From Mesoterricola silvestris (lineage in GTDB: Bacteria > Acidobacteriota > Holophagae > Holophagales > Holophagaceae), in contig NZ_AP027080.1 in NCBI RefSeq assembly GCF_030295405.1, positions 434,001 through 498,000 of the forward strand: a DNA stretch of 64,000 bases, given 5' to 3'. This document shows, in pieces, positions 1-64,000 of the stretch. The position numbers and the translations under genes are program-made. Each line of letters begins with the position of its first letter. Position 1 is the stretch's first letter. The notes beneath the pieces are model-generated. The model was not told the DNA's origin, ran no database searches, and was given only the letters and a program-made list of their open reading frames with translations.

Positions 1-113
1 ACCCTAAAGAAATATTTCGTTAATTCGATAAATTATCATCGATCAAAATGGGATACATATTAATTATGTTTACAATATATATCAAATATCTTCAACCGAT
101 ATGATTCTTTCCA

Positions 114-142
114 TTGACATCCGCATTCCCATTGAGTTAGAT
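114..142 (+). promoter_or_regulatory. sigma70-like promoter candidate for the polysaccharide operon
   Basis: A perfect TTGACA (114-119) is followed after 17 bases by TTAGAT (137-142). The -35 is consensus, the -10 is a 3/6 match and the spacing is optimal. It would give an untranslated leader of about 210 bases that includes the motif shared with 17244-17280. A second promoter inside the AT-rich stretch 185-210 is possible. Confidence 0.4.
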
Positions 143-190
143 TTGCCGCCATAGGTCCGTGCCGTCGCGGATTATTCTAATACACATATG

Positions 191-222
191 TATTTAAATA
201 TTAAATAACCTAACCTTATCCA
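191..222 (+). promoter_or_regulatory. shared leader motif, copy 1
   Basis: TATTTAAATA (a perfect AT palindrome, 191-200) and, 9 bases later, CTAACCTTATCCA (210-222). The same 10-mer and the same 13-mer occur in the same order at 17244-17253 and 17268-17280, upstream of the secreted-protein pair, with a 14-base gap. An exact 13-base match between two promoter-proximal regions is unlikely by chance. A common regulator or promoter element is inferred. Confidence 0.5.
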
Positions 223-358
223 CCCATCGGAAACCTCTATCCCCAACTGCTCATGCGTCTATCCCGGCTCTGCTCCGGACGACGTGATTTTCCCTGTTGC
301 CCTCGCCGCCCACCCGGGCCGGGGGGGCTACCCCTTCATCAAAAGGATGGTAATCGCC

Positions 359-2308
359 ATGTGGGGAATCGACTGCATCCCGAAGCCCGGACCGTCTTCC
401 GCCCTCTCCTGGGGGAGGCTCCACAAGGCCCCCTGGGTGCGGCGGGGCGGGAAGCTCCTGCTGGACGCGGGACTGGCGGTCCTCGCCTGGGCGCTGGCGG
501 AAGCGGCGGGGGAACAGGTGGAGCCCTTCCCGGGGAGCCTGGTCTTCTTCGTGAGCCTGGCCCTGGCCGTGAATCTCGCCCGGCAGCTCACGGCCCAGCA
601 TTACCGGCTCATGGGCCTGCGGGATGCCAAGGCGATCCTGTACGCGGACCTGGTCCTCATCCTGGCCTCCCTGGCCTTCTGCGCCCTCCGCCAGGAGGGG
701 CCGGTGGCGGGCGAAGGCGTCTTCCTGGGGGCCAGCCTGCTCTGCGGGGTGCTCTGGTTCCTGGCGCGGATCCTGGTGGGAACCCTGGTGGGGTACCGGC
801 CCGGGGACACCCCCTTCACGGAGCGGGCCCTCATCGTGGGGGCGGGGCGGGCGGGGCTCCGGCTCTGCCAGGAGGTGCGGGAGCATCCCAAGGTCCGGTT
901 CCAGGTGGTGGGCTTCGTGGACGACGCCCCCGACAAGCAGGGGGTGCGCATCGAGGGGGTGCCCGTGCTGGGCGCCACGGGGCAGCTGCGGGAGCTCGTG
1001 CGGGACCGGGGCATCTCCGTGGTGATCCTGGGGCCGGCCAGCGCCCCGGGTCCCCGGGCGCGGGAGCTCTGCCGGGAGGTGCAGGCCCTGGGCGTGAAGG
1101 TCCGGACCGTGCCGGGCATCCTGGACTTTGTGGGGGAACGGCCCTGGAGGGCCCAGGGGCGGGAGGTGGCCATCGAGGAGCTCCTCCGGCGCGAGCCGGT
1201 GGTCCTGGACGCTTCGGCCATCCGCAGGGCGCTGGAAGGAAGGGTGTCCCTCATCACGGGGGCGGGGGGCTCCATCGGAAGCGAACTCGCCCGCAGGGTG
1301 GCGGCCTGCGGACCCAGCCGGGTGGTCCTCCTGGGCCGTGGCGAGAACAGCCTCTGGGAGATCGAGGGGGACCTGGCCCGCAGGTTCCCGGGCCTTCCCG
1401 TGGAGGTGGCCCTCTGCGACGTGCGGGATCCGGCCAGGCTCCGCCAGGTCTTCGAGGCCTGGCGGCCCCGGGCCGTGTTCCACGCCGCGGCCCACAAGCA
1501 CGTGCCCTACCTGGAAAGGCACCCGGAGGAGGCGGTCATCAACAACATCCTGGGCACGAGGAACGTGCTGGAGGCGGCCCTGGCCGCGGGCACGGCGATC
1601 TTCGTGAACGTATCCACGGACAAGGCGGTGAACCCCGTGAACGCCCTGGGGGTGAGCAAGCGCATCGGGGAGCACCTGGTGACCCTCGCCGCCGGCCACG
1701 CGCCGGCGGGAACCCGGTTCGTGAGCGTCCGGTTCGGCAACGTCCTGGGAAGCCGGGGCAGCGTCATTCCCCTCTTCCGGGAGCAGATCGCCCGGGGGGG
1801 GCCCATCACCGTCACCCACCCGGACATGGTGCGGTACTTCATGACGATCCCGGAGGCCGTCCAACTGGCCCTGCAGGCCGGGATCCTGGGGGAGACCGCC
1901 AAGGTCTTCGCCCTGGACATGGGGGCGCCGGTGCGGATCATGGACCTCGCCCAGGACATGGCGCGCCTTTCGGGCTACAGCGCCGGGGTGGACATCGATA
2001 TCAAGATCACCGGCGCCCGGCCCGGAGAGAAGCTCTTCGAGGAGCTCTTCTCCGACGTGGAGGACCGCAAGGCCGACATCCACGCCAAGGTGTTCGAGGC
2101 CGTGCAGGACCGGCCGGATCCGGAGCTGCTGGAGCGGGGCCTGCGGGCCCTGGAGGCGGCCTCGGCCCTGCCCGAGGGGGAGCGCCAGCGGAGGATCCTC
2201 GTGTGGTTCCGCCGCCTCGTCCCGGCCTACACCCCTTCCCCCGAGGGCCTCGGGCGGTGGCTGGAGGCGCCCAGGGCGGCCGCGGCCTCCGGGGCGGCGC
2301 GCCCCTAG
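359..2308 (+). CDS. membrane nucleotide-sugar 4,6-dehydratase (CapD/WbpM/PglF family)
   Basis: Likely converts UDP-GlcNAc (or a related UDP-HexNAc) to the 4-keto-6-deoxy sugar at the inner membrane, the first step towards amino-dideoxy sugars. The 649-residue product has the long-family layout: about four N-terminal membrane segments (roughly residues 25-150), a Rossmann-like linker domain with GAGRAG (about 160-250), and the catalytic SDR domain starting near 296 with GAGGSIG. The STDK stretch (S419-K422) and the LGVSK stretch (L430-K434) mark the active site. As in other long members the usual Tyr is absent; here the position is Leu rather than the common Met. ATG 359 is preferred over ATG 347 and an upstream ATG at 284 because AGGATGG lies a suitable distance before it. 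It is the first gene of the operon and the next gene follows after 2 bases. Confidence 0.85.
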   Translation: MWGIDCIPKPGPSSALSWGRLHKAPWVRRGGKLLLDAGLAVLAWALAEAAGEQVEPFPGSLVFFVSLALAVNLARQLTAQHYRLMGLRDAKAILYADLVLILASLAFCALRQEGPVAGEGVFLGASLLCGVLWFLARILVGTLVGYRPGDTPFTERALIVGAGRAGLRLCQEVREHPKVRFQVVGFVDDAPDKQGVRIEGVPVLGATGQLRELVRDRGISVVILGPASAPGPRARELCREVQALGVKVRTVPGILDFVGERPWRAQGREVAIEELLRREPVVLDASAIRRALEGRVSLITGAGGSIGSELARRVAACGPSRVVLLGRGENSLWEIEGDLARRFPGLPVEVALCDVRDPARLRQVFEAWRPRAVFHAAAHKHVPYLERHPEEAVINNILGTRNVLEAALAAGTAIFVNVSTDKAVNPVNALGVSKRIGEHLVTLAAGHAPAGTRFVSVRFGNVLGSRGSVIPLFREQIARGGPITVTHPDMVRYFMTIPEAVQLALQAGILGETAKVFALDMGAPVRIMDLAQDMARLSGYSAGVDIDIKITGARPGEKLFEELFSDVEDRKADIHAKVFEAVQDRPDPELLERGLRALEAASALPEGERQRRILVWFRRLVPAYTPSPEGLGRWLEAPRAAAASGAARP

Positions 2309-2310
2309 CC

Positions 2311-3252
2311 ATGCGGACCCCCTCCCTTCCCCCCGGCCTGCGCAGGCCCCTGGCCCTCGCCCTCCTGGCGGGGCTGGCGGCGGCGGGGCTCTCGTCCCTC
2401 CTGCCCGACCAGTTCCGGGCCGAGGTCCGCATCCTGCCCGACGCCGGGCACGCGGGTCCCCAGAATCACGCCGGCATCTGGGCGCCCACGGCGCCCCCGG
2501 TGGGACCCGGGACGCGGGAGGACGGGCCCACCGTCATCTACGACGACATCCTGCGGAGCCGGAGGGTGGCCGACGCGGTGCTTTCGGCCACCTACGCCTA
2601 CCGGGACCGGCCGTGGCGCTTCGGCGCCCTCCGGGACCGCCGGGGGACCCTGCTGGAGTACCTGGGCGCCGGGGACCCGGACCGGGCCATGGGCGCCTTC
2701 AGGGGCCTGCTGCGGGTGGAGCGCAATCCCAAGTCGGGCCTGCTCACCCTCACGGCGGAGACCCGGTCCCCCGAGCTGAGCCTCCAGGTGGTGCGCAGGG
2801 CCACGGAGGAGCTGCGCCGGGCGCTGGTGGACCTGGCCCAGGCCGAGGGCCGGAACCGGGCCCGGACCGCCCGGGAGCGGCTGGAGGAGGTGGGCGTCAT
2901 CTGCTCCGGGAAGGACGAGGCCTTCCGGCGGTTCCAGGACGCCAACCGCAACTGGGAGACCAGCGCCGCCCCCGACCTCCGCTTCCAGGGGGAGCGCCTG
3001 CGGGGGCAGGTGGCCCTGTGGAGGCGCGTCCAGGAGAACCTCACCCTCAACCAGGAGCAGGCCCTGCTGGAGGCCCGCAACGACGCCCAGACGCTCCTGG
3101 TCCTGGACGCCGGCGACCTGCCCCGGGCCAAGAGCCGTCCCCACCGGTCCTTCATCGTGTTCGGAGCCATGGTCGTCACCGGCACGGCCACCTGGGCCGC
3201 CCTCAACCGAACCAAGGTCCACGACCTTTTCATCGCCAAGGAGAAGCCATGA
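2311..3252 (+). CDS. Wzz-like chain-length determinant / polysaccharide co-polymerase
   Basis: A 313-residue protein with a hydrophobic segment near the N-terminus (about residues 10-32), a long charged, partly helical periplasmic middle (about 35-280) and a second hydrophobic segment near the C-terminus (about 272-292) before a short basic tail. This topology is the Wzz pattern, in which the protein sets the length of chains made by a Wzy polymerase. Sequence similarity to classic Wzz is low, so the call rests mainly on topology and on its position among wbp/wzx/wzy-type genes. No Wzc-like tyrosine kinase domain is attached. Its stop overlaps the next start (ATGA). Confidence 0.6.
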   Translation: MRTPSLPPGLRRPLALALLAGLAAAGLSSLLPDQFRAEVRILPDAGHAGPQNHAGIWAPTAPPVGPGTREDGPTVIYDDILRSRRVADAVLSATYAYRDRPWRFGALRDRRGTLLEYLGAGDPDRAMGAFRGLLRVERNPKSGLLTLTAETRSPELSLQVVRRATEELRRALVDLAQAEGRNRARTARERLEEVGVICSGKDEAFRRFQDANRNWETSAAPDLRFQGERLRGQVALWRRVQENLTLNQEQALLEARNDAQTLLVLDAGDLPRAKSRPHRSFIVFGAMVVTGTATWAALNRTKVHDLFIAKEKP

Positions 3253-4583
3253 GCACCCGCGTTGCCCCGGCCCATGCCGGGGAACTGATCCGGAAAATCG
3301 AGAACCGCACCGCCCTCGTGGGGGTGGTGGGCCTGGGGTACGTGGGCCTTCCCCTGGCGGTGGAAAAGGCCAAGGTGGGCTTCCGGGTGGTCGGCTTCGA
3401 CCGGAACGCCTCCCGGGTGGCCAGCGTCAACATGGGCGTCAACTACATCGACGACGTGCGCGACGCCGAGCTGCGGGACCTGGCGCTGGACCACCGTCGC
3501 CTGGAGGCCACCTCGGAGTGGGCCCGCCTGGCGGAGATGGACGCCATCGTGATCTGCGTCCCGACCCCGCTGACCCGCAACCTGACGCCGGACCTGCAGT
3601 TCGTGGAGGCCGTCACGCGCGAGGTGGCCCGGCGCCTGCGGCCCGGCCAGTTCGTGAGCCTGGAGAGCACCACCTACCCGGGGACGACGGAGGAGCTCAT
3701 CAAGCCCATCCTGGAATCCACGGGCCTTCGGGAGGGCGAGGACTTCCACCTGGCCTTCAGCCCGGAGCGGGTGGACCCCGGCAACAAGCGGTTCACCACC
3801 CGCAACACCAGCAAGGTGGTGGGCGCGGCCGGCCCCGGGAGCCTGGACGTGGCGCTGGCCTTCTACCGGCAGACCATCGTGGACGTGGTCCCCGTCACCT
3901 CCGCCCGGGTGGCGGAGATGGTGAAGGTCTTCGAGAACACCTTCCGGGCGGTGAACATCGCCCTGGTGAACGAGATGGCCATGCTCTGCGACCGCATGGG
4001 CCTGGACGTGTGGGAGGTGCTGGACGCCGCGGGCACCAAGCCCTTCGGCATCATGCCCTTCTACCCGGGGCCCGGGGTGGGGGGGCACTGCATCCCCCTC
4101 GACCCCCACTACCTGGAATGGAAGGCCCGGGAATTCAATTTCAACACCCGCTTCATCGCCCTGGCGGGGGAGATCAACCGCCGCATGCCGGAATTCGTCG
4201 TGGCCAAGGCCATGCGGATCCTCAGCGACCACGGCCTGGGCCTCCTGTCGGCCCGGATCCTGGTGCTGGGCCTGGCCTACAAGAAGGATGTGGCCGACGC
4301 CCGGGAAAGTCCCTGCGCCGAGGTGCTGGGGCTCCTGGCGGAGCGGGGCGCGCGGGTGGAATACCACGATTCCCACGTGCCCCACTTCGGCGACGGGCGC
4401 CTGGACCTGTGCAGCGTGGCCCTCACCGCCGACGCCCTGGACATGGCCGACCTGGTGGTCATCCTCACGGACCACTCGGACGTGGACTACGCCTTCGTCC
4501 TGCGCCACGCGCGGCTCGTCCTGGACACCCGCAACGCGACGCGGGGGATCAAGGCGGACCGGGAAGGGCTGGTGCTCCTGTGA
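3249..4583 (+). CDS. wbpA: UDP-N-acetylglucosamine 6-dehydrogenase (WbpA/WecC-type)
   Basis: NAD-dependent double oxidation of the C6 hydroxyl of a UDP-HexNAc to the uronic acid. The 444 residues show the full three-domain UDP-sugar dehydrogenase: an N-terminal Rossmann fold with GLGYVGLPLA (about 28-37), a central helical domain, the catalytic-cysteine motif GVGGHCIPLDP with C281, and a C-terminal UDP-binding domain containing GLAYKKDVAD. The stretch STTYPGTTEE is typical of the WbpA/WecC/TuaD group. The following genes are oxidoreductase, acyltransferase and aminotransferase, the order of wbpA-B-D-E, which supports UDP-GlcNAc rather than UDP-ManNAc or UDP-Glc as substrate. ATGA overlap with the gene before; its stop overlaps the next GTG. 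Confidence 0.85.
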   Translation: MSTRVAPAHAGELIRKIENRTALVGVVGLGYVGLPLAVEKAKVGFRVVGFDRNASRVASVNMGVNYIDDVRDAELRDLALDHRRLEATSEWARLAEMDAIVICVPTPLTRNLTPDLQFVEAVTREVARRLRPGQFVSLESTTYPGTTEELIKPILESTGLREGEDFHLAFSPERVDPGNKRFTTRNTSKVVGAAGPGSLDVALAFYRQTIVDVVPVTSARVAEMVKVFENTFRAVNIALVNEMAMLCDRMGLDVWEVLDAAGTKPFGIMPFYPGPGVGGHCIPLDPHYLEWKAREFNFNTRFIALAGEINRRMPEFVVAKAMRILSDHGLGLLSARILVLGLAYKKDVADARESPCAEVLGLLAERGARVEYHDSHVPHFGDGRLDLCSVALTADALDMADLVVILTDHSDVDYAFVLRHARLVLDTRNATRGIKADREGLVLL

Positions 4584-5578
4584 GCGCCCCGGTGAAGGTG
4601 GCCGTGGCGGGGGCCGGCGCCTGGGGGCGCAACCACCTGCGCGTGCTCCACGGCCTGGGCGCCCTGGCCGGGGCGGTGGAGGTGTGCGAGGCCTCCCGGG
4701 AGCGGGTGAGGCAGGACTTCCCGGGCCTGCCGGTGTGGGGGTCCCTGGCGGAGGCCTTCCGCCACGGCGGGGCCTTGGACGGGGTGGTCATCGCCACGCC
4801 CGCGCCCACCCATGCGGACCTGGCCGGCGAGGCCCTCCGGGAGGGCCGGGGGGTCCTGGTGGAGAAGCCCATGACCCTGGAGGCCCGCGAAGCGGCGGGC
4901 CTGGTGGACCAGGCGGAAGGGGCGGGGCGGGTGCTCATGGTGGGCCACCTCCTCCTGTACCAGCCCGCGGTGCGCGAACTCAAGCGCCTGCTGGATTCGG
5001 GGATCCTGGGGCGGGTCCACCGGATCCACCAGGAGCGCACCAACCTGGGCCGGGTGCGGTCCACGGAGAGCGCCCTCTGGAGCCTGGCCCCCCACGACGT
5101 GGCGGTGCTCGTCCACCTCATGGGCGAAGCCCCGGTGCGGGTTTCGGCCGATGGCGCGGCCTTCCTGCAGCCCGGCGTCCACGACGACGTCCACCTGGAG
5201 CTGGGCTTCACCGGCGGCCGCAGCGCCCACGTGCACGTCTCCTGGTACTGGCCCGGGCGGGGCCGGGGCCTGCGGGTCCTGGGCGAGCGCGGAATGCTGG
5301 TGTACGACGAGGAGGACCAGAGCCTCGTCCTGCACCGGAAGCGGCTCCACGGGGGCGACTGCCCCCGGCGCCTGGAGACCGTGGACGACGGATCCGTCCG
5401 GGTCTTCGAGGGCCCGGGAGAGGCCCTGCGCCTGGAGGACGAGCACTTCCTCCACTGCCTGGCCACCGGCGCCACCCCCACGAGCGACGGCCGCAGCGGC
5501 CTCGACGTCATCCGGGTCCTGGAGCGGGCCGATGCCCAGCTCCTGGGGGCCCTTCCACCCAGCCTGAAGGAGGCCTGA
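4580..5578 (+). CDS. wbpB: Gfo/Idh/MocA family oxidoreductase (WbpB-like)
   Basis: Expected to oxidise the C3 hydroxyl of UDP-GlcNAcA to the 3-keto sugar with NAD. The 332-residue product has the N-terminal Rossmann motif AGAGAWGRNH (about 9-18), the family EKP motif (E95-K96-P97) and the C-terminal alpha/beta substrate domain. Length matches WbpB/WlbA. The start is GTG at 4580, overlapping the stop of the dehydrogenase, so translation is probably coupled. The specific substrate is inferred from its neighbours. Confidence 0.78.
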   Translation: MSAPVKVAVAGAGAWGRNHLRVLHGLGALAGAVEVCEASRERVRQDFPGLPVWGSLAEAFRHGGALDGVVIATPAPTHADLAGEALREGRGVLVEKPMTLEAREAAGLVDQAEGAGRVLMVGHLLLYQPAVRELKRLLDSGILGRVHRIHQERTNLGRVRSTESALWSLAPHDVAVLVHLMGEAPVRVSADGAAFLQPGVHDDVHLELGFTGGRSAHVHVSWYWPGRGRGLRVLGERGMLVYDEEDQSLVLHRKRLHGGDCPRRLETVDDGSVRVFEGPGEALRLEDEHFLHCLATGATPTSDGRSGLDVIRVLERADAQLLGALPPSLKEA

Positions 5579-6181
5579 ATGAACATCCGAACCGAAACCC
5601 CGCCCTGCGCGGTGCATCCCCTGGCCGTGGTGGACGAAGGCGCCGCCGTGGGCGAGGGCACCCGCATCTGGCATTTCAGCCACGTGTACGGCGGGGCCGT
5701 GATCGGCGCCCACTGCAGCCTGGGCCAGAACGTCATGGTGGCCTCGGGCGTGACCATCGGCGACCACTGCAAGATCCAGAACAACGTCTCCCTCTACGAG
5801 GGGGTCGTGCTGGAGGAATACGTGTTCTGCGGGCCGAGCATGGTCTTCACGAACGTGCGCACCCCCCGCTGCCTCCACCCCCGGAACACCTCGGCCGATT
5901 ACGCGCCCACCCGCGTCAAGCGCGGGGCCAGCATCGGGGCCAACGCCACCGTCGTCTGCGGCGTGACCCTGCACGAAGGCGCCTTCGTGGCCGCCGGGGC
6001 CGTGGTGACCCGGGACGTGCCGCCCTACGCCATGGTGGCGGGGGTCCCGGCCCGCGTGGTGGGCCACATGTGCGAGCGGGGCGAGCGCCTGCGCTTCGAC
6101 GCCGCGGGGCTCGCGCGGACCAGCTACGGGCAGGCCTACCGCCGCAGGGCGGACGGCATCGTGCGCAAGGAGGAGGCATGA
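5579..6181 (+). CDS. wbpD: left-handed beta-helix N-acetyltransferase (WbpD-like)
   Basis: A 200-residue hexapeptide-repeat acyltransferase. Successive hexad repeats such as IGDHCK, IGANAT and VAAGAV run from about residue 15 to 160, and the N-terminal VHPLAVVDEGA and TRIWHFSHV stretches are characteristic of WbpD/WlbB, which acetylates the 3-amino group of UDP-GlcNAc(3N)A using acetyl-CoA. It directly abuts the oxidoreductase (start one base after the stop) and overlaps the aminotransferase start, so it sits in the expected biosynthetic set. Confidence 0.8.
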   Translation: MNIRTETPPCAVHPLAVVDEGAAVGEGTRIWHFSHVYGGAVIGAHCSLGQNVMVASGVTIGDHCKIQNNVSLYEGVVLEEYVFCGPSMVFTNVRTPRCLHPRNTSADYAPTRVKRGASIGANATVVCGVTLHEGAFVAAGAVVTRDVPPYAMVAGVPARVVGHMCERGERLRFDAAGLARTSYGQAYRRRADGIVRKEEA

Positions 6182-7302
6182 GCACCCAGACGCGGATCCC
6201 CAGCCTGGACCTGTCGGGGCCCGTGGAGGCCCTCTGGCCGGAACTCACGGGGGCGACGGAGCGGGTGCTCCGTTCCGCCCACTACATCCTCGGCCCCGAG
6301 GTGGCCGCCTTCGAAAGGGAGGCGGCCGGCTTCCTGGGCACGCGCCACGCGGTGGCCTGCAATTCGGGCACGGACGCCCTGGTGCTGGCCCTGCGGGCCC
6401 TGGGCATCGGGCCCGGGGACGAGGTGATCACCACCCCCTTCACCTTCTTCGCCACGCCCGAGGCCATCAGCAACGTGGGCGCTCAGCCGGTCTTCGTGGA
6501 CATCGATCCGGAGACCTTCAACCTGGATCCCCGCCTCATCGACGCCGCCGTCACCCCCCGCACCCGGGCCCTCCTCCCCGTGCACCTCTTCGGCCTGCCC
6601 TGCGAGATGGCCGGCGTCCTGGGCGCCGCGGCCCGGCACGGGCTCCGGGTGGTGGAGGACTGCGCCCAGAGCTTCGGGGCCCGGTACCACGGCAAGGCCG
6701 CCGGCACCATGGGGCACGCGGGATGCTTCAGTTTCTTCCCCACGAAGAACCTCTCGGGATTCGGCGACGGGGGCCTGGTGGCCACGGACGACGAGGAGCT
6801 CGCCCAGGGGGCGCGGATGCTCCGGGTCCACGGGAGCCGGAAGAAATACCACAACGAGAAGGTGGGGTGCAATTCGCGCCTGGACGAACTGCAGGCCGCG
6901 CTCCTGCGGGTGAAGCTGCCCCGGGTGGAGGCGTGGAACGGGGCCCGGGTCCGGGCGGCGCGGATGTACCAGGACCTCCTGGCCGGGGAGGAGCGCCTCG
7001 TCCTGCCCGGCATCTGCGACGGCCACGTGTTCAACCAGTACACGGTGCGGGTGCGCCGGGGCGCCCCCGACCGGGACCGGGTGAAGGCGCGGCTCCTGGA
7101 GGAGGGCATCGAGACCAACGTGTACTACCCGGTGCCCTGCCACCGCCTTCCCGTCTATGGCCGGAGCCACGCTGGGGTGGTGTGCCCCCGGGCCGAGCGG
7201 GCCGCCGCGGAGGTGCTGAGCCTGCCGTTCTGGCCCAACATGGACGGGGAGGTCCAGGCCCACGTGGCGTCCACCCTCCGCCGCATCCTCGGGGAGGGGT
7301 GA
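6178..7302 (+). CDS. wbpE: DegT/DnrJ/EryC1 sugar aminotransferase (WbpE-like)
   Basis: PLP-dependent aminotransferase that would put the amino group on C3 of the 3-keto uronic acid. Its 374 residues include SGTDALVLAL (phosphate-binding loop, about 62-72), VEDCAQ with the cofactor-contacting Asp, and the PLP lysine K190 in FPTKNLSGFGDGG. The Phe-Gly-Asp after the lysine is common in WbpE/WlbC. With the three preceding genes this completes UDP-GlcNAc(3NAc)A synthesis. No WbpI-type 2-epimerase is seen in the window, so the gluco rather than manno isomer may be the product here. Confidence 0.82.
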   Translation: MSTQTRIPSLDLSGPVEALWPELTGATERVLRSAHYILGPEVAAFEREAAGFLGTRHAVACNSGTDALVLALRALGIGPGDEVITTPFTFFATPEAISNVGAQPVFVDIDPETFNLDPRLIDAAVTPRTRALLPVHLFGLPCEMAGVLGAAARHGLRVVEDCAQSFGARYHGKAAGTMGHAGCFSFFPTKNLSGFGDGGLVATDDEELAQGARMLRVHGSRKKYHNEKVGCNSRLDELQAALLRVKLPRVEAWNGARVRAARMYQDLLAGEERLVLPGICDGHVFNQYTVRVRRGAPDRDRVKARLLEEGIETNVYYPVPCHRLPVYGRSHAGVVCPRAERAAAEVLSLPFWPNMDGEVQAHVASTLRRILGEG

Positions 7303-7305
7303 GGC

Positions 7306-8577
7306 GTGGCTTCCCCCTTCACGGGGTTCCGCCTGAAGGTCCTGCAGGTCGCGGGGGGCACCGCCGTGGCCCAGGGCCTCCTGGTGGCGGCCTCCCCCGT
7401 CCTCACCCGGCTCTACACCCCCGCGGACTTCGGGGTCCTGGTGGTGTACGTGTCCCTGGTCTCGCTGCTGGTGACCGTGGCCTCCCTGCGCTTCGAGCTG
7501 GCGCTCCCGCTGCCCGAGGACGAGGGGGAGGCGGCGGGGCTGCTGCTGCTGTGCGTGGCCCTGGTGGGCCTCACCACGGGCGCGGGGGCCCTGGCCATCC
7601 GGGTCTTCAGGGCGCGGATCCTGGGCTGGATGGGGGAGCCGGGCCTGGGGCCCTACCTCTGGCTCGTGCCCGTGAGCACCCTGGGCGCGGGGCTGTACCA
7701 GGTGTTCACCTGCTGGGCGATCCGGAAGGAGCGCTACGACCGCATCGCCCGCACCCGCGTCACCCAGGGCCTCACCCAGCTCACGGTGCAGGTGGCCGCG
7801 GGCATGCTGGGGCAGGGGCCCGCGGGGCTGCTGGCGGGGGACGCCCTGGGGCGCACCAACGGCACCCGCACCCTGGCCCTCCTGGACTGGCGCCGGGATT
7901 GGGCGAGGGTGCGCAGGGCAAGGCCCGCCGACCTCCTGCGGGCCGCCCGTCGCTACCGGAGCTTCCCCCTCTATTCCAGCGGCACGGCCCTCCTCAACAC
8001 CGTCAACCTGCGCATGCCCGGGCTGCTCCTGGCCATCTGCTACGGCCCGGCCACCGCGGGCTGCTTCGCCCTGGCCCAGCGGGTCTTCGCGCTGCCCAGC
8101 TCCATCATCGGGGAATCGGTGGCCCAGGTGTTCTTCGGGGAATCGGCGCAGCTCAAGGGCGCGAGCCTCATGCCCCTTTTCCGGGGCACCGTGAGCCGCA
8201 TGTTCCTGCTGGGGCTGCCGATCATGGCTCTGTCCTCGGCGGCGGGATGGTTCCTCTTCCCGGCGGTCTTCGGGGCGGCCTGGAAGAGCGCCGGGGTCTT
8301 CCTGGTGGCCATCGCCCCCATGGCCCTGGCCCAGTTCACGGGGGCCTGCGTCTCCAGCGCGCTGGTGGTCCTGGAGCGGCAGGACCTGGCCCTGCTGCGG
8401 GAGGTGATCCGTTCGCTGCTCTTCTTCGGAGGCATCGGGGCGGCCTGGATCCTGAAGTGGGACGCGCCGTGGGCCGTGGGCCTTTTCGGGCTCACGGGGA
8501 CGGTGTCCTACGGCCTCTACGGCTGGATCACCTGGTACGCCATCCGGCGCCACGACCGGAACCCGGAGCGGCCATGA
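7306..8577 (+). CDS. Wzx-like polysaccharide flippase (MOP superfamily)
   Basis: A 423-residue integral membrane protein with about 12 hydrophobic segments and the pattern of O-antigen flippases. The N-terminal stretch VLTRLYTPADFG is the recognisable MOP-type motif after the first helix. It would move undecaprenyl-linked repeat units across the inner membrane. GTG start at 7306, three bases after the aminotransferase stop; the preceding GGGGAGGGG sequence supports it. Its stop overlaps the next ATG. Confidence 0.75.
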   Translation: MASPFTGFRLKVLQVAGGTAVAQGLLVAASPVLTRLYTPADFGVLVVYVSLVSLLVTVASLRFELALPLPEDEGEAAGLLLLCVALVGLTTGAGALAIRVFRARILGWMGEPGLGPYLWLVPVSTLGAGLYQVFTCWAIRKERYDRIARTRVTQGLTQLTVQVAAGMLGQGPAGLLAGDALGRTNGTRTLALLDWRRDWARVRRARPADLLRAARRYRSFPLYSSGTALLNTVNLRMPGLLLAICYGPATAGCFALAQRVFALPSSIIGESVAQVFFGESAQLKGASLMPLFRGTVSRMFLLGLPIMALSSAAGWFLFPAVFGAAWKSAGVFLVAIAPMALAQFTGACVSSALVVLERQDLALLREVIRSLLFFGGIGAAWILKWDAPWAVGLFGLTGTVSYGLYGWITWYAIRRHDRNPERP

Positions 8578-9722
8578 GGGGCCTTCCCGTCCCCCTTCCG
8601 CCGCGCTTCCTGGCGCTTGGGGCCCTCCTGTTCGCGGGGGCCCTGAAGGGGGGGCCCGTGCTGTCGCGCCTGCCCCTGGACCTGACCCTCCTGGCGGGGA
8701 CGGCCCTGGGCGGGGTGCTCCTCCTGGCCTGGATGCGGGGGGCCCGGGCCGCTAGCGGATGGGGCCTGGGGCTCACGGGGGTCTGGTACCTCACCTTCCT
8801 GCCCGGGGCCGCCCTGGCGGCGCCCACCGCCTATGCCTTCCAGAAGGTGGCCACCCTGTACAGCTTCAGCCTCCTGGCCTCCCTGGCCCCCTTCGTCCTG
8901 GTGCGGGACCGGGAGGACCTGCGCGGGCTTCTGAACGCCACGGCCATCTTCTGCATGGTGCTCACCGCCGACGGGCTCCTGGGTCTGGGCCAGGGCGGCC
9001 AGCGGCTGGAGACCGCGGGGGGCGGGACCATCGCCCTGGGCCGGGCCGCGGGCTTCCTCTTCCTCTTCGGGGCGCTCCTCCTGGCCCGGCCGGGGCCCCT
9101 CTCCCTGCCCCTCCTGGGGCTCACCGGCGCCGCGGCCGTCACGGCGGTCTTCTCCGGGTCCCGGGGGCCCATGGGGGGGGCCCTGCTGGCCCTGGCGGTG
9201 GCCCTGGGCCTGGGCCGGCGGGGCACGGGGGCGCCGGCGTCGAGGCTCCTGCTCTGCGCGGGGGCCGTGGCCCTGGCGGTGGGGCTCTCCCTGGCCCTGG
9301 CGCCTCCGGGCTCCCTGCAGCGCACCGGGAGCTTCCTGCGGGGGGAATTCGGCACGTCGGAGCGCTACCGCGCGGTGGCGGCCCGGGCCTCCTGGGAGCG
9401 CCTGGGAGGCCTGCCCTGGGGGGCCGGCTGGGGCGGTTTCGCCGCCCAGGTGGATCTGGACGGGGGCACCGGCCGCCAGTACCCCCACAACCTCCTCCTG
9501 GAGGTGACCCTGGAATCCGGCTGGGCCTGCGGGGCCCTCACCACCCTGGTGCTGGGGGCGGGCCTGGGCGCGGCCTGGACCCGCTCGGACCGGCCCGAAG
9601 GGAGGATCCTCCTGGCGGGCCTGGTCTTCTGGATCGTCAACGCCCTGGTGAGCGGGGACGTGAACGACAACCGGCCCCTGTTCGCGTTCCTGTCGGCGGC
9701 CCTCTGCCAGGGGGCCCCATGA
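8574..9722 (+). CDS. Wzy-like O-antigen polymerase / ligase family membrane protein
   Basis: A 382-residue polytopic membrane protein with roughly ten hydrophobic segments and a larger hydrophilic loop near residues 245-310. This loop contains ERYRAVAARASWE and, further on, PHNLLLEVTLESG, a stretch resembling the Wzy_C (O-antigen ligase-like) motif with PHN. Located after the flippase and before glycosyltransferases, it most likely polymerises the repeat unit; a ligase role cannot be excluded. ATGA overlap on both sides. Confidence 0.7.
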   Translation: MRGLPVPLPPRFLALGALLFAGALKGGPVLSRLPLDLTLLAGTALGGVLLLAWMRGARAASGWGLGLTGVWYLTFLPGAALAAPTAYAFQKVATLYSFSLLASLAPFVLVRDREDLRGLLNATAIFCMVLTADGLLGLGQGGQRLETAGGGTIALGRAAGFLFLFGALLLARPGPLSLPLLGLTGAAAVTAVFSGSRGPMGGALLALAVALGLGRRGTGAPASRLLLCAGAVALAVGLSLALAPPGSLQRTGSFLRGEFGTSERYRAVAARASWERLGGLPWGAGWGGFAAQVDLDGGTGRQYPHNLLLEVTLESGWACGALTTLVLGAGLGAAWTRSDRPEGRILLAGLVFWIVNALVSGDVNDNRPLFAFLSAALCQGAP

Positions 9723-10858
9723 AGCGCATGGCCGTGGTCACCAGCGCCCACCCCTGGGGGGACCCGCGCGTGTTCGGGCGGGAACTGGCGGCGTGCCTGG
9801 AGTGGGGCCTGGAGGTGCACCTCTTCGCGGTGCCGCCGCGGGACGGCTGGCGCCCGGTGCCGGGCCTGCGCCTCCACCCCCTTCCGGACCCGGGCTCCCG
9901 GCTGGCGCGGATCCGCGGGGCCCTGGGCCTCTGGCGCGCCGTGCTGCGGGAGGGGCCCTTCCCCCTGGTGCACTTCCACGACCCCGAGCTGCTGCCGGCC
10001 ATGGCCCTGGTGGGGATCCTGGCGCCGGGGACCTTCCTGCTCTACGACATCCACGAGGACCTGCCGCTGCAGTTCCGGTCCAAGGCCTACCTGCCCCCCT
10101 GGGCCCGGCAGCCCCTGGAGCGCCTGGCGGAGTGGGCCTTGGGCCTCGCGGCAAGGCTCTTCGACGGATTCGCCCCGGCCACGGAGGCCATCGCCCGCCC
10201 ATGGCCCCGGGCGTCCACCCGGGTGGTGCACAACTACCCCCGGGCCGTCTTCCACGTCCCGCCCCGGACCCCGGACCCGCTGCGGGTGCTTTACATGGGC
10301 GGGCTTTCCCGGGGGCGGGGGATACCCCTGGCCCTGGAGGCCGTGCGCATCGCCCGGCACCGGGTGCCTGGGCTGCGCCTGGAACTGGCGGGCTGGATCC
10401 TGGAGCCGGAGGTGGGGCGCCTGGTGAAGGAGGCCGCCCGGGAAGGGTGGTGCCGGCACCTGGAGACCCTGGAGGCCGGGGCCCTGGCGGCCCACGCCGC
10501 CGGGGCCGGCATCGGGCTGGTCACCCTGCTCCCCCAGCCCAACTACCTGGAATCCCTCCCCACCAAGCTCTTCGAGTACATGGCCCTGGGCATCCCCGTG
10601 CTGGCCTCGGACTTCCCCCTTTGGCGGGAACTGGTGGGGGAGAGCGGCGCCGGGCGCGTCGTGCGCCCCGAGGCGGGCCCCCTGGCCCAGGCGCTGGTGG
10701 CCATGGCCCTGGATCCCGCCGCCCTTCAAGAGCATGCCCGGCGGGGCAGGGCGGCCTACCTGGACCGGTACCGGTGGGAGGTGGAAGCCGCCAACCTCCG
10801 GTGGCACCTGGAACGGGCCGGGGCCCTGGAACGCACCTTCCCGAAGGACGACCCATGA
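9719..10858 (+). CDS. GT4-type glycosyltransferase
   Basis: A 379-residue GT-B fold enzyme. The N-terminal domain begins with MAVVTSAHPWGDPRVF, and the C-terminal nucleotide-binding domain has LRVLYMGGLSRGRG (about 185) and the E-x7-E type segment FEYMALGIPVLASDFP starting near F285. It would add a sugar of the repeat unit on the cytoplasmic side. Donor and acceptor cannot be read from the sequence. ATGA overlaps with both neighbours. Confidence 0.75.
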   Translation: MKRMAVVTSAHPWGDPRVFGRELAACLEWGLEVHLFAVPPRDGWRPVPGLRLHPLPDPGSRLARIRGALGLWRAVLREGPFPLVHFHDPELLPAMALVGILAPGTFLLYDIHEDLPLQFRSKAYLPPWARQPLERLAEWALGLAARLFDGFAPATEAIARPWPRASTRVVHNYPRAVFHVPPRTPDPLRVLYMGGLSRGRGIPLALEAVRIARHRVPGLRLELAGWILEPEVGRLVKEAAREGWCRHLETLEAGALAAHAAGAGIGLVTLLPQPNYLESLPTKLFEYMALGIPVLASDFPLWRELVGESGAGRVVRPEAGPLAQALVAMALDPAALQEHARRGRAAYLDRYRWEVEAANLRWHLERAGALERTFPKDDP

Positions 10859-12102
10859 ACATCCTCCTCGTCAATCCCTATGCCCTGGCCCCGGACCAGC
10901 CCGGGGGCACCCGCCACTTCTCCCTGGCCCGGGCCCTCACGGCCATGGGCCATTCGGTGGTCATCGCAGCGGGCAGTTTCGATCACCTCACCCGCACGGG
11001 GTCCGTGCCCGCGGGGGAACCGGCCCGGCGCGAGACCCGCGAGGGCGTGGCCTTCATCCGCCTGCGCACCCCGGGGTACCGGGGCAACGGCGCCGGGCGC
11101 CTGTGGAACATGCTGGCCTTCGCCCGGGCCGTGGGCACGGTGCTGCCCCGGTACCTGGGGTCCTGGCCGGACGTGGTGGTGGGCAGCAGCCCCCATCCCT
11201 TCGGGGCCCGGGCCGCCATGGGCCTGGCCCGGCGGCTGGGAGTGCCCTTCGTGCTGGAGATCCGGGACGTGTGGCCCCGGTCCCTCACGGAGGTGATGGG
11301 GGTCTCCCCCCTGCACCCCATCGTCTGGGTCCTGGAGCGCATCGAGCGCGAGCTCTACCGCGGGGCGGACCGCATCGTCACGCTCCTGCCCAAGGTGGCC
11401 CGCAGGGTGGAGGAGCGCGGGGGGGATCCCGCGGGCATCACCTGGGTGCCCAACGGCATCGACCTGGCCATGATCCCGCCCCTGGACGAGCCCCGGGACG
11501 AGGGCCCCTTCACGGTGATGTACGCGGGGGCCCACGGGGTCACCAACGCCCTGGACGTGCTGGTGGACGCCGCGGCCATCCTCCAGGAGCGGGCCCGGCT
11601 CCTGCCCCGGCGTCCGGCCCTGGTGCTGGTTGGCACCGGCCCCGAGAAGCCCCGCCTGGAGGCCAAGGCCCGGCGCCTGGGGCTCTTCAACCTGACCTTC
11701 CGGCCCCCGGTGCCCAAGCGGGAGATCTACGGCCTGCTGGCCCGGGCCGACGCGTTCTGGGCCAGCGCGGCGGATTCCGATCTCTGGGAGCACGGCATCA
11801 GCTTCAACAAGCTCTACGACTACATGGCCATGGGCCGGCCCACCGTCCTGGGGGTGCGCTGCTCCACCAACCCGATCCTGCTGTCCGGGGGCGGGCTGGT
11901 GGTGGCGCCCGGCAGCGCCCAGGCCATGGCGGAGGGGGTGGAGCGGCTCCTCCTGGCCGGCCCCGGGGGCCGCAGGGCCATGGGCGCCAAGGCCCGGGAA
12001 TTCGTGGAGGCCCACTTCGACATGCGCAGGCTGGCCCAGGCCTTCGAATCCGCGCTGCTGGCCGCGATGGGCGAAGGTTGCGGAGGCGCCCATGCGTCCT
12101 GA
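10855..12102 (+). CDS. WbuB-like glycosyltransferase
   Basis: A 415-residue GT4-family enzyme. The start MNILLVNPYALAPDQPGGTRH, the middle EIRDVWPRSL and the segment ADSDLWEHGISFNKLYDYM are typical of the WbuB group, which often transfers L-FucNAc or a related aminosugar onto the lipid-linked intermediate. This agrees with an operon rich in aminosugar enzymes, but the donor remains inferred. It overlaps the next gene by 11 bases. Confidence 0.75.
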   Translation: MNILLVNPYALAPDQPGGTRHFSLARALTAMGHSVVIAAGSFDHLTRTGSVPAGEPARRETREGVAFIRLRTPGYRGNGAGRLWNMLAFARAVGTVLPRYLGSWPDVVVGSSPHPFGARAAMGLARRLGVPFVLEIRDVWPRSLTEVMGVSPLHPIVWVLERIERELYRGADRIVTLLPKVARRVEERGGDPAGITWVPNGIDLAMIPPLDEPRDEGPFTVMYAGAHGVTNALDVLVDAAAILQERARLLPRRPALVLVGTGPEKPRLEAKARRLGLFNLTFRPPVPKREIYGLLARADAFWASAADSDLWEHGISFNKLYDYMAMGRPTVLGVRCSTNPILLSGGGLVVAPGSAQAMAEGVERLLLAGPGGRRAMGAKAREFVEAHFDMRRLAQAFESALLAAMGEGCGGAHAS

Positions 12103-13099
12103 GTTCCTGCGCCCCGGGGACCCCGCCTGGGCGGCCTTCCTGGAAGGCGCCCCCCACGACTTCTACCATCTCCCGGCCTACGTGGAGCTCTGCGCCCGCA
12201 TGGACGGGGGCGAAGCCGCGGCCTTCCTGGCCACGGACGGCGGCCGCGCCATGCTCATGCCGCTGGTGCTGCGCCCGGTGCCCGGCGGGCCCTGGCGGGA
12301 CGCGTGCGCGCCCTACGGGTATCCCTGTCCCCTCTTCCGCGGGGAGCCCTCCCCGGAGGGCGTCGGAGCCTTCCTGGAGGCCTTCGCCGCGGCCGGGGCC
12401 GCCGCGGGCCTGGTGAGCGCCTTCTTCCGGTTCCATCCGCTGCTGCCGGTGCCGGAGGGGCCCTTCGAACGGTTCGGAACCGTCGTTGACCACGGCCAGA
12501 CCGTTTTCCTGGACCTGGACCTGCCCCCGGAGGAACTGGAGCGCCAGACCCGCGTGAACCACCGCGCCGACGCCCGCAAGCTCCTGGCCGGGGGCTTCCG
12601 GGTGGAGGTGGACGGGTGGGACCGCCTGGGGGAATTCGCCGGCATCTACGCCGAGACCATGGCCTACCGGGGCTCGGGCGCCGCCTACCGCTTCGGCGCC
12701 GCCTACTTCCGGGACCTGCGCGCGTGCCTGGGGGAACGGCTCCACCTGTGCATGGTGGTGGGTCCCGGGGGGGAGGCCGCGGCCGGGGGCCTCTTCACCA
12801 ACATGGACGGCCTGATGCAGTTCCATCTGGCGGGCACCGCCGCCGCCTTCCGGAGGGCCGGGCCGGCCAAGCTCATGCTCCTGGCCATGCGGGACCAGGC
12901 CCGGGCCTGGGGTGCGCGCCGCCTCCACCTGGGCGGAGGCGTGGGCTGCGCCGAGGATTCCCTGGCCTTCTTCAAGCAGGGCTTCTCCCGGCTCCGGAGC
13001 CGCTTCGCCACCTACCGCATGGTGCTCCTGCCCCGGGTCTACCGGGACCTCGCGGGGGACCGCACCGGCGATTTCTTCCCCGCCTACCGCCATTCCTGA
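12092..13099 (+). CDS. FemAB/GNAT-like acyltransferase
   Basis: A 335-residue protein with the C-terminal GNAT-like fold of the FemAB-related 'Acetyltransf_6' type. Supporting stretches are RVNHRADARKLLAGGF, the MAYRGSGAAYRFG region and LHLGGGVGCAEDSLAFFKQGF. Family members transfer acyl or aminoacyl groups, and in polysaccharide clusters they are thought to decorate sugars with amino acids or acyl groups. It lies directly before an ATP-grasp gene, which could supply an activated acid. Function is inferred from family and context. Confidence 0.6.
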   Translation: MRPEFLRPGDPAWAAFLEGAPHDFYHLPAYVELCARMDGGEAAAFLATDGGRAMLMPLVLRPVPGGPWRDACAPYGYPCPLFRGEPSPEGVGAFLEAFAAAGAAAGLVSAFFRFHPLLPVPEGPFERFGTVVDHGQTVFLDLDLPPEELERQTRVNHRADARKLLAGGFRVEVDGWDRLGEFAGIYAETMAYRGSGAAYRFGAAYFRDLRACLGERLHLCMVVGPGGEAAAGGLFTNMDGLMQFHLAGTAAAFRRAGPAKLMLLAMRDQARAWGARRLHLGGGVGCAEDSLAFFKQGFSRLRSRFATYRMVLLPRVYRDLAGDRTGDFFPAYRHS

Positions 13100-13106
13100 G
13101 GACACC

Positions 13107-14075
13107 ATGGAACCCCAACGCCCCCTGACCCTGCTCCGAACCGCCGCGGGCTCGCCGCCCTCGGTGACCCAGTACCGCGCCTTCCAGGACCTGGGCTGCC
13201 GCATCGTAGCCGCCGACTGCGACGGGCGTAGCGTGGGCTTCCGCTTCGCGGACGCCAGCCACGTGGTGCCCCGGGTGGGCGAACCCGCCTACCTGGACCG
13301 CATGGTCGACATCTGCCGCCTGGAGGGCGTGGACCTCTTCCTGCCCGCGCTGGACGAGGAACTGGTCCTGTGCGCCTCGAACCTGGCGCGCTTCGAATCC
13401 GCCGGGACCCGGGTCCTGGTCTCCGGGCCCCGGGCCCTGGCGGTGTGCACCGACAAGCTGCTCACCTTCGGGATGTTCCGGGACCTGGGCATTCCCACCC
13501 CGCGCACGATCGCGGCCGCGGAGTACCGGGAGGGCGCCTTCGCCGCCTACCCCGTGGTGGTGAAGCCCCGGTCGGGCCGGGGCGGCGCGGGCGTGCACGT
13601 GGCCCGGGACCACGCCGAGGCCGCGTTCTACGCGGCCCGGGTGCCGGATCCCATCGTCCAGGAACACTGCGCCGGCGAGGAACTGACCCTGGACGTGCTG
13701 GCGGACCTGGAGAGCGAACTGGTGGTCCTGTCGCCCCGGCGGCGCCTGGCCGTGGATTCGGGCATCTCGTCCAAGGGCGCCACCTGCTGGCGGGAGGACC
13801 TGGTGGAGCCGGTGCGGCGCATGGTCAAGGCCCTGGGCCTGGTGGGGCCGGTGAACGTGCAGTGCTTCGCGGGGGAGACGCCGCGCTTCACGGAGATCAA
13901 CGCGCGCATCGCCGGCACCGCCATCCTCAGCCAGGCCGCGGGGGTCCCCTACTTCCAGGGCATCCTGGACCTGGGCCGGGGACGGGTCCCGGAGCCCTGG
14001 CTCAAGCCGTGCCGGCCGATGGTCATGTACCGGTACTGGGAGGAATCCTTCCAGGCCGGGGGGGACGGGGCATGA
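13107..14075 (+). CDS. ATP-grasp ligase of the carbamoyl-phosphate-synthase-like family
   Basis: A 322-residue ATP-grasp protein. The pre-ATP-grasp domain is about residues 1-110. The ATP-binding part has YPVVVKPRSGRGGAGV (about 148-165) and EITEINARIAG-like chemistry in FTEINARIAGTAILSQAAG near 255-275, where the Glu and Asn bind Mg. Such enzymes make acyl-phosphate intermediates and form amide or thioester bonds. Together with the HAD protein that follows (ATGA overlap) it forms a pair seen in other O-antigen loci. Substrate unknown; amidation or aminoacylation of a sugar acid is one possibility given the uronic acid pathway in the operon. Confidence 0.7.
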   Translation: MEPQRPLTLLRTAAGSPPSVTQYRAFQDLGCRIVAADCDGRSVGFRFADASHVVPRVGEPAYLDRMVDICRLEGVDLFLPALDEELVLCASNLARFESAGTRVLVSGPRALAVCTDKLLTFGMFRDLGIPTPRTIAAAEYREGAFAAYPVVVKPRSGRGGAGVHVARDHAEAAFYAARVPDPIVQEHCAGEELTLDVLADLESELVVLSPRRRLAVDSGISSKGATCWREDLVEPVRRMVKALGLVGPVNVQCFAGETPRFTEINARIAGTAILSQAAGVPYFQGILDLGRGRVPEPWLKPCRPMVMYRYWEESFQAGGDGA

Positions 14076-14752
14076 ACGGCACCCTCCTGGCGGTGGGCTT
14101 CGACCTGGACTACACCCTCTGGGACCACGGCGGCTTCGCCGAATCCTTCTTCGGCTCCATCGCGTGGGAGCTGGGGGGGCGCCTGGGCTGCAGCGGGCGC
14201 CGGGTGGAGCAGGTGCTCCGCGACACCCTGGCCCGGCTCACGGTTGGCCACCCGCGGATCTTCGATGAGGCCCTGCTCCGCATGGGCGTCGAGGACCCGG
14301 TCCTGGTGGCGGAGCTGGTGGAGCGCTACCACCGGCACCGGCCCCCGATGCGGCCCTATCCCGGAGCCCTGGACGCCCTGCGCGACCTGCGCGGGCGGGG
14401 CTACCGCACCTTCCTGGTCACCGACGGCCTGAGCGACACCCAGCGCTACAAGGTGGAGGCCCTGGGCCTGATGCCCTGGTTCGACGAACGGGTCTTCACG
14501 GGGGATTTTCCCCGCATCCTCCAGAAGCCCAGTCCCTTCCCCTTCCTCCTGGCCTGCCGGAGGCTGGGCGTGGCGCCCCGGCAGTGCGCCTACGTGGGGG
14601 ACAACCCCCTGTGCGACTTCGAGGGGCCCATGCGTCTGGGGATGCGCACCATCGGCGTGCCCACGGGGCCCTTCGCGGGGCGCCCGGTGCCCCCGGGGCA
14701 TTCCCCCGAGCGGCGCGTCACCGGCCTCGGGGAGCTGGGGGGGGTGCTGTGA
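14072..14752 (+). CDS. HAD-family hydrolase
   Basis: A 226-residue HAD phosphatase-like protein. Motif I is FDLDYT with the nucleophile D11 and D13, motif II is LVTDG, motif III Lys is in QKPSP, and motif IV is YVGDNPLCDFEG. All four catalytic motifs are intact. The substrate is likely a phosphorylated intermediate linked to the ATP-grasp enzyme encoded just before it. The GTG of the next gene overlaps its stop. Confidence 0.75.
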   Translation: MNGTLLAVGFDLDYTLWDHGGFAESFFGSIAWELGGRLGCSGRRVEQVLRDTLARLTVGHPRIFDEALLRMGVEDPVLVAELVERYHRHRPPMRPYPGALDALRDLRGRGYRTFLVTDGLSDTQRYKVEALGLMPWFDERVFTGDFPRILQKPSPFPFLLACRRLGVAPRQCAYVGDNPLCDFEGPMRLGMRTIGVPTGPFAGRPVPPGHSPERRVTGLGELGGVL

Positions 14753-15360
14753 ACCGCCTCAAACGCGCCTTCGATCTCGCGGGAAGCCTGGCCCTGCTCG
14801 TCGCCCTCGCGCCGGTCCTGGCCGCCGCCGCCCTGGCGGTGGCCCTGGACGGACCGGGGCCCGTCCTCTTCCGCCAGCGGCGCCTGGGCCTGGGGGGGCG
14901 CTTCTTCGAGATCCTGAAATTCCGCACCATGATGCCCGGCGACCCGGAGGCGGCGACCTTCCGGGGGGATCCGCGCATCACCCGGGTGGGGGCGAAGCTG
15001 CGCGCCTGGCGCATCGACGAGCTGCCCCAGCTGGTCAACGTGCTGCGCGGCGACATGAGCCTCGTGGGCCCGCGGCCCCTCCTGCCGCGCTTCCTGCCCT
15101 ACTACACCGCCCGGGACCGGCGGCGCCTGGAGGCGACCCCGGGCATGACCGGGTGGCAGCAGGTCAACGGCGCCTCCCGCCACACCTGGCGGGAGCGGGT
15201 GGAGCTGGACGTGTGGTACGTGGATCACCAGGGCTTCTGGCTCGATCTGCGCATCCTCCTGCGCACCGTGGGGGTTGTCCTGCGGGCCGACACGGCGTAC
15301 GCGCCGGACGGCTCCCAGCGCAGCGGCATCCCCGACGGCGCGCCGGGGCCGCGCCCATGA
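14749..15360 (+). CDS. PglC-type phosphoglycosyl transferase (initiating sugar transferase)
   Basis: Transfers a phospho-sugar from a UDP-sugar to undecaprenyl phosphate, starting repeat-unit assembly. The 203-residue small monotopic form has one N-terminal reentrant hydrophobic segment (about 8-35), LKFRTM, and the catalytic Asp-Glu dyad D90-E91 in RIDELPQLVNVLRGD followed by MSLVGPRP. The small size without extra membrane helices matches PglC rather than WcaJ/WbaP. With the 4,6-dehydratase and the aminotransferase at 16042 this suggests an aminosugar such as a bacillosamine relative as first sugar. GTG start overlaps the upstream stop. Confidence 0.82.
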   Translation: MNRLKRAFDLAGSLALLVALAPVLAAAALAVALDGPGPVLFRQRRLGLGGRFFEILKFRTMMPGDPEAATFRGDPRITRVGAKLRAWRIDELPQLVNVLRGDMSLVGPRPLLPRFLPYYTARDRRRLEATPGMTGWQQVNGASRHTWRERVELDVWYVDHQGFWLDLRILLRTVGVVLRADTAYAPDGSQRSGIPDGAPGPRP

Positions 15361-16028
15361 GGCCGGTCACGAAGCTGGTGCTGGCCCCCCACGCCGACGA
15401 CGAGGTGCTGGGGCTGGGGGGATCCATCGCCCGGTGGGCCCGGGAGGGCCACCCGGTCCACGTGGTGGTGGCCACCCGGGGCTACCCGCCGGTGTGGTCC
15501 CCGGACGAGGAGGCCGCCTGCCGCGCCGAGGCCCTGGAGGCCCACGCCCGCCTGGGGGTGGCCTCGGCCCGGTTCCTGGACCTGCCCGCGGCGGAGCTGG
15601 ACACCCTCATGCACCGGGAGCTGAACCGCCACCTCCTGGACGCGGTGCGGCGCCTGGCCCCGGAGGAACTGTACCTCCCCTTCCTGGGCGACCTTCACCG
15701 GGACCACCAGCTGGTGGCCCAGTCGGCCCTGGTGGCCGCGCGCCCCAGCCACTCCGGCTATCCGCGCCGGCTCTACGCGTACGAGACGCTGTCCGAGACC
15801 AACTGGAACGCGCCCTCCCTCACCCCGGGGTTCATCCCCAACCACTTCGTGGACATCAGCGGCACCCTGGAGGAGAAGCTGGGCGCCTTCGCCGCCTTCC
15901 GGTCCCAGGTGAAGGCCCCGCCCCACGAGCGCTCCCTGGAAGCCCTGCGCGCCCTGGCCGTCCTGAGGGGCGCCACCGTGGGCCTGGCCGCGGCCGAGGC
16001 TTTCGTCACCATTCGCACCGTCGCCTGA
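15357..16028 (+). CDS. PIG-L family deacetylase
   Basis: A 223-residue zinc-dependent N-acetyl-sugar deacetylase of the LmbE/PIG-L family. The zinc motif is intact: H12 and D14-D15 in APHADDEVLG, and a second His in FLGDLHRDHQ near residue 118. It probably removes an acetyl group from an amino sugar of the glycan or its precursor. ATGA overlap with the phosphoglycosyl transferase; 13 bases separate it from the aminotransferase. Confidence 0.75.
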   Translation: MRPVTKLVLAPHADDEVLGLGGSIARWAREGHPVHVVVATRGYPPVWSPDEEAACRAEALEAHARLGVASARFLDLPAAELDTLMHRELNRHLLDAVRRLAPEELYLPFLGDLHRDHQLVAQSALVAARPSHSGYPRRLYAYETLSETNWNAPSLTPGFIPNHFVDISGTLEEKLGAFAAFRSQVKAPPHERSLEALRALAVLRGATVGLAAAEAFVTIRTVA

Positions 16029-16041
16029 CGGGGAGGATCCC

Positions 16042-17166
16042 ATGCTCCAGACATCCGCCATCACCATGTCCAGCGCCGACCTGGACGAGAGCGACATCCG
16101 CTCCGTCGTGGAGGTGCTCCGGGGCGGCCGCCTCGCCCTGGGGCCCGCGGCCGGCGCCTTCGAGGAGGCCGTGGCCGCCTACGCGGGCGTCGAGCACGCC
16201 GTGGCGGTGAGCTCGGGCACCGCCGCCCTGCACCTTATCATCAAGGCCCTGGGGCTGGGTCCCGGGGACGAGGTGCTGGTGCCCAGCTTCACCTTCGCGG
16301 CCTCCGTCAACGCCATCCTCTACGAGGGCGCCACCCCCGTGTTCGTGGAGGCCGAGCCCGCCACCTTCAACCTGGACGTGGAGGACCTGGAGCGGCGCGT
16401 CACGCCCCGCACCCGGGCCATCCTGGCCGTGGACGTCTTCGGCCACCCCGCGGACTGGGACGGCCTGGAGCGGGTGGCGCGCAGGCACGGCCTCCTCCTG
16501 GTGGACGACTGCTGCGAGGCCCTGGGCGCCGAGTACCGGGGCCGCAGACTGGGCTCCTTCGGCGCCGCCGGCGCCTTCGCGTTCTACCCCAACAAGCAGA
16601 TCACCACCGGGGAGGGGGGCATGGTGGTCACCTCCGACGCGCGCCTGGCCTCGCTGTGCCGGAGCCTGGCCAACCAGGGCCGGGAGGAGGGCTCCAGCTG
16701 GCTCCACCACGGCCTCCTGGGCCACAACTACCGCATGGACGAGATGAGCGCCAGCCTCGGGCTGAGCCAGATGGCGCGCCTGGAAGGAATCCTGGCGCGC
16801 AGGGAGCGGGTGGCCGCGATGTACGGCGAGCGCCTGCCGAGGGTGGCCGGGGTCCGTCCGCCCCGGGTCCTGCCCCACGTGCGGGTGAGCCGGTTCGTGT
16901 ACGTGGTGACCCTGGACGAGGGCCTCGACCGGGACCGGACCCTGGAGGCCATGGAGGCCGAGGGCGTCCCCGCCCGCGGCTACTTCGCCCCCATCCACAC
17001 CCAGCCCTACATCCGGGAGCGCCTGGGCGATCTGGCGGGCACGCTCCCGGTCACCGAGGGCCTGGCGCGGCGGACCTTGGCCCTCCCCTTCCACAACCGC
17101 CTGGGCGAAGCGGACGTGGAACACGTGCTGGCGGTGCTGGGGAGGAGCCTGAGGGCGGGGAGCTGA
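16042..17166 (+). CDS. DegT/DnrJ/EryC1/StrS-type sugar aminotransferase (second copy)
   Basis: A 374-residue PLP enzyme, distinct from the WbpE-like protein at 6178. SSGTAALHLIIKALG forms the phosphate site, VDDCCEALGAEYRG holds the cofactor Asp, and the PLP lysine is K185 in YPNKQITTGEGG. This ITTGEGG form is typical of enzymes that aminate the 4-keto-6-deoxy product of a WbpM/PglF-type dehydratase (PglE-like), fitting the first gene of the operon. GGGGAGGA before ATG 16042 is a strong ribosome site. It is the last gene of the operon and a strong hairpin follows. Confidence 0.8.
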   Translation: MLQTSAITMSSADLDESDIRSVVEVLRGGRLALGPAAGAFEEAVAAYAGVEHAVAVSSGTAALHLIIKALGLGPGDEVLVPSFTFAASVNAILYEGATPVFVEAEPATFNLDVEDLERRVTPRTRAILAVDVFGHPADWDGLERVARRHGLLLVDDCCEALGAEYRGRRLGSFGAAGAFAFYPNKQITTGEGGMVVTSDARLASLCRSLANQGREEGSSWLHHGLLGHNYRMDEMSASLGLSQMARLEGILARRERVAAMYGERLPRVAGVRPPRVLPHVRVSRFVYVVTLDEGLDRDRTLEAMEAEGVPARGYFAPIHTQPYIRERLGDLAGTLPVTEGLARRTLALPFHNRLGEADVEHVLAVLGRSLRAGS

Positions 17167-17190
17167 TAGCCGGGCCTTCCCGCGCCGGCC

Positions 17191-17225
17191 GTCCCGTTTC
17201 TGGATTCCGGATCCAGGAACGGGAC
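17191..17225 (+). terminator. hairpin terminator after the polysaccharide operon
   Basis: A 15-base-pair stem (17191-17205 with 17211-17225, one T/G wobble) closes a 5-base loop, 24 bases after the last stop codon. There is no clear T-run, only TTCGC, so termination may need a factor, but the stem is by far the strongest in this gap. Confidence 0.6.
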
Positions 17226-17243
17226 TTCGCATGCCCGCTTCAT

Positions 17244-17280
17244 TATTTAAATACAGGGAATAGTTAACTAACCTTATCCA
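17244..17280 (+). promoter_or_regulatory. shared leader motif, copy 2
   Basis: TATTTAAATA (17244-17253) and CTAACCTTATCCA (17268-17280), matching 191-200 and 210-222 base for base, with 14 rather than 9 bases between them. Located just after the operon terminator and 130 bases before the secreted-protein gene, it may co-regulate that gene with the polysaccharide operon. Confidence 0.5.
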
Positions 17281-17316
17281 GGAGGGTTGGCACCGCCCTT
17301 GCTCCTTTCCTGTCGG

Positions 17317-17336
17317 CCGCGCCCTGCCGGGCGCGG
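17317..17336 (+). other. leader hairpin
   Basis: CCGCGCCC (17317-17324) pairs perfectly with GGGCGCGG (17329-17336) across a TGCC loop, in the presumed leader of the gene at 17410. It could be a transcription attenuator or a leftover of terminator structure. No T-run follows. Confidence 0.4.
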
Positions 17337-17409
17337 CGTCCGGGGAGCCCGGACCGGTTCGCGATACGGCCCAGCCGCAGCTGCGGCGGGCCCTGGAGGA
17401 GGTGCGCCC

Positions 17410-18843
17410 ATGGAAATGTTCAAAGCTGTCCTGTTCACCGCAAGCCTGGTGGCCCTCGGGTGCTCCGGGCAATCCGCCCAGGGCGGCAGCAGCGCGGGCC
17501 CGGCCGCGGTCCCGGTGCTGACGGCGGGGGCCTCCCTCGCCGACACGGGGTTCATCCGCACCCCGGCCCTGGTGTCGGCGGGCATGACGCAGATCCTGGC
17601 GTACGTCCCGGCCCAGGCGGGGGCCACCTACCGGTGGTCGGTGGCCAACGGGACCCTCTCCGGGGTGACGGTGAACGCCGCCGCCTACTTCAACGCCCCG
17701 GCCTCGGGGACGGTCACCCTCACCTGCGCGGTGACCCTGGCCGGGGTGGTCTCCACCTACACCCAGTCCGTTCCGGTGGTGCCCGTCCTGCCCCTGACGC
17801 CCTTCTACTACGGATCGGGCTTCAGCGCCGACTCCCTGGCCAACACGGTGGTGGGCGGGCCCAGCGCCAACGTGGTGAGCTACCGCTTCCAGGCCCGGTA
17901 CACCTCGCCCCTGGAGGGCTTCCGCATCTTCTTCATCTGGTCCTCCACCAAGGTGGGCTACAACGCCGGCCTGGGCGGCACCATCCGGGTGGATCTCCTG
18001 GCCGACGACGGCACGGCCGCCCACCAGCCGTCCGGTCCCGCCCTCGCCTCCACCTCCTATGGAAACATCATTCCCCAGAACAACTTCTACCCGAAGCTCA
18101 CCTTCCCCAGCCCCGTGGCCCTCAAGGGCGGCGGCCTGTACCACCTGGTCTTCACCAACATCGACTCGGACCCCGTCGGCAACTACATCTCCCTGGACAC
18201 CCTCTACACCAACGCCCAGACCGCGCCCATGCAGCCCGTCATCGCCGACGCGAATTTCGCGGTGCTGTTCCGGCCCGCCGGCGGCGCCTGGAGGGTCCGG
18301 CAGGGCTACACCCCCACCCTGGAACTGGACTATGCGACGGGCAGCCAGGGCAACGGCTACATGGAGGTGTGGTCCAGCAATCCCAAGACCATCTCCGGCG
18401 CCGCCTCGGTGCGGGAAACCTTCAAGGTCACCGGGCCCAGCCGGGACTTCAGCCGGGTCAAGCTCCGGCTCGCCCGCACCGCCGGCACCGGTCCCTTGAC
18501 CGTGCGGGTGGAAGAAGCGGACGGCACCCCCGTGGACCAGGTGGACCTTCCCGCCTCCGGGTTCCCCCAGGGCGTCCAGGCCTGGGCCACGGCCGTCTTC
18601 CCCCTCAGCCACGTGCTGAATTCGGGCGTGGCCTACCATCTGGTCCTGTCCAGCCCGGCGGGCACCACCTATGCCGCCTTCCCCCTGCGCAAGGGGCTGG
18701 ACAAGGGCTTCTCCACCTCCACGGTCTTCCCCGACGGCCACGCGCAGTTCACCACCACCGGCGCCGCGGGCTGGCAGGGCTGGGACATGTGGGGCACCCC
18801 GAACCTCACCTTCAGCGATCTCCAGTTCGCCTTCGTACCCTGA
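17410..18843 (+). CDS. secreted lipoprotein of unknown function (paralogue of the next gene)
   Basis: A 477-residue exported protein. The N-terminus has a short signal with a possible lipobox (LVALGC, C18), then a low-complexity Ser/Gly/Ala linker, a beta-rich Ig-like region (about 40-125), and a long domain (about 130-477) shared with the product of 18884. Shared landmarks are DSLANT, SYRFQA, the FIWSSTKVGY stretch, the LRKGLDKGF stretch near the end and a C-terminal DLQF-type ending. ATG 17410 is chosen because GGAGGAGGTG precedes it. I do not recognise the family. Position right after a polysaccharide operon suggests a cell-surface or glycan-associated role, which is inference. Confidence 0.65.
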   Translation: MEMFKAVLFTASLVALGCSGQSAQGGSSAGPAAVPVLTAGASLADTGFIRTPALVSAGMTQILAYVPAQAGATYRWSVANGTLSGVTVNAAAYFNAPASGTVTLTCAVTLAGVVSTYTQSVPVVPVLPLTPFYYGSGFSADSLANTVVGGPSANVVSYRFQARYTSPLEGFRIFFIWSSTKVGYNAGLGGTIRVDLLADDGTAAHQPSGPALASTSYGNIIPQNNFYPKLTFPSPVALKGGGLYHLVFTNIDSDPVGNYISLDTLYTNAQTAPMQPVIADANFAVLFRPAGGAWRVRQGYTPTLELDYATGSQGNGYMEVWSSNPKTISGAASVRETFKVTGPSRDFSRVKLRLARTAGTGPLTVRVEEADGTPVDQVDLPASGFPQGVQAWATAVFPLSHVLNSGVAYHLVLSSPAGTTYAAFPLRKGLDKGFSTSTVFPDGHAQFTTTGAAGWQGWDMWGTPNLTFSDLQFAFVP

Positions 18844-18883
18844 ACCCCCTCCCCGGCATCCAAGCTCCGACGATCGTGATGCC

Positions 18884-20026
18884 ATGCGCGTGCCGGCCCT
18901 CATCCTGCTTCCCCTGCTCCTCGCGGCCCAGGCCCGGTTCTACGGGCCCTGCACCCAGGGGGATTCCCTGGCCAACACGCCCATCGGGCCCTCGGGCAAT
19001 GAAGTGAGCTACCGGTTCCGGGCCGGGCCGGGCGGTCCCCTCCGGGGCGTCCGGCCCTTCCTCATCTGGAGCTTCCGCAAGGCCGGCTACCACGGGGGCA
19101 CCGGCGGGACCCTGCGCATCGAGATCCAGAGCGACGACGGCAGCCCCGCCCACCTCCCCTCGGGCCAGGTGCTGGCCTCCAATCGCCAGACGCTCAACCT
19201 GGTGGCCACCAGCGATCAGTTCTACCCCCTCATCACCTTCGACCGGACCCCCGTGCTCCAGCCCGGCACCCTCTACCATGCGGTGTTCTCCAACATCGAT
19301 CCCCGCCGGGCCGCCAACTTCGTGTCCCTCAACGCCATCTTCAGCCGGGTGGCGGATACCCCCCTCCAGCCCTCCCGGTCCGACGAGGACTGGGCCATGC
19401 TCTTCCGGAACACGGCCCACCCCCGCTGGGAGCTCCGCCGCTCGCCGGGCACCCGGGAAGGGTTCACCCCCATTCTGGAGATCTACTACGATGGCGGCCG
19501 CTCCCAGGGGGTGGGCTACGTGGAGTTCTGGATGGGCGCCCCCCGGCCCATCGCCGGCCCGGACGCGGTGGGGGAGGTCTTCACCGTGGCCGGGACCTCC
19601 CGGAAGGTGGAGGCGGTGGATCTGCGGGTGCGCAGGCTGGGGGGGAAGGGGCCCCTGGCGGTGCGCCTGGAAACGGCCGAGGGCAAACCCGTGGCGGAAG
19701 CCTCCTGCCTGGAAAGTGCACCCGCTCCCAGCGCCTCCTGCTCCCTGGGGGGATGCGGGTGGGTGGAGGCCGCCTTCCCGCGCCCGCCGCCCACCCTGGA
19801 GGCGGGGCGCACCTACCGCCTGGTGCTGGCCGCCCACGGAGACGGGCGCTTCGAAGCCTTTCCCATGCGCAAGGGGTTGGACAAGGGCTTCACCGCCGCC
19901 GCCGTGTTCCCGGATGGGCATGCGGTCTTCAAGGATGCGGGCGGCTGGAAGGGCTGGACCCAGTGGGGGCAGTCCAACCGGGAGGATTCGGATCTTCAGT
20001 TTTATTTCAAGTTGTCATCGAAATGA
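18884..20026 (+). CDS. secreted protein of unknown function (paralogue of 17410 product)
   Basis: A 380-residue protein beginning with a signal peptide (MRVPALILLPLLLAAQA) and lacking the extra Ig-like domain of its neighbour. It keeps the shared domain: GDSLANT near the N-terminus, FLIWSFRKAGYHGGTGGTL, DDGSPAHLPSGQVLA, FPMRKGLDKGF and a closing DLQFYF. Two Cys pairs near 285-295 (ASCLE, CSLGGC) could form disulfides. Only 40 bases separate it from the upstream paralogue, so they are likely co-transcribed after a tandem duplication. Function unknown. Confidence 0.65.
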   Translation: MRVPALILLPLLLAAQARFYGPCTQGDSLANTPIGPSGNEVSYRFRAGPGGPLRGVRPFLIWSFRKAGYHGGTGGTLRIEIQSDDGSPAHLPSGQVLASNRQTLNLVATSDQFYPLITFDRTPVLQPGTLYHAVFSNIDPRRAANFVSLNAIFSRVADTPLQPSRSDEDWAMLFRNTAHPRWELRRSPGTREGFTPILEIYYDGGRSQGVGYVEFWMGAPRPIAGPDAVGEVFTVAGTSRKVEAVDLRVRRLGGKGPLAVRLETAEGKPVAEASCLESAPAPSASCSLGGCGWVEAAFPRPPPTLEAGRTYRLVLAAHGDGRFEAFPMRKGLDKGFTAAAVFPDGHAVFKDAGGWKGWTQWGQSNREDSDLQFYFKLSSK

Positions 20027-20054
20027 AATTCCGGAGGCCGTATGGGTTGCGGTA

Positions 20055-20072
20055 TATTATTAATTAATAATA
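20055..20072. promoter_or_regulatory. perfect 18-base AT palindrome before the histidine kinase
   Basis: TATTATTAATTAATAATA reads the same on both strands. It lies 8-25 bases before the GTG candidate and 47 bases before the ATG candidate of the kinase, in an otherwise GC-rich stretch. TTGCGG (20047-20052) just upstream could act as a -35, with an AATACT-like -10 at the right edge of the palindrome. Operator or promoter role is inferred. Confidence 0.4.
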
Positions 20073-20079
20073 CTGTGGG

Positions 20080-21408
20080 GTGCGCCGATTCCAGGCCCCT
20101 TCCCAGCATCGTCTCCCAATGCGCATACCGTGGTTGCAACCCCTGTTCCTCCGATCAGGCCCGAAACTGGGCTGGGGAATCCTGGTTGCCGGCGGCCTCC
20201 TCGCCGCCTTCGGGCTGGTGGCTTCTCACGGGATGAAGGCGGGAAACGGGCGCACCCTGCTCCTGGCGGCCACCGTGGCGGCGGTGGGCCTTACGGCCGT
20301 GGCGGCCCTGGAAAATGCCAGGCTTCGCGCGGGCCGGCGGGACCTCGGGGCCCTGCGGGAGCTTTTCCGGGAATCGCCCGTGCCCGTATGTATCCTGGAC
20401 CGCCAGGGACGGGTCCAGGGCACCTGGAACCCCGCCGCCGAGAACCGCTTCGGGCGCACGGCCGCCGGGGCGCAGGGACGGCCCTTGCCCGTGTTTCTGC
20501 CGGGCGGCCCGGAGGAGGCGGAAACCCTCCTTGGACGCGCCTTCCGGGGGGAGGCCCTCACGGGTATCCAGGCCCAGGGGCGACCCAAGGTCGGGCCCCC
20601 CTTCCCCCTGACCCTCCACCTGACGCCCCTCCGGGGGCGGGAGGGCCGGGTGGAGGCCATGCTCGTTTTCCTGCTCGATGCCAGCGAGTTCCGGGAACTC
20701 AGGGAACAACTCCTGCACAGCCAAAAACTGGAAACCGCCGGAGCCCTCCTCAGCGCCGTCACCCACGATGTGAACAACATCCTGGTGGCCATCCTGGGCT
20801 GCAACGAACTCCTGCTCCAGGACCCCCTCCTCACCCCGGGCCAGAAGCGGAGGCTGGAAACCATCCACCGGGGCGCCAACCGGGGCCACGCCCTGGCCGG
20901 CAGGCTCCTGCGCTATGTGCGCAAGGCCCCCCAGGAACGGTGCCCCACGGACCTCAATGAACTGGTGCAGGAGGTCATGGCGCTCATGGGGGAATCGGCG
21001 GGTCCCGGATTGTCCGTGCGGGCCCACCTGGACCCGGAATTGCCCGCCCCCCTGGTGGAACCCTCCGAGATCCACCAGGTCATCATGAACCTGGGGGCCA
21101 ACGCCCGGGACGCCATGCCCGGGGGCGGCGACCTCACCTTCCGCACCCGCCTGGCGGAACCGGGAGAGGCCCCCGGCCTTCCCCACCCGGCGGTGCTCCT
21201 GGAGGTCCAGGACACCGGCGTGGGGATCCCCCTGGAGGTGCGCAAACGCATGTTCGACCCCTTCTTCACCACCAAGCCCGAAGGCCAGGGCACCGGCCTG
21301 GGCCTGGCCGTGGTGGACCGAATCGTCAAATCCCACGGCGGCCACGTGCGCTGCACCAGCCGGGTGGGAGAAGGCGCACTTTTCCAGGTGTTCCTGCCGG
21401 TGGGCTAG
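20080..21408 (+). CDS. membrane-anchored sensor histidine kinase with PAS-like domain
   Basis: A 442-residue two-component sensor (429 if translation begins at ATG 20119). Two hydrophobic helices lie at about 20-40 and 58-75, followed by a PAS-like domain (about 90-205), a dimerisation domain with the phospho-acceptor H229 in SAVTHDVNNIL, and an HATPase_c domain with N-box NLGANARDAMPGG, G1 DTGVGIP, the F-box MFDPFFTTK and G2 GTGLGLAVV. The HDVNN form belongs to the NtrB/HPK4-like group. No response regulator lies next to it, so it is an orphan kinase here. Neither start has a clear ribosome site. It converges with, and overlaps by 4 bases, the TetR gene. Confidence 0.8.
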   Translation: MRRFQAPSQHRLPMRIPWLQPLFLRSGPKLGWGILVAGGLLAAFGLVASHGMKAGNGRTLLLAATVAAVGLTAVAALENARLRAGRRDLGALRELFRESPVPVCILDRQGRVQGTWNPAAENRFGRTAAGAQGRPLPVFLPGGPEEAETLLGRAFRGEALTGIQAQGRPKVGPPFPLTLHLTPLRGREGRVEAMLVFLLDASEFRELREQLLHSQKLETAGALLSAVTHDVNNILVAILGCNELLLQDPLLTPGQKRRLETIHRGANRGHALAGRLLRYVRKAPQERCPTDLNELVQEVMALMGESAGPGLSVRAHLDPELPAPLVEPSEIHQVIMNLGANARDAMPGGGDLTFRTRLAEPGEAPGLPHPAVLLEVQDTGVGIPLEVRKRMFDPFFTTKPEGQGTGLGLAVVDRIVKSHGGHVRCTSRVGEGALFQVFLPVG

Positions 21409-22037
21409 CGCCCCACGCAGGCTCGGGCATAGGTTCGCACCACCAACACCAGCTCGCTTTGGATCGCCTTGGATTGCTCTTCCATCATGTCCGCCTCCAG
21501 CAGCCGCCGCTTCACGCCGCCAATGATGCTCTGCAGCATCGTGGCCATCAAGGTCGGGTCTGTCTTCAACCTCTCCGGCGCGCTCTGCAGCAGGCCAACA
21601 AGCGCCTCTCTGGCTCGCGCCTCCGCATCGGCCGCGATCTTCCCACCCTCCACATCGGAACTCACCGCAAACAGCGCGCGCCCCTTCCTGGGGTCACGCA
21701 TCTTCACCGCCAGGAATGCCACCGCCAGCGCCTCTGCCATCCTTTCCACCGGCTGGCCACGCTGCACGACGCAGACCCTGTCCACCTCCGCGAGGATCTC
21801 GTCCAGATGGAGTTTCAGGGCAGCCCGCAGCAAGGCTCTCTTGTTCGGGAAGTACTGGTACAGGGTTCCCACGGACACTCCGGCCCGCACCGCCACCCGC
21901 GTTGTCGTCAGCTTCTCCTTTCCAACCTTGACCAAAACCTGAACAGTCGCCTTCAGGATCGCGTCCACGCTTGCGGCGGAACGAGCCTGGACCGGCGTTT
22001 TTCTTGGCTCTGAGTGGGTTGCTGTCTTTCGCGCCAA
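21405..22037 (-). CDS. TetR family transcriptional regulator
   Basis: A 210-residue one-component repressor. The N-terminal helix-turn-helix (about residues 25-70) contains KLTTTRVAVRAGVSVGTLYQYFPNKRALL, broken here as TTRVAVRAGVSV and GTLYQYFPNK, the classic TetR signature. The C-terminal ligand domain resembles no specific subfamily I can name. Start is TTG at 22037, supported by AGGAG seven bases before it. It is transcribed away from the aldo-keto reductase and probably controls it. Codon and base usage is less GC-rich than its neighbours, suggesting acquisition together with that gene. Confidence 0.8.
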   Translation of the reverse strand: MARKTATHSEPRKTPVQARSAASVDAILKATVQVLVKVGKEKLTTTRVAVRAGVSVGTLYQYFPNKRALLRAALKLHLDEILAEVDRVCVVQRGQPVERMAEALAVAFLAVKMRDPRKGRALFAVSSDVEGGKIAADAEARAREALVGLLQSAPERLKTDPTLMATMLQSIIGGVKRRLLEADMMEEQSKAIQSELVLVVRTYARACVGR

Positions 22038-22053
22038 ATGCGAACTCCTAATC

Positions 22054-22067
22054 TGAAGGTTTCTTCA
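22054..22067. promoter_or_regulatory. candidate TetR operator between divergent genes
   Basis: TGAAG-GTTT-CTTCA is a perfect inverted repeat with 5-base arms in the 82-base gap between the divergent tetR-type and reductase genes. A TAATAT (22070-22075) immediately follows and could be a -10 for the reductase, so binding here would block transcription. Inferred from position and symmetry only. Confidence 0.35.
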
Positions 22068-22119
22068 TCTAATATAGGCAGGACGACACCGCGAGTCATT
22101 CTCAATTGGAGCCACGCCC

Positions 22120-23001
22120 ATGATTGGACAACCCCAGATCTTCGACACCTTCCATTTCCCCGGCACAACCCACACCGTCCGTCGCATCGGGTACGGCGCC
22201 ATGCAGCTCGCCGGGCCCAACGTCTTCGGCCCGCCCCGTGACCGCTCCGAAGCCATCGCCGTCCTGCGCGAGGCGATCGCTTCCGGCGTCAACCACATCG
22301 ACACCAGCGACTTCTACGGCCCGCACATCACCAACCAGATCATCAAGGAAGCGCTGCATCCCTACCCGAAAGAGCTCACCCTCGTCACCAAGGTCGGTGC
22401 CCGCCGGGGAGATGACGGCTCGTGGATTCTGGACCGTTCCCGTGAAAACCTGGTCAAGAGCGTTCACGACAACCTGCGCAACCTCGGCCTCGAAACCCTC
22501 GACATCGTCAACCTCCGCATGGGCGGCCGTTCCGGCCCGGAGCCCGGATCCCTTGCGGAACCCCTCGAGGTGCTCCTCGACCTCAAGCAGCAAGGCCTCC
22601 TTCGCCACATCGGCCTCAGCACCGTCACGCCGGACCAGTGCGCCGAGGCCCAATCCCTCACCAACGTCGTCTGCGTTCAAAACTTCTACAATCTTGCCAA
22701 CCGCGCCGACGACGCCTTCATCGACGACCTCGCCACCCAAAACATCGCCTATGTCCCCTACTTCCCCCTTGGCGGCTTCACCCCGCTGCAGTCCACTGTC
22801 CTGGTCACCGTCGCAGCCTCGCTCGGCGTCACCCCCATGCAGGTCGCGCAGGCCTGGCTCCTGCATCGCTCCCCCAACATCCTGCTCATCGCAGGAACCT
22901 CCAGCCGCACCCATCTGCGCGAAAACCTGAGCGTGGCCCAAATAACCCTCCCCCCCGAGGTCATCGCCCCGCTCGATTCCATCGGCGTCGCAACCAAGTA
23001 A
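22120..23001 (+). CDS. aldo/keto reductase
   Basis: A 293-residue NADPH-dependent oxidoreductase of the AKR superfamily. The TIM-barrel motifs are present: GYGAMQLAG at the start, the catalytic tetrad region D(T)SDFYG with Tyr, LVTKVGARR with Lys, and the C-terminal cofactor segment IAGTSSRTHLRENL. It resembles YakC/YdbC-type stand-alone reductases, which act on aldehydes or ketones; the true substrate is unknown. Divergent from the TetR gene and probably repressed by it. Composition differs from the surrounding very GC-rich genes. Confidence 0.82.
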   Translation: MIGQPQIFDTFHFPGTTHTVRRIGYGAMQLAGPNVFGPPRDRSEAIAVLREAIASGVNHIDTSDFYGPHITNQIIKEALHPYPKELTLVTKVGARRGDDGSWILDRSRENLVKSVHDNLRNLGLETLDIVNLRMGGRSGPEPGSLAEPLEVLLDLKQQGLLRHIGLSTVTPDQCAEAQSLTNVVCVQNFYNLANRADDAFIDDLATQNIAYVPYFPLGGFTPLQSTVLVTVAASLGVTPMQVAQAWLLHRSPNILLIAGTSSRTHLRENLSVAQITLPPEVIAPLDSIGVATK

Positions 23002-23106
23002 TCCAGCTTCGGCGCCCATCAGCACACGTGTCGAACCACGCGAAGCGACCCCCCAAGCTGGGTCGGGGCCAATGGGTGACAACCCGGCCCTCCGGACCAG
23101 GTGTGA

Positions 23107-23175
23107 GCTTTCCGTTGCCGCGGGCCATGGCCCGCGGCAACGAACCGGGCCCAATGTCCGGGACCCGCACGAATC
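23107..23175 (-). repeat. intergenic structured repeat, type 2, copy D
   Basis: Read on the minus strand, this stretch matches 50590-50648: CGGGTCCCGGACATT then CCCGGTTCGTTG, a hairpin, then CAACGGAA. The hairpin is a perfect 30-base palindrome (23113-23142) with a CCATGG centre. Flanks are conserved between copies while the stem sequence differs. It lies between two convergent genes and may also stop transcription from both sides. Confidence 0.6.
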
Positions 23176-23187
23176 CCATGCCGGCGC

Positions 23188-24423
23188 CTAGCGTTTAACC
23201 ACGAGGGAGACGACGGTTTTGTCGTTGCCGCCCATGGACACCAGGATCCCGTGGTCCTTCTTCAGGTCCACCTGGTAGCCGGCGGCCCGGCCCGTGAGCT
23301 GGCGCCAGAGGTCCACGGCCATGCGCACGCCCGTGGCGCCGGTGGGGTGGCCGTAGCCCACCAGGCCGCCGCCGGTGTTGGTGGGCCAGCGGCCGTCCCG
23401 GCGGGTGAGGCCCTCCAGCACGGCGTCGGCGCCTGCGCCCGGGGCGGCCATGCCCAGGGCCTCGGTGAGCAGCACGCCCGAAATGGTGAAGCAGTCGTGG
23501 ACCTCCACGACCCCCATGTCCCCGATGCCGGTGCCGGCCATGGCCAGGGCCTGCTCCGCGGCCCTGCGGCAGGTGGTCATTTCCGTGAGGTCGGGCGGGG
23601 GGGTGGTGAGGTTGGCGGCCATCTGGCCCATCCCGGCCAGTTCCACCACGTCCTGCCGGGCCAGGCCCAGGCGGCGCCAGCCCTCTTCCGAGGCCACGAT
23701 GATCGACGCCGCGCCGTCGGAGACCTTGGAGCAGTCGTAGAGGTTGAGGTGGTCCGTGAAGCTCTTGGGATTGGGCGGGGTGAGGCCCTGGGCCACGAGG
23801 TCGTCCACCCTGTTGAAATGCTCCTGGGCGTCGGGGTTGAGCCGGGCGTTCTCCACGGCGTTGCGGTACCAGTGGGCGAAGGCCTGCCGCGCCTTCTCCG
23901 GGCCCACCTTGGCCCCGTAGGCCCCGGCGCGGTCCGAGAACTTCCCAGGGAAGAAGTAGGTGTGGCCCTCCTTGCGCTCCCCGTCGTACCACCCGGCCCC
24001 GGCCAGGTAGTCGGCGCAGTAGATGGCCTTGACGGTGTTCTGCACCTCCACGCCCATGACCAGCACGGCGTCGGCCATGCCGCTGAGGACGCTCTTCACG
24101 GCCGAGGCCAGGGCGAGGCCCCCCGAGGCGCAGGCCCCCTCCACCCGCAGGGCGGGCTTGTACTCCAGGGAAGGGTGGACGATGGTCATGAGCGAGCCCA
24201 GGTGGCCCTGGCGGTTGAAGCGCGCGGCCATGAAGTTGCCGATGACGCTCTCGTCGATGGCGCCGGGATCCCCGATCTGGGCCAGGGTGGCCGCGCCGGC
24301 CTCCCGGATGTAGTGGTCCAGGCCGGGGCGGGGGGTGCGGGGGTTGAATTCGGGACGGCCGGTGCCGAGGCTCAGGGTGTAGGCGCCGGCGGCGAGGAAG
24401 ACGGGCTTGTTCAGGGTTCGCAT
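23188..24423 (-). CDS. thiolase family protein (acetyl-CoA acetyltransferase / SCP-x-like)
   Basis: Thiolytic cleavage (or condensation) of a 3-ketoacyl-CoA, the last step of beta-oxidation. The 411 residues contain the nucleophilic Cys C98 in GACASGGLALA and the His motif GYGHPTGATGVRM. The classical C-terminal CxGGG active-site Cys motif is replaced by SMGGNDK, as in SCP-x/SCP2-type thiolases. It is the last gene of the eight-gene acyl-CoA operon; the start is 2 bases after the upstream stop. Confidence 0.8.
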   Translation of the reverse strand: MRTLNKPVFLAAGAYTLSLGTGRPEFNPRTPRPGLDHYIREAGAATLAQIGDPGAIDESVIGNFMAARFNRQGHLGSLMTIVHPSLEYKPALRVEGACASGGLALASAVKSVLSGMADAVLVMGVEVQNTVKAIYCADYLAGAGWYDGERKEGHTYFFPGKFSDRAGAYGAKVGPEKARQAFAHWYRNAVENARLNPDAQEHFNRVDDLVAQGLTPPNPKSFTDHLNLYDCSKVSDGAASIIVASEEGWRRLGLARQDVVELAGMGQMAANLTTPPPDLTEMTTCRRAAEQALAMAGTGIGDMGVVEVHDCFTISGVLLTEALGMAAPGAGADAVLEGLTRRDGRWPTNTGGGLVGYGHPTGATGVRMAVDLWRQLTGRAAGYQVDLKKDHGILVSMGGNDKTVVSLVVKR

Positions 24424-24425
24424 GG

Positions 24426-25757
24426 TCAGTCCAGGAAGTCGTTGACGGGGCCGTAGAGGTGGAAGAAGCCCAGGGTCAGGACGGCGTTGACGTCCTCGGC
24501 CCGGGCGGCGACGCCCTGGCGCACAAGATCCAGGGCGATGTCGCGGCTGTCCGCGGCGTGACGGCGGGCCATGGCGGCGCCCTGGGAATCCAGGCCCTTG
24601 AGGGCCGCGAAGTGGGCGCGGAGCTTCCGTTCCCTGCCCGGGTCCCGGGAGAGGGCCTTCCAGGAAAGGGAGGGATCGGGGAGGGGTCCCAGGCGCGCCT
24701 CCACGTCCGCGGCGAAGGCGGCGTCCACGGGCACGTAGTCCCGGGTGGCCGGATCGAGGATGCCCACGGGCCGGCCCTTCTCGTACCGCAGGAACCCGTC
24801 CTTCTGGGCCCCGGAGGAGGTCTGGCCGCCCCGGACGCCCTGCTCCAGCAGGGTGTCCACCAGGGGGGAATGGAGGCCCTCCTGCAGGTACTTCTCCATG
24901 ACCCGGAGGATCAGCTGGAACACGTCGATGCCCACGTAGTCGATGAGCTGGAACATGCCCATGGGGCGCAGGAGCCAGTCCCGGCTCACCTTCTCCACCA
25001 TGTGGACGGCCCGGGCGAAGCCGTGCTCCGGGGCCAGGCGCTCCATTTCCCGGATGCAGCGCAGGCCGTCCCGCATGAAGTGGCCGTTGCCGATGAAGCC
25101 CGCGATGTCCCGGGCCGGAACCGTCTTCTTGCGCAGCACCAGGGCCAGTTCCTCCGCGCCGGCCTCCAGGGCCGGATCGCAGTCCTCCGGGGGGATCAGC
25201 TCCACCAGCTTCTGCACGGCGGGGGGGTTGTAGAAGTGGAACCCGATCATGCGGCCCTGGATGCCGCAGCGGTGGGTGAGCACGTGGAGGGGGATGCTGG
25301 AGGTGTTGGTGAGGAACCAGGTCCCGGGCGGGCACAGGGCGGCCAGCTCATCGTAGATCTGGAACTTGATCTCCTCCTTCTCGAAGGCGGCCTCGAAGAC
25401 CAGGAGGGCGTCCTTGGCCAGGGCCAGGGTCCTGCCGGTGCGCAGGTGGAGCATCACCTCCGCCACGAAGGCCTCCACCATCTCGGCGTTCTCCACCAGG
25501 TCCGCCCGGTCCCGGTAGAGGGCGCGGAGCCGGTTCACCTGGCGCTCGCCGTCCTTGCGGGCCTGGTCCCGCACGTAGCGCAGGAGGCCCTGGAGGCCGG
25601 AATCGTTCATGTCGATGAGGCTGAGCACGAAGGTGGCCTTGGGGTCCTCCAGGGACCGGTAGGCCAGCTCCAGGGCCAGCAGCAGGGAGATGCCGCTGCC
25701 CATCTTGCCGGCCGCGCCCACCACGGCGACGTTCTGCATTCGGGTATTCAGGTCCAT
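24426..25757 (-). CDS. 3-hydroxyacyl-CoA dehydrogenase family protein
   Basis: NAD-dependent oxidation of a 3-hydroxyacyl-CoA to the 3-keto form. The 443-residue protein starts with a Rossmann motif VAVVGAAGKMGSGI (about 10-23), has FLTNTSSIPL with the NAD-site Ser/Asn, MIGFHFYNPPAVQKLVELI with the catalytic His, and a C-terminal helical domain. It is longer than the usual 280-residue HBD form because of insertions near residues 30-85 and a duplicated-type C-terminal half. ATG 25757 has GAGG upstream; ATG at codon 7 is an alternative. It lies between crotonase and thiolase genes, so a classic beta-oxidation trio. Confidence 0.78.
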   Translation of the reverse strand: MDLNTRMQNVAVVGAAGKMGSGISLLLALELAYRSLEDPKATFVLSLIDMNDSGLQGLLRYVRDQARKDGERQVNRLRALYRDRADLVENAEMVEAFVAEVMLHLRTGRTLALAKDALLVFEAAFEKEEIKFQIYDELAALCPPGTWFLTNTSSIPLHVLTHRCGIQGRMIGFHFYNPPAVQKLVELIPPEDCDPALEAGAEELALVLRKKTVPARDIAGFIGNGHFMRDGLRCIREMERLAPEHGFARAVHMVEKVSRDWLLRPMGMFQLIDYVGIDVFQLILRVMEKYLQEGLHSPLVDTLLEQGVRGGQTSSGAQKDGFLRYEKGRPVGILDPATRDYVPVDAAFAADVEARLGPLPDPSLSWKALSRDPGRERKLRAHFAALKGLDSQGAAMARRHAADSRDIALDLVRQGVAARAEDVNAVLTLGFFHLYGPVNDFLD

Positions 25758-25769
25758 CGGGATGATCCT

Positions 25770-26546
25770 CTACTTGCCCAGGAACTGGGGGGGGCGTTTG
25801 TCGATGAAGGCCCTCATGCCTTCCTTCTGGTCCTGGGTGCCGAAGGTCCCCGCGAAGAGCTCGGCCTCCAGGGAGAGGCCGTGGGCCATGGGGCCGTCGG
25901 TGCCCTCGTTGACGGCGTGCTTGACGAAGGAAACGGCCACCGGGGCCTTGGCGGCGATGGCCGCGGCGATCTCCATGCAGCGGGGCAGGAGGTTCTCGGG
26001 CGCCACCACCTCGTTGAAGAGGCCCAGTTCCAGGCCCCGGGCGGCGCCGATCACCTCCCCGGTGAAGAGCAGGTACTTGGCGGCGGAGCGCCCCATGATC
26101 CGGGCCAGGCGCTGGGTTCCGCCGAAGCCCGGCAGGACGCCCAGGTTCACTTCGGGCTGGCCGGCCTTGGCCTTCTCGCTGGCGATGCGGATATCGCAGG
26201 TCATGGCCAGTTCGCAGCCGCCCCCCAGGGCGTAGCCGTTGACCGCCGCGATGACGGGGTGGGGATAGTCCTCGATGAGGGTGAAGATGCGCTGGCCGCG
26301 CTGGGCGAAGGCCCGGGCCTCCACGGGGGTGAAGGCCGCCATGGCCTTGATGTCGGCCCCGGCCACGAAGGCCTTGCCGGCGCCCGTGAGGATCACGGCG
26401 CGCACCGAGGGGTCCCGGCCCAGGGCCAGGAAGGCCTCCTCGAGCCCCGCCAGGACCCCGTCGTCCAGGGCGTTGAGGGCCTCCTGGCGGTCGATGGTGA
26501 CCACCCCGATGCCGTTCTCGATGACGAGTCTCACATGGTCGTTCAT
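25770..26546 (-). CDS. enoyl-CoA hydratase (crotonase)
   Basis: Hydrates a 2-enoyl-CoA. The 258-residue protein has the crotonase oxyanion-hole segments AFVAGADIKAMA (about 59-70) and NGYALGGGCELAMTCDIRIAS (about 103-123, broken as NGYALGGGCE and LAMTCDIRIAS), plus the catalytic Glu region GQPEVNLGVLPGFGGTQRL. Length and motifs fit short-chain Crt-type enzymes. A good ribosome site (GGAGGA) precedes ATG 26546. Confidence 0.85.
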   Translation of the reverse strand: MNDHVRLVIENGIGVVTIDRQEALNALDDGVLAGLEEAFLALGRDPSVRAVILTGAGKAFVAGADIKAMAAFTPVEARAFAQRGQRIFTLIEDYPHPVIAAVNGYALGGGCELAMTCDIRIASEKAKAGQPEVNLGVLPGFGGTQRLARIMGRSAAKYLLFTGEVIGAARGLELGLFNEVVAPENLLPRCMEIAAAIAAKAPVAVSFVKHAVNEGTDGPMAHGLSLEAELFAGTFGTQDQKEGMRAFIDKRPPQFLGK

Positions 26547-26561
26547 GGGTCCTCCGTGCCT

Positions 26562-27095
26562 TCAACCGTTGGGGAACTGCGGTTCCCAGGGCTCCACCAC
26601 CAGCAGCGGATCGCCCGCGGCCACGGCCACGCCCTCCCGGGCGGTGACGGAGGCCACGATCCCGTCGATGGCGGACTTGATCTCGTTCTGCATCTTCATG
26701 GCCTCCAGGATCAGCACCACCTGTCCCGCGGCGACCCGGTCCCCGGGCTGCACCTGCACGGCCCGCACGTTGCCGGCCATGGGGGACTTCATGTCCTGGC
26801 GGCCCGAGGCCCCCTTGCTCATCTTCATGGCCAGCTTCTTCTTCTTCTCCTCCACCATCTCCACTTCGTAGTGGTCGCCCTTGATGAGGACGTCGAAGAC
26901 GTCGCCGCCGGCCTTGGCGTCCACGTCCACCTCGAAGGAGCGGCCGTCGATGAGGAGGGAGTAGATGTTGGGCTGGGGCTCCAGGAAATCCACCTCGTAC
27001 TCCGTCTCCCCCAAGGTCACCGTGAAGAGGCCCGGGCGGGGCTCCACGACCTTCGCCTTGGTGGTGCGGCCTTGATGGGTGCCGATGTAGACCAT
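26562..27095 (-). CDS. biotin carboxyl carrier protein of an acyl-CoA carboxylase
   Basis: Carries carboxybiotin between the carboxylase and transferase subunits encoded just upstream. The 177-residue protein has a beta-rich N-terminal half (about 1-85), a Lys-rich linker (KKKKLAMKMSKG) and a C-terminal biotinyl domain with EAMKMQNE; the biotin lysine is K134. The N-terminal half is the type found in free-standing carriers of propionyl- or methylcrotonyl-CoA carboxylases rather than in AccB of fatty acid synthesis. Confidence 0.85.
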   Translation of the reverse strand: MVYIGTHQGRTTKAKVVEPRPGLFTVTLGETEYEVDFLEPQPNIYSLLIDGRSFEVDVDAKAGGDVFDVLIKGDHYEVEMVEEKKKKLAMKMSKGASGRQDMKSPMAGNVRAVQVQPGDRVAAGQVVLILEAMKMQNEIKSAIDGIVASVTAREGVAVAAGDPLLVVEPWEPQFPNG

Positions 27096-27105
27096 GGCTG
27101 CCTCC

Positions 27106-28626
27106 TCAGAATCCCGGATCCCGCTTGACCCTGCCGCTGGCCTTCCAGGCCGAGGCGTCCCCGGCCGGGCCCGATTCGCCCCCGACCCGGCCCAGGGCCT
27201 TGGCCTTGTCCCGGCGGTAGGCCCCGATGGCCGCGGCCACCAGCGCGATGTCCTCGTGGGGCTTCACCCGCGCCTCGTCCTGGGGCTGGAATTCCTGGTC
27301 GATGAAGTTGGTGTCGATGTCGCCGGCCAGGAACCGCTCGTTCTTGAGCATCCGGGCGTGGAAGGGGATGGTGGTCTTGATGCCCTTGACCGCGTACTCC
27401 GACAGGGCCCGCTCCATGCGGGTGATCATGCGCTCCCGGGTGCTGCCCCACACCACCAGCTTGCTGAGCATGGGGTCGTAGTGGATGGGCACGTCCAGGC
27501 CCTCGTACATGCCCGACTCGTCCCGCACCCAGGGGCCGCCCGGGACCCGCAGGCCGCTGATCCTCCCCGGGGTGGGCAGGAAGCGGTTGTCGGGGTCCTC
27601 GGCGTAGATGCGGCACTCCAGGGCGTGGCCGTGGCAGGGGATGTCCTCCTGGCGGAAGGGCAGGACGTAGCCCGCGGCGCTGCGGATCATCTCCTTGCAC
27701 AGGTCGATGCCCGTGATCATCTCGGTGATGGGGTGCTCCACCTGCAGGCGCGTGTTCATCTCCAGGAAGAAGAACTCCCTGGACCTGCCCGAAACGATGA
27801 ACTCCACCGTGCCCGCGGAATCGTAGTCCACGGCCTTTGCCGCGCGGATGGCGGCCTCGCCCATGGCCCTGCGCATCTCCGGGTCCACCAGGGTCGAGGG
27901 GGCCTCCTCGATGACCTTCTGGTGCCGGCGCTGGATGGAGCACTCCCGCTCGGGGCAGTAGATGATGTTGCCGTGCTTGTCGCCCAGCACCTGGATCTCG
28001 ATGTGCCGGGGGTTCTCGATGTACCGCTCCATGTACACCGCGTCGTCCCCGAAGGAGGCCAGGCTCTCGGACTTGGCGGCGCGGTAGGCCGCGACCACGT
28101 CCTCGCGGCGAAGGATCTGGCGCAGGCCCTTGCCGCCGCCGCCGGCGGCGGCCTTCATCATGATGGGGAAGCCGATGCGGTCGGCCCATTCCAGGGCCTG
28201 CTCCTCGGAAACCAGGTTCTCCCGCATGCCGGGCACCAGCGGCACGCCCATTTCGTACACCGCCACCCGGGAGGTGGTCTTGTTGCCCATGACCCGGATG
28301 GCCCTGGGGTTGGGCCCGATGAAGGTGATCCCCTGGGCGGCGCAGGCCTCGGCGAAGGCCACGTTCTCCGACAGGAACCCGTAGCCGGGGTGGATGGCGT
28401 CGGCGCCGCACCGGGCCGCCACCTCCAGGATCCGGTCGTAGCGCAGGTAGGATTCCCGGCTGGGGGCGGGGCCGATGCAGTAGGCCTCGTCCGCGGCCCG
28501 CACGTGCAGGGCCGCGCGGTCCGCCTCGGAAAAGACGGCCACGGTGGGCACCCCCAGCTCCTTGCAGGCGCGGATGACCCGGATGGTGATCTCTCCCCGG
28601 TTGGCGATGAGAATCTTCTTGAACAT
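27106..28626 (-). CDS. acyl-CoA carboxylase biotin carboxylase subunit
   Basis: ATP-dependent carboxylation of biotin. The 506 residues cover the complete biotin carboxylase: N-terminal KILIANRGEIT, the ATP-grasp glycine loop KAAAGGGGKGLR (about 159-170), PERECSIQRRHQK and EMNTRLQVEHPITE with the metal ligands and the catalytic Arg. An extra C-terminal tail of about 50 residues follows, too short to be a biotinyl domain; biotin is supplied by the separate carrier encoded downstream. Starts at ATG 28626 after GAGGAT. Confidence 0.88.
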   Translation of the reverse strand: MFKKILIANRGEITIRVIRACKELGVPTVAVFSEADRAALHVRAADEAYCIGPAPSRESYLRYDRILEVAARCGADAIHPGYGFLSENVAFAEACAAQGITFIGPNPRAIRVMGNKTTSRVAVYEMGVPLVPGMRENLVSEEQALEWADRIGFPIMMKAAAGGGGKGLRQILRREDVVAAYRAAKSESLASFGDDAVYMERYIENPRHIEIQVLGDKHGNIIYCPERECSIQRRHQKVIEEAPSTLVDPEMRRAMGEAAIRAAKAVDYDSAGTVEFIVSGRSREFFFLEMNTRLQVEHPITEMITGIDLCKEMIRSAAGYVLPFRQEDIPCHGHALECRIYAEDPDNRFLPTPGRISGLRVPGGPWVRDESGMYEGLDVPIHYDPMLSKLVVWGSTRERMITRMERALSEYAVKGIKTTIPFHARMLKNERFLAGDIDTNFIDQEFQPQDEARVKPHEDIALVAAAIGAYRRDKAKALGRVGGESGPAGDASAWKASGRVKRDPGF

Positions 28627-28637
28627 GGTCGGAATCC

Positions 28638-30194
<1,557 letters not shown>

Positions 30195-30206
30195 GTCCCC
30201 TCCCGC

Positions 30207-31346
30207 CTAGAGCAGCTTGGCGATGGTCTGCAGCTGCATGAACGTCGTTCCTTCGTAGATCTTCCCGATCTTGCTGTCCCGGAAGTACTTCTCTGCCGGG
30301 TAGTCCTTCGTGAAGCCGTAGCCTCCGAACAATTCCAGGCACTCGCTGGCGACCCATTCCGCCACCTGGCTGGTGAAGTACTTGGCCATGGCCGCCTCCC
30401 GGATGAAGGGGAGGCCGGCGTCCTTCATGCGGGCGGCGTTGTAGGTCATGAGGCGCGCCGCCTCCACGCGGCTGGCGCACTCGGCCAGGCGCATCTGCAC
30501 GGCCTGGAAGTCGAAGATGGCCTTGCCGAACTGCCTGCGCTCCTTCGTGTAGGCCAGGGCGTGGGCCAGGGCGCCCTCGGCCAGGCCCAGCATCTGGGCG
30601 GCGATGCCGATGCGGCCCTCGTTGAGGGTCTCGATGGCCACCTTGTAGCCCTTGCCCACCTCCCCCAGCACCTGTCCGGGCCCCACCTGCACGTCGGCCA
30701 GGCTCAGTTCGCAGGTGGAGCTGGCGCGGATGCCCAGCTTGTTCTCCTTGCGGGAGACGGTGAAGCCCGGCATGCCGCGCTCGACGATGAAGGCCGTGAT
30801 GCCCCGGTACCCCGCGGCCGGGTCCACCGTGGCGAAGACCACGAAGATCCCCGCCTCCTGGGCGCTGGTGATGAAGAGCTTGCTGCCGTTGAGCAGGTAC
30901 CCTCCGGCATTGGGGGTGGCCCGGGTGGAAAGGGCGAAGGCGTCGGACCCCGAACCCGCCTCGGACAGGGCGTAGGCGCCCACGGTGTCCTTGCAGAGCC
31001 GGGGCAGGTACTTCCGCTTCTGCTCCTCGCTGCCCCATCGGTTGAAGCAGTTGTCCACCAGGGTGTTCTGCACGTCCACCAGGACGCCCACGGAGGCGTC
31101 CACCTTGCTGAGCTCCTCGATGACGAGGATGGCGTTGAAGAAGGTGGAGCCGGCGCCGCCGTAGGCCTCGGGCACCTCGATGCCCATGATGTCCAGGCCG
31201 AAGAGCTTCTTCACCAGGTCGGGGCGCATCTCCTGGGCCTCGTCCATGGCCTCGCGCAGGGGCTGGATCTCGTTCCGGGCGAAATCGGCGACGAGTTCCT
31301 GGAAGGCGAGTTCCTCCTCGCCAAGCTGGGTCAGGGGCATGCTCAT
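30207..31346 (-). CDS. acyl-CoA dehydrogenase
   Basis: FAD-dependent alpha,beta-oxidation of an acyl-CoA. The 379-residue enzyme has the family motifs YALSEAGSGSDAFAL (FAD site, about 125-140), a middle beta-domain, MTYNAARMKDAG and the C-terminal catalytic base region KIYEGTTFMQLQTIAKLL, in which the Glu of YEGT is the expected base of short-chain enzymes. ATG 31346 is chosen because GGAG lies six bases upstream; longer in-frame reading to 31436 has no ribosome site. It follows icmF in the operon after about 86 bases. Confidence 0.88.
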   Translation of the reverse strand: MSMPLTQLGEEELAFQELVADFARNEIQPLREAMDEAQEMRPDLVKKLFGLDIMGIEVPEAYGGAGSTFFNAILVIEELSKVDASVGVLVDVQNTLVDNCFNRWGSEEQKRKYLPRLCKDTVGAYALSEAGSGSDAFALSTRATPNAGGYLLNGSKLFITSAQEAGIFVVFATVDPAAGYRGITAFIVERGMPGFTVSRKENKLGIRASSTCELSLADVQVGPGQVLGEVGKGYKVAIETLNEGRIGIAAQMLGLAEGALAHALAYTKERRQFGKAIFDFQAVQMRLAECASRVEAARLMTYNAARMKDAGLPFIREAAMAKYFTSQVAEWVASECLELFGGYGFTKDYPAEKYFRDSKIGKIYEGTTFMQLQTIAKLL

Positions 31347-31432
31347 GGAAAGCTCCGGTTCGTATCGGGTCTGGGGATGGTGATGGATTTGAACATGATT
31401 CGAAGGGGTGGGGGTAATGCTGAATGGGGAGG

Positions 31433-34400
31433 TCACATGGAACGCCGGTATTTTCCTCCCATTTCATAGAGTACGGAGGTGATCTGGCCCAGGCTGGCCA
31501 CCCGCACCGTGTCCATGAGGACCTCGAAGAGGTTGCCTCCCCGGCGCACCTGGTCGCGCAGGCGCTCCAGGGCCGGGCCCGCCTCGGCGGCGTGGCGCTC
31601 CTGGAAGGCCCGCAGCTCCCGCAGGCGTCCGTTCTTCTCCTCCGGGGTGGCGCGGCTCACGGGGCGGGGCTCGGCCCCGGCCTCCTCCTCGCGCACGAAG
31701 GTGTTGACCCCCACCACGGGGAGCTCCCCGGAATGCTTGCGGGTCTCGTAGAGCAGGGACTGCTCCTGGATGCGGAAGCGCTGGTACTGGGTCTCCATGG
31801 CCCGCAGGACCCCGCCCCGGGCGTTGAGGCGGCTGAACTCCTCCAGCACCGCCTCCTCCAGGTCGTCGGTGAGGCGGCTGAAGAAGTACGAGCCCTGCAG
31901 GGGGTTCTCGTTCCAGTGGACGCCCCACTCCCGGGTGATGATGAGCTGGATGGCCATGGCCAGGCGCACCGATTCCTCGGTGGGGGTGGTGAGGGCCTCG
32001 TCGTAGGCGTTGGTGTGGAGGGAGTTGCAGTTGTCCAGCAGGGCGGTGAGGGCCTGGAGGGTGGTGCGGATGTCGTTGAACTTCATCTCCTTCAGGTGCA
32101 GGGAGCGCCCGGAGGTCTGGATGTGGTACTTGAGCTTCTGGTTCTTCTCGCTGGCGCCGTAGACGTCCCGCAGGGCGATGGCCCAGATGCGCCGGGCCAC
32201 CCGGCCCAGCACGGCGTACTCCGGATCCAGGCCCGAGCTGAAGAAGAACGACAGGCTCGGGGCGATGTCGTCGATGGCCATGCCTCGGCTCAGGTAGTAC
32301 TCCACCAGGGTGAACCCGTTGGCCAGGGTGAAGGCCAGCTGGGCCACGGGGTTGGCCCCGGCCTCGGCGATGTGGTAGCCCGAGACGCTCACCGAGTAGT
32401 AGTTGCGCATGCCGTTGCGGATGAGGAAGGCCTGCATGTCGCCCATCATGCGCAGGGCGAACTCGATGGAGAAGATGCAGGTGTTCTGGGCCTGGTCCTC
32501 CTTGAGGATGTCGGCCTGGACCGTGCCCCGCAGGTTGCGCAGCGTCGTCTCCCGGTCGATGCCCTTCGCGGCCTGCTGGTCGATGGCGGCGTTGAAGAAC
32601 ATGGCCAGGATCACCGGCGCCGGGCCGTTGATGGTCATGGACACCGAGGTGTTGGGGTCGCACAGGTCGAAGTCCTGGAAGAGGGTCTTCATGTCGTCCA
32701 GGGTGGCGACGCTCACGCCGGATTCGCCGATCTTGCCGTAGATGTCGGGGCGCTCGTCGGGGTCCTCCCCGTAGAGGGTCACGGAATCGAAGGCGGTGGA
32801 CAGGCGCTTGGAGGCCTCCCCCCGGCAGAGGAAGTGGAACCTCCGGTTCGTCCTCTCGGGGCCGCCTTCGCCCGCGAACTGGCGCTTGGGGTCCTCGTCG
32901 GTGCGGCGGAAGGGGAAGGCGCCGGCGGTGTAGGGGAAGCTGCCGGGGACGTTCTCCTGGCGCAGGAACCGGATGATCTCCCCGGCCCGGTCCGTGCGGG
33001 GCAGCTCCACCTTGCGCACCGCGGTGCCCGAGAGGGAGGTGACAGTGAGGGGCACGTGGACCTCCCGGTCCCGCACCCGGTAGGTGAAGGTCTCCCCGGC
33101 GTACGCGGCGCGCATGCGGTTCCACCGCTCCAGCAGCGCGAGTCCCTCCCCCAGGTCCGTGCGGGCCCGGCCGGCCTCGGCCAGGAGGGCCTCGGGGGGC
33201 TCGGCCATGGCCGCGGCGGCCGCCTCCAGGGCCTGGAGGCGGTCCGCCCGGGCCGCGAGGCCTTCGGTGTGGTGCCGGTAGTCCCGCACCGCCTTGACGA
33301 TCTCCTGGAGGTACTTGCCCCGCTCGAAGGGCACGATGGGCGCGGCCCTTTCGCAGGAGAACGCCGCGGGACCGGGGTCGGGCAGGGCGGAGCGCAGGTC
33401 CAGGCCGAAGGCCTCCCGCAGGTGGGCCAGGAGGTCCAGGTAGAACCGGTCCACCCCGGCGTCGTTGAAGTGGCCCGCGGCCGTGCCGTACACGGGGAGC
33501 CGGTCGTCGGGCACCGAGGCGGGGATGCCCCGGTTCCGCCGCACCTGGCGGCGCACCGCCTGGAGGGCGTCCTCGGCGCGCTTGTCCTCGAACTTGTTGA
33601 TCACCACCAGGTGGGCGTAATCCAGCATGTTGATCTTCTCCAGCTGGGTGCCGGCCCCGAATTCGCTGGTCATGACGTACACCGGCACGTCGGCCATCTC
33701 CAGGATCTCGGTGTCGCCCTGGCCGATGCCGCTGGTCTCCACCAGGACCAGGGAGGCCCCCGTGCGCTTCAGGAGCCCGGCCCCGGCCCGGACCAGGGCC
33801 GTGATGTCCCCGGAGGCCGCCACGCTGCGGAAGAACACCCGGTCGCTGGAGGTGGAGCCCATGCGCAGGCGGTCCCCCAGCAGGGCGCCGCCCGAGGCCT
33901 TGCGGGTGGGGTCGATGGCCAGCACCGCCACGGTCAGGGTGGGGAAATCCAGGAGGAGCCGGCGCACCAGCTCGTCGGCCAGGGAGCTCTTGCCCGCCCC
34001 GCCCGTGCCGGTGAGGCCGATGACGGGCACCCGGGGGGCCTCCCCGCCGGGATCGGCCCCGGCCAGGGCCGCCGAGAGGCGCCGGGACCGCTCCAGCCGC
34101 TCCCCTCCGGGGCCCGGGTTCCTGTCCGGGCGCCTGCGGGTGCGCTCCAGGAGATCGGTGATCATGCCCTCGACCCCCAGGTGCATGCCGTCGTCCGGGG
34201 TGTAGATCTTCTCCACCCCGGCGGCCTCCAGGGCCCGGGCCTCCTCGGGCAGGATCACCCCGCCCCCGCCGCCGAAGACCTTGATGTGCCCGGCGCCCAG
34301 GGCCCGCAGGCTCTCGGCCAGGTAGGTGAAGAACTCCATGTGGCCGCCCTGGTACGAGGACACGCACACGGCGTCGGCATCCTCCTCCACCGCCGCCTTG

Positions 34401-34552
34401 GCGATCTCCGCCACGCTCCGGTCGTGCCCCAGGTGGATGACCTGGGCCCCCTGGGCCACCAGGAGCCGGCGCACCAGGTTGATGGCCGCATCGTGGCCGT
34501 CGAACAGGGCAGCGGCTGTGACGATCCTCGCGGGCTGGGTGGATCCACTCAT
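31433..34552 (-). CDS. icmF: IcmF: fused isobutyryl-CoA mutase with MeaB-like G-protein chaperone
   Basis: Adenosylcobalamin-dependent carbon-skeleton mutase, interconverting isobutyryl-CoA and butyryl-CoA in characterised IcmF proteins. The 1039 residues show the diagnostic three-part order: B12-binding domain with the base-off motif FDGHD (D18-G-H20), a MeaB-type GTPase with P-loop GLTGTGGAGKSSL (about 177-189) and NKFED (guanine specificity), and a large C-terminal mutase barrel (about 480-1039) with FPYTAGAFPFRR and QTSGRSLH. Separate methylmalonyl-CoA mutases lack the internal G domain, so IcmF is preferred over that name. First gene of the acyl-CoA operon; GGAGAG precedes ATG 34552. Confidence 0.9.
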   Translation of the reverse strand: MSGSTQPARIVTAAALFDGHDAAINLVRRLLVAQGAQVIHLGHDRSVAEIAKAAVEEDADAVCVSSYQGGHMEFFTYLAESLRALGAGHIKVFGGGGGVILPEEARALEAAGVEKIYTPDDGMHLGVEGMITDLLERTRRRPDRNPGPGGERLERSRRLSAALAGADPGGEAPRVPVIGLTGTGGAGKSSLADELVRRLLLDFPTLTVAVLAIDPTRKASGGALLGDRLRMGSTSSDRVFFRSVAASGDITALVRAGAGLLKRTGASLVLVETSGIGQGDTEILEMADVPVYVMTSEFGAGTQLEKINMLDYAHLVVINKFEDKRAEDALQAVRRQVRRNRGIPASVPDDRLPVYGTAAGHFNDAGVDRFYLDLLAHLREAFGLDLRSALPDPGPAAFSCERAAPIVPFERGKYLQEIVKAVRDYRHHTEGLAARADRLQALEAAAAAMAEPPEALLAEAGRARTDLGEGLALLERWNRMRAAYAGETFTYRVRDREVHVPLTVTSLSGTAVRKVELPRTDRAGEIIRFLRQENVPGSFPYTAGAFPFRRTDEDPKRQFAGEGGPERTNRRFHFLCRGEASKRLSTAFDSVTLYGEDPDERPDIYGKIGESGVSVATLDDMKTLFQDFDLCDPNTSVSMTINGPAPVILAMFFNAAIDQQAAKGIDRETTLRNLRGTVQADILKEDQAQNTCIFSIEFALRMMGDMQAFLIRNGMRNYYSVSVSGYHIAEAGANPVAQLAFTLANGFTLVEYYLSRGMAIDDIAPSLSFFFSSGLDPEYAVLGRVARRIWAIALRDVYGASEKNQKLKYHIQTSGRSLHLKEMKFNDIRTTLQALTALLDNCNSLHTNAYDEALTTPTEESVRLAMAIQLIITREWGVHWNENPLQGSYFFSRLTDDLEEAVLEEFSRLNARGGVLRAMETQYQRFRIQEQSLLYETRKHSGELPVVGVNTFVREEEAGAEPRPVSRATPEEKNGRLRELRAFQERHAAEAGPALERLRDQVRRGGNLFEVLMDTVRVASLGQITSVLYEMGGKYRRSM

Positions 34553-34575
34553 GTACTCTCCGGAAGGGCGGGTTT

Positions 34576-34609
34576 TGAGCGAGATGGGTTCTCATTCTCG
34601 CTCAGAACC
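34576..34609. promoter_or_regulatory. overlapping inverted repeats upstream of icmF
   Basis: TGAGCGAGA (34576-34584) pairs with TCTCGCTCA (34596-34604). A second stem, GGTTCT (34587-34592) with AGAACC (34604-34609), uses part of the same sequence, so the two cannot form together. The site is 24-57 bases before icmF and 50 bases after the end of the Ig-domain gene. It could be an operator, an attenuator or the terminator of the upstream gene. Confidence 0.4.
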
Positions 34610-34656
34610 GGACCTGATCTTCCGGAATATTTATGGGCCCATAAGCTGGAACAGGG

Positions 34657-37542
34657 TCAAGGCGTATAGGCCGCAGTCACTTGCGAGGCATTTCCGGAAT
34701 CATCCGTCACCGCCAGGGTCCAGGCGCAGGGGGTTCCCACGGCCAGGGACCCGGTGACCCGGTTGGCGGGATCCCCGGGATCCACGGACCAGTCCAGGGA
34801 GGTGGTGGTGGGGGGCAGTGCGGGCACCCCCCAGGAAACGCCCGGTCCCGTCAGGCTGAACGCCAGGTGGAAGGCCGGGGGGAAGGTCCCGGTCCAGGCG
34901 AAGGCCGGCTGCAGGTCGGCGGAGGACCCGCTCCCGTCCCCGGTGCCCATGGGGGCGTCCAGGGAAGGGAAAAGGTCCAGGACCCCGGTCACCTGGGTGG
35001 TGAGGGTCCCGGTGGTCCCATCCTGGTAGGTGGCCAGGATCGTGTAGGTGTCGCCCACGGCGGGGCGGGCGGTGACGGCGGCCTCGTAGGTCAGGACGGA
35101 GGAGCCGCCGTTGGTGCCCAGGCTCGCCGGCACGGGGAGGTTGGGGCCCGAGACCACCTGGGCCGAAGCCACGTGGCGGATGCCGTCCTTCAGGGTGAAG
35201 GCCAGGGCGTAGGCGTCGGTCCCGCCGGGGCGGGAATGGCGGGTGGCCACCTGGGCGGTGCAGGCGGCGGAGGGCAGGACCGGCGCCAGGCCCGGGAGAT
35301 CCTGGTCCATGGCCACGGTCTGGGTCCGGACCGCGTCCCCGAAGGAGGGCACCCCGTTGGCGTCCTGGTCCAGGAACGCGATCAGCTGATAGGAACCCGG
35401 GCTCGAGGGCGGAATGCCGGAGATGGAAAAGGGCTGGGGGCTCACCGGGGACGGGAGGCGGGTCATCCAGGCCCGGCCCGAGGCCAGGTCCCGCAGCCCC
35501 ACGACCAGCGGGCCCGTGGGCGGGGTGGCGAAGGATACGGTGCCCGAGGCGCTGAGGAGCCCGGAGGCGGGGCCCACCGGTACGGAGGCGGGCGGGGACC
35601 AGGGCGTGGCGGTGGCGGGTCCCACGCCCCGCATGCGCACGTGATAGACCGTGCCGTCCGCCGGGAGCCCGCCCGTGAGGATCAGGAGGTGGCCGGCGGA
35701 GGGGGACAGGCGCCGGGTTCCCGAGAGCGTGGCGAATTCGGGGTCGGTGCTCCAGTCCACCTGGTAGAACTGGGGCTGCTCCACCCCGGCGGAGGTGACC
35801 GGCGCGTAGTCCAGGACGATGCCCGAATCCATCCCGCTCGCGGTGAAGGCGGGAGCCGGAAGGAGGGAGAGGTCCGGCGCGCCCGCCGCCAGGGCCAGGA
35901 CGAGACCCGCCACGTCCCCGCCGCGGACCGTGACGGGGGCGGCCAGGGTCCCGGCGGGATCGTGGGCGTTGGGTACCCCCTTGTCGTAGAGATCCGTGCG
36001 CCCCGTCAGGGTGTAGGTGCCCGGCGGCACCCCCCGGAAGGTGAAGCCGCTTCCTCCGCCCAGGTCCAGATGGGCCGCGCCCTGGGGGGTTCCGCCCCCG
36101 GCGGGCTGGAGGCTCAGGTACGTGGTGCCGGCCCCCGCCCCGGTGAGGGTGCCGGAAACGGTGTAGCCCAGGACGGCCGTGAAGCTGGCCTTCCCGTCGT
36201 CGGGCACGGTGAGGGTGTGGGAGGCGGGGGAGATGACCGCGGAGAAGGCGGGTATGGAGGGGGTGAGGACGTAGGTGCCGGGGAGCACCCCCGCGAAGGC
36301 GAAGGCGCCGAAGGCGTCGTTGGTGGCGGTGCGCACCGGGCTGGTGCCCAGGGTGAGGATGGCGCCCGCCACCGGCTCCCCCCCGGCGGTCACGGTGCCG
36401 CCGACGGTGTATCCCGCGGTCACGGCCACCTTGGCCTTCAGGCTTTCGGTGGATCCCGCGGCGTTGCTGACGGTGACGGAATAGGAACCGGCGTCCCCGA
36501 CCGCGGCCTGGGCCACGGCGAAGGTGGGGGCGGTGGCGCCGGGGATGGGGTCGCCGTCCTTGTTCCATTGGTAGGTGAGGGCCTCGGGCACGCCCACCGC
36601 TTCCACCGTGAGGCTGAAGGCCGATCCGGCCAGGAGGCTCACCCCCCGGGGCTGGGCCGTGATGACCGGGGCGCCCGAGACGTTCAGGATCGCCTTGTCG
36701 CTCCAGAGGGAGACGTCCGCGCAGGTGACCTCCACCTGGTACACATCGCCGTTCATGGCCACGGTGGTGACGGGCACGGACCAGGTGGCCTCGTTGGCCC
36801 CGGCCAGGGCGATACCGTTTCGGAACCACTGGAATACGACGGGGTTGCCCTTGGCCTCCACCTTGAACTCCACCGGGTCGGGGGCCTTGACGCCGCGGGA
36901 GGCCGGCTGGACCGCGATCACCGGGCCGTAGGCCACCGTGAGGATCGCGGGGTTGCTGGTGGCCGACCCGGAGGGACTGGTCACTTTCACGGTGTAGGAG
37001 CCTCCGGTGAGGTCCGGGGAGACCGCGGGGACGGAGCACGTGGGGCCGGTGACCCCCTCCAGGGTGGAGCCGTTCCTGGACCACTCGTAGGTGAGGCCGC
37101 CGAGCCCCGCCGCGGCCACCGAGAAGGTGCCGGTGTCCCCCAGCCTCACGGTGGCGCTGGCGGGCTGGGTGGTGATCACCGGGGGGCCGGTGACGGTGAG
37201 GGCGGCCCCCGCGCTGGTGGCGGATCCCAGGCTGTTGGTGGCGGTCAGGGTGTAGACCTGGCCGGTCATGGACGAATCGGTGCCGGCGGTGGTGAAGGCG
37301 TTGGAGGTGGCCCCCGGAATGGGCACGCCATTGAGGGCCCACTGGTAGGTGGGCGCGGGGTCCCCCGAGGCGGTGGCATAGAAGGTGGCGGAGGCCGGGG
37401 CCTTGACGGCCTGGTCCTGGGGCTGGGAGGTGACGAGGGGTGCCAGGGAGGACGTCTCCGCGCCGGAGCGGCCTCCACCGCAGTGGACCAGGCTTCCCAG
37501 GAGGAGGGCGCAGGGAAGGCCCACGGTCAACTTGATATTCAT
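34657..37542 (-). CDS. large Ig-like domain lipoprotein
   Basis: A 961-residue exported surface protein. The signal peptide MNIKLTVGLPCALLLGSLVHC ends in a possible lipobox Cys (C21), though His at -1 is unusual. Then come four bacterial Ig-like modules (about 30-370), each opening with a ITxQP-type motif such as ITTQPAS or IAVQPAS and containing YQW or FQW, followed by two carboxypeptidase-regulatory-like modules (about 375-560, YTVGGTVTAGG and YTVSGTLTGAG), and further beta-rich, Fn3-like regions. No catalytic domain is recognised, so adhesion or glycan binding is likely. GGGAGGAA before ATG 37540-37542 fixes the start. Confidence 0.75.
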   Translation of the reverse strand: MNIKLTVGLPCALLLGSLVHCGGGRSGAETSSLAPLVTSQPQDQAVKAPASATFYATASGDPAPTYQWALNGVPIPGATSNAFTTAGTDSSMTGQVYTLTATNSLGSATSAGAALTVTGPPVITTQPASATVRLGDTGTFSVAAAGLGGLTYEWSRNGSTLEGVTGPTCSVPAVSPDLTGGSYTVKVTSPSGSATSNPAILTVAYGPVIAVQPASRGVKAPDPVEFKVEAKGNPVVFQWFRNGIALAGANEATWSVPVTTVAMNGDVYQVEVTCADVSLWSDKAILNVSGAPVITAQPRGVSLLAGSAFSLTVEAVGVPEALTYQWNKDGDPIPGATAPTFAVAQAAVGDAGSYSVTVSNAAGSTESLKAKVAVTAGYTVGGTVTAGGEPVAGAILTLGTSPVRTATNDAFGAFAFAGVLPGTYVLTPSIPAFSAVISPASHTLTVPDDGKASFTAVLGYTVSGTLTGAGAGTTYLSLQPAGGGTPQGAAHLDLGGGSGFTFRGVPPGTYTLTGRTDLYDKGVPNAHDPAGTLAAPVTVRGGDVAGLVLALAAGAPDLSLLPAPAFTASGMDSGIVLDYAPVTSAGVEQPQFYQVDWSTDPEFATLSGTRRLSPSAGHLLILTGGLPADGTVYHVRMRGVGPATATPWSPPASVPVGPASGLLSASGTVSFATPPTGPLVVGLRDLASGRAWMTRLPSPVSPQPFSISGIPPSSPGSYQLIAFLDQDANGVPSFGDAVRTQTVAMDQDLPGLAPVLPSAACTAQVATRHSRPGGTDAYALAFTLKDGIRHVASAQVVSGPNLPVPASLGTNGGSSVLTYEAAVTARPAVGDTYTILATYQDGTTGTLTTQVTGVLDLFPSLDAPMGTGDGSGSSADLQPAFAWTGTFPPAFHLAFSLTGPGVSWGVPALPPTTTSLDWSVDPGDPANRVTGSLAVGTPCAWTLAVTDDSGNASQVTAAYTP

Positions 37543-37656
37543 TGGTTCCTCCCGGGCCGGCCGCAATGGGAGCCCCGTGGGTGTTTGGGAAAGTCGTGCT
37601 ATGAGCAATATTTAAAAATTGATGTCCTCGATGGACGCGGTTCCGTGAGGCAATTT

Positions 37657-37685
37657 GGGTTAACTGCAGCCTAAGACAATATAAA
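37657..37685 (+). promoter_or_regulatory. AT-rich promoter candidate before the HD hydrolase gene
   Basis: TATAAA (37680-37685) lies in a short AT-rich island in the gap between two divergent genes, with a weak TTGGGT-like -35 upstream (37655-37660, spacing 19). It would give a leader of about 55 bases. Confidence 0.3.
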
Positions 37686-37747
37686 ATTTTAATTTATTTT
37701 GAAGTCTGGACCCCGTCCCATACTGGAGCCCACCCCCCGGAGTTCCC

Positions 37748-38326
37748 ATGGACTTCCCCCTCGGTCCGCGCTTCCAGATGGCCATGGCCTTCGCCGCCCG
37801 GGTGCACACTGGGCAGTTCCGCAAGGGGACCACCGTCCCCTACCTCTCCCACGTGCTGGCGGTGACGGCGACGGCCCTGGAGAACGGGGCGGGGGAGGAC
37901 GTGGCCATCGCGAGCCTGCTCCACGATGCCGTGGAGGACGGCGGGGGCCTGCCGGTGCTGGAGGAGATCCGGGCCCGGTTCGGACCCGCCGTGGCCGACC
38001 TGGTCCTGGAATGCACCGACGCCCTCTCCGTGCCCAAGCCTCCCTGGAGGCAGCGCAAGGAGGCCTACCTGGCCCACCTGGCCGAGGCCAGCGACGGGGC
38101 CCGGCTCATCGTCCTGGGCGACAAGCTCCACAACTGCCGGTCCCTGGTGCGGGACCTGCGCGCCTGCGGGCCGGCCCTGTGGGCGCGGTTCAACGCGGGG
38201 CCCGGGGAGACCGTGTGGTACTACCGCAGCGTGGTGGACATCCTGGCGCGCCGGGGCCGGACCCCCCTGCTGGAGGAACTGGACGCGGCGGTGGAGGAAC
38301 TGGAGCGGGCTATTCCTGGCGCTTGA
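37748..38326 (+). CDS. small HD-domain protein, (p)ppGpp hydrolase-like (SAH/Mesh1 type)
   Basis: A 192-residue protein matching the hydrolase half of RelA/SpoT: MAFAARVHTGQFRKGT..PYLSHVL, the HD pair in LLHDAVEDGG (H and D at about 58-59), and GDKLHNCRSL near 123-132. There is no synthetase, TGS or ACT domain, so this is a stand-alone small alarmone hydrolase candidate that would degrade ppGpp or a related nucleotide. Its last 17 bases overlap the 3' end of the convergent transporter gene. Confidence 0.75.
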   Translation: MDFPLGPRFQMAMAFAARVHTGQFRKGTTVPYLSHVLAVTATALENGAGEDVAIASLLHDAVEDGGGLPVLEEIRARFGPAVADLVLECTDALSVPKPPWRQRKEAYLAHLAEASDGARLIVLGDKLHNCRSLVRDLRACGPALWARFNAGPGETVWYYRSVVDILARRGRTPLLEELDAAVEELERAIPGA

Positions 38327-39689
38327 GCCAGGCGTTGTAGGCGTACATGCTCGCCGCGCTGCAGAGGCCGATGGCCGTGAGGATCACCCAGCCCGTGGCC
38401 GCGGCCCTGGGGTCCAGCTTCAGCAGGCCGCTGGGGAGCTTCGTGGCGCCCTTGCACATCACGGCGTTGAAGAGCCAGGCCCCCGCGGGGCCGCCGATGA
38501 GGGAGCCCACGGCCATGGGGATGTTGGCGTAGCCCAGGAAGAGGCCCTCCTGGCCCTTGGGGGCGAGGGAGCCGATGTACTCGTAGAGGCGGGAGGACGC
38601 GAACAGTTCGCCGAAGGCGATGAGCGCCACCGTCAGCACGATGAACAGCGAGCCCATGGGCAGCAGGTCCCACACCCGCGGGGAGACCCCGCCCCCCAGG
38701 TACAGCGGGGCGATGTTGATGAGCATGGAGAAGCCGATGATCACCGTGCCCACCACGATGGACTTGATGGGGGGCAGCTTGCCGAAGGCCAGGGTGATCA
38801 GCAGCTGGCAGGTGACGATGACGAAGGGGTTGGCCATGGTGTAGAGGTCCATGGCCGGCGTCAGCTCCACGGTGCGCTTCACGTAGAGGGGCAGGAGGTT
38901 GTACACCTGGTTGTAGATGAAGTAGAAGCCGCTGGACACCAGGAGGAACATGGCGAAGCGGCCGCTGCCCAGCACCTTGACCATGCCCAGGAGGATCTCG
39001 CCCATGGAGCGCCCGGGCTTCTTCTCCGTGTTGCCCATCTCCACGTCCGGGTCCCTGTACACCAGGAGCACCACGAGGAAGGCCACCACCGCCGCCGCCA
39101 TGGACACCGCGAAGATGGCGCTCAGGTCGAAGCGCCGGCGGAAATAGAACGCCACGCCCCGGCCCACCAGGCTGCCCACGTTGATGATCATGTAGAAGAT
39201 GGCGAACCCGAGGGTCTTGCGGGCGCCGGCGGTCTTCTGGACCGTGCCGGCGATGCAGGGCTTCACGATGCTGCCGCCCAGGCCGATCATCACCACGCCG
39301 CCGACGATGGGCACCGCGGTGCGCCAGCCCACGGTCACCTCCGAGGAGAACACGGGGGCCAGCTTCGCCCCGCCGAACCACACGGGATAGCCCATGAGGA
39401 AGTAGGCGATGGCCAGCAGCACGAAGGCCACCAGGAGGGATTTCTTGAAGCCGTACTGATCGGCCAGGGATCCCGAAAGGATGGGCAGGAAGTACACCAG
39501 GAACCACAGCACGCTGCTGTTCAGGAAGCTGGGCCAGTAGGCCCCGAACCCCAGCTGGCCCAGGTAGAGCACCACGAAGCTGGCCATGGCGTAATAGGCC
39601 GCCCGCTCGCAAAGCTCGGTGCCGTTGGCGGTCCAGAAGCTGCTGGGAAACCCAGGCTGCGCGCTGCCCTTGGGGCCATGGTCATTCAT
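38310..39689 (-). CDS. POT/PTR family proton-coupled oligopeptide transporter
   Basis: A 459-residue MFS-type transporter with about 12-14 membrane helices. The family's ExxER motif is visible near the N-terminus in ELCERAAYY, followed by SGSLADQYGFKKSLL (loop 2-3 motif) and the GxxxKPC segment GGSIVKPCIAGT. It probably imports di- and tripeptides with protons. ATG 39689 is preceded by TGGAGATC. It converges with the HD protein gene. Confidence 0.82.
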   Translation of the reverse strand: MNDHGPKGSAQPGFPSSFWTANGTELCERAAYYAMASFVVLYLGQLGFGAYWPSFLNSSVLWFLVYFLPILSGSLADQYGFKKSLLVAFVLLAIAYFLMGYPVWFGGAKLAPVFSSEVTVGWRTAVPIVGGVVMIGLGGSIVKPCIAGTVQKTAGARKTLGFAIFYMIINVGSLVGRGVAFYFRRRFDLSAIFAVSMAAAVVAFLVVLLVYRDPDVEMGNTEKKPGRSMGEILLGMVKVLGSGRFAMFLLVSSGFYFIYNQVYNLLPLYVKRTVELTPAMDLYTMANPFVIVTCQLLITLAFGKLPPIKSIVVGTVIIGFSMLINIAPLYLGGGVSPRVWDLLPMGSLFIVLTVALIAFGELFASSRLYEYIGSLAPKGQEGLFLGYANIPMAVGSLIGGPAGAWLFNAVMCKGATKLPSGLLKLDPRAAATGWVILTAIGLCSAASMYAYNAWLKRQE

Positions 39690-39815
39690 CGGGATCTCCA
39701 GGTCTGCCTCGTAAAGCTTTGCATGGGACGGGCGCCGGGGAAAGCGCCGTGCCGAGGGTCACAAAACGGATCGGGAATTCCGAAATGAAGGAACGCGGGT
39801 GCTAGGCTCGAAGGC

Positions 39816-40766
39816 ATGAAGAAGCGTCCCTTCCCCCTTCGCACCGCGGTGCAGGCCGCGTTCCTGGCGCTGTGCGGCTGGATCGGGGTGGAGTTCGCGC
39901 TGTTCATGCACGGGCGCGCATCCCACCCGCCCGGGGCGGAGGGCTTCCTCCCCATCAGCGCCCTGCTGAGCCTCAAGTTCTGGGCCGCCACCGGCCGCAT
40001 CTGCGAGCTGCACCCCGCGGGTCTCTTCATCTTCCTGGCCATCCTCGCGCTGGGCCTCTTCCTGAAGAAGGCCTTCTGCAGCTGGCTCTGCCCCGTGGGG
40101 GCCCTCAGCGAGGGCCTGTGGCGCCTGGGGGCCAAGCTCTTCGGCCGGCACCTGGAACCGCCACGCTGGCTGGACTACCCCCTGCGCTCCCTGAAATACC
40201 TGCTCCTGCTCTTCTTCCTCTGGGCCGCCTGGAGGATGGACGGACCCGCCCTGCAGGGCTTCCTGTACAGCCCCTTCAACGCTGCCGCGGACCTGCGCAT
40301 GTACCTCTTCTTCGCCCGCATCTCCGCCACCGCCCTGGCCGTGGTGCTCGTCCTGGCCGCCCTCTCCCTGGTCGTGAAGAACGTCTGGTGCCGCTACCTC
40401 TGCCCCTACGGCGCGCTCCTGGGCCTCCTGAGCCTGGCCAGCCCCCTGCGCATCACCCGGTCCAAGGCCACCTGCATCGATTGCAAGCTCTGCACGAAGG
40501 CCTGCCCCTCCCGCATCCAGGTGCACGCGGCCACCCGCGTGGCCAGCGACGAGTGCACCGCCTGCCTGCGCTGCGTGGAAGCCTGCCCCGTGAAGGACAC
40601 CCTGGAGATGCGCGCCCCCGGCGGCAAGGCCGTGCCCCGGGCCGTGTTCGCGGCGCTGGTGGTGGGCCTCTTCATGGCCATCACGGGCCTCGCGATGATC
40701 ACGGGCCACTGGCAGAACATCATCACGGCCGAAGACTACCGCGAGCTCATCCGGATGCAGGATTAA
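39816..40766 (+). CDS. NapH/CcoG-like membrane Fe-S protein
   Basis: A 316-residue polytopic membrane protein with five or so helices, two membrane-proximal Cys motifs (CSWLCPVG and CRYLCPYG) and two ferredoxin-type 4Fe-4S motifs (CIDCKLCTKACP and CTACLRCVEACP, about 218-260). This is the architecture of NapH/MauN/YccM proteins, which pass electrons from quinol to periplasmic partners. No nap or similar partner is adjacent, so its partner is unknown. A final membrane helix follows the Fe-S domain. Confidence 0.75.
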   Translation: MKKRPFPLRTAVQAAFLALCGWIGVEFALFMHGRASHPPGAEGFLPISALLSLKFWAATGRICELHPAGLFIFLAILALGLFLKKAFCSWLCPVGALSEGLWRLGAKLFGRHLEPPRWLDYPLRSLKYLLLLFFLWAAWRMDGPALQGFLYSPFNAAADLRMYLFFARISATALAVVLVLAALSLVVKNVWCRYLCPYGALLGLLSLASPLRITRSKATCIDCKLCTKACPSRIQVHAATRVASDECTACLRCVEACPVKDTLEMRAPGGKAVPRAVFAALVVGLFMAITGLAMITGHWQNIITAEDYRELIRMQD

Positions 40767-40774
40767 AAGGGTGG

Positions 40775-41024
40775 CTGCGTTTCCGTCCGTGTCCCGGACC
40801 TTCGCCCCGGTCCGTTGGCGCCGACGTTGATTGGTCGGGCCGGCTTCCCGCAGCTTCCGCCACCGTCGTCCATGGATCACGGCAAGCGCCAGCAGCAGCT
40901 CGCTGCTGCGCAAGCGCTACCGATGGGTCGGCGCATGGTGTCGGGACCCGGTTGGGTCGCGCCCCCCTGCCGGAACCCGGCTGAAAACCACCGCAGCCCC
41001 CGGCAGGGCAAGCCTGTCCGGGCC
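40775..41024 (+). repeat. intergenic structured repeat, copy A (type 2 followed by type 1)
   Basis: The left part (about 40787-40838) matches the type 2 flank: GTCCCGGACCTTCGCCCCGG then TCCGTTGGCGCCGACG. The right part (40874-41024) is a type 1 copy: GGATCACGGCAAGCGC, a GCAGCAG-CTCG-CTGCTGC hairpin, GATGGGTCGGCGC, GTTGGGTCGCG, a CCCCCGGCAGGG block and TGTCCGGGCC. It fills the gap between two convergent genes. See copies at 23107, 44776, 45043 and 50590. Confidence 0.65.
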
Positions 41025-41029
41025 CGGTC

Positions 41030-42514
41030 CTATCGGAGTCCCAACACCGCGTTCGTACGGTCCCGCACGGCCCTAAGGACGTCCGTCTCCTTGGTGAGGT
41101 CGTGGCCGTGGGAGGGGACCATTTTCCGGATGATGGCCTGCCCTTCCGCCGTTCGGGATTCGGAGAAGCATTTGAGGATGAGGTCCACCATGGTGGCCGC
41201 GCAGGTGGAGGCCCCGGGGCTGGCGCCCAGGAGGGCGGCGAGGGTTCCGTCCGCGGCGGCCACCATCTCGGTGCCGAACTCCAACTTGCCGCCCTGCTTG
41301 GGATCCTTCTTGATGATCTGGACCCGCTGGCCGGCGATCTCCAGATCCCAGTCCTCCAGGCGCGCGGTGGGGATGAAGTCCCGGAGGGTCTTCACCCGGT
41401 CCTCCTGGGACTGGAGCACCTGGCCGATGAGGTAGCGGGTCAGGTCGAGGTTGTGGAGGCCGGCGAAGAGCATGGGCTTGAGGTTGGTGGTCTTCACCGA
41501 ACGGGGCAGGTCCAGGTACGAGCCCTCCTTGAGGTACTTCGTGGTGAACCCGGCGTAGGGGCCGAAGAGCAGGGCCCGGGATTCCCCGATGATGCGGGTG
41601 TCCAGGTGGGGCACGGACATGGGCGGGGCCCCGATGGTGGCCTTGCCGTACACCTTGGCGGCGTGGCGGGCCACGATGGAGGGGTTCTTGCACACCAGCC
41701 ACTGGCCGCTCACGGGGAAGCCCCCGTAGCCGTCCGCCTCGGGGATGCCGGACTTCAGCAGGAGGGGCAGGGCCCCGCCGCCGGCGCCCAGGAACACGAA
41801 CCGGGCGGTGAATTCCTTGTGGCCGCCTTCCTTGCGGTCGGCCACCTTCAGCCGCCAGAGCCCGTAGGGCTCCCGGGTGAGGTCCTGGACGTCGTGGTTC
41901 ACTTCCAGGCGGAAGCCGGGCCGGCGCTTCAGGGCGGTGAACATGGTGTGGGCCAGGCTGCCGAAATCCAGATCGGTGCCCCGGTCCACCCGGGTGGCCG
42001 CCAGGGGGGTGCCGGGCTCCCGGCCCTCCATGATCAGGGGCATCCATTCCTTGAGCTCGGCCGGATCCTCCGTGATGCGCATGTCCGCGAACATGGGGTG
42101 GCCGGAGAGGCGGGCCTGGCGGGTGCGCAGGAACCGGGTGTTGGCCTCGCCCCACACGAAGCTCAGGTGGGGGCAGGGGTTCAGGAACGTGGAGGGGGCG
42201 GGGATGATGCCCCGTTCCACCAGGTGGGACCAGAACTGCAGGGACACCTCGAAGGAGGCGTTGATGTTCAGGGCCTTGGTGATGTCCACGGACCCGTCGG
42301 GCTTCTCGGGGGTGTAGTTCAGTTCGCAGTTGGCGGCGTGGCCCGTGCCGGCGTTGTTCATGGCCTGGCTGCTCTCCTCGGCCACGTCGCCCAGGCGCTC
42401 CAGCACGAGAATGCGCATGTCCCCGCGGAGCTCGGCCAGCATGGTGGCCAAGGTGGCGCTGACGATCCCGCCCCCCACGATGGCGACATCGACCTGATTC
42501 TCCTTGGGAACCAC
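41030..42514 (-). CDS. mqo: malate:quinone oxidoreductase
   Basis: FAD-dependent, membrane-associated oxidation of malate to oxaloacetate with quinone as acceptor, an alternative to malate dehydrogenase that feeds the respiratory chain. The 494-residue protein has the N-terminal FAD motif VAIVGGGIVSATLATML and the Mqo signatures SSQAMNNAGTGHAANCELNYT (broken as SSQAMNNAGTGHAA and NCELNYTPE), FVFLGAGGGALPLLLKSGIPE and FPVSGQWL. GTG start at 42514 with AGGAGG just upstream. No other TCA gene is adjacent. Confidence 0.92.
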   Translation of the reverse strand: MVPKENQVDVAIVGGGIVSATLATMLAELRGDMRILVLERLGDVAEESSQAMNNAGTGHAANCELNYTPEKPDGSVDITKALNINASFEVSLQFWSHLVERGIIPAPSTFLNPCPHLSFVWGEANTRFLRTRQARLSGHPMFADMRITEDPAELKEWMPLIMEGREPGTPLAATRVDRGTDLDFGSLAHTMFTALKRRPGFRLEVNHDVQDLTREPYGLWRLKVADRKEGGHKEFTARFVFLGAGGGALPLLLKSGIPEADGYGGFPVSGQWLVCKNPSIVARHAAKVYGKATIGAPPMSVPHLDTRIIGESRALLFGPYAGFTTKYLKEGSYLDLPRSVKTTNLKPMLFAGLHNLDLTRYLIGQVLQSQEDRVKTLRDFIPTARLEDWDLEIAGQRVQIIKKDPKQGGKLEFGTEMVAAADGTLAALLGASPGASTCAATMVDLILKCFSESRTAEGQAIIRKMVPSHGHDLTKETDVLRAVRDRTNAVLGLR

Positions 42515-42550
42515 GTGTCCTCCTGGGAATTTTCCCCATTATGCCTAGCC

Positions 42551-42569
42551 CCCGGCGTCAGCGGCCGGG
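42551..42569 (-). terminator. weak hairpin downstream of the S9 peptidase gene
   Basis: CCCGGC and GCCGGG arms with a 7-base loop in the 96-base gap between the peptidase stop and the mqo start. No T-run, so only a possible terminator. Confidence 0.3.
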
Positions 42570-42610
42570 TAATTTCGGAGCTGGCCTTCGATAATTCCGG
42601 AGGTGGAGTC

Positions 42611-44668
42611 TCAGTCTCCGAAAACCTGGTTGCGCACCAGGGCCTCGGTGGACCAGGGGGCCGGGGCCCCGCCCAGGTATTTGGCGAACCACTCCAGGTG
42701 GGCGTTGTAGTAGACGGGCATGGACTTGAGCCGGTCGGGCCAGTGGCCGTCGTTCTTGAAGACGAGGAGGCGCGAGGGCACCTTCGCCAGCTGCAGGTCC
42801 GTGAAGAACTCCAGGCTCTGGGTGTAGGGCACCCGGTAATCCTTCTCCCCGGTGATGACCAGGCAGGGGGTCTTGAAGGCCTGGGCGCTGCCGGAGGGGT
42901 TCATGCGGTCGTAGGCGGCCTTGTGGGAGGTGGGGGTGCCCCCCAGGTCCCATTCCGGGAACCAGAGCTCCTCCGTGGACCCGTGCATGGCCGGCAGGTC
43001 ATAGACGCCCATCATGGCGGCCAGGGCCTTGAACCGGGTGGTGTGCCCCTCCAGCCACATCATGGCGTAGCCGCCCCAGGACCAGCCCATGGCGCCCATG
43101 CGCGACGCGTCCACGTAGGGCAGGGCCGCCAGGGCGTCGGTGACCTTGGCGATATCGGTCATGACCTTGCCGTCCCAGTCCCTGGAGATGGCGTTGGTGA
43201 AGGCCTGGCCGTAGCCCGTGGAACCGTGGGGATTGGGGAAGGCCACCACATACCCGGCGCCGGGGTACACCTGCCAGTCGCCCCGGAAGGTGTCGGACCA
43301 CATCATCTGGGGCCCGCCGTGCACGTTGAGGATCAGCGGATACTTCTTCGCGGGGTCGAAGCCGTGGGGCTTGACGATGAAGACCTGCACGGGCGTGCCG
43401 TCCGCCCCCTTCACCCACAGCTCCTCCGCCGGGCGCAGGTCCACCTCGGCGGCCACCGCGTCGTTGAAGGCGGTGAGTTTTCGCAGTTCCTTCCCGGGGA
43501 AGCGGCAGCTCCAGACCTCGGAGGCCTCGCCCACGCGGTTGCGCACGAACACCACGGAGCCCTGGTCCGGGGCCACCACGAACTCCCGGATGCTCTGGCC
43601 TTCCAGCATGCGCACGGGCTTGCCGGAGGACAGCTCCACCCGGTACAGGGGATAGCGTCCCTTTTCCTGGATGGTGAACCATAGGGCCTTGCCGTCGGCC
43701 GACCACTGGAAGCTTTCCACGGGGTTGTCCAGGGCCTCCGTGAGGTTCCGGAAGGCCTTGGCGGTGCGGTCGTAGACCCCCAGGCGGAAGCGGTCGGATT
43801 CGAAGCCCGGCACCTGCTGGAACTTGTAAGCGATCCACCGGCCGTCCGGGGAGTAGCGGGGCGCGCCGTCGGCCGCGGGGTTGGCCCCGGTGATGCAGAC
43901 GGGCGTGCGATCCCCATCCAGGCGGATGAGGAAGAGGTCGGTGTTGGTGGACCGGGCCGGTTCCGCGCCATTGGGCGTGGCCACGCACAGCTCCCGGCCG
44001 TCGGGAGCCACGTCGTAGCTCTGGTCATAGCCCGGGAAGTCGCGCGGCCCCGAGGTGATGGCCGTGACCGGCCCGCCGTCCGCCGGGGCGGAAAACAGGT
44101 GGGTGTACTGGAAATCCCGGTACGAGGTCCAATGGCGGTACAGCAGCGAATCGGCCAGGTGCGCCTGGACGGGCCCCTTCTCCAGCTTGTCCGCCATGGC
44201 CTTGTTGCGGGCCTCGTCCGCCATGGCCTCCGGGAACACGGTGGACTGGAAGAAGAGCGTCTTCCCCACCACCAGCGGGTCCGCGATGCCCGGCCCGAAG
44301 GAGGTGAGCGCCTTCGCCTCCCCGCCCCCCATGTCCATGCGCCACACCTGGGAGCCCTCCTCCCGGTTGGAGACGAACGTGAAGGATTTCCCGTCCGCGG
44401 ACCAGCGGGGCAGCGTATCCGAATGCCCCGCGAAGGTGAGCTGCCGCACCGCTCCGCTCCGCAGGTCCGCCATCCACACATGGGTGGCCCGCGTGGACTT
44501 GCGCAGATCCTGGGAGGCGACCTCGAACAGGACCCGGGACCCGTCCGGCGACAGCGCCAGGTGCGCCACATCCTTCAACCGGTAGAGGTCCTCAATGGAA
44601 AACGCCCGCGGCGCGGCGGAAAGCCAAGGGCATATCAGAAGGGGCAGAATGCGGCGCGCGATGTTCAC
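42611..44668 (-). CDS. S9 family prolyl-oligopeptidase-type peptidase, exported
   Basis: A 685-residue serine peptidase of the dipeptidyl/acylaminoacyl-peptidase group. A signal peptide (NIARRILPLLICPWLSAAPRA) is followed by a beta-propeller of WD40-like/TolB-like repeats (about 30-420, e.g. SPDGSRVLFE, SADGKSFTFVSN, SPDGRWIAYKF) and a C-terminal alpha/beta-hydrolase domain with the nucleophile S530 in GWSWGGY, Asp in VITGEKDYRVPY and His in FKNDGHWP. GTG 44668 is preferred because GAGGGAG lies just upstream and the signal peptide starts there; ATG 44692 is an alternative. Likely degrades peptides in the periplasm. Confidence 0.85.
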   Translation of the reverse strand: MNIARRILPLLICPWLSAAPRAFSIEDLYRLKDVAHLALSPDGSRVLFEVASQDLRKSTRATHVWMADLRSGAVRQLTFAGHSDTLPRWSADGKSFTFVSNREEGSQVWRMDMGGGEAKALTSFGPGIADPLVVGKTLFFQSTVFPEAMADEARNKAMADKLEKGPVQAHLADSLLYRHWTSYRDFQYTHLFSAPADGGPVTAITSGPRDFPGYDQSYDVAPDGRELCVATPNGAEPARSTNTDLFLIRLDGDRTPVCITGANPAADGAPRYSPDGRWIAYKFQQVPGFESDRFRLGVYDRTAKAFRNLTEALDNPVESFQWSADGKALWFTIQEKGRYPLYRVELSSGKPVRMLEGQSIREFVVAPDQGSVVFVRNRVGEASEVWSCRFPGKELRKLTAFNDAVAAEVDLRPAEELWVKGADGTPVQVFIVKPHGFDPAKKYPLILNVHGGPQMMWSDTFRGDWQVYPGAGYVVAFPNPHGSTGYGQAFTNAISRDWDGKVMTDIAKVTDALAALPYVDASRMGAMGWSWGGYAMMWLEGHTTRFKALAAMMGVYDLPAMHGSTEELWFPEWDLGGTPTSHKAAYDRMNPSGSAQAFKTPCLVITGEKDYRVPYTQSLEFFTDLQLAKVPSRLLVFKNDGHWPDRLKSMPVYYNAHLEWFAKYLGGAPAPWSTEALVRNQVFGD

Positions 44669-44775
44669 GGGACTCCCTCGAAGACACTCCATCCAGATTC
44701 CTGAAACTCCTCCGCCGACACAAGGAAAAGGTGCGGGCTCAGGGGTCGGCCCGTGGAGTTTCCGGTCCCCCCAAT

Positions 44776-44915
44776 CAGCCCCTGCCGGGGGCCGCACGTT
44801 TATTCGGCCGGCTTCCCACCTGCGCCGCGACCCACCGGGGTCCCGACCCGAAGCCCCGACCCACCGGTAGCGCATTCGCAGCAGCAAGCTGCTGCGAATT
44901 CGCTGCCCGTGATCC
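44776..44915 (-). repeat. intergenic structured repeat, type 1, copy B1
   Basis: Read on the minus strand: GGATCACGGGCAGCG, a hairpin with GCAGCAG-CTTG-CTGCTGC core and AATTCGC/GCGAATG outer arms, GCGCTACCGGTGGGTCGG, a second GGTGGGTCGC, GGTGGGAAGCCGGCCGAATA and a final CCCCCGGCAGGGGCTG. It closely matches copy B2 in opposite orientation, so the two could form a long stem around the 127-base spacer. Confidence 0.7.
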
Positions 44916-45042
44916 CGTGACAGCGGGGCTCGGGAACGTGGGCGAAGTGGGCAACGGTGCACAGCCCAAGGCATGACCCCGGTGGTCTTCCGGCCGCGCG
45001 ATGAACAGGCGCACCCCCCGTCCCCAATCACCCATCGTCAAC

Positions 45043-45186
45043 GGATCACGGCAAGCGCAATCGCAGCAGCTTGCTGCTGCGATTGCGCTACCGGTGGGTC
45101 GGCGCAAGCGGTCGGAACCCCTGTGGGTCGCAACCTCGGTGGGAAGCCGGCCGAATAAACCCGCGGCCCCCGGCAGGGGCTGCTTG
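45043..45186 (+). repeat. intergenic structured repeat, type 1, copy B2
   Basis: GGATCACGGCAAGCGCAATC, hairpin core GCAGCAG-CTTG-CTGCTGC with outer arms GCGCAATC/GATTGCGC, GCTACCGGTGGGTCGGCGC, GTGGGTCGCAACC, CGGTGGGAAGCCGGCCGAAT and CCCCCGGCAGGGGCTGCTTG. The stem outside the core differs from B1, A and C but pairs perfectly. It ends 17 bases before the stop of the ccsA-like gene and could form the 3' structure of that transcript. Confidence 0.7.
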
Positions 45187-45202
45187 ACAGGATGGACGTT
45201 CG

Positions 45203-46957
45203 TTAGGCCTTGGCGCCCACGTGGAAGGAGTCCGGCAGCAGCGTGAGGCCGATGAGCACCAGTTGGCTGCCGATGAAGAGGAAGAGCCACATGAAGGCGG
45301 CGTCGGTGAAGCCGTAGGAATGGAGGCCCACGCCCAGCATGTTCACGCCGAACCAGGAGAGGCTGGTGATGATGTTGCCGAAGATGGCGCAGGCCATGAG
45401 GCCCTTTTCCCGGATGTAGCCGGCCCAGCGGGCGTGGAGGATGACGGCGTTCCACAGCACGATGAGGAGGGCGCCGTTCTCCTTGGGGTCCCAGCCCCAG
45501 AAGCGGCCCCAGGACTGGTCGGCCCAGATGCCGCCCAGCACCGTGCCCACGAAGCTGAAGAGCAGGGCGAAGCAGATGATGCCGTAGGTCATGTCCGCGA
45601 GGACCTTGGTGGTGGCCTCGTCCCGGTTGCGGGCGAAGAGCTTGCGCAGGGTGAAGGCGATGGCGATGGCGCCGGCCAGGAAGGTGGCGCTGTAGCCGAT
45701 GGTGATGGTCACCACGTGGGTGGCCAGCCAGAAATTGGAATCCAGCACGGCGCGCATCATCTCCATGGTGTCGCCCTCCATGGCCAGGTGGTGGGCGATG
45801 ATGAGGGAGACGAACCCGGAGGCGGCGCCCACGGCGGTGGCGAAGCCCCGGCGGTACATCCGTTCCAGCACGATGGCCAGGATCACCGCGCCCCAGCCCA
45901 CGAAGACGGCGGAGGAGTAGAGGTTGGTGACCGGGGGCCGGCCCTGCAGGACGATGCGGGAGGCCAGGCCCAGGGTGTGGATGATGGCGGCGCCCCACAG
46001 GAAGGAGAAGGCCCCCTCCTGGAAGAACTCCCGCCGGCCCAGCCAGGAGAAGAAGATGCCGCCCAGGGCCAGCATGTAGAAGATCATGCCGATGTAGAAG
46101 GGCTCCACCCGGTTGAAGAGCAGTTCCGAGCCCGCCCGGCGCAGGGCCTCGGGGCGGACCGAGCTCACCTGGCTGGCCAGGTCGGCGGTGGCGGCGTTGA
46201 AGGAGGCGGCGTCACCCACGGTGTAGGCGGCCCCGGCCCGGGCCAGGGGCAGGAGGGAGGGGTGCATGGAGCCGGCGCTGGCCCGGTCCAGGGCGGTGCC
46301 CACGGAGAGCCAGGCGTCGGGGTCCTGGCCCGCCAGGGGGGCCAGGGGCTTGAACAGCGCCAGCTCCGCCAGGGCCTGGTGCCGCGCGGCGGCCTCGGGG
46401 GTGTTGAGGGTCTGGAGCTCCATGAAGAGCCCGGGGGTGTCCATGAGCTGCATGGAGTTGCGCAGGCCGTGGTACTTCTCGAGCCGGCCGTAGAGCTTGA
46501 CCACGGCGGACTGGAAGCGGGAGCGCTTCACGGCCTCGATGCCCATGGCGGTCTGGGCCTGCTTGACGATCTCGTCCAGGTGGGGGCCCAGGGTGGCGAA
46601 GCTGAAGCGCCGCTGGTTGCTCTGGGCCATGCCCATGAGGCCCAGCACGTCGGGATCGTCGATGCTGAAGATGGGCTGCTGGTCGGCCACCGCGGGACGG
46701 AACATGACGTCCAGGATCCATTCGTCGGGGCTGAGGGTGCGGTTCTCGAAGCGGATGGTCTGGCGTTCCTGGATGAGCAGGATGGCGTTGCGGGCCACGG
46801 AGTCCAGGGGCTTGACGCGGCCGCCCTCCAGCACCGGCATGCGGCAGAACTTCTCGATCTCCATGCCGCGCACGGGCCGCGGGGGCATCATCATGAAGAT
46901 GGCCGCGGCCAGCGTGAGGACCGCGGGCAGCCATTTGGCGAGTCGGTTGAGGTTCAT
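45203..46957 (-). CDS. ccsA: cytochrome c biogenesis protein CcsA/ResC-like
   Basis: Heme handling half of the system II cytochrome c synthase. The 584-residue protein has an N-terminal helix, a long periplasmic stretch (about 30-280), and a C-terminal membrane domain with eight or so helices holding the heme-binding WWD motif WGRFWGWDPKENGALL (about 490-505) and the conserved His residues in IIHTLGL and HHLAMEG. The fused periplasmic region is longer than in plain CcsA and resembles the CcsBA-type or acidobacterial ResC form. Overlaps the ResB stop by 4 bases; needed for the many c-type hemes of the 51-57 kb operon. Confidence 0.85.
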   Translation of the reverse strand: MNLNRLAKWLPAVLTLAAAIFMMMPPRPVRGMEIEKFCRMPVLEGGRVKPLDSVARNAILLIQERQTIRFENRTLSPDEWILDVMFRPAVADQQPIFSIDDPDVLGLMGMAQSNQRRFSFATLGPHLDEIVKQAQTAMGIEAVKRSRFQSAVVKLYGRLEKYHGLRNSMQLMDTPGLFMELQTLNTPEAAARHQALAELALFKPLAPLAGQDPDAWLSVGTALDRASAGSMHPSLLPLARAGAAYTVGDAASFNAATADLASQVSSVRPEALRRAGSELLFNRVEPFYIGMIFYMLALGGIFFSWLGRREFFQEGAFSFLWGAAIIHTLGLASRIVLQGRPPVTNLYSSAVFVGWGAVILAIVLERMYRRGFATAVGAASGFVSLIIAHHLAMEGDTMEMMRAVLDSNFWLATHVVTITIGYSATFLAGAIAIAFTLRKLFARNRDEATTKVLADMTYGIICFALLFSFVGTVLGGIWADQSWGRFWGWDPKENGALLIVLWNAVILHARWAGYIREKGLMACAIFGNIITSLSWFGVNMLGVGLHSYGFTDAAFMWLFLFIGSQLVLIGLTLLPDSFHVGAKA

Positions 46958-48123
46958 GCGGTCACCTGCTGGGTTTCATGGCGCTTCTTCATGGAGCGCC
47001 GGAGGGTGATCCCGAAGTGGATGAGCAGGCCCAGGGTGATGAGCGTGCAGGAGATGTAGGGGATGAGCCATCCGGGGTTCTTCACCACCTGGAGGATGCT
47101 CAGCTGGTCCCCCTTGCCGAAGCTGGCCTGGTAGAAGGCCCTGCCGTCGTAGCGCAGGGGCTGGTTCATGGAGATGAGCACGTCCCGCTCCTCGCCCCGG
47201 GTGGGGTCGGAGATGTGCACCAGGCTGGAGAAGTTCTTGGGGATCTGGGTGCCGGGATAGACGTCGTGGCTGAACTTCTTGAGGGTGATGGAGTAGGGCA
47301 GGTAGTACCGCCGGTTGTGCACGCCCAGGGTATAGGTGTGGCCCTCGTGGATGAAGCTCTGGGGGGCGCCGATGCCGTTGGAGGCCAGCCAGGTGCCGTA
47401 GCTGTGTCCGCCGGCCATGGGCTCCACGATGGCCGTGACCATGTTGACCTCGGTTTCCGTGGCGGCCAGGGGCGCTTCGGCGACCTTGACGCCGGTGCCC
47501 ACGCCCTGGGTGGCCAGGGGCGGCGGGTCGCCGGGGCCCAGCCGGGTGAGGGTGGCGTTGGGGTAGAACTTCTTCACGCGGATGGTCAGGGGCGTGCCGG
47601 GAAGGGGCACGTCCTTGCCCTTGGCCAGGAGGCTCTCGGGCACGCCGTAGGCCTGGGGCAGGGCGGGGTTGGTCACGTCCGTGACGGTCAGCTCGAAGTC
47701 CCGGGGGCTCTCCAGCCAGTTCACGGTCTGGCCGTTCTCGATGGACATGTTGGTCTCCACCTGGAAGGCGCCGGTGGAGAATTCCCCCGCCACCAGGAGG
47801 ATCAGGCCGCCGTGGGCCAGCCAGAGCCCGCACTTGGACCAGTTGGCCTCCAGGCGCCGGATGCCGGCCAGGGAGAGGTTGAAGACCAGCACGAGGCCCA
47901 CCAGGGCCCCGCCGGGGAAGATGGGCAGGGGGAAGGCGAGGCCGGGGAAGTAGCGCCACACCAGGAAGGAGCGCATGTACACCTTCACCGCGCCGAAGGT
48001 TCCCAGATCGGTCTGGGCCAGGGTGCAGAGGACCACCAGGGCCATCAGCAGGATCATGGACACGATGGTGACCTGCATGGAAGCCAGGCCGTTCCAGAAG
48101 CGGAGCGCGTAGGTCTTAATCAA
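46954..48123 (-). CDS. resB: ResB-like cytochrome c biogenesis protein
   Basis: Partner of CcsA in heme delivery and apocytochrome ligation. The 389 residues show two N-terminal hydrophobic helices (about 15-35 and 58-80), a third near 100-118, a large periplasmic domain (about 120-345, with SIENGQTVNWLESPRDFEL and LPYSITLKKFSHDVYPGTQIPKNF as family-like stretches, each shown in part) and one C-terminal helix. Start is TTG at 48123, inside the end of the upstream lipoprotein gene (8-base overlap), suggesting coupled translation; an in-frame ATG 15 codons later would cut the first helix. Confidence 0.8.
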   Translation of the reverse strand: MIKTYALRFWNGLASMQVTIVSMILLMALVVLCTLAQTDLGTFGAVKVYMRSFLVWRYFPGLAFPLPIFPGGALVGLVLVFNLSLAGIRRLEANWSKCGLWLAHGGLILLVAGEFSTGAFQVETNMSIENGQTVNWLESPRDFELTVTDVTNPALPQAYGVPESLLAKGKDVPLPGTPLTIRVKKFYPNATLTRLGPGDPPPLATQGVGTGVKVAEAPLAATETEVNMVTAIVEPMAGGHSYGTWLASNGIGAPQSFIHEGHTYTLGVHNRRYYLPYSITLKKFSHDVYPGTQIPKNFSSLVHISDPTRGEERDVLISMNQPLRYDGRAFYQASFGKGDQLSILQVVKNPGWLIPYISCTLITLGLLIHFGITLRRSMKKRHETQQVTA

Positions 48124-48727
48124 GGCGGAGGGTCTCCAGGTAGCGCATGAAGTCGGGCTTGGCCTTGCCCACGGGGGCCACGTCGCCCACCAGCTTGAGG
48201 AACCAGGTGCTCCCGTCCTTGGCGGTGAGGGAGCCCACGATCATGCGGGTCTGGGCCTGGCCCTGGCTGGTGAAGTCGAAGACGGCCACGGCGCCGGCCT
48301 TGCTCTTGACGGACTGGCGGGAGGTGCCCAGGGCCTTCTCGTCCATGGGTTCCAGGCCGATCTGGCCGCGCCAGCGGTTCACGTTGGCCAGTTCACCCCC
48401 CGCCTGGCCCGGAAGGCACACGACGGAGAGTTCGATCTTGCCCGGACCGGGCGGGTTGAGGGTGGCGAAGCGCATGCCGCTGCCCGGAGTCTCCGTCCAG
48501 CCCTTGGGAAGGGTCCAGCGCAGGGGGCTGGAGGGCGCCGGCGGCGGGGCCACCTCGCCGCCCATGGCCGGCGGCATGCCGCCCGGGGCCGGCATGGGGG
48601 TGGCGGGGGAAGCGGGCACAGGGGCGGAACGGCTCACCTGGTCCCGGTCGCAGCCGGTGAGGAGGATGGCGCCGGCAGCCAGCGCCGCGCAGGCGCCGGA
48701 CGGCAGCCTCAGGGAAGGGGTTGGCAT
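48116..48727 (-). CDS. small lipoprotein of unknown function upstream of resB-ccsA
   Basis: A 203-residue exported lipoprotein with a clear lipobox (ILLTGC, C26), a Pro/Ala-rich linker (about 35-68) and a compact C-terminal domain (about 70-203) with LPKGWTETPGSGMRFATL and VAVFDFTSQGQ. I do not recognise the family by name. Its overlap with resB points to a role in cytochrome c maturation or the cell envelope, which is inference. GGAG lies eight bases before ATG 48727. Confidence 0.65.
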   Translation of the reverse strand: MPTPSLRLPSGACAALAAGAILLTGCDRDQVSRSAPVPASPATPMPAPGGMPPAMGGEVAPPPAPSSPLRWTLPKGWTETPGSGMRFATLNPPGPGKIELSVVCLPGQAGGELANVNRWRGQIGLEPMDEKALGTSRQSVKSKAGAVAVFDFTSQGQAQTRMIVGSLTAKDGSTWFLKLVGDVAPVGKAKPDFMRYLETLRLD

Positions 48728-48810
48728 GGTGACATCTCCAAAGAAATGGCCTCAGTCCAAAGCATAACCGGACTGGTCCCATTTCAGACGCGGGAGCCCT
48801 GAATTGTGAT

Positions 48811-49221
48811 CTACATCTTTTCGGCGATCTTGAGGACGGCGTCGCTGAGCTGCACCTTTGCGGATTTCAAATTGGCGGTGTTCAGGATGAGCTTGGGGCG
48901 GCCATTGTCCTCGAGGATCAGCACCGAGGCGGAGGAGGCCAGGTCCCGGCGGTTCGTGATGACGAGGCGGCCGAACTGCTTCATGGTCTTGGCGATGTTG
49001 GGGTTCGTGACCCAGCAGATGGCGGCGGAGGAATCCACGGCGATGCCCTGGGCTTCCAGGGCGCCCTTCAGCGCGGGATCGTCGCAGGCGATCTTGGCGG
49101 TGCCGCTGGAGGCGATGATGGCCTTCAGGAACTTGGCCTCCACTTCGGGGGCCAGTTCGGCGCGCACCGCAAGGCTGGCCACGGCCGCAGCCGCCAGGAT
49201 GAAGATCTTTGCGTAGCTCAT
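48811..49221 (-). CDS. small secreted YfiR-like protein
   Basis: A 136-residue protein with a signal peptide (MSYAKIFILAAAAVASLAVRA) and a short domain ending in ILEDNGRPKLILNTANLKSA then a final LLxIA-like helix. This C-terminal pattern resembles YfiR/DUF4154 periplasmic proteins, which in other bacteria restrain a membrane diguanylate cyclase, but the protein is shorter than usual and no cyclase is next to it. Two Cys (in IACDD and AICWV) could form a disulfide. ATG 49221 with AAAGGAT upstream is preferred to an upstream in-frame ATG at 49308. Confidence 0.6.
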   Translation of the reverse strand: MSYAKIFILAAAAVASLAVRAELAPEVEAKFLKAIIASSGTAKIACDDPALKGALEAQGIAVDSSAAICWVTNPNIAKTMKQFGRLVITNRRDLASSASVLILEDNGRPKLILNTANLKSAKVQLSDAVLKIAEKM

Positions 49222-49289
49222 TTTGATCCTTTCATCGGCACGACAGCGGCCACGGAAGCCTGCTGGTTCGCCTGACCATAACCCCGGTC

Positions 49290-49305
49290 GAGGGGATCGC
49301 CCCTC
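49290..49305. other. short perfect hairpin in the 171-base gap
   Basis: GAGGGG-ATCG-CCCCTC, a perfect 6-base-pair stem, 70-85 bases upstream of the YfiR-like gene. It may be a leader structure of that gene or a terminator for the membrane-protein gene upstream. Confidence 0.3.
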
Positions 49306-49392
49306 CACGGTCGCTAGGGTTGATCACTCCCATTTTAATTCCATCGGCGAAATGGGGACAATGGTTTTGTACTGCCTGCTTTTTCCCAGGTC

Positions 49393-49926
49393 CTAAGCCT
49401 GCCGTTCCCCCAGGTTCCGCCAGAGGGCCACCCCCAGGACCCCCAGGCCCAGTCCCATCAGGCCGTGGGCGAGGCCGTAGGCGCCGGCCCGCAGGAAATG
49501 GTTGCCGAACATGAAACGCTCATTAAGCAATGCGAAATCGTGGGTCCCGTGGCGGACGCCCAGCACCAGGTGGTAGCCCTTGAGCAGCATGAGGATGACC
49601 GTGAGCACGGCGCCGGGGAGGTAGAGGCCGGTGGTCCAGCCCAGGACCCGCTGGGAGACCGGGCGCGCCCCCAGGGCGGAGGAAAGATGAAGCATCCAGG
49701 AAAAGGCCAGGGGCAGGAGGACGCCCACCAGGACGGCGTGCCCATGCACCAGCGCCAGGGTGAGGAGGAATTCCAGGTGGGCCCCCGCGGGCACCTCCGG
49801 GGAAATGAGCACCTTGCGCCCGGATTCCTGGAAGGAGATGCCGGCCAGCAGGGCCACGGCGAGCATGACGAGGGCGAAGCGCAGGTGCGTCCGGTGGAAC
49901 CGCTGGTAGTGGCCGGGAATGTTCAC
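49393..49926 (-). CDS. small four-helix membrane protein of unknown function
   Basis: A 177-residue protein with about four hydrophobic helices (residues roughly 15-33, 48-75, 88-110, 145-170). Histidines in LALVHGHAVLVG and KGYHLVLGVRHGTHD lie near helix ends and could bind heme or metal; the pattern recalls DUF2871-type proteins related to oxidase subunits, but this is weak. GTG 49926 is preceded by AGGAGA five bases away. It is divergent from the Rrf2 regulator at 50105, which may control it. Confidence 0.6.
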   Translation of the reverse strand: MNIPGHYQRFHRTHLRFALVMLAVALLAGISFQESGRKVLISPEVPAGAHLEFLLTLALVHGHAVLVGVLLPLAFSWMLHLSSALGARPVSQRVLGWTTGLYLPGAVLTVILMLLKGYHLVLGVRHGTHDFALLNERFMFGNHFLRAGAYGLAHGLMGLGLGVLGVALWRNLGERQA

Positions 49927-50104
49927 GGGGGTCTCCTGGGTCGGTCCGCGTCGCTGGACGGGCCCTAAGCGGATTCTGAGGGAGCAAGTGACGAAGATCA
50001 AGGTTCCCCGGCGGGCATCCGTTGGATACTGGCCCGGTATCCATTCCGCCCTCGGCCGGGGGCGGGGCCTTCTGGTTTCCAGTTCCGTTTCCTCCTGGTG
50101 GCCC

Positions 50105-50572
50105 ATGCTCGGTATTTCTCGTCAGACCGATTACGCGGTTAGGGTTGTGCTGCACCTGGCTTGCCTGGAGAAGGGCGCCCAGGTCTCCATCGCGGAGATC
50201 TCGGAATCCCGGTCCCTGCCCATGCCCTTCGTGCGGCGCCTCATCAAGCCCCTGGTGACCCGGGGCATCCTCGTTTCGGCCCGGGGCTCCTCCGGAGGCA
50301 TCCGCCTGGCCCGGTCCGCCGGGGACATCTCCCTGCTGGACGTCGTGCAGGCCATGGAAGGGGGCATGGCCCTCAACCACTGCGCCGACGCCGACAAGGG
50401 CTGCCCCCTCTCCGGCGACTGCCCCGTGCAGTCCGTGTGGGTGGGCGCCACGAACGTCCTGGAACGCCACCTGGCCCAGGTCCACTTCGACACCCTCGCC
50501 GTGGGCCCCCACGGCCACGTGGTGGCCCACCAGCGCCTCCACACCGAAACCTCGGTGGCGGCGGGAAACTAG
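50105..50572 (+). CDS. Rrf2 family Fe-S transcriptional regulator (NsrR/IscR-like)
   Basis: A 155-residue winged-helix regulator. ISRQTDYAVRVVLHLA at the N-terminus and FVRRLIKPLVTRGILVSARGSSGGIRLA (shown as FVRRLIKPLV and ARGSSGGIRLA) are Rrf2 signatures. Three Cys in HCADADKGCPLSGDC (spacing C-x6-C-x5-C, about 92-106) can hold an Fe-S cluster, so it probably senses NO, redox state or Fe-S supply. ATG 50105 lacks a strong ribosome site. It sits between a divergent membrane-protein gene and the respiratory operon, either of which may be its target. Confidence 0.8.
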   Translation: MLGISRQTDYAVRVVLHLACLEKGAQVSIAEISESRSLPMPFVRRLIKPLVTRGILVSARGSSGGIRLARSAGDISLLDVVQAMEGGMALNHCADADKGCPLSGDCPVQSVWVGATNVLERHLAQVHFDTLAVGPHGHVVAHQRLHTETSVAAGN

Positions 50573-50589
50573 GGGCCGGGCCGAGTCAT

Positions 50590-50648
50590 CGTACGGGTTC
50601 CGGACGTTCGCCCCGGTTCGTTGGCGCAGGCAAGCTGCGCCAACGGAA
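50590..50648 (+). repeat. intergenic structured repeat, type 2, copy C5
   Basis: GTACGGGTTCCGGACGTTCG, CCCCGGTTCG, then a perfect 11-base-pair hairpin CGTTGGCGCAG-GCAAG-CTGCGCCAACG (50619-50645) and GAAGG. It matches the minus strand of 23107-23175 in both flanks while the stem differs. The loop GCAAG is the complement of the CTTGC loop of the type 1 hairpin at 50901, 256 bases further on. Confidence 0.65.
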
Positions 50649-50892
50649 GGGCCCCGTCCGTGGACTGCGGAGGCGTGCTGCCGCATTCGTCCTCCGTTGG
50701 AGGGTGGGGGATTCACGATCCTGGGGCCCCCCGGGAGGGCCTAGGCCTCAAGGGCACGCTTCGAGTGATCGGGGGGAAGGGCGGTTGGCGCCGACGCTGA
50801 GTTGTGTCGATGGCTCGAAAAACCAGGAATGGGGCTCCATTCGTCCTCGGCGCATTCCCGCCAAAACACCGGAACGGCGATCCCTGTCCGAG

Positions 50893-51033
50893 AAACGGCA
50901 AGTGCTCGCAGCTTGCCTGCGAGCACTCACGGTGGGTCGGCGCCTTCGACCGGAACACAGGTGGGTCGGGGTCCCGCCCGATAGCCCCATTCAAAACCCC
51001 CGCGGCCCCCGGCAGGGACTGCTTGTCCGGGCC
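50893..51033 (+). repeat. intergenic structured repeat, type 1, copy C
   Basis: ACGGCA, then a perfect hairpin AGTGCTCGCAG-CTTGC-CTGCGAGCACT (50901-50927), CGGTGGGTCGGCGCC, GGTGGGTCGGGG, and the end block GCGGCCCCCGGCAGGGACTG followed by CTTGTCCGGGCC. The stem shares only its inner GCAG/CTGC with copies A, B1 and B2, but pairs fully. Lies about 270 bases before the respiratory operon. Confidence 0.7.
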
Positions 51034-51228
51034 GAACGATCCAGACGTCGACCCCCCCCATGGGACGGACCTCGAGGCGCACGATTTCCCTCGGCGAATT
51101 AAGGAAATCCAGTCGTAAATATCCACCCAGAATTCGACTGAAAATGAGTCTCGCCAGCAGAATTGCGTGACAAATTCGAACGATCCGAAGGTAAATTTTT
51201 GATTTTTATTCATTCATTTAATTAGGCT

Positions 51229-51279
51229 TATACAAATCATTACCAAAAACATCACAAATGTGACAAAAGGGTCTTGTGA
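51229..51279 (+). promoter_or_regulatory. promoter and CRP/FNR-like site of the respiratory operon (candidate)
   Basis: TATACA (51229-51234) is a -10 candidate in an AT-rich stretch with a weak TTATTC -35 (51206-51211, spacing 17). Just downstream is TCACA-AA-TGTGA (51252-51263), an inverted repeat of the TGTGA half site used by CRP/FNR-type regulators, and a further TGTGA at 51275-51279. If transcription starts near 51240, a protein bound here would act as a repressor. Confidence 0.35.
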
Positions 51280-51403
51280 ACTAGTGGCGGTTTCCTCCAG
51301 GATAGGGGATCGCAATTGTGAGGTTGAGGATGGAGTGCTGGTCGTTGACCGGATACGACGCTCCCTTCACCGCGGGTTTCCCATTCCCGCGGGGAGGCGC
51401 GCC

Positions 51404-51601
51404 ATGGAGATGACGTGGATCGCCATCGCGGCGAGCCTCGCCATGGGGCTTGCGGCGGCCTGCTTCTTCGTCTTCGCGGTCAAGCGCGGCTGGTTCAAGG
51501 ACATCGAGGACGCGAAATACCAGGTGTTCTGGTCGGACAGGAAAGATTCCAAGGATTCCACTAGGGAGGCTGTTGATGGCAGTCAATCTGAAAAGAAGTA
51601 G
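51404..51601 (+). CDS. ccoS: CcoS/FixS-like cbb3 oxidase assembly protein
   Basis: A 65-residue membrane peptide: one N-terminal helix (about 4-25) followed by a short acidic tail [19 protein letters not shown] that resembles the CcoS pattern of a helix plus a DDLEG.A.R.LF.D-type tail. CcoS is needed for cofactor insertion into cbb3 oxidase. GGGGAGG lies six bases before ATG 51404. It is the first gene of the respiratory operon and overlaps the Rieske start by 26 bases. The match is by pattern only. Confidence 0.6.
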
Positions 51602-52064
51602 CGGGGGGGGCACCCAGGTGGCGGTCTCCCGCCGCAGGATGCTGGCCTGGATCACGGGCACCGGCCTGGTCGGCTCCGGCGTCCTGAGCGCCATCTCCAA
51701 TTTCGTCTTCATCAAGCCCAGGGCCACCTACGGCCAGCCCCAGCGCTTCAGCATCGGCAAGCCCGACGACTATCCGGCGGGCACCCGCATCGCCCTGGAC
51801 GCGCGCCGCATCTGCGTGGTGCGCGAAGGCAACCGCATCGCGGCGGTGAGCACCACCTGCACCCACCTGGGCTGCATCGTGGGGCTGGCCGACACGGGCT
51901 TCGCCTGCCCCTGCCACGGATCGCGCTTCGATTCCGACGGCACGGTCACGGGCGGCCCCGCCCCGCGGCCCCTTCCCTGGTACAAGATCACGCTGGCCCC
52001 CAACGGCGAGATCGAAGTGGACAAGGACACCGAGATCACCCCCGGGAGCTACCTGACCCTATGA
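51576..52064 (+). CDS. Rieske iron-sulfur protein of a bc-type complex
   Basis: Takes electrons from quinol in a cytochrome bc complex. The 162-residue protein has a twin-arginine signal (SRRRMLAW, about 18-25) with a membrane anchor, then a C-terminal Rieske fold with CTHLGC (C95, H97, C100) and CPCHGS (C111, C113, H114). All four [2Fe-2S] ligands and both disulfide Cys are present. Translation starts at ATG 51576 inside the preceding gene, with AGGGAGG upstream. Its stop overlaps the cytochrome b start. Confidence 0.9.
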
Positions 52065-53350
52065 GCAAAGAGACGGCAAGCCCCTCCCTCCTGACCGCGG
52101 TCAAGGAACTGCCCGGGAACGTGTGGAAGTCCCTCTTCCGCAATCCCCTGCCCACCAACGACCTGGAGCGTTCCAGCACCAGCTTCACGAACTTCTTCCT
52201 GCACATCCACCCCGTGAAGGTGCACAAGAACACGCTCCGGCCTTCCTACACCCTGGGCCTCGGCCTGATATCGTTCTTCCTCTTCATGATCCTGGTCGTC
52301 ACCGGGATCCTGCTGATGTTCTACTACGTGCCCAGCACGACCCAGGCCTACGACCGCATGCTGGACCTGCGGGGCAGCGTGGCCTTCGGCACCATCCTGC
52401 GCAACATGCACCGGTGGTCCGCCCACGGCATGGTCGCGGTGGTGGTCATGCACCTGTGCCGGGTGTTCCTCACGGGCTCGTACAAGAAGCCGCGGGAGTT
52501 CAACTGGGTGCTGGGCGTCGTGCTGCTTCTGCTGACCCTGCTCATGAGCTTCACGGGCTACCTGCTGCCCTGGGACCAGCTGGCCTTCTGGGCCATCACC
52601 GTGGGCACCGCCATCGCCGGCTACGCGCCCATCGTGGGCAAGGACATCCAGTTCCTGCTCATGGGCGGCTCCACCGTGGGCCAGGAGGCGCTGCTGCGCT
52701 TCTACGTGCTCCACGTCGCGGTGCTCCCCGCCGTGCTGACGCTCTCCATCGCCATCCACTTCTGGCGCATCCGCAAGGACGGCGGCCTCTCCCGGCCCGC
52801 CGACGCCGATCCCACCCCCCCCATGGAAATGGCCGGCTCCGCCGCGGACCCCAGGCCCTCCACCCTGGACGGGAAGAAGACCTACGGCCTGCAGGGCCTG
52901 GTGCGCGGGCCCCTCACCAAGGTCAACAACATCCCCGACAACACCGTCTTCTCCTGGCCGAACCTCTTCATGTCCGAGCTGTTCGTGTTCGTCATGACCC
53001 TGGCGGTGGTCCTGGTGCTTGCGCTGCTGTTCAACGCGCCCCTGGAGGAGCCGGTGAACGTCATGCATCCGCCCAATCCGGCCAAGGCGCCCTGGTACTT
53101 CCTGGGCCTGCAGGAAATGGTCTCCTACTCCGCCTTCTGGGGCGGCATCGGGGTCCCGGGCATCTTCGTGGGGCTGCTGCTGCTGACGCCCTACCTGGAC
53201 CGCTCCCCCAAGGGGGTGGGCAAGTGGTTCTCCCGGGACCGGCTCCTGGCCAACACGATCTTCCTGACCTTCCTGTTGGCGAACGTCATCTTCGTCATCA
53301 TCGGCACGTTCTTCCGCGGTCCCAACTGGGCCTTCGTTACCCCTTGGTGA
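52061..53350 (+). CDS. cytochrome b of a bc/b6f-type complex, full length
   Basis: A 429-residue polytopic subunit uniting the b6-like N-terminal part with four helices and paired heme-binding His ([20 protein letters not shown] near 125 and the H in [12 protein letters not shown] near 225) and the subunit IV-like C-terminal part with the quinol-site motif [17 protein letters not shown] (about 338-354; PDPAK/PEWY equivalent). A hydrophilic linker of about 60 residues (245-300) joins the halves. Forms the quinol:cytochrome c oxidoreductase with the Rieske protein and the heptaheme cytochrome. Confidence 0.88.
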
Positions 53351-53360
53351 GGTCCAAACC

Positions 53361-55175
53361 ATGAGATTCGCACTCGCCGTCGGAACGTTCCTGATCCTCG
53401 TGATCCACGGGGTCATCCTCTACAACCAGTTCAGCCACAAATGGGAAGTGCACCAGATCGCCTACTTCAACCAGGCCAAGGCCATGGCCAAGGGCGACGC
53501 GGAACGGGCCTCCCTGGAGGCGCGGAGCCCGCGCATCGAGCAGACCGTGGTGGCCGACTTCGGGGAGACCCGGGTGGACCGCTGCATCACCTGCCACATC
53601 GCGGCCGACGATCCCCGGTTCGCCACCTACCAGCAGCCCCTGAAGACCCACCCCTATTCCACCGCCATGGGCGATGTGCAGAAGAACGGCAAGTGGGAGC
53701 GCCGGCACAAGTTCAGCGAGTTCGGCTGCACCGTGTGCCACGACGGGCAGGGCCGGGGCCTCAGCCCCCGGGACGCCCACGGGGAGGACGAGTACTGGCC
53801 CGACCCCCTCCTGGGCGCGGCCACCCAGGAGAACTGGCGCAAGGATTTCGTGCCCATGCTCAGGGGCAAGGAGTACCTGGAGGCCAACTGCGCCCAGTGC
53901 CACACCGGCGCCTCCTTCAGCGGCACCCCCACCGTGCGCAGGGGCATGGAGCTCTTCTACGCCAGCAACTGCTACGGCTGCCACCGCATCGAGGGCCTCT
54001 CGGACGGCACCATCGGGCCGGACCTCACCGAGGTGGGCCGCAAGTTCAAGATCGACTACATCTATGCCCGCATCAAGGATCCCAAGTCCATCCTGGCCAC
54101 CTCCATCATGCCCCGGTTCAACATGCTCTCCGATCCGGACATCAAGGCCCTGGTGGTCTTCCTGAAGAGCCGCAAGGGCAAGAACTTCTCCGAGACCGAA
54201 ATGGACCGCTACCGCCTGCGCGCCACCGGCGGCGCGGAACTGGTGCAGGCCCACATCAAGCCCGTGGCCATCAACCCCGCGCAGATGGCCAAGCAGGGCG
54301 AGCAGCTGGTCCTGGACCGGGCCTGCACGGCCTGCCACAAGCTGGGCGCCAAGGACGGCGCCATCGCGCCCGACCTCAGTTTCGAAGGGCTCCTCAAGAC
54401 GCCCGCTTGGCTGGAAGCGCACTTCCGCAATCCACGCTCCACCATGGCCGATTCCATCATGCCGGCCTTCCGGTTCACCGAGGACGAGTTCAAGGCCATG
54501 ACGGCCTACCTCTCCGGGCTCAAGGCCGCCCCGGCCCTGCCCAGCCCCGAGGCCACCTACAAGGCGCTCTGCCTTCGCTGCCACGGGGACAAGGGCAACG
54601 GCCTGGGCCCCATCGCCGAGCACCTGGATCCCTCGCCCCGGGACTTCACCAAGGCGGCCTTCATGAACTCCAAGCCCATGGACCGCCTCGTGGCCTCCGT
54701 GCGCAAGGGCGTGGAGGGCACCTCCATGCCGGCCTGGGAAAAGCTGCTGGACGAGAACCAGGCCAAGGCCGTGCTGGGCTACATCCAGACCGCCTTCGTC
54801 AAGGAGCCCCGGCAGGAGCCCAAGGCCCGCGCCGTCCCCGCCGTCAACCCGGTGGCCTCCAGCCCCGAATCCATCGCCCGGGGCGAAGCCACCTTCCTGA
54901 ACCGGTGCACCGGCTGCCACGGCCGCAAGGGCGACGGCAAGGGCCCCAACGCCCTGGACATCCTTCCCAAGCCCCGGAACCTGCGCAACAACCTCTTCAT
55001 GGCCGGCGTGGGCGACCCGCGGCTCTTCGAATCCATCCTCTACGGCGTCCAGGGCACCGCGATGCCCTCCTGGATCGATTACGGTCTCAGCAACAACGAT
55101 GTGGGCGATCTCGTCAACTTCCTCAGGAACTTCAATCCCAAACCCAAGGGGGGCCAGAATGCAGGAACAATTTAG
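53361..55175 (+). CDS. seven-heme c-type cytochrome, cytochrome subunit of the bc-cbb3 chain
   Basis: A 604-residue exported protein with one N-terminal membrane anchor (about 3-22) and seven CxxCH heme sites starting at C75 (CITCH), C123 (CTVCH), C177 (CAQCH), C204 (CYGCH), C322 (CTACH), C404 (CLRCH) and C516 (CTGCH). The last three lie in mono-heme cytochrome c domains, the last two with [11 protein letters not shown] and [11 protein letters not shown] like cbb3 CcoP domains. It sits where cytochrome c1 would be, between cytochrome b and CcoN, and no separate ccoP exists here, so it may combine c1 and CcoP roles. Overlaps ccoN by 17 bases. Confidence 0.85.
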
Positions 55176-56553
55176 CCGCGCGGAATCCGGGGGCGCCGCT
55201 CCGGGGGCCATCATCCACGAGGACACCACGGTCAAGTGGTTCGTGGTGAGCTCCATCAGCTACTTCTTCATCGTGGGGATCATCGCCCTGGTCATCGCCG
55301 CCAAGTTCGTGTGGCCCGACCTCATGGGCACCACCCCCTGGCTCACCTACGGCCGGCTCCGACCCCTGCACGTCAACGGCATGCTCTTCGGGTGGCTCCT
55401 GGCCGCCGACATGGGGCTGACCTTCTACATCGTGCCGCGCCTGTGCGGCGTGAAGATCTGGAGCGAGAAGCTCGGCGTCGCCACCGGCATCCTCTGGAAC
55501 GTCATCATCCTCGGCGCCGTGGTGAGCCTGCTCCTGGGCCGCAACAAGGGCTTCGAGTACGGCGAGCTGGAGATGAGCCTGAGCGTCCTGGTGGTGGTGG
55601 CCTGGCTCATGTTCACCGCCAACATCCTCATGACGGTCTTCCAGCGGAAGTACCAGGCGATGTACGTCTCCATCTGGTACTTCATGGGCTGCCTCCTGTG
55701 GACGGCCTTCGTCTACCTCACCGGCAACTTCGCCACCCTGCTGGCCACGGGCGTCAACCAGGCCAACCTGAACTGGATGTACGTGCACAACGCCGTGGGC
55801 CTCATCTTCACCCCCGTGGGCCTGGGCATCGCTTACTACTTCATTCCCCGCACCTCCAACACCCCGCTCTTCAGCCACAAGCTCTCCATGGTGGGCTTCT
55901 GGTCCCTGGCCTTCGTCTACGTTTGGACCGGCGCCCACCACATGCTCCACGGGCCCATCTCCCAGTGGCTCCAGACCATCGCCATCGCCTTCAGCCTCAT
56001 GCTGCTCATCCCCGTGTGGGCCGTGGTGTACAACCTCCTCATCACCATGAAGGGGCAGTGGCACCAGCTCCGCGACAAGGTCGAGCTGAAGTTCCTCATG
56101 TCCGGCGTCGTCTTCTACCTCCTCACCTGCTTCCAGGGCCCCATGCACAGCCTGCGCACGGTGAACGCCATCGTCTCCAAGACCGACTGGATCCCCGGCC
56201 ACGCCCACATGGCCGTGCTGGGCGCCTTCAGCTTCTTCGCCATCGCGGGCACCTACTACGCCGCCCCGCGGGTCTTCGGCAAGCTGCTGCACTCCGTGGC
56301 CCTGGCCAACTGGAGCTACTGGATGATCATGATCGGCGGCCTGGGATTCTTCACCACCCTGTGGCTGGGCGGGTTCTGGCAGGGCTGGCAGTGGAACAAC
56401 GTCTCCATCCCCTTCATCGACACGGTCGTGGCCCTCAAGCCCATCTGGACCGTCCGGTTCATTTCCGGCGTGATGATCTTCGTCGGCATCGTGATGTTCG
56501 CCTACAACATCATGGCCACCGTCCTCGGACCCGAAACCGAGGCGGCCGCGTAG
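55159..56553 (+). CDS. ccoN: cbb3-type cytochrome c oxidase subunit I
   Basis: Catalytic heme-copper subunit reducing oxygen to water. The 464-residue protein has about 12 helices. Landmarks are [19 protein letters not shown] (low-spin heme His near 75), [15 protein letters not shown] (CuB His), Y-x-W-x-G-x-HH in [15 protein letters not shown] with two more CuB His and the cross-linked Tyr, and [22 protein letters not shown] with high-spin heme ligands. ATG 55159 lies within the upstream cytochrome gene and is preceded by AAGGGGGG. Family B/C distinction: these are the C-type (cbb3) motifs. Confidence 0.9.
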
Positions 56554-56572
56554 CGGCCAGAAAGGAGCGAAC

Positions 56573-57142
56573 ATGCTGAGAAAAGCCGATACTTCCGCCG
56601 TCTGGGCCATCGTCGCGTCCCTCGTCCTCTTCTTCATCGGAGGCCTGCTCACCACCGTGGTGCCGCCCATGGTGGACAAGAGCTGGGGCAAGCCCTTCGC
56701 CAATTCCGATCCCTCCCAGGGCCCCACGGGCGCCCTGGTCAAGCTCAACGACCTGCAGATGCAGGGCCGCGCCATCTACGTGCGGGAGGGCTGCTGGTAC
56801 TGCCACACCCAGCAGATCCGCACCCTGCTGGCCGACACCAAGCGCTACGGCTGGAAGGGCGTCGACGCCCCCATCTCCACCCCCGACGAGTTCGTCTACG
56901 ACACCCCGCACATGTTCGGCACCAAGCGCACCGGTCCCGACCTGGCGCGGGTGGGCGGCCGGTACGACACCCAGTGGCACCGCACCCACTTCCGGAACCC
57001 CCGGGACCTGGTGAAGGGCTCCATCATGCCCGCCTTCCCCTGGATCGTGAACGACCCCAAGGAATTCCCCGCCCTGGTGGCCTACATGCAGACCCTGGGC
57101 CGCGCCAAGAACTGGCGCCCGGCCAACGACTACGAGAAGTGA
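56573..57142 (+). CDS. ccoO: cbb3-type cytochrome c oxidase mono-heme subunit II
   Basis: Membrane-anchored mono-heme cytochrome feeding electrons to CcoN. The 189 residues begin with one helix (about 10-32), then QGRAIYVREGCWYCHTQQIR with the CWYCH heme site near residue 74, and KRTGPDLARVGGRYDTQWH with GSIMPAFPW, where the Met is the distal heme ligand. Length is slightly shorter than typical proteobacterial CcoO (about 200). A good site (GAAAGGAGCG) precedes ATG 56573. Confidence 0.9.
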   Translation: MLRKADTSAVWAIVASLVLFFIGGLLTTVVPPMVDKSWGKPFANSDPSQGPTGALVKLNDLQMQGRAIYVREGCWYCHTQQIRTLLADTKRYGWKGVDAPISTPDEFVYDTPHMFGTKRTGPDLARVGGRYDTQWHRTHFRNPRDLVKGSIMPAFPWIVNDPKEFPALVAYMQTLGRAKNWRPANDYEK

Positions 57143-57144
57143 CC

Positions 57145-57318
57145 ATGGACTACACCTGGCCCAGCGTCTACTTCGCCTACCTGTTCTTCTTCCTGATGTT
57201 CTCCCTGGCCGTGTTCTTCTTCGTCAAGACCGCCAAGGACGGGTACTGGGGCAAGGACGGGGAGGACATCAAATTCCGCATGCTGGAAGACGACGATCAG
57301 AGGAGAAGCCATGAGTGA
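57145..57318 (+). CDS. small cbb3-associated membrane protein (CcoQ position, CcoS-like tail)
   Basis: A 57-residue protein with one helix (about 8-28) and a charged tail GYWGKDGEDIKFRMLEDDDQ. By position directly after ccoO it is CcoQ-like; the tail instead resembles CcoS (the RMLEDD ending). Starts 2 bases after the ccoO stop and overlaps the next gene by 8 bases. Together with the peptide at 51404 the operon therefore has two CcoS-like peptides. Confidence 0.6.
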   Translation: MDYTWPSVYFAYLFFFLMFSLAVFFFVKTAKDGYWGKDGEDIKFRMLEDDDQRRSHE

Positions 57319-57610
57319 GCAGAAGGAAGAGCTGAAGGACTATGCGGGCGGTTGGATCATGGAGAAGAAGGGCACCGACTTCCCCTTCTTCCTCAAGGTG
57401 GCCTTCCCCATCATCGGCCTGGGCTGCACGGCCTACATCGTCATGCAGATGATGGGCGACGTGAACCACGCCACCCGCGGCGCCTTCGTCCAGCAGTTCA
57501 ACAAGGTCACCCAGACCAGCCCGGCCCTGCAGTACGCCGTGGCGGCCCTGGCCCTGATCTACGTGGTCATCATGGCCGTGTTCACCTTCCGGTCCATCAA
57601 GGAGCATTAG
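57311..57610 (+). CDS. two-helix membrane protein in the CcoP position, no heme
   Basis: A 99-residue protein with two hydrophobic helices (about 27-45 and 74-94) and the N-terminal sequence KDYAGGWIMEKKGTDFP. It lies where ccoP is normally found but has no CxxCH. It may be the remaining membrane anchor of a CcoP-like subunit, or a lineage-specific subunit that docks the heptaheme cytochrome. I do not recognise a named family. Overlaps the preceding gene by 8 bases. Confidence 0.6.
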   Translation: MSEQKEELKDYAGGWIMEKKGTDFPFFLKVAFPIIGLGCTAYIVMQMMGDVNHATRGAFVQQFNKVTQTSPALQYAVAALALIYVVIMAVFTFRSIKEH

Positions 57611-57614
57611 AGCC

Positions 57615-59549
57615 GTGGATATGGGGAATTGGCAGCTCAGGGTTCCGGACGACTCCCAGTACTGGCTGGAGATGGTCAAGTGCCAATACGCGTGCCCGGT
57701 GAACACCGACGCATGCGCCTACGTGACCGCCATCGCCGAAGGCCGGTACGAGGACGCCTACCGGGCCGCGAGGGCCACCAATCCCTTCGCGTCCATCTGC
57801 GGCCGCGTCTGCGGGGCCCCCTGCGAAGCCAACTGCCGCAGGGGGTCCCTGGACGAGCCCGTGGCGATCCGCGCCCTCAAGCGGTTCGTCACGGACAAGT
57901 TCGGGCCCGAGACGGGCGACTACGCGCGCTACAGGGAAGGCTGCGACCAGCGCATGCTGCCCCCCAACCGGGGCGACTTCGAGCGGGTGGCGGTCATCGG
58001 AGCCGGCGTTTCGGGCCTCACGGTGGCCCACGACCTGGTCCAGGTGGGCTACAAGGTGACGGTCTTCGAGGCCGACGCGAAGCCCGGGGGCATGCTCACC
58101 ACGGGCGTGCCGGTCTTCCGGCTCCCCCGGGAGCTGGTGAACCACGAGATCGAGGCCATCGTCTCCATGGGCGTGGACCTCAAATGCAACATGAAGCTGG
58201 GACGCGACTTCACCATCCAGCAGCTGCGCGACGAGGGCTACAAGGCCATCTTCCTGGGGGTGGGGCTCCCCAACGGGCGCAAGCTCTCCCTGCCCGGGGG
58301 CGACGCCCAGGGCGTCTACGACGGCATGGAATTCCTGCGCGCCTTCAACGACGGCAAGGCCCTGGAGCTGGGCCGGCGGGTGATGGTGGTGGGCGGCGGC
58401 AACGTGGCCTACGACGTGGCCAGGTCCGCCCTGCGGCCCCTGGAGGCCTCCGAGGAGGACCTGGTGCGGGAGACCATGGGCCACGAGGAGAAAGTGGCCT
58501 ACGACGTGGCGCGCTCGGCGCTGCGCCTTTCCGGGGACAAGGAGATCCACCTCATGTGCCTGGAGTCCCTGGAGGAGATGCCCGCCGACAAGGTGGAGAT
58601 CCACGAGGGCGAGGAGGAGGGCATCCGCCTGCACAACCGCCGCGGCCCCAAGGAGATCGTCGTCGAGAACGGCCGGGTCAAGGCCATGCGCACCGTGAAG
58701 TGCCTGTCGGTCTTCAACGAGGAGCGGCGCTTCGCCCCCACCTTCGACGAGACCAGCCTCGAGGACATCCCGGTGGACACCGTGATCTTCGCCATCGGCC
58801 AGACCTCGGACCTGAGCTTCCTTTCCGAGGCCGACGGGGTCGAGACGGAGCGGGGCCTCATCAAGGTCAACAAGGACACCTACCAGACCACGGCCCCGGA
58901 CATCTTCGCCTGCGGCGACATCGCCCACGGCGCCCGGCTCTTCATCGACGCCATCGCCTCGGCCCACACCGCCGCCCGCAGCATGCACGACTTCCTGCGG
59001 GGCACCCGCACGGACGTGGTGGTGCGCAAGCGCTGGGAACCGGCCGTCTACACCATGGCCGAGGGCTGGCACCGGGAGGAGCGCTGCAACGCCCCCGTGC
59101 TGGAGAGCGGCGTGCGCTCCGCCTCCACGGAGATCGTGGAGCTGAGCTACCCCGAGGAGATGGCCCGGCGCCAGGGGGCCCGGTGCCTGCGGTGCAACAT
59201 CAACACGGTGTTCGACACCTCCACCTGCATCGCCTGCAACGGGTGCGTGGACGTGTGCCCCGAGGACCTCATCAAGCTGGTGGGCCTCAGCCGCCTCAAG
59301 GACGAGGACGCCTGGCTCAAGCTGGAACAGGCCGGCGCCGGCATCCCCTTCGAGGCCTACCGGGCCATGTCCGTGGAGGAGAAGGACGAACTGGGCGGGA
59401 TCATGCTGAAGGACGAAAGCACCTGCATCCGGTGCGCCATGTGCGCCTCCCGCTGCCCCACCCACGCCATCCTCATGAAGCGCTTCGTCCACTACAAGGA
59501 ATGCGTCGCCGTGCCCTCCCCCAATCCCCGCATCCTCTACCGCAAATGA
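57615..59549 (+). CDS. GltD-like FAD/NAD(P)H oxidoreductase with C-terminal 4Fe-4S ferredoxin domain
   Basis: A 644-residue flavoprotein. The N-terminal Fe-S region has CQYACPVNTDAC and CGRVCGAPCEANC (about 23-75) as in glutamate synthase small subunits; a FAD motif VAVIGAGVSGLTVAHDL is near 125; a NAD(P)H motif MVVGGGNVAYDVA is near 258; and two 4Fe-4S motifs, CIACNGCVDVCP and CIRCAMCASRCP, lie at about 537-610. A 30-residue segment is duplicated at the NAD(P)H site (VAYDVARSALR at 264-274 and 294-304). It is embedded in the cbb3 operon, so it may move electrons between NAD(P)H and ferredoxin or quinone; the partner is unknown. GTG 57615; ATG 57621 is an alternative. Its stop overlaps the ccoG start. 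Confidence 0.8.
   Translation: MDMGNWQLRVPDDSQYWLEMVKCQYACPVNTDACAYVTAIAEGRYEDAYRAARATNPFASICGRVCGAPCEANCRRGSLDEPVAIRALKRFVTDKFGPETGDYARYREGCDQRMLPPNRGDFERVAVIGAGVSGLTVAHDLVQVGYKVTVFEADAKPGGMLTTGVPVFRLPRELVNHEIEAIVSMGVDLKCNMKLGRDFTIQQLRDEGYKAIFLGVGLPNGRKLSLPGGDAQGVYDGMEFLRAFNDGKALELGRRVMVVGGGNVAYDVARSALRPLEASEEDLVRETMGHEEKVAYDVARSALRLSGDKEIHLMCLESLEEMPADKVEIHEGEEEGIRLHNRRGPKEIVVENGRVKAMRTVKCLSVFNEERRFAPTFDETSLEDIPVDTVIFAIGQTSDLSFLSEADGVETERGLIKVNKDTYQTTAPDIFACGDIAHGARLFIDAIASAHTAARSMHDFLRGTRTDVVVRKRWEPAVYTMAEGWHREERCNAPVLESGVRSASTEIVELSYPEEMARRQGARCLRCNINTVFDTSTCIACNGCVDVCPEDLIKLVGLSRLKDEDAWLKLEQAGAGIPFEAYRAMSVEEKDELGGIMLKDESTCIRCAMCASRCPTHAILMKRFVHYKECVAVPSPNPRILYRK
58404..58526 (+). repeat. 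in-frame 90-base tandem duplication within the flavoprotein gene
   Basis: The codons for VAYDVARSALR occur at 58404-58436 and again at 58494-58526, exactly 90 bases apart; the first 17 bases are identical and later differences are mostly synonymous. Relatives of this family normally pass straight from the helix after GGGNVA to the next strand, so residues 275-304 are an insertion that repeats that helix. Confidence 0.7.
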
Positions 59550-60865
59550 GCGCCGAAGCCCCTCCCGCCCGGCACTGGCTCCTGGCCGAGAAGCGCGCCC
59601 CCCTGCCCCCCCCGGGGCGGGGCCACCGGCCCTTCCGGAAGCTGTTCCACCTGCTCTGCTTCCTGGTGTTCCTCGTCCTGCCCTTCTCCAACCTGATGCG
59701 CTTCGACATCCCCCGCCAGCGGTTCTTCTTCGCCGGCTTCGAGGTGCTCATCAGCGAGTTCAGCATCCTGTTCTTCGCCCTGATGTTCCTGATGTTCGTC
59801 ATCGCGGTGGTGGCCATCATGTACGGGCGGGTCTACTGCGGCTACGCCTGCCCCCAGATGATCTTCAGCGAGGCCAGCACGGCCGTGGAGGCCTGGGCGG
59901 CGCGCATGGCCCAGAAATGGACGGCGCAGCCCGCGGCCCGGAAGGCGCTGGGCAAGGGCCTCTTCCTGGCCATCCTGGCCGTGGCCTCGGTGTTCCTGGC
60001 CTTCGTCTTCATGGCCTACTTCATCGAGCCCCGGGACCTGCTGGGGCGCCTGGCCCGCTTCGACCTGGCCTCCGTGGGCGGCATCATGGGGGCCTCGGTC
60101 ACCCTGGTGACCTTCCTGGACTTCAGCCTGGTCAAGCAGACCTTCTGCACCACCGTGTGCCCCTACGGGTACATGCAGGGCATGCTCCAGGACAAGCACT
60201 CCCTCCTGGTGGCCTACCAGGACCCCGCCAATGCCTGCATCGACTGCAGGAAGTGCGTGCGGGTCTGCGAGATGGGCATCGACATCCGCAAGGGCCCCTA
60301 CCAGATCGAATGCGTCCACTGCGGCGACTGCATCGACGCCTGCGACGAGGTGCTGGCCAAGGTGGGCCACCCCGGGCTCATCCACTACTCCTGGGGCGGG
60401 TCCGTGGCGGCCGCGGCGAAGGAGCCGTGGTACCGGAGGTGGGGGTTCAGGGATCCCAAGCGCTTCGTCATCCTCTTCGTGATGGTGGCCTACCTGACGG
60501 CGCTGGGGCTGACGCTCTGGCTGCGCAAGCCCGTCCTCATGCGCCTGACCCCGGACCGCACGACCCTCTTCACCGTGCTTCCCGACGGCAGCGTGGCCAA
60601 CCGGGTCCGCATGAACCTGGCCAACCGCTCCCCGAAGCCGGTGCAGATCCGCATCTGGGTGGAGGGGCTGCCGGGGGCCCGGGTGGTGCTGGATCCCAAT
60701 CCCCTCACCCTGGCCCCGGGCGCGGCCCTGGAGCGGAGCTTCGACATCGCCGCCCCCGCCGGGGACCGGGAGCTGAATCCCATCCGGGTGGTCTTCCAGT
60801 CCTCGGACCGGGGCGCCTCCGATGCCGCCGAAATGAACTTCTTCATGCCCACCCGGAGAAACTGA
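59546..60865 (+). CDS. ccoG: cbb3 oxidase accessory protein CcoG (FixG/RdxA)
   Basis: Polytopic Fe-S protein that reduces copper during cbb3 assembly. The 439 residues have four or five helices, the membrane-linked Cys motifs YCGYACPQ and CTTVCPYGYMQ, two ferredoxin motifs CIDCRKCVRVCEMGID and CVHCGDCIDACDE (about 228-270), a further helix near 310, and a C-terminal Ig-like FixG_C domain (about 330-439). Full length for the family. ATGA overlap with the flavoprotein stop. Confidence 0.88.
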   Translation: MSAEAPPARHWLLAEKRAPLPPPGRGHRPFRKLFHLLCFLVFLVLPFSNLMRFDIPRQRFFFAGFEVLISEFSILFFALMFLMFVIAVVAIMYGRVYCGYACPQMIFSEASTAVEAWAARMAQKWTAQPAARKALGKGLFLAILAVASVFLAFVFMAYFIEPRDLLGRLARFDLASVGGIMGASVTLVTFLDFSLVKQTFCTTVCPYGYMQGMLQDKHSLLVAYQDPANACIDCRKCVRVCEMGIDIRKGPYQIECVHCGDCIDACDEVLAKVGHPGLIHYSWGGSVAAAAKEPWYRRWGFRDPKRFVILFVMVAYLTALGLTLWLRKPVLMRLTPDRTTLFTVLPDGSVANRVRMNLANRSPKPVQIRIWVEGLPGARVVLDPNPLTLAPGAALERSFDIAAPAGDRELNPIRVVFQSSDRGASDAAEMNFFMPTRRN

Positions 60866-60867
60866 CC

Positions 60868-61023
60868 ATGGACGACAAGAAACGGAACGGACGGTTCTAC
60901 CTGGGCTTCTTCGGCCTGGTGTGCGTGCTGTTCATCGGCCTCCTGGGGTACGTGTACAACCGGGTCTCCCACGCGCGGATCGAGATGCTGGACGAGCACG
61001 GCAAGACCGTCGCCGTGCGCTGA
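60868..61023 (+). CDS. tiny membrane protein in the CcoH position
   Basis: A 51-residue protein with one helix (about 10-30) and a short tail. It lies between ccoG and ccoI where ccoH (FixH, about 150-170 residues) is usual, but lacks the FixH periplasmic domain. It may be a minimal CcoH or an unrelated small subunit. Begins 2 bases after the ccoG stop. Confidence 0.55.
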   Translation: MDDKKRNGRFYLGFFGLVCVLFIGLLGYVYNRVSHARIEMLDEHGKTVAVR

Positions 61024-61025
61024 AC

Positions 61026-63407
61026 ATGGCGGTCTGCGACCTCTGCGGCAGCCCCGCGGGGCCGGGGGCCTGCTCCCGGACCTTCCTGGACGCGCCGCGG
61101 ACCTTCTGCTGCAACGGCTGCATGAACGTCTACGCCATCCTGGTGGAAAGCGGAGCCGTGGCCGCGGGGGAGGACCTGCGCTCCTCCGAGGTGTTCCTGC
61201 AGAGCCTGAAGCTGGGCCTCATCGCGGCGCCCGACGAGGGCCGGCCCGCCATTCCGGAGGGGGCCGAGACCCGGGAGGAGCTCTACCAGATCTCGGGCAT
61301 GTGGTGCACCTCCTGCGGGTGGCTGGTGGAGCACGCCCTGGCGCGGGAGTACGGCGTAGTGAGCGCGGACGTGCTGTTCACCTCCGATCTCCTGAAGATC
61401 CGCTACTGCCCCCAGTACCTTCCGCCGGGGGTCATCCCGGACCGGGTGGCCTCCCTGGGCTACCGGGCCCAGCCCTTCGGGGCCGAGGGGGACCGCAAGG
61501 GATGGCAGGACATGCTCCTGCGCCTGGGCATCGCCTTCGGCATGTGGATGAACGTGATGCTCTTCAGCCTGGTGGTCTACGCCAGCTTCTTCGAGGGCAT
61601 CGCCGAGGGGGCGCGGCGGGCCGTGCCCTTCATCCTCATGGGCCTGGCGCTCCCGGCCGTCACCTATTCGGCCTGGCCCATCCACCGCCTGGCCTGGTTC
61701 GGGCTCAAGCAGGGCCGCCTGCGCCTGGAGGCCCTCATCTCCACGGGCGTCCTGGCCGCCTTCGCCTACAGCGCCGCCCAGGCCTTCCTGGGGGGGCGTC
61801 ACTACTACTTCGACACGGCCTGCGCCATCGTCACCCTCATGCTCACGGGCAAGGCCCTGGAGCGCTCCGCCAAGGAGCGCAGCGCCCGGGCCATCGCCAT
61901 GCTGCACCGGCTCCTGCCCCGCAAGGCCCGCATCCGGGTGGAGGGGGAGGAGCGCTTCGTGGCCATCGAGGCCCTGGCGCCGGGCATGGTCTTCCTGGTG
62001 AAGCCGGGGGAGCGCATCCCCGCCGACGGCCTCGTGGTGGCCGGCGCTTCCTCCGTGGACGAATCCGTCATCACAGGGGAATCGGAACTGCGGTCCCGGG
62101 TCCCGGGGGACCCGGTGGTGTGCGGCAGCCTCAACGCCGCGGGGGTCCTGGAGGTGCGGGTCACCCACGCCAGCGCGGATTCCTCCCTGGCCCAGATCGT
62201 CAAGTCGGTGGAGGGGGCCCTGGCCAACCGCAGCTCCCTGGAGCGCGCCGTGGACCGGGTCTCCCGGCTCTTCATCCCGGTGGTGCTGGCCATCGCCCTG
62301 GGGACCCTCGCGGGCTGCCTCGCCCTGCGCCTGGGGCCCACCGTGGCCATGCTGCGGGCCATCGCCGTGCTGGTCATCGCCTGCCCCTGCGCCCTGGGCA
62401 TCGCCACGCCCCTGGCCACCACCGCGGCCGTGGGCGCCGCCTCCCGCAAGGGCATCCTCATCCGGGACGTGGGCGTCCTGGAGACCTTCCGCCGGGTGGA
62501 CGCGGTGGTGCTGGACAAGACGGGCACCATGACCGAGGGGGTCTTCAAGGTGCGGGGCGCGGCCCTGGAGCGCCTGGACCTGGCCGCGGCCCTGGAGGCC
62601 TACTCCGAGCACCCCCTGGGCCACGCCCTGGTGGCCCATGCCCGGGAGCGGGGCATCGCGCCCGGGGACGCCGCCGATCTGGAGATCCATCCGGGACTGG
62701 GCCTCGCGGGCCGGGTGGGCCCCCACCGGGTGGCGGTGGGCAACCGCCGCCTCATGGAACGGGAGGGGGCCGAACCCACCCCGGAGACGACGGCCCTGGC
62801 TTCGGCCTGGCAGGCCGAGGGCTTCACCGTGGTCTTCGGCGCCGTGGACGGGGCGCCCACCGGGGCCCTGGCCTTCGGCGACGCCCCCCGCAGGGACGCC
62901 GCCGACCTGGTGGCGGCCCTCAGGGCCCGGGGCGTGCGCACCCTCCTCCTCTCGGGGGACGCCCGGAGCACCACGGCGCACATGGGCCGGCGCCTGGGGG
63001 TGGACGAGTGCCTGGGCGAGGTGCCCCCCGCCGAGAAGGCCGAGGCCGTGCGGCGCCTGCAGGCCCGGGGCGCCGTGGTGGCCATGGTGGGCGACGGGGT
63101 CAACGACGCCCCGGCCCTGGCCGCCGCCGACCTGGGCATCGCCCTGGGCTCGGGCGCCGACCTGGCCATGCACGCCGCCCCCATCGTGCTGCTGGGGGGC
63201 GGCCTCCTGCGCATCGACGGGACCTTCCGCCTGGCGGAGCGGACCGTCACCATCATCCGGCAGAACCTCTTCTGGGCCTTCTTCTACAACGCCGTGGGCA
63301 TCAGCCTGGCCATCACCGGGGTGCTCAATCCCATCCTGGCCGCGGGGGCCATGGTGCTTTCGAGCCTGTCGGTGATCGGGAATTCCCTGAGGCTGGGCCG
63401 GGGCTGA
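61026..63407 (+). CDS. ccoI: copper-translocating P-type ATPase CcoI/FixI
   Basis: Exports copper into the membrane or periplasm for the CuB site of cbb3 oxidase. The 793-residue protein has an N-terminal Cys-rich region (CDLCGS...CCNGC, as in FixI), a degenerate heavy-metal domain with MWCTSCGW, P1B helices, the transport motif C453-P-C455, TGES phosphatase motif, the phosphorylation site D497 in DKTGT, HPLG near 525 and MVGDGVNDAPAL. All catalytic motifs are intact. It starts 2 bases after the small gene before it and ends the operon; a hairpin with a short T-run follows. Confidence 0.88.
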   Translation: MAVCDLCGSPAGPGACSRTFLDAPRTFCCNGCMNVYAILVESGAVAAGEDLRSSEVFLQSLKLGLIAAPDEGRPAIPEGAETREELYQISGMWCTSCGWLVEHALAREYGVVSADVLFTSDLLKIRYCPQYLPPGVIPDRVASLGYRAQPFGAEGDRKGWQDMLLRLGIAFGMWMNVMLFSLVVYASFFEGIAEGARRAVPFILMGLALPAVTYSAWPIHRLAWFGLKQGRLRLEALISTGVLAAFAYSAAQAFLGGRHYYFDTACAIVTLMLTGKALERSAKERSARAIAMLHRLLPRKARIRVEGEERFVAIEALAPGMVFLVKPGERIPADGLVVAGASSVDESVITGESELRSRVPGDPVVCGSLNAAGVLEVRVTHASADSSLAQIVKSVEGALANRSSLERAVDRVSRLFIPVVLAIALGTLAGCLALRLGPTVAMLRAIAVLVIACPCALGIATPLATTAAVGAASRKGILIRDVGVLETFRRVDAVVLDKTGTMTEGVFKVRGAALERLDLAAALEAYSEHPLGHALVAHARERGIAPGDAADLEIHPGLGLAGRVGPHRVAVGNRRLMEREGAEPTPETTALASAWQAEGFTVVFGAVDGAPTGALAFGDAPRRDAADLVAALRARGVRTLLLSGDARSTTAHMGRRLGVDECLGEVPPAEKAEAVRRLQARGAVVAMVGDGVNDAPALAAADLGIALGSGADLAMHAAPIVLLGGGLLRIDGTFRLAERTVTIIRQNLFWAFFYNAVGISLAITGVLNPILAAGAMVLSSLSVIGNSLRLGRG

Positions 63408-63428
63408 GGGGGGGGTATTCCGCCAACC

Positions 63429-63453
63429 GGGGAAGGTCTTTCACTTCCCCTTT
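63429..63453 (+). terminator. terminator after the ccoI-type gene
   Basis: GGGGAAG (63429-63435) pairs with CTTCCCC (63444-63450) over an 8-base loop and is followed by TTT. It overlaps the stop codon of the convergent peptidase gene at 63441. Confidence 0.55.
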
Positions 63454-64000
63454 GCTTCCAGCTGCGCCACCAGGGCCGCCACGGCGGCCTCCAGCTGCTG
63501 GTCCCGGCCGCCGCTCATGGCCGCGGGTTCGTTGGCCACGTCGATGTCGGGTTCCAGCTGGTTGTTCTCGCAGAACTTGCCATCGGGGGTGCGCCAGCCG
63601 CCCTGGGGGATGCCGAAGACCAGGGTGGGGTCGATCTGGGCCTCCCACCACACGAAGGTGCCGGTGCCGGGCACGGGCTTGCCCACGGTGCTGCCCAGCC
63701 CCTTGAGCTTGTAGGCCACGGGGAAGAGGTGGGCGTCGGAGTAGTTGCCTTCGCTCATGAGGACGATGGAGGGCTTGACCCACTTGAGCAGGGGCTCGTG
63801 GCCGTAGGGGAGGCCCCGGGGGATGATGTCGAAGTACTTCCTGCCGCTCAGGAAGTCCGAAAGCTGTTCGTGGATGTTTCCGCCGCCGTTGAAGCGGGTG
63901 TCCACCACCAGGGCCTCCTTGCCGCTGTGGCGGCCCAGGGCCTCGTCCACCACGGTGCGCATGCTGGCGTCGTCCATGGACCGCACGTGGACGTAGCCCA
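63441..64000 (-). CDS. S41/tricorn-type peptidase, C-terminal part (cut by the window edge)
   Basis: The reading frame runs off the right edge; about 186 C-terminal residues are visible. ALVVDTRFNGGGNIHEQLSDFL, shown as VVDTRFNGGGN, is the S41 core motif, and the segment SIVLMSEGNYSDAHLFPVAYK contains the expected catalytic Ser region (SEGNYSDA), followed by GTGTFVWWEAQ. This pattern is that of tricorn-core/PDZ-containing S41 peptidases, often large exported proteins with a beta-propeller N-terminus, which is not visible here. Convergent with ccoI. Confidence 0.75.
   Translation of the reverse strand, partial: GYVHVRSMDDASMRTVVDEALGRHSGKEALVVDTRFNGGGNIHEQLSDFLSGRKYFDIIPRGLPYGHEPLLKWVKPSIVLMSEGNYSDAHLFPVAYKLKGLGSTVGKPVPGTGTFVWWEAQIDPTLVFGIPQGGWRTPDGKFCENNQLEPDIDVANEPAAMSGGRDQQLEAAVAALVAQLEAKGK

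What the first reader, a model, noticed from the sequence alone, without database searches (positions are those of the whole stretch)
44776..45186. Type 1 family of structured intergenic repeats, copies at 40.9, 44.8, 45.1 and 50.9 kb
Four roughly 140-base elements share the order GGATCACGGCAAG - hairpin - two GGTGGGTCG-like blocks (a third, GGTGGGAAGCCGGC, in B1 and B2) - CCCCCGGCAGGG. All lie in gaps between genes, mostly at 3' ends. Multi-copy, strongly structured elements in only 64 kb suggest a genome-wide family: a REP/BIME-like mobile element or a recurrent RNA structure. No helper transposase lies in this window. I know of no described family with this order of blocks.
Basis: seen in the sequence. 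Interest (0 to 1): 0.72.

Follow-up and report, generated by a model that had tools for sequence, protein, structure and literature searches.

The report
Jumping DNA that duplicates terminator hairpins
The repeats are the two mirror-image ends of small, gene-less transposons (MITEs) that land on DNA hairpins such as transcription terminators and, unusually, copy the whole hairpin to both sides, so neighbouring genes can each keep one.

Summary
In detail: four copies lie where stated. The interpretation changes. Each copy is one END of a longer inverted-repeat unit. A covariance model finds about 80 copies in this 5-Mb genome; sixty form 30 divergent pairs, and 44761-45197 is one such unit. Copies occur only in the same genus. 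Two complete congeners have none, also not at the window's own locus, so it is a mobile insertion. A congener (Holophagaceae MAG bog_363) carries 77 exact copies of the tip CTGCAGTTTGGA. Of 83 end junctions, 74 abut a near-perfect 23-42-nt palindrome (shuffled control 0.3%) of many unrelated sequences. The target-site duplication appears to be the whole palindrome: 31 bp at one unit of this genome, an exact 29-bp direct repeat around a related element; at another unit one terminator in congeners has become two. The likely mobiliser is an IS701-like DDE transposase: remnants sit inside several units, and full-length relatives have similar tips beside hairpins. Known IS701 elements duplicate 4 bp; IS1272 targets hairpins but deletes them; hairpin duplication was proposed on paper in 2017. 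I found no report of it (open-access library only). This is a MITE family with an unusual, structure-defined target duplication, not REP/RAYT and not primarily an RNA.

The parts
44761..45197 (.). one complete non-autonomous unit (MITE): left end, spacer, inverted right end; the outermost ~18 nt (tips) are decayed
   Evidence: divergent pair found by model R1; 150-nt inverted repeat; locus without the unit in G001 and G004
44761..44921 (-). left end of the unit (copy B1)
   Evidence: R1 match, 141.2 bits
44922..45036 (.). 115-bp spacer without a gene
45037..45197 (+). right end of the unit (copy B2), best match in the genome
   Evidence: R1 match, 159.9 bits
44869..44904 (-). subterminal palindrome of the left end
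   Evidence: sequence; covarying helices 1-3
45054..45089 (+). subterminal palindrome of the right end, AGCGCAATCGCAGCAGCTTGCTGCTGCGATTGCGCT
   Evidence: sequence; covarying helices 1-3
45093..45151 (+). GGTGGGTCG-like blocks (45093-45101, 45122-45130, 45138-45151), candidate transposase-binding repeats
   Evidence: invariant columns in ten copies; binding role inferred
45167..45178 (+). conserved outer block CCCCCGGCAGGG
40868..41027 (+). copy A, a right end; its left half is not type 1
   Evidence: R1 match, 154.4 bits
50884..51036 (+). copy C, a right end; its left half is not type 1
   Evidence: R1 match, 125.7 bits

Best explanation
The type 1 repeats are the ~160-bp ends of a family of non-autonomous DDE transposons (MITEs). 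Each unit is end - short spacer - inverted end. An IS701-like transposase, not found in this genome today, binds the repeated GGTGGGTCG/GGAACC blocks and cuts at the tip (CTGCAGTTTGGAC in fresh copies). It inserts the unit into palindromic DNA: transcription terminators and REP-like hairpins. It joins the two strands at the two 5' feet of the palindrome, most simply on an extruded cruciform where those feet are close together; gap repair then copies the palindrome, so the target-site duplication is the hairpin plus about 1 nt and its length (23-42 bp) is set by the hairpin. A terminator between convergent genes becomes two terminators flanking the element, which would make insertion nearly harmless. 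Shown by computation: paired structure, presence/absence between relatives, palindromic targets, whole-palindrome duplication at several loci, IS701-like remnants inside sister units. Inferred: binding sites, cruciform recognition, harmlessness, and that this transposase moved the window's copies.
For: About 80 copies, 60 of them in 30 divergent pairs. Absent from two complete congeners and, at the window locus (ccsA - S9 peptidase), both lack the unit. In G003 74 of 83 end boundaries abut a palindrome within 0-2 nt versus 0.3% of shuffles, and 22 boundary pairs match as duplications of 26-39 bp. Single-contig duplications: 29 bp exact in G072, 31 bp with 2 mismatches at 2206733, 32 bp at 4862047, 23 bp with 1 mismatch in G278 L249. 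Single terminator in G004 and G003 where this genome has hairpin - unit - hairpin at 3518196. IS701-like remnants inside three G003 units and full-length relatives with similar tips abutting hairpins. 3'-end bias.
Against: No intact autonomous element with these exact ends was found. One G003 end adjoins a Tn3 transposase fragment, across an assembly gap. In this genome only 4 of 30 units keep recognisable hairpins on both sides, two of them better as inverted than direct copies. In G003 the units are split over contigs, and many palindromes belong to repeat families, so boundary pairs there are not proven to be two sides of one insertion. L256 sits between two different hairpins. G002 and G005 also have an end at the window locus although G004, which is closer to G000 than G002 there, lacks it, so repeated insertion or loss must be assumed.
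Confidence: 0.75

Rival explanations
1. The units insert between hairpins that were already there in tandem, or at the edge of a hairpin, without duplicating it.
For: Some targets are repeat-family hairpins that occur more than once in a row, and L256 sits between two different hairpins.
Against: Congeners have one hairpin at the 3518196 locus. The 29-bp exact, 31-bp and 23-bp repeats are locus-specific and start at the tips. L184/L188 and L118/L209 also match in the nucleotide beyond the palindrome.
Confidence: 0.12
2. REP/BIME-like elements moved by a RAYT (Y1 HUH) transposase.
For: Intergenic, palindromic, high copy number, inverted pairs.
Against: Ends of ~160 bp with a fixed tip, duplication of the target, and DDE-transposase remnants inside sister units. 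IS200/IS605-type elements do not duplicate their target (general knowledge). Genome-wide search for a RAYT gene was not done.
Confidence: 0.04
3. A cis-acting RNA or terminator element of gene 3' ends.
For: 3'-end location and real covariation of the 5' hairpin.
Against: Missing at orthologous loci of close relatives; near-identical copies with sharp ends in unrelated contexts in G003; the blocks show no supported pairing outside the hairpin; copies stand as inverted pairs, and the window's left end lies upstream of the S9 peptidase gene.
Confidence: 0.04
4. Tn3-derived miniature elements (TIMEs) moved by a Tn3-family TnpA.
For: A Tn3 TnpA fragment lies 170 bp inside one G003 end, and this genome has a 1122-aa Tn3 frame.
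Against: An assembly gap lies at that junction. The Tn3 gene of this genome is not flanked by these ends. Duplications of 23-42 bp do not fit the 5 bp of Tn3 (general knowledge).
Confidence: 0.06

Closest known systems
IS1272 / TnSha1 (IS1182 family) of staphylococci (PMC5678879, PMC4923244)
   Same: Targets are inverted repeats or terminator hairpins of no common sequence; insertion downstream of genes; explained by extruded stem-loops.
   Different: IS1272 replaces or deletes the hairpin and makes no duplication; here the hairpin is duplicated, the outcome drawn as pathway b of Fig. 13 in PMC5678879. Transposase group differs (IS701-like here).
IS701 family (PMC2266710)
   Same: The transposase remnants and full-length relatives are closest to NCBIfam IS701 models.
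   Different: IS701 elements duplicate exactly 4 bp; this group duplicates palindromes of 23-42 bp; best full-length relatives score just under the curated cut-off.
IS1549 and IS1634 (PMC2266710)
   Same: Long duplications of variable length.
   Different: No hairpin rule or model reported there; another IS4-related family.
REP/BIME/REPIN with RAYT
   Same: Intergenic palindromic repeats in inverted pairs; in G003 REP-like palindromes are the targets.
   Different: Size, tips, target duplication and transposase class.

Membership tests
MITE (non-autonomous DDE transposon) | terminal inverted repeats and no transposase gene | tested here: met
   30 divergent pairs, spacers 51-562 bp
MITE (non-autonomous DDE transposon) | mobility: presence/absence at orthologous loci | tested here: met
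MITE (non-autonomous DDE transposon) | target-site duplication | tested here: met
   whole palindrome; eroded at most units of this genome
MITE (non-autonomous DDE transposon) | ends shared with an autonomous element | tested here: inconclusive
   IS701-like remnants between the same ends in G003; no intact one found
IS701 family | IS701-type DDE transposase | tested here: inconclusive
   fragments and relatives hit NF049999 below its cut-off, 162 vs 170 bits at best
IS701 family | target duplication of exactly 4 bp | tested here: not met
   23-42 bp palindromes; rule from PMC2266710
IS1182/IS1272 group | hairpin target | tested here: met
   74 of 83 boundaries
IS1182/IS1272 group | hairpin replaced, no duplication | tested here: not met
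   hairpin present on both sides
IS1182/IS1272 group | IS1182-type transposase | tested here: not met
   no IS1182 model among the NCBIfam hits; best are IS701 models
REP/BIME with RAYT | Y1 HUH transposase in the genome | not tested
REP/BIME with RAYT | 20-40-bp palindrome as the repeated unit | tested here: not met
   ends of ~160 bp, units of 343-811 bp
Tn3-derived TIME | 5-bp duplication | tested here: not met
   (5-bp rule from general knowledge)

The most novel reading that the evidence does not exclude
A group of IS701-like transposases and their MITEs recognises DNA hairpins or cruciforms by shape and attacks the 5' feet of both stem-loops, so the target duplication is the hairpin itself and its length follows the target. 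This would be a natural realisation of a pathway so far only drawn in a model (PMC5678879), and a built-in way of sparing genes by giving both neighbours a terminator.
Probability: 0.55. Interest if true: 0.76.

Novelty: new variant of a known kind. Interest (0 to 1): 0.62.

Why it matters
Transposases normally cut target DNA at a fixed stagger. Here the stagger appears to be set by the palindrome, which points to recognition of extruded hairpins or cruciforms in living cells and gives dozens of natural targets on which to test it. It may bear on the long variable duplications of IS1549 and IS1634, for which a 2008 review knew no model (PMC2266710). It also shows how a mobile element could reach high copy number with little harm, by landing on terminators and duplicating them, and it explains a class of 3'-end repeats in this Holophagaceae genus.

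Tried and rejected
Known RNA family: no Rfam match at gathering score, only chance-level hits up to E=5. One large folded RNA: the pairing of the GGTCGG blocks with CCGGC has no two-sided change; only the 5' hairpin is supported. The 5-kb pair at 3095966/3100934 as an autonomous transposon: it holds ordinary genes. Gene-end RNA elements: rejected by empty sites. Tn3 as parent: see rivals. IS701-like genes in other Holophagaceae genera as sources of these ends: only G072 keeps both ends and the duplication; for G047, G015, G083 and G068 I could not find the ends. Two close relatives of L256 were sought in its order without new copies; plasmid records hold only distant relatives, about 25% identity.

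Full report
CHECK OF THE OBSERVATION. The four copies align over their whole length with the stated block order. A covariance model of ten copies (R1) finds 87 matches at E<=0.001 in the window's genome (4,994,678 bp in one contig, window at 434001-498000); the best is 5e-37. A few are reverse-strand hits to the symmetric hairpin alone, so about 80 copies is a fair count. Rfam has no matching family.

WHAT THE UNIT IS. Sixty copies form 30 divergent pairs (minus then plus, outer block CCGGCAGGG facing out) with spacers of 51-562 bp and units of 343-811 bp. The window's 44761-44921 (-) and 45037-45197 (+) are one such unit and also the best inverted repeat of the window (150 nt, 85% complementary). 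So the 140-base 'element' is one end of a longer unit. Copies A (40868-41027) and C (50884-51036) are right ends whose left halves are not type 1; both have a second shared sequence to their left.

MOBILITY. The model finds copies in four of the six genomes of the genus and in none of 25 genomes of other genera of the family and class; two complete congeners (G001, G004) have none. At the window's locus the order ccsA - S9 peptidase is kept in G001 and G004 without the unit, and G004 has a single terminator hairpin there; G002 and G005 have an element end shortly after the same ccsA stop codon, where their contigs break. At 3518196-3518569 convergent nitroreductase and dihydroorotate-dehydrogenase-like genes (names from my reading of the translations) flank one hairpin in G004 (AAAAGGGCCGGCGATGCCGGCCCTTTT) and one in G003, whereas in the window's genome AAAGGGCCGGC...GCCGGCCCTTT (one position differs in the left copy) stands on both sides of the unit.

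TARGET. G003 (Holophagaceae MAG bog_363, identified through) holds many near-identical copies, most at contig ends. They define the tip ...TCCAAACTGCAG, found 77 times with no match of the reversed control pattern. Of 83 non-redundant boundaries (three to five of them from G005), 74 are followed within 0-2 nt by a near-perfect palindrome of about 23-42 nt; 0.3% of shuffled flanks pass the same test. The palindromes include REP-like families (AGCAGCCGTAACGGAGC..., ACTCCATGTCCGGGC...) and unrelated single hairpins (TAAAAAGGGACCGCGCC...GGCGCGGTCCCTTTTTA), so shape rather than sequence is what they share.

DUPLICATION OF THE TARGET. If a palindrome is duplicated, the outward sequence on one side must equal the reverse complement of the other side. 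In G003, 22 boundary pairs match exactly over 26-39 bp; L184/L188 (39 bp) and L118/L209 (28 bp) match also in the nucleotide just outside the palindrome. Because contigs break inside the units and some palindromes are repeat families, I rely more on single-contig cases: G072, an IS701-like remnant with tips CTGGACTTGTTCC, flanked by the exact direct repeat GCAGAAGCTCGGCGGAGCCGAGCTTCTGC, whose asymmetric loop shows direct orientation; this genome's units 2206733 (31 bp, 2 mismatches) and 4862047 (32 bp); and L249 of G278 (23 bp, 1 mismatch). Among the 30 units here only four keep hairpins recognisable on both sides (alignment scores 28-52; cross-locus maximum 28), two of them better as inverted than as direct copies. 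I take this as erosion of old insertions, which is an inference.

THE TRANSPOSASE. In G003 three units contain pieces of an IS701-like DDE transposase beside the ends; one of them (L111) also keeps a short frame with weak HARE-HTH similarity. The window's genome has no such gene. Full-length relatives in G278 (L249, L256) hit NCBIfam transpos_IS701_3 just below the curated cut-off (162 versus 170 bits), have tips CTCAAGTTTTTCG and CTGGAGTTTGGCC, and abut hairpins at both ends. The G003 tip CTGCAGTTTGGACTTTTCG resembles the L256 tip CTGGAGTTTGGCCATTTCG. More distant relatives show no palindrome (L252-L254) or a short CTAAG/CTTAG repeat (L259, L260). One G003 end adjoins a Tn3 transposase fragment across an assembly gap; I treat it as a rival lead.

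ANATOMY AND MECHANISM. Each end has a subterminal palindrome that covaries across 79 distinct copies (helices 1-3: two-sided changes in 12 of 14 pairs; no shuffle of the whole structure reaches the observed score; the alignment was fitted to the model, which leans towards the structure). Then follow two or three GGTGGGTCG/GGAACC blocks of fixed sequence, an outer CCGGCAGGG block and the tip. I infer that the blocks bind the transposase and that the subterminal palindrome is kept as a structure, perhaps as a terminator against read-through or as part of the synaptic complex. The duplication fits joining of the two 3' ends at the 5' feet of both stem-loops of an extruded cruciform followed by gap repair. 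Wan et al. (PMC5678879, Fig. 13, pathway b) drew this as a possible outcome, while their own element IS1272 removes the hairpin (also PMC4923244). Shown here: palindromic targets and whole-palindrome duplication. Inferred: cruciform recognition.

GENE CONTEXT. With a rough GC3-based gene caller, 16 of 26 classifiable units lie between convergent genes, 9 between tandem and 1 between divergent genes. This fits terminators as targets and needs no regulatory role.

KNOWN OR NEW. As a MITE family it is a new member of a common kind. The hairpin duplication sets it apart: IS701 elements duplicate 4 bp and IS1549/IS1634 make long duplications without a stated rule (PMC2266710); IS1272 deletes hairpins. 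Literature searches covered open-access papers only, so an earlier description elsewhere, for example among IS1182-family members said to target palindromes, cannot be excluded.

Noticed in passing
window 40784-40821, 50590-50627, 23130-23172: A second repeat (GCGCCAACGAACCGGGGCGAACGTCCGGAACCCGTACGA-like, next to a hairpin) lies left of copies A and C and once more at 23.1 kb; unrelated in sequence to type 1, possibly the other end of A and C or a second MITE family.
   Followed up: partly
L256:2785-3687 (-): The IS701-like element of G278 carries a DruA-domain protein (PF14236, E 6e-46) next to the transposase; DruA is known from the Druantia anti-phage system.
   Followed up: partly
L131:264-1964 (-) (G003:C155); L149:3124-6490 (-) (G000:2737127 region): Tn3-family TnpA: a fragment 170 bp inside a type 1 end in G003 across an N gap, and a 1122-aa frame in the window's genome without type 1 ends.
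   Followed up: partly
G003 contig ends, e.g. L081, L098, L117: REP-like palindrome families (AGCAGCCGTAACGGAGC..., ACTCCATGTCCGGGC..., GGGATGCAACGCATGCGTTGCATCCC) serve as targets; their own nature was not studied.
   Followed up: no
ccsA 3' end: window 45206, G002:C111, G005:C210: Element ends occur at the same ccsA 3' end in three genomes but not in G001 and G004, which suggests an insertion hot spot or loss.
   Followed up: partly
L111:1113-1454 (+) and upstream of the transposase in L251: Small HARE-HTH-like frame in front of the transposase in one G003 unit, and a similar-looking frame in G305; perhaps an accessory protein of the autonomous element.
   Followed up: partly
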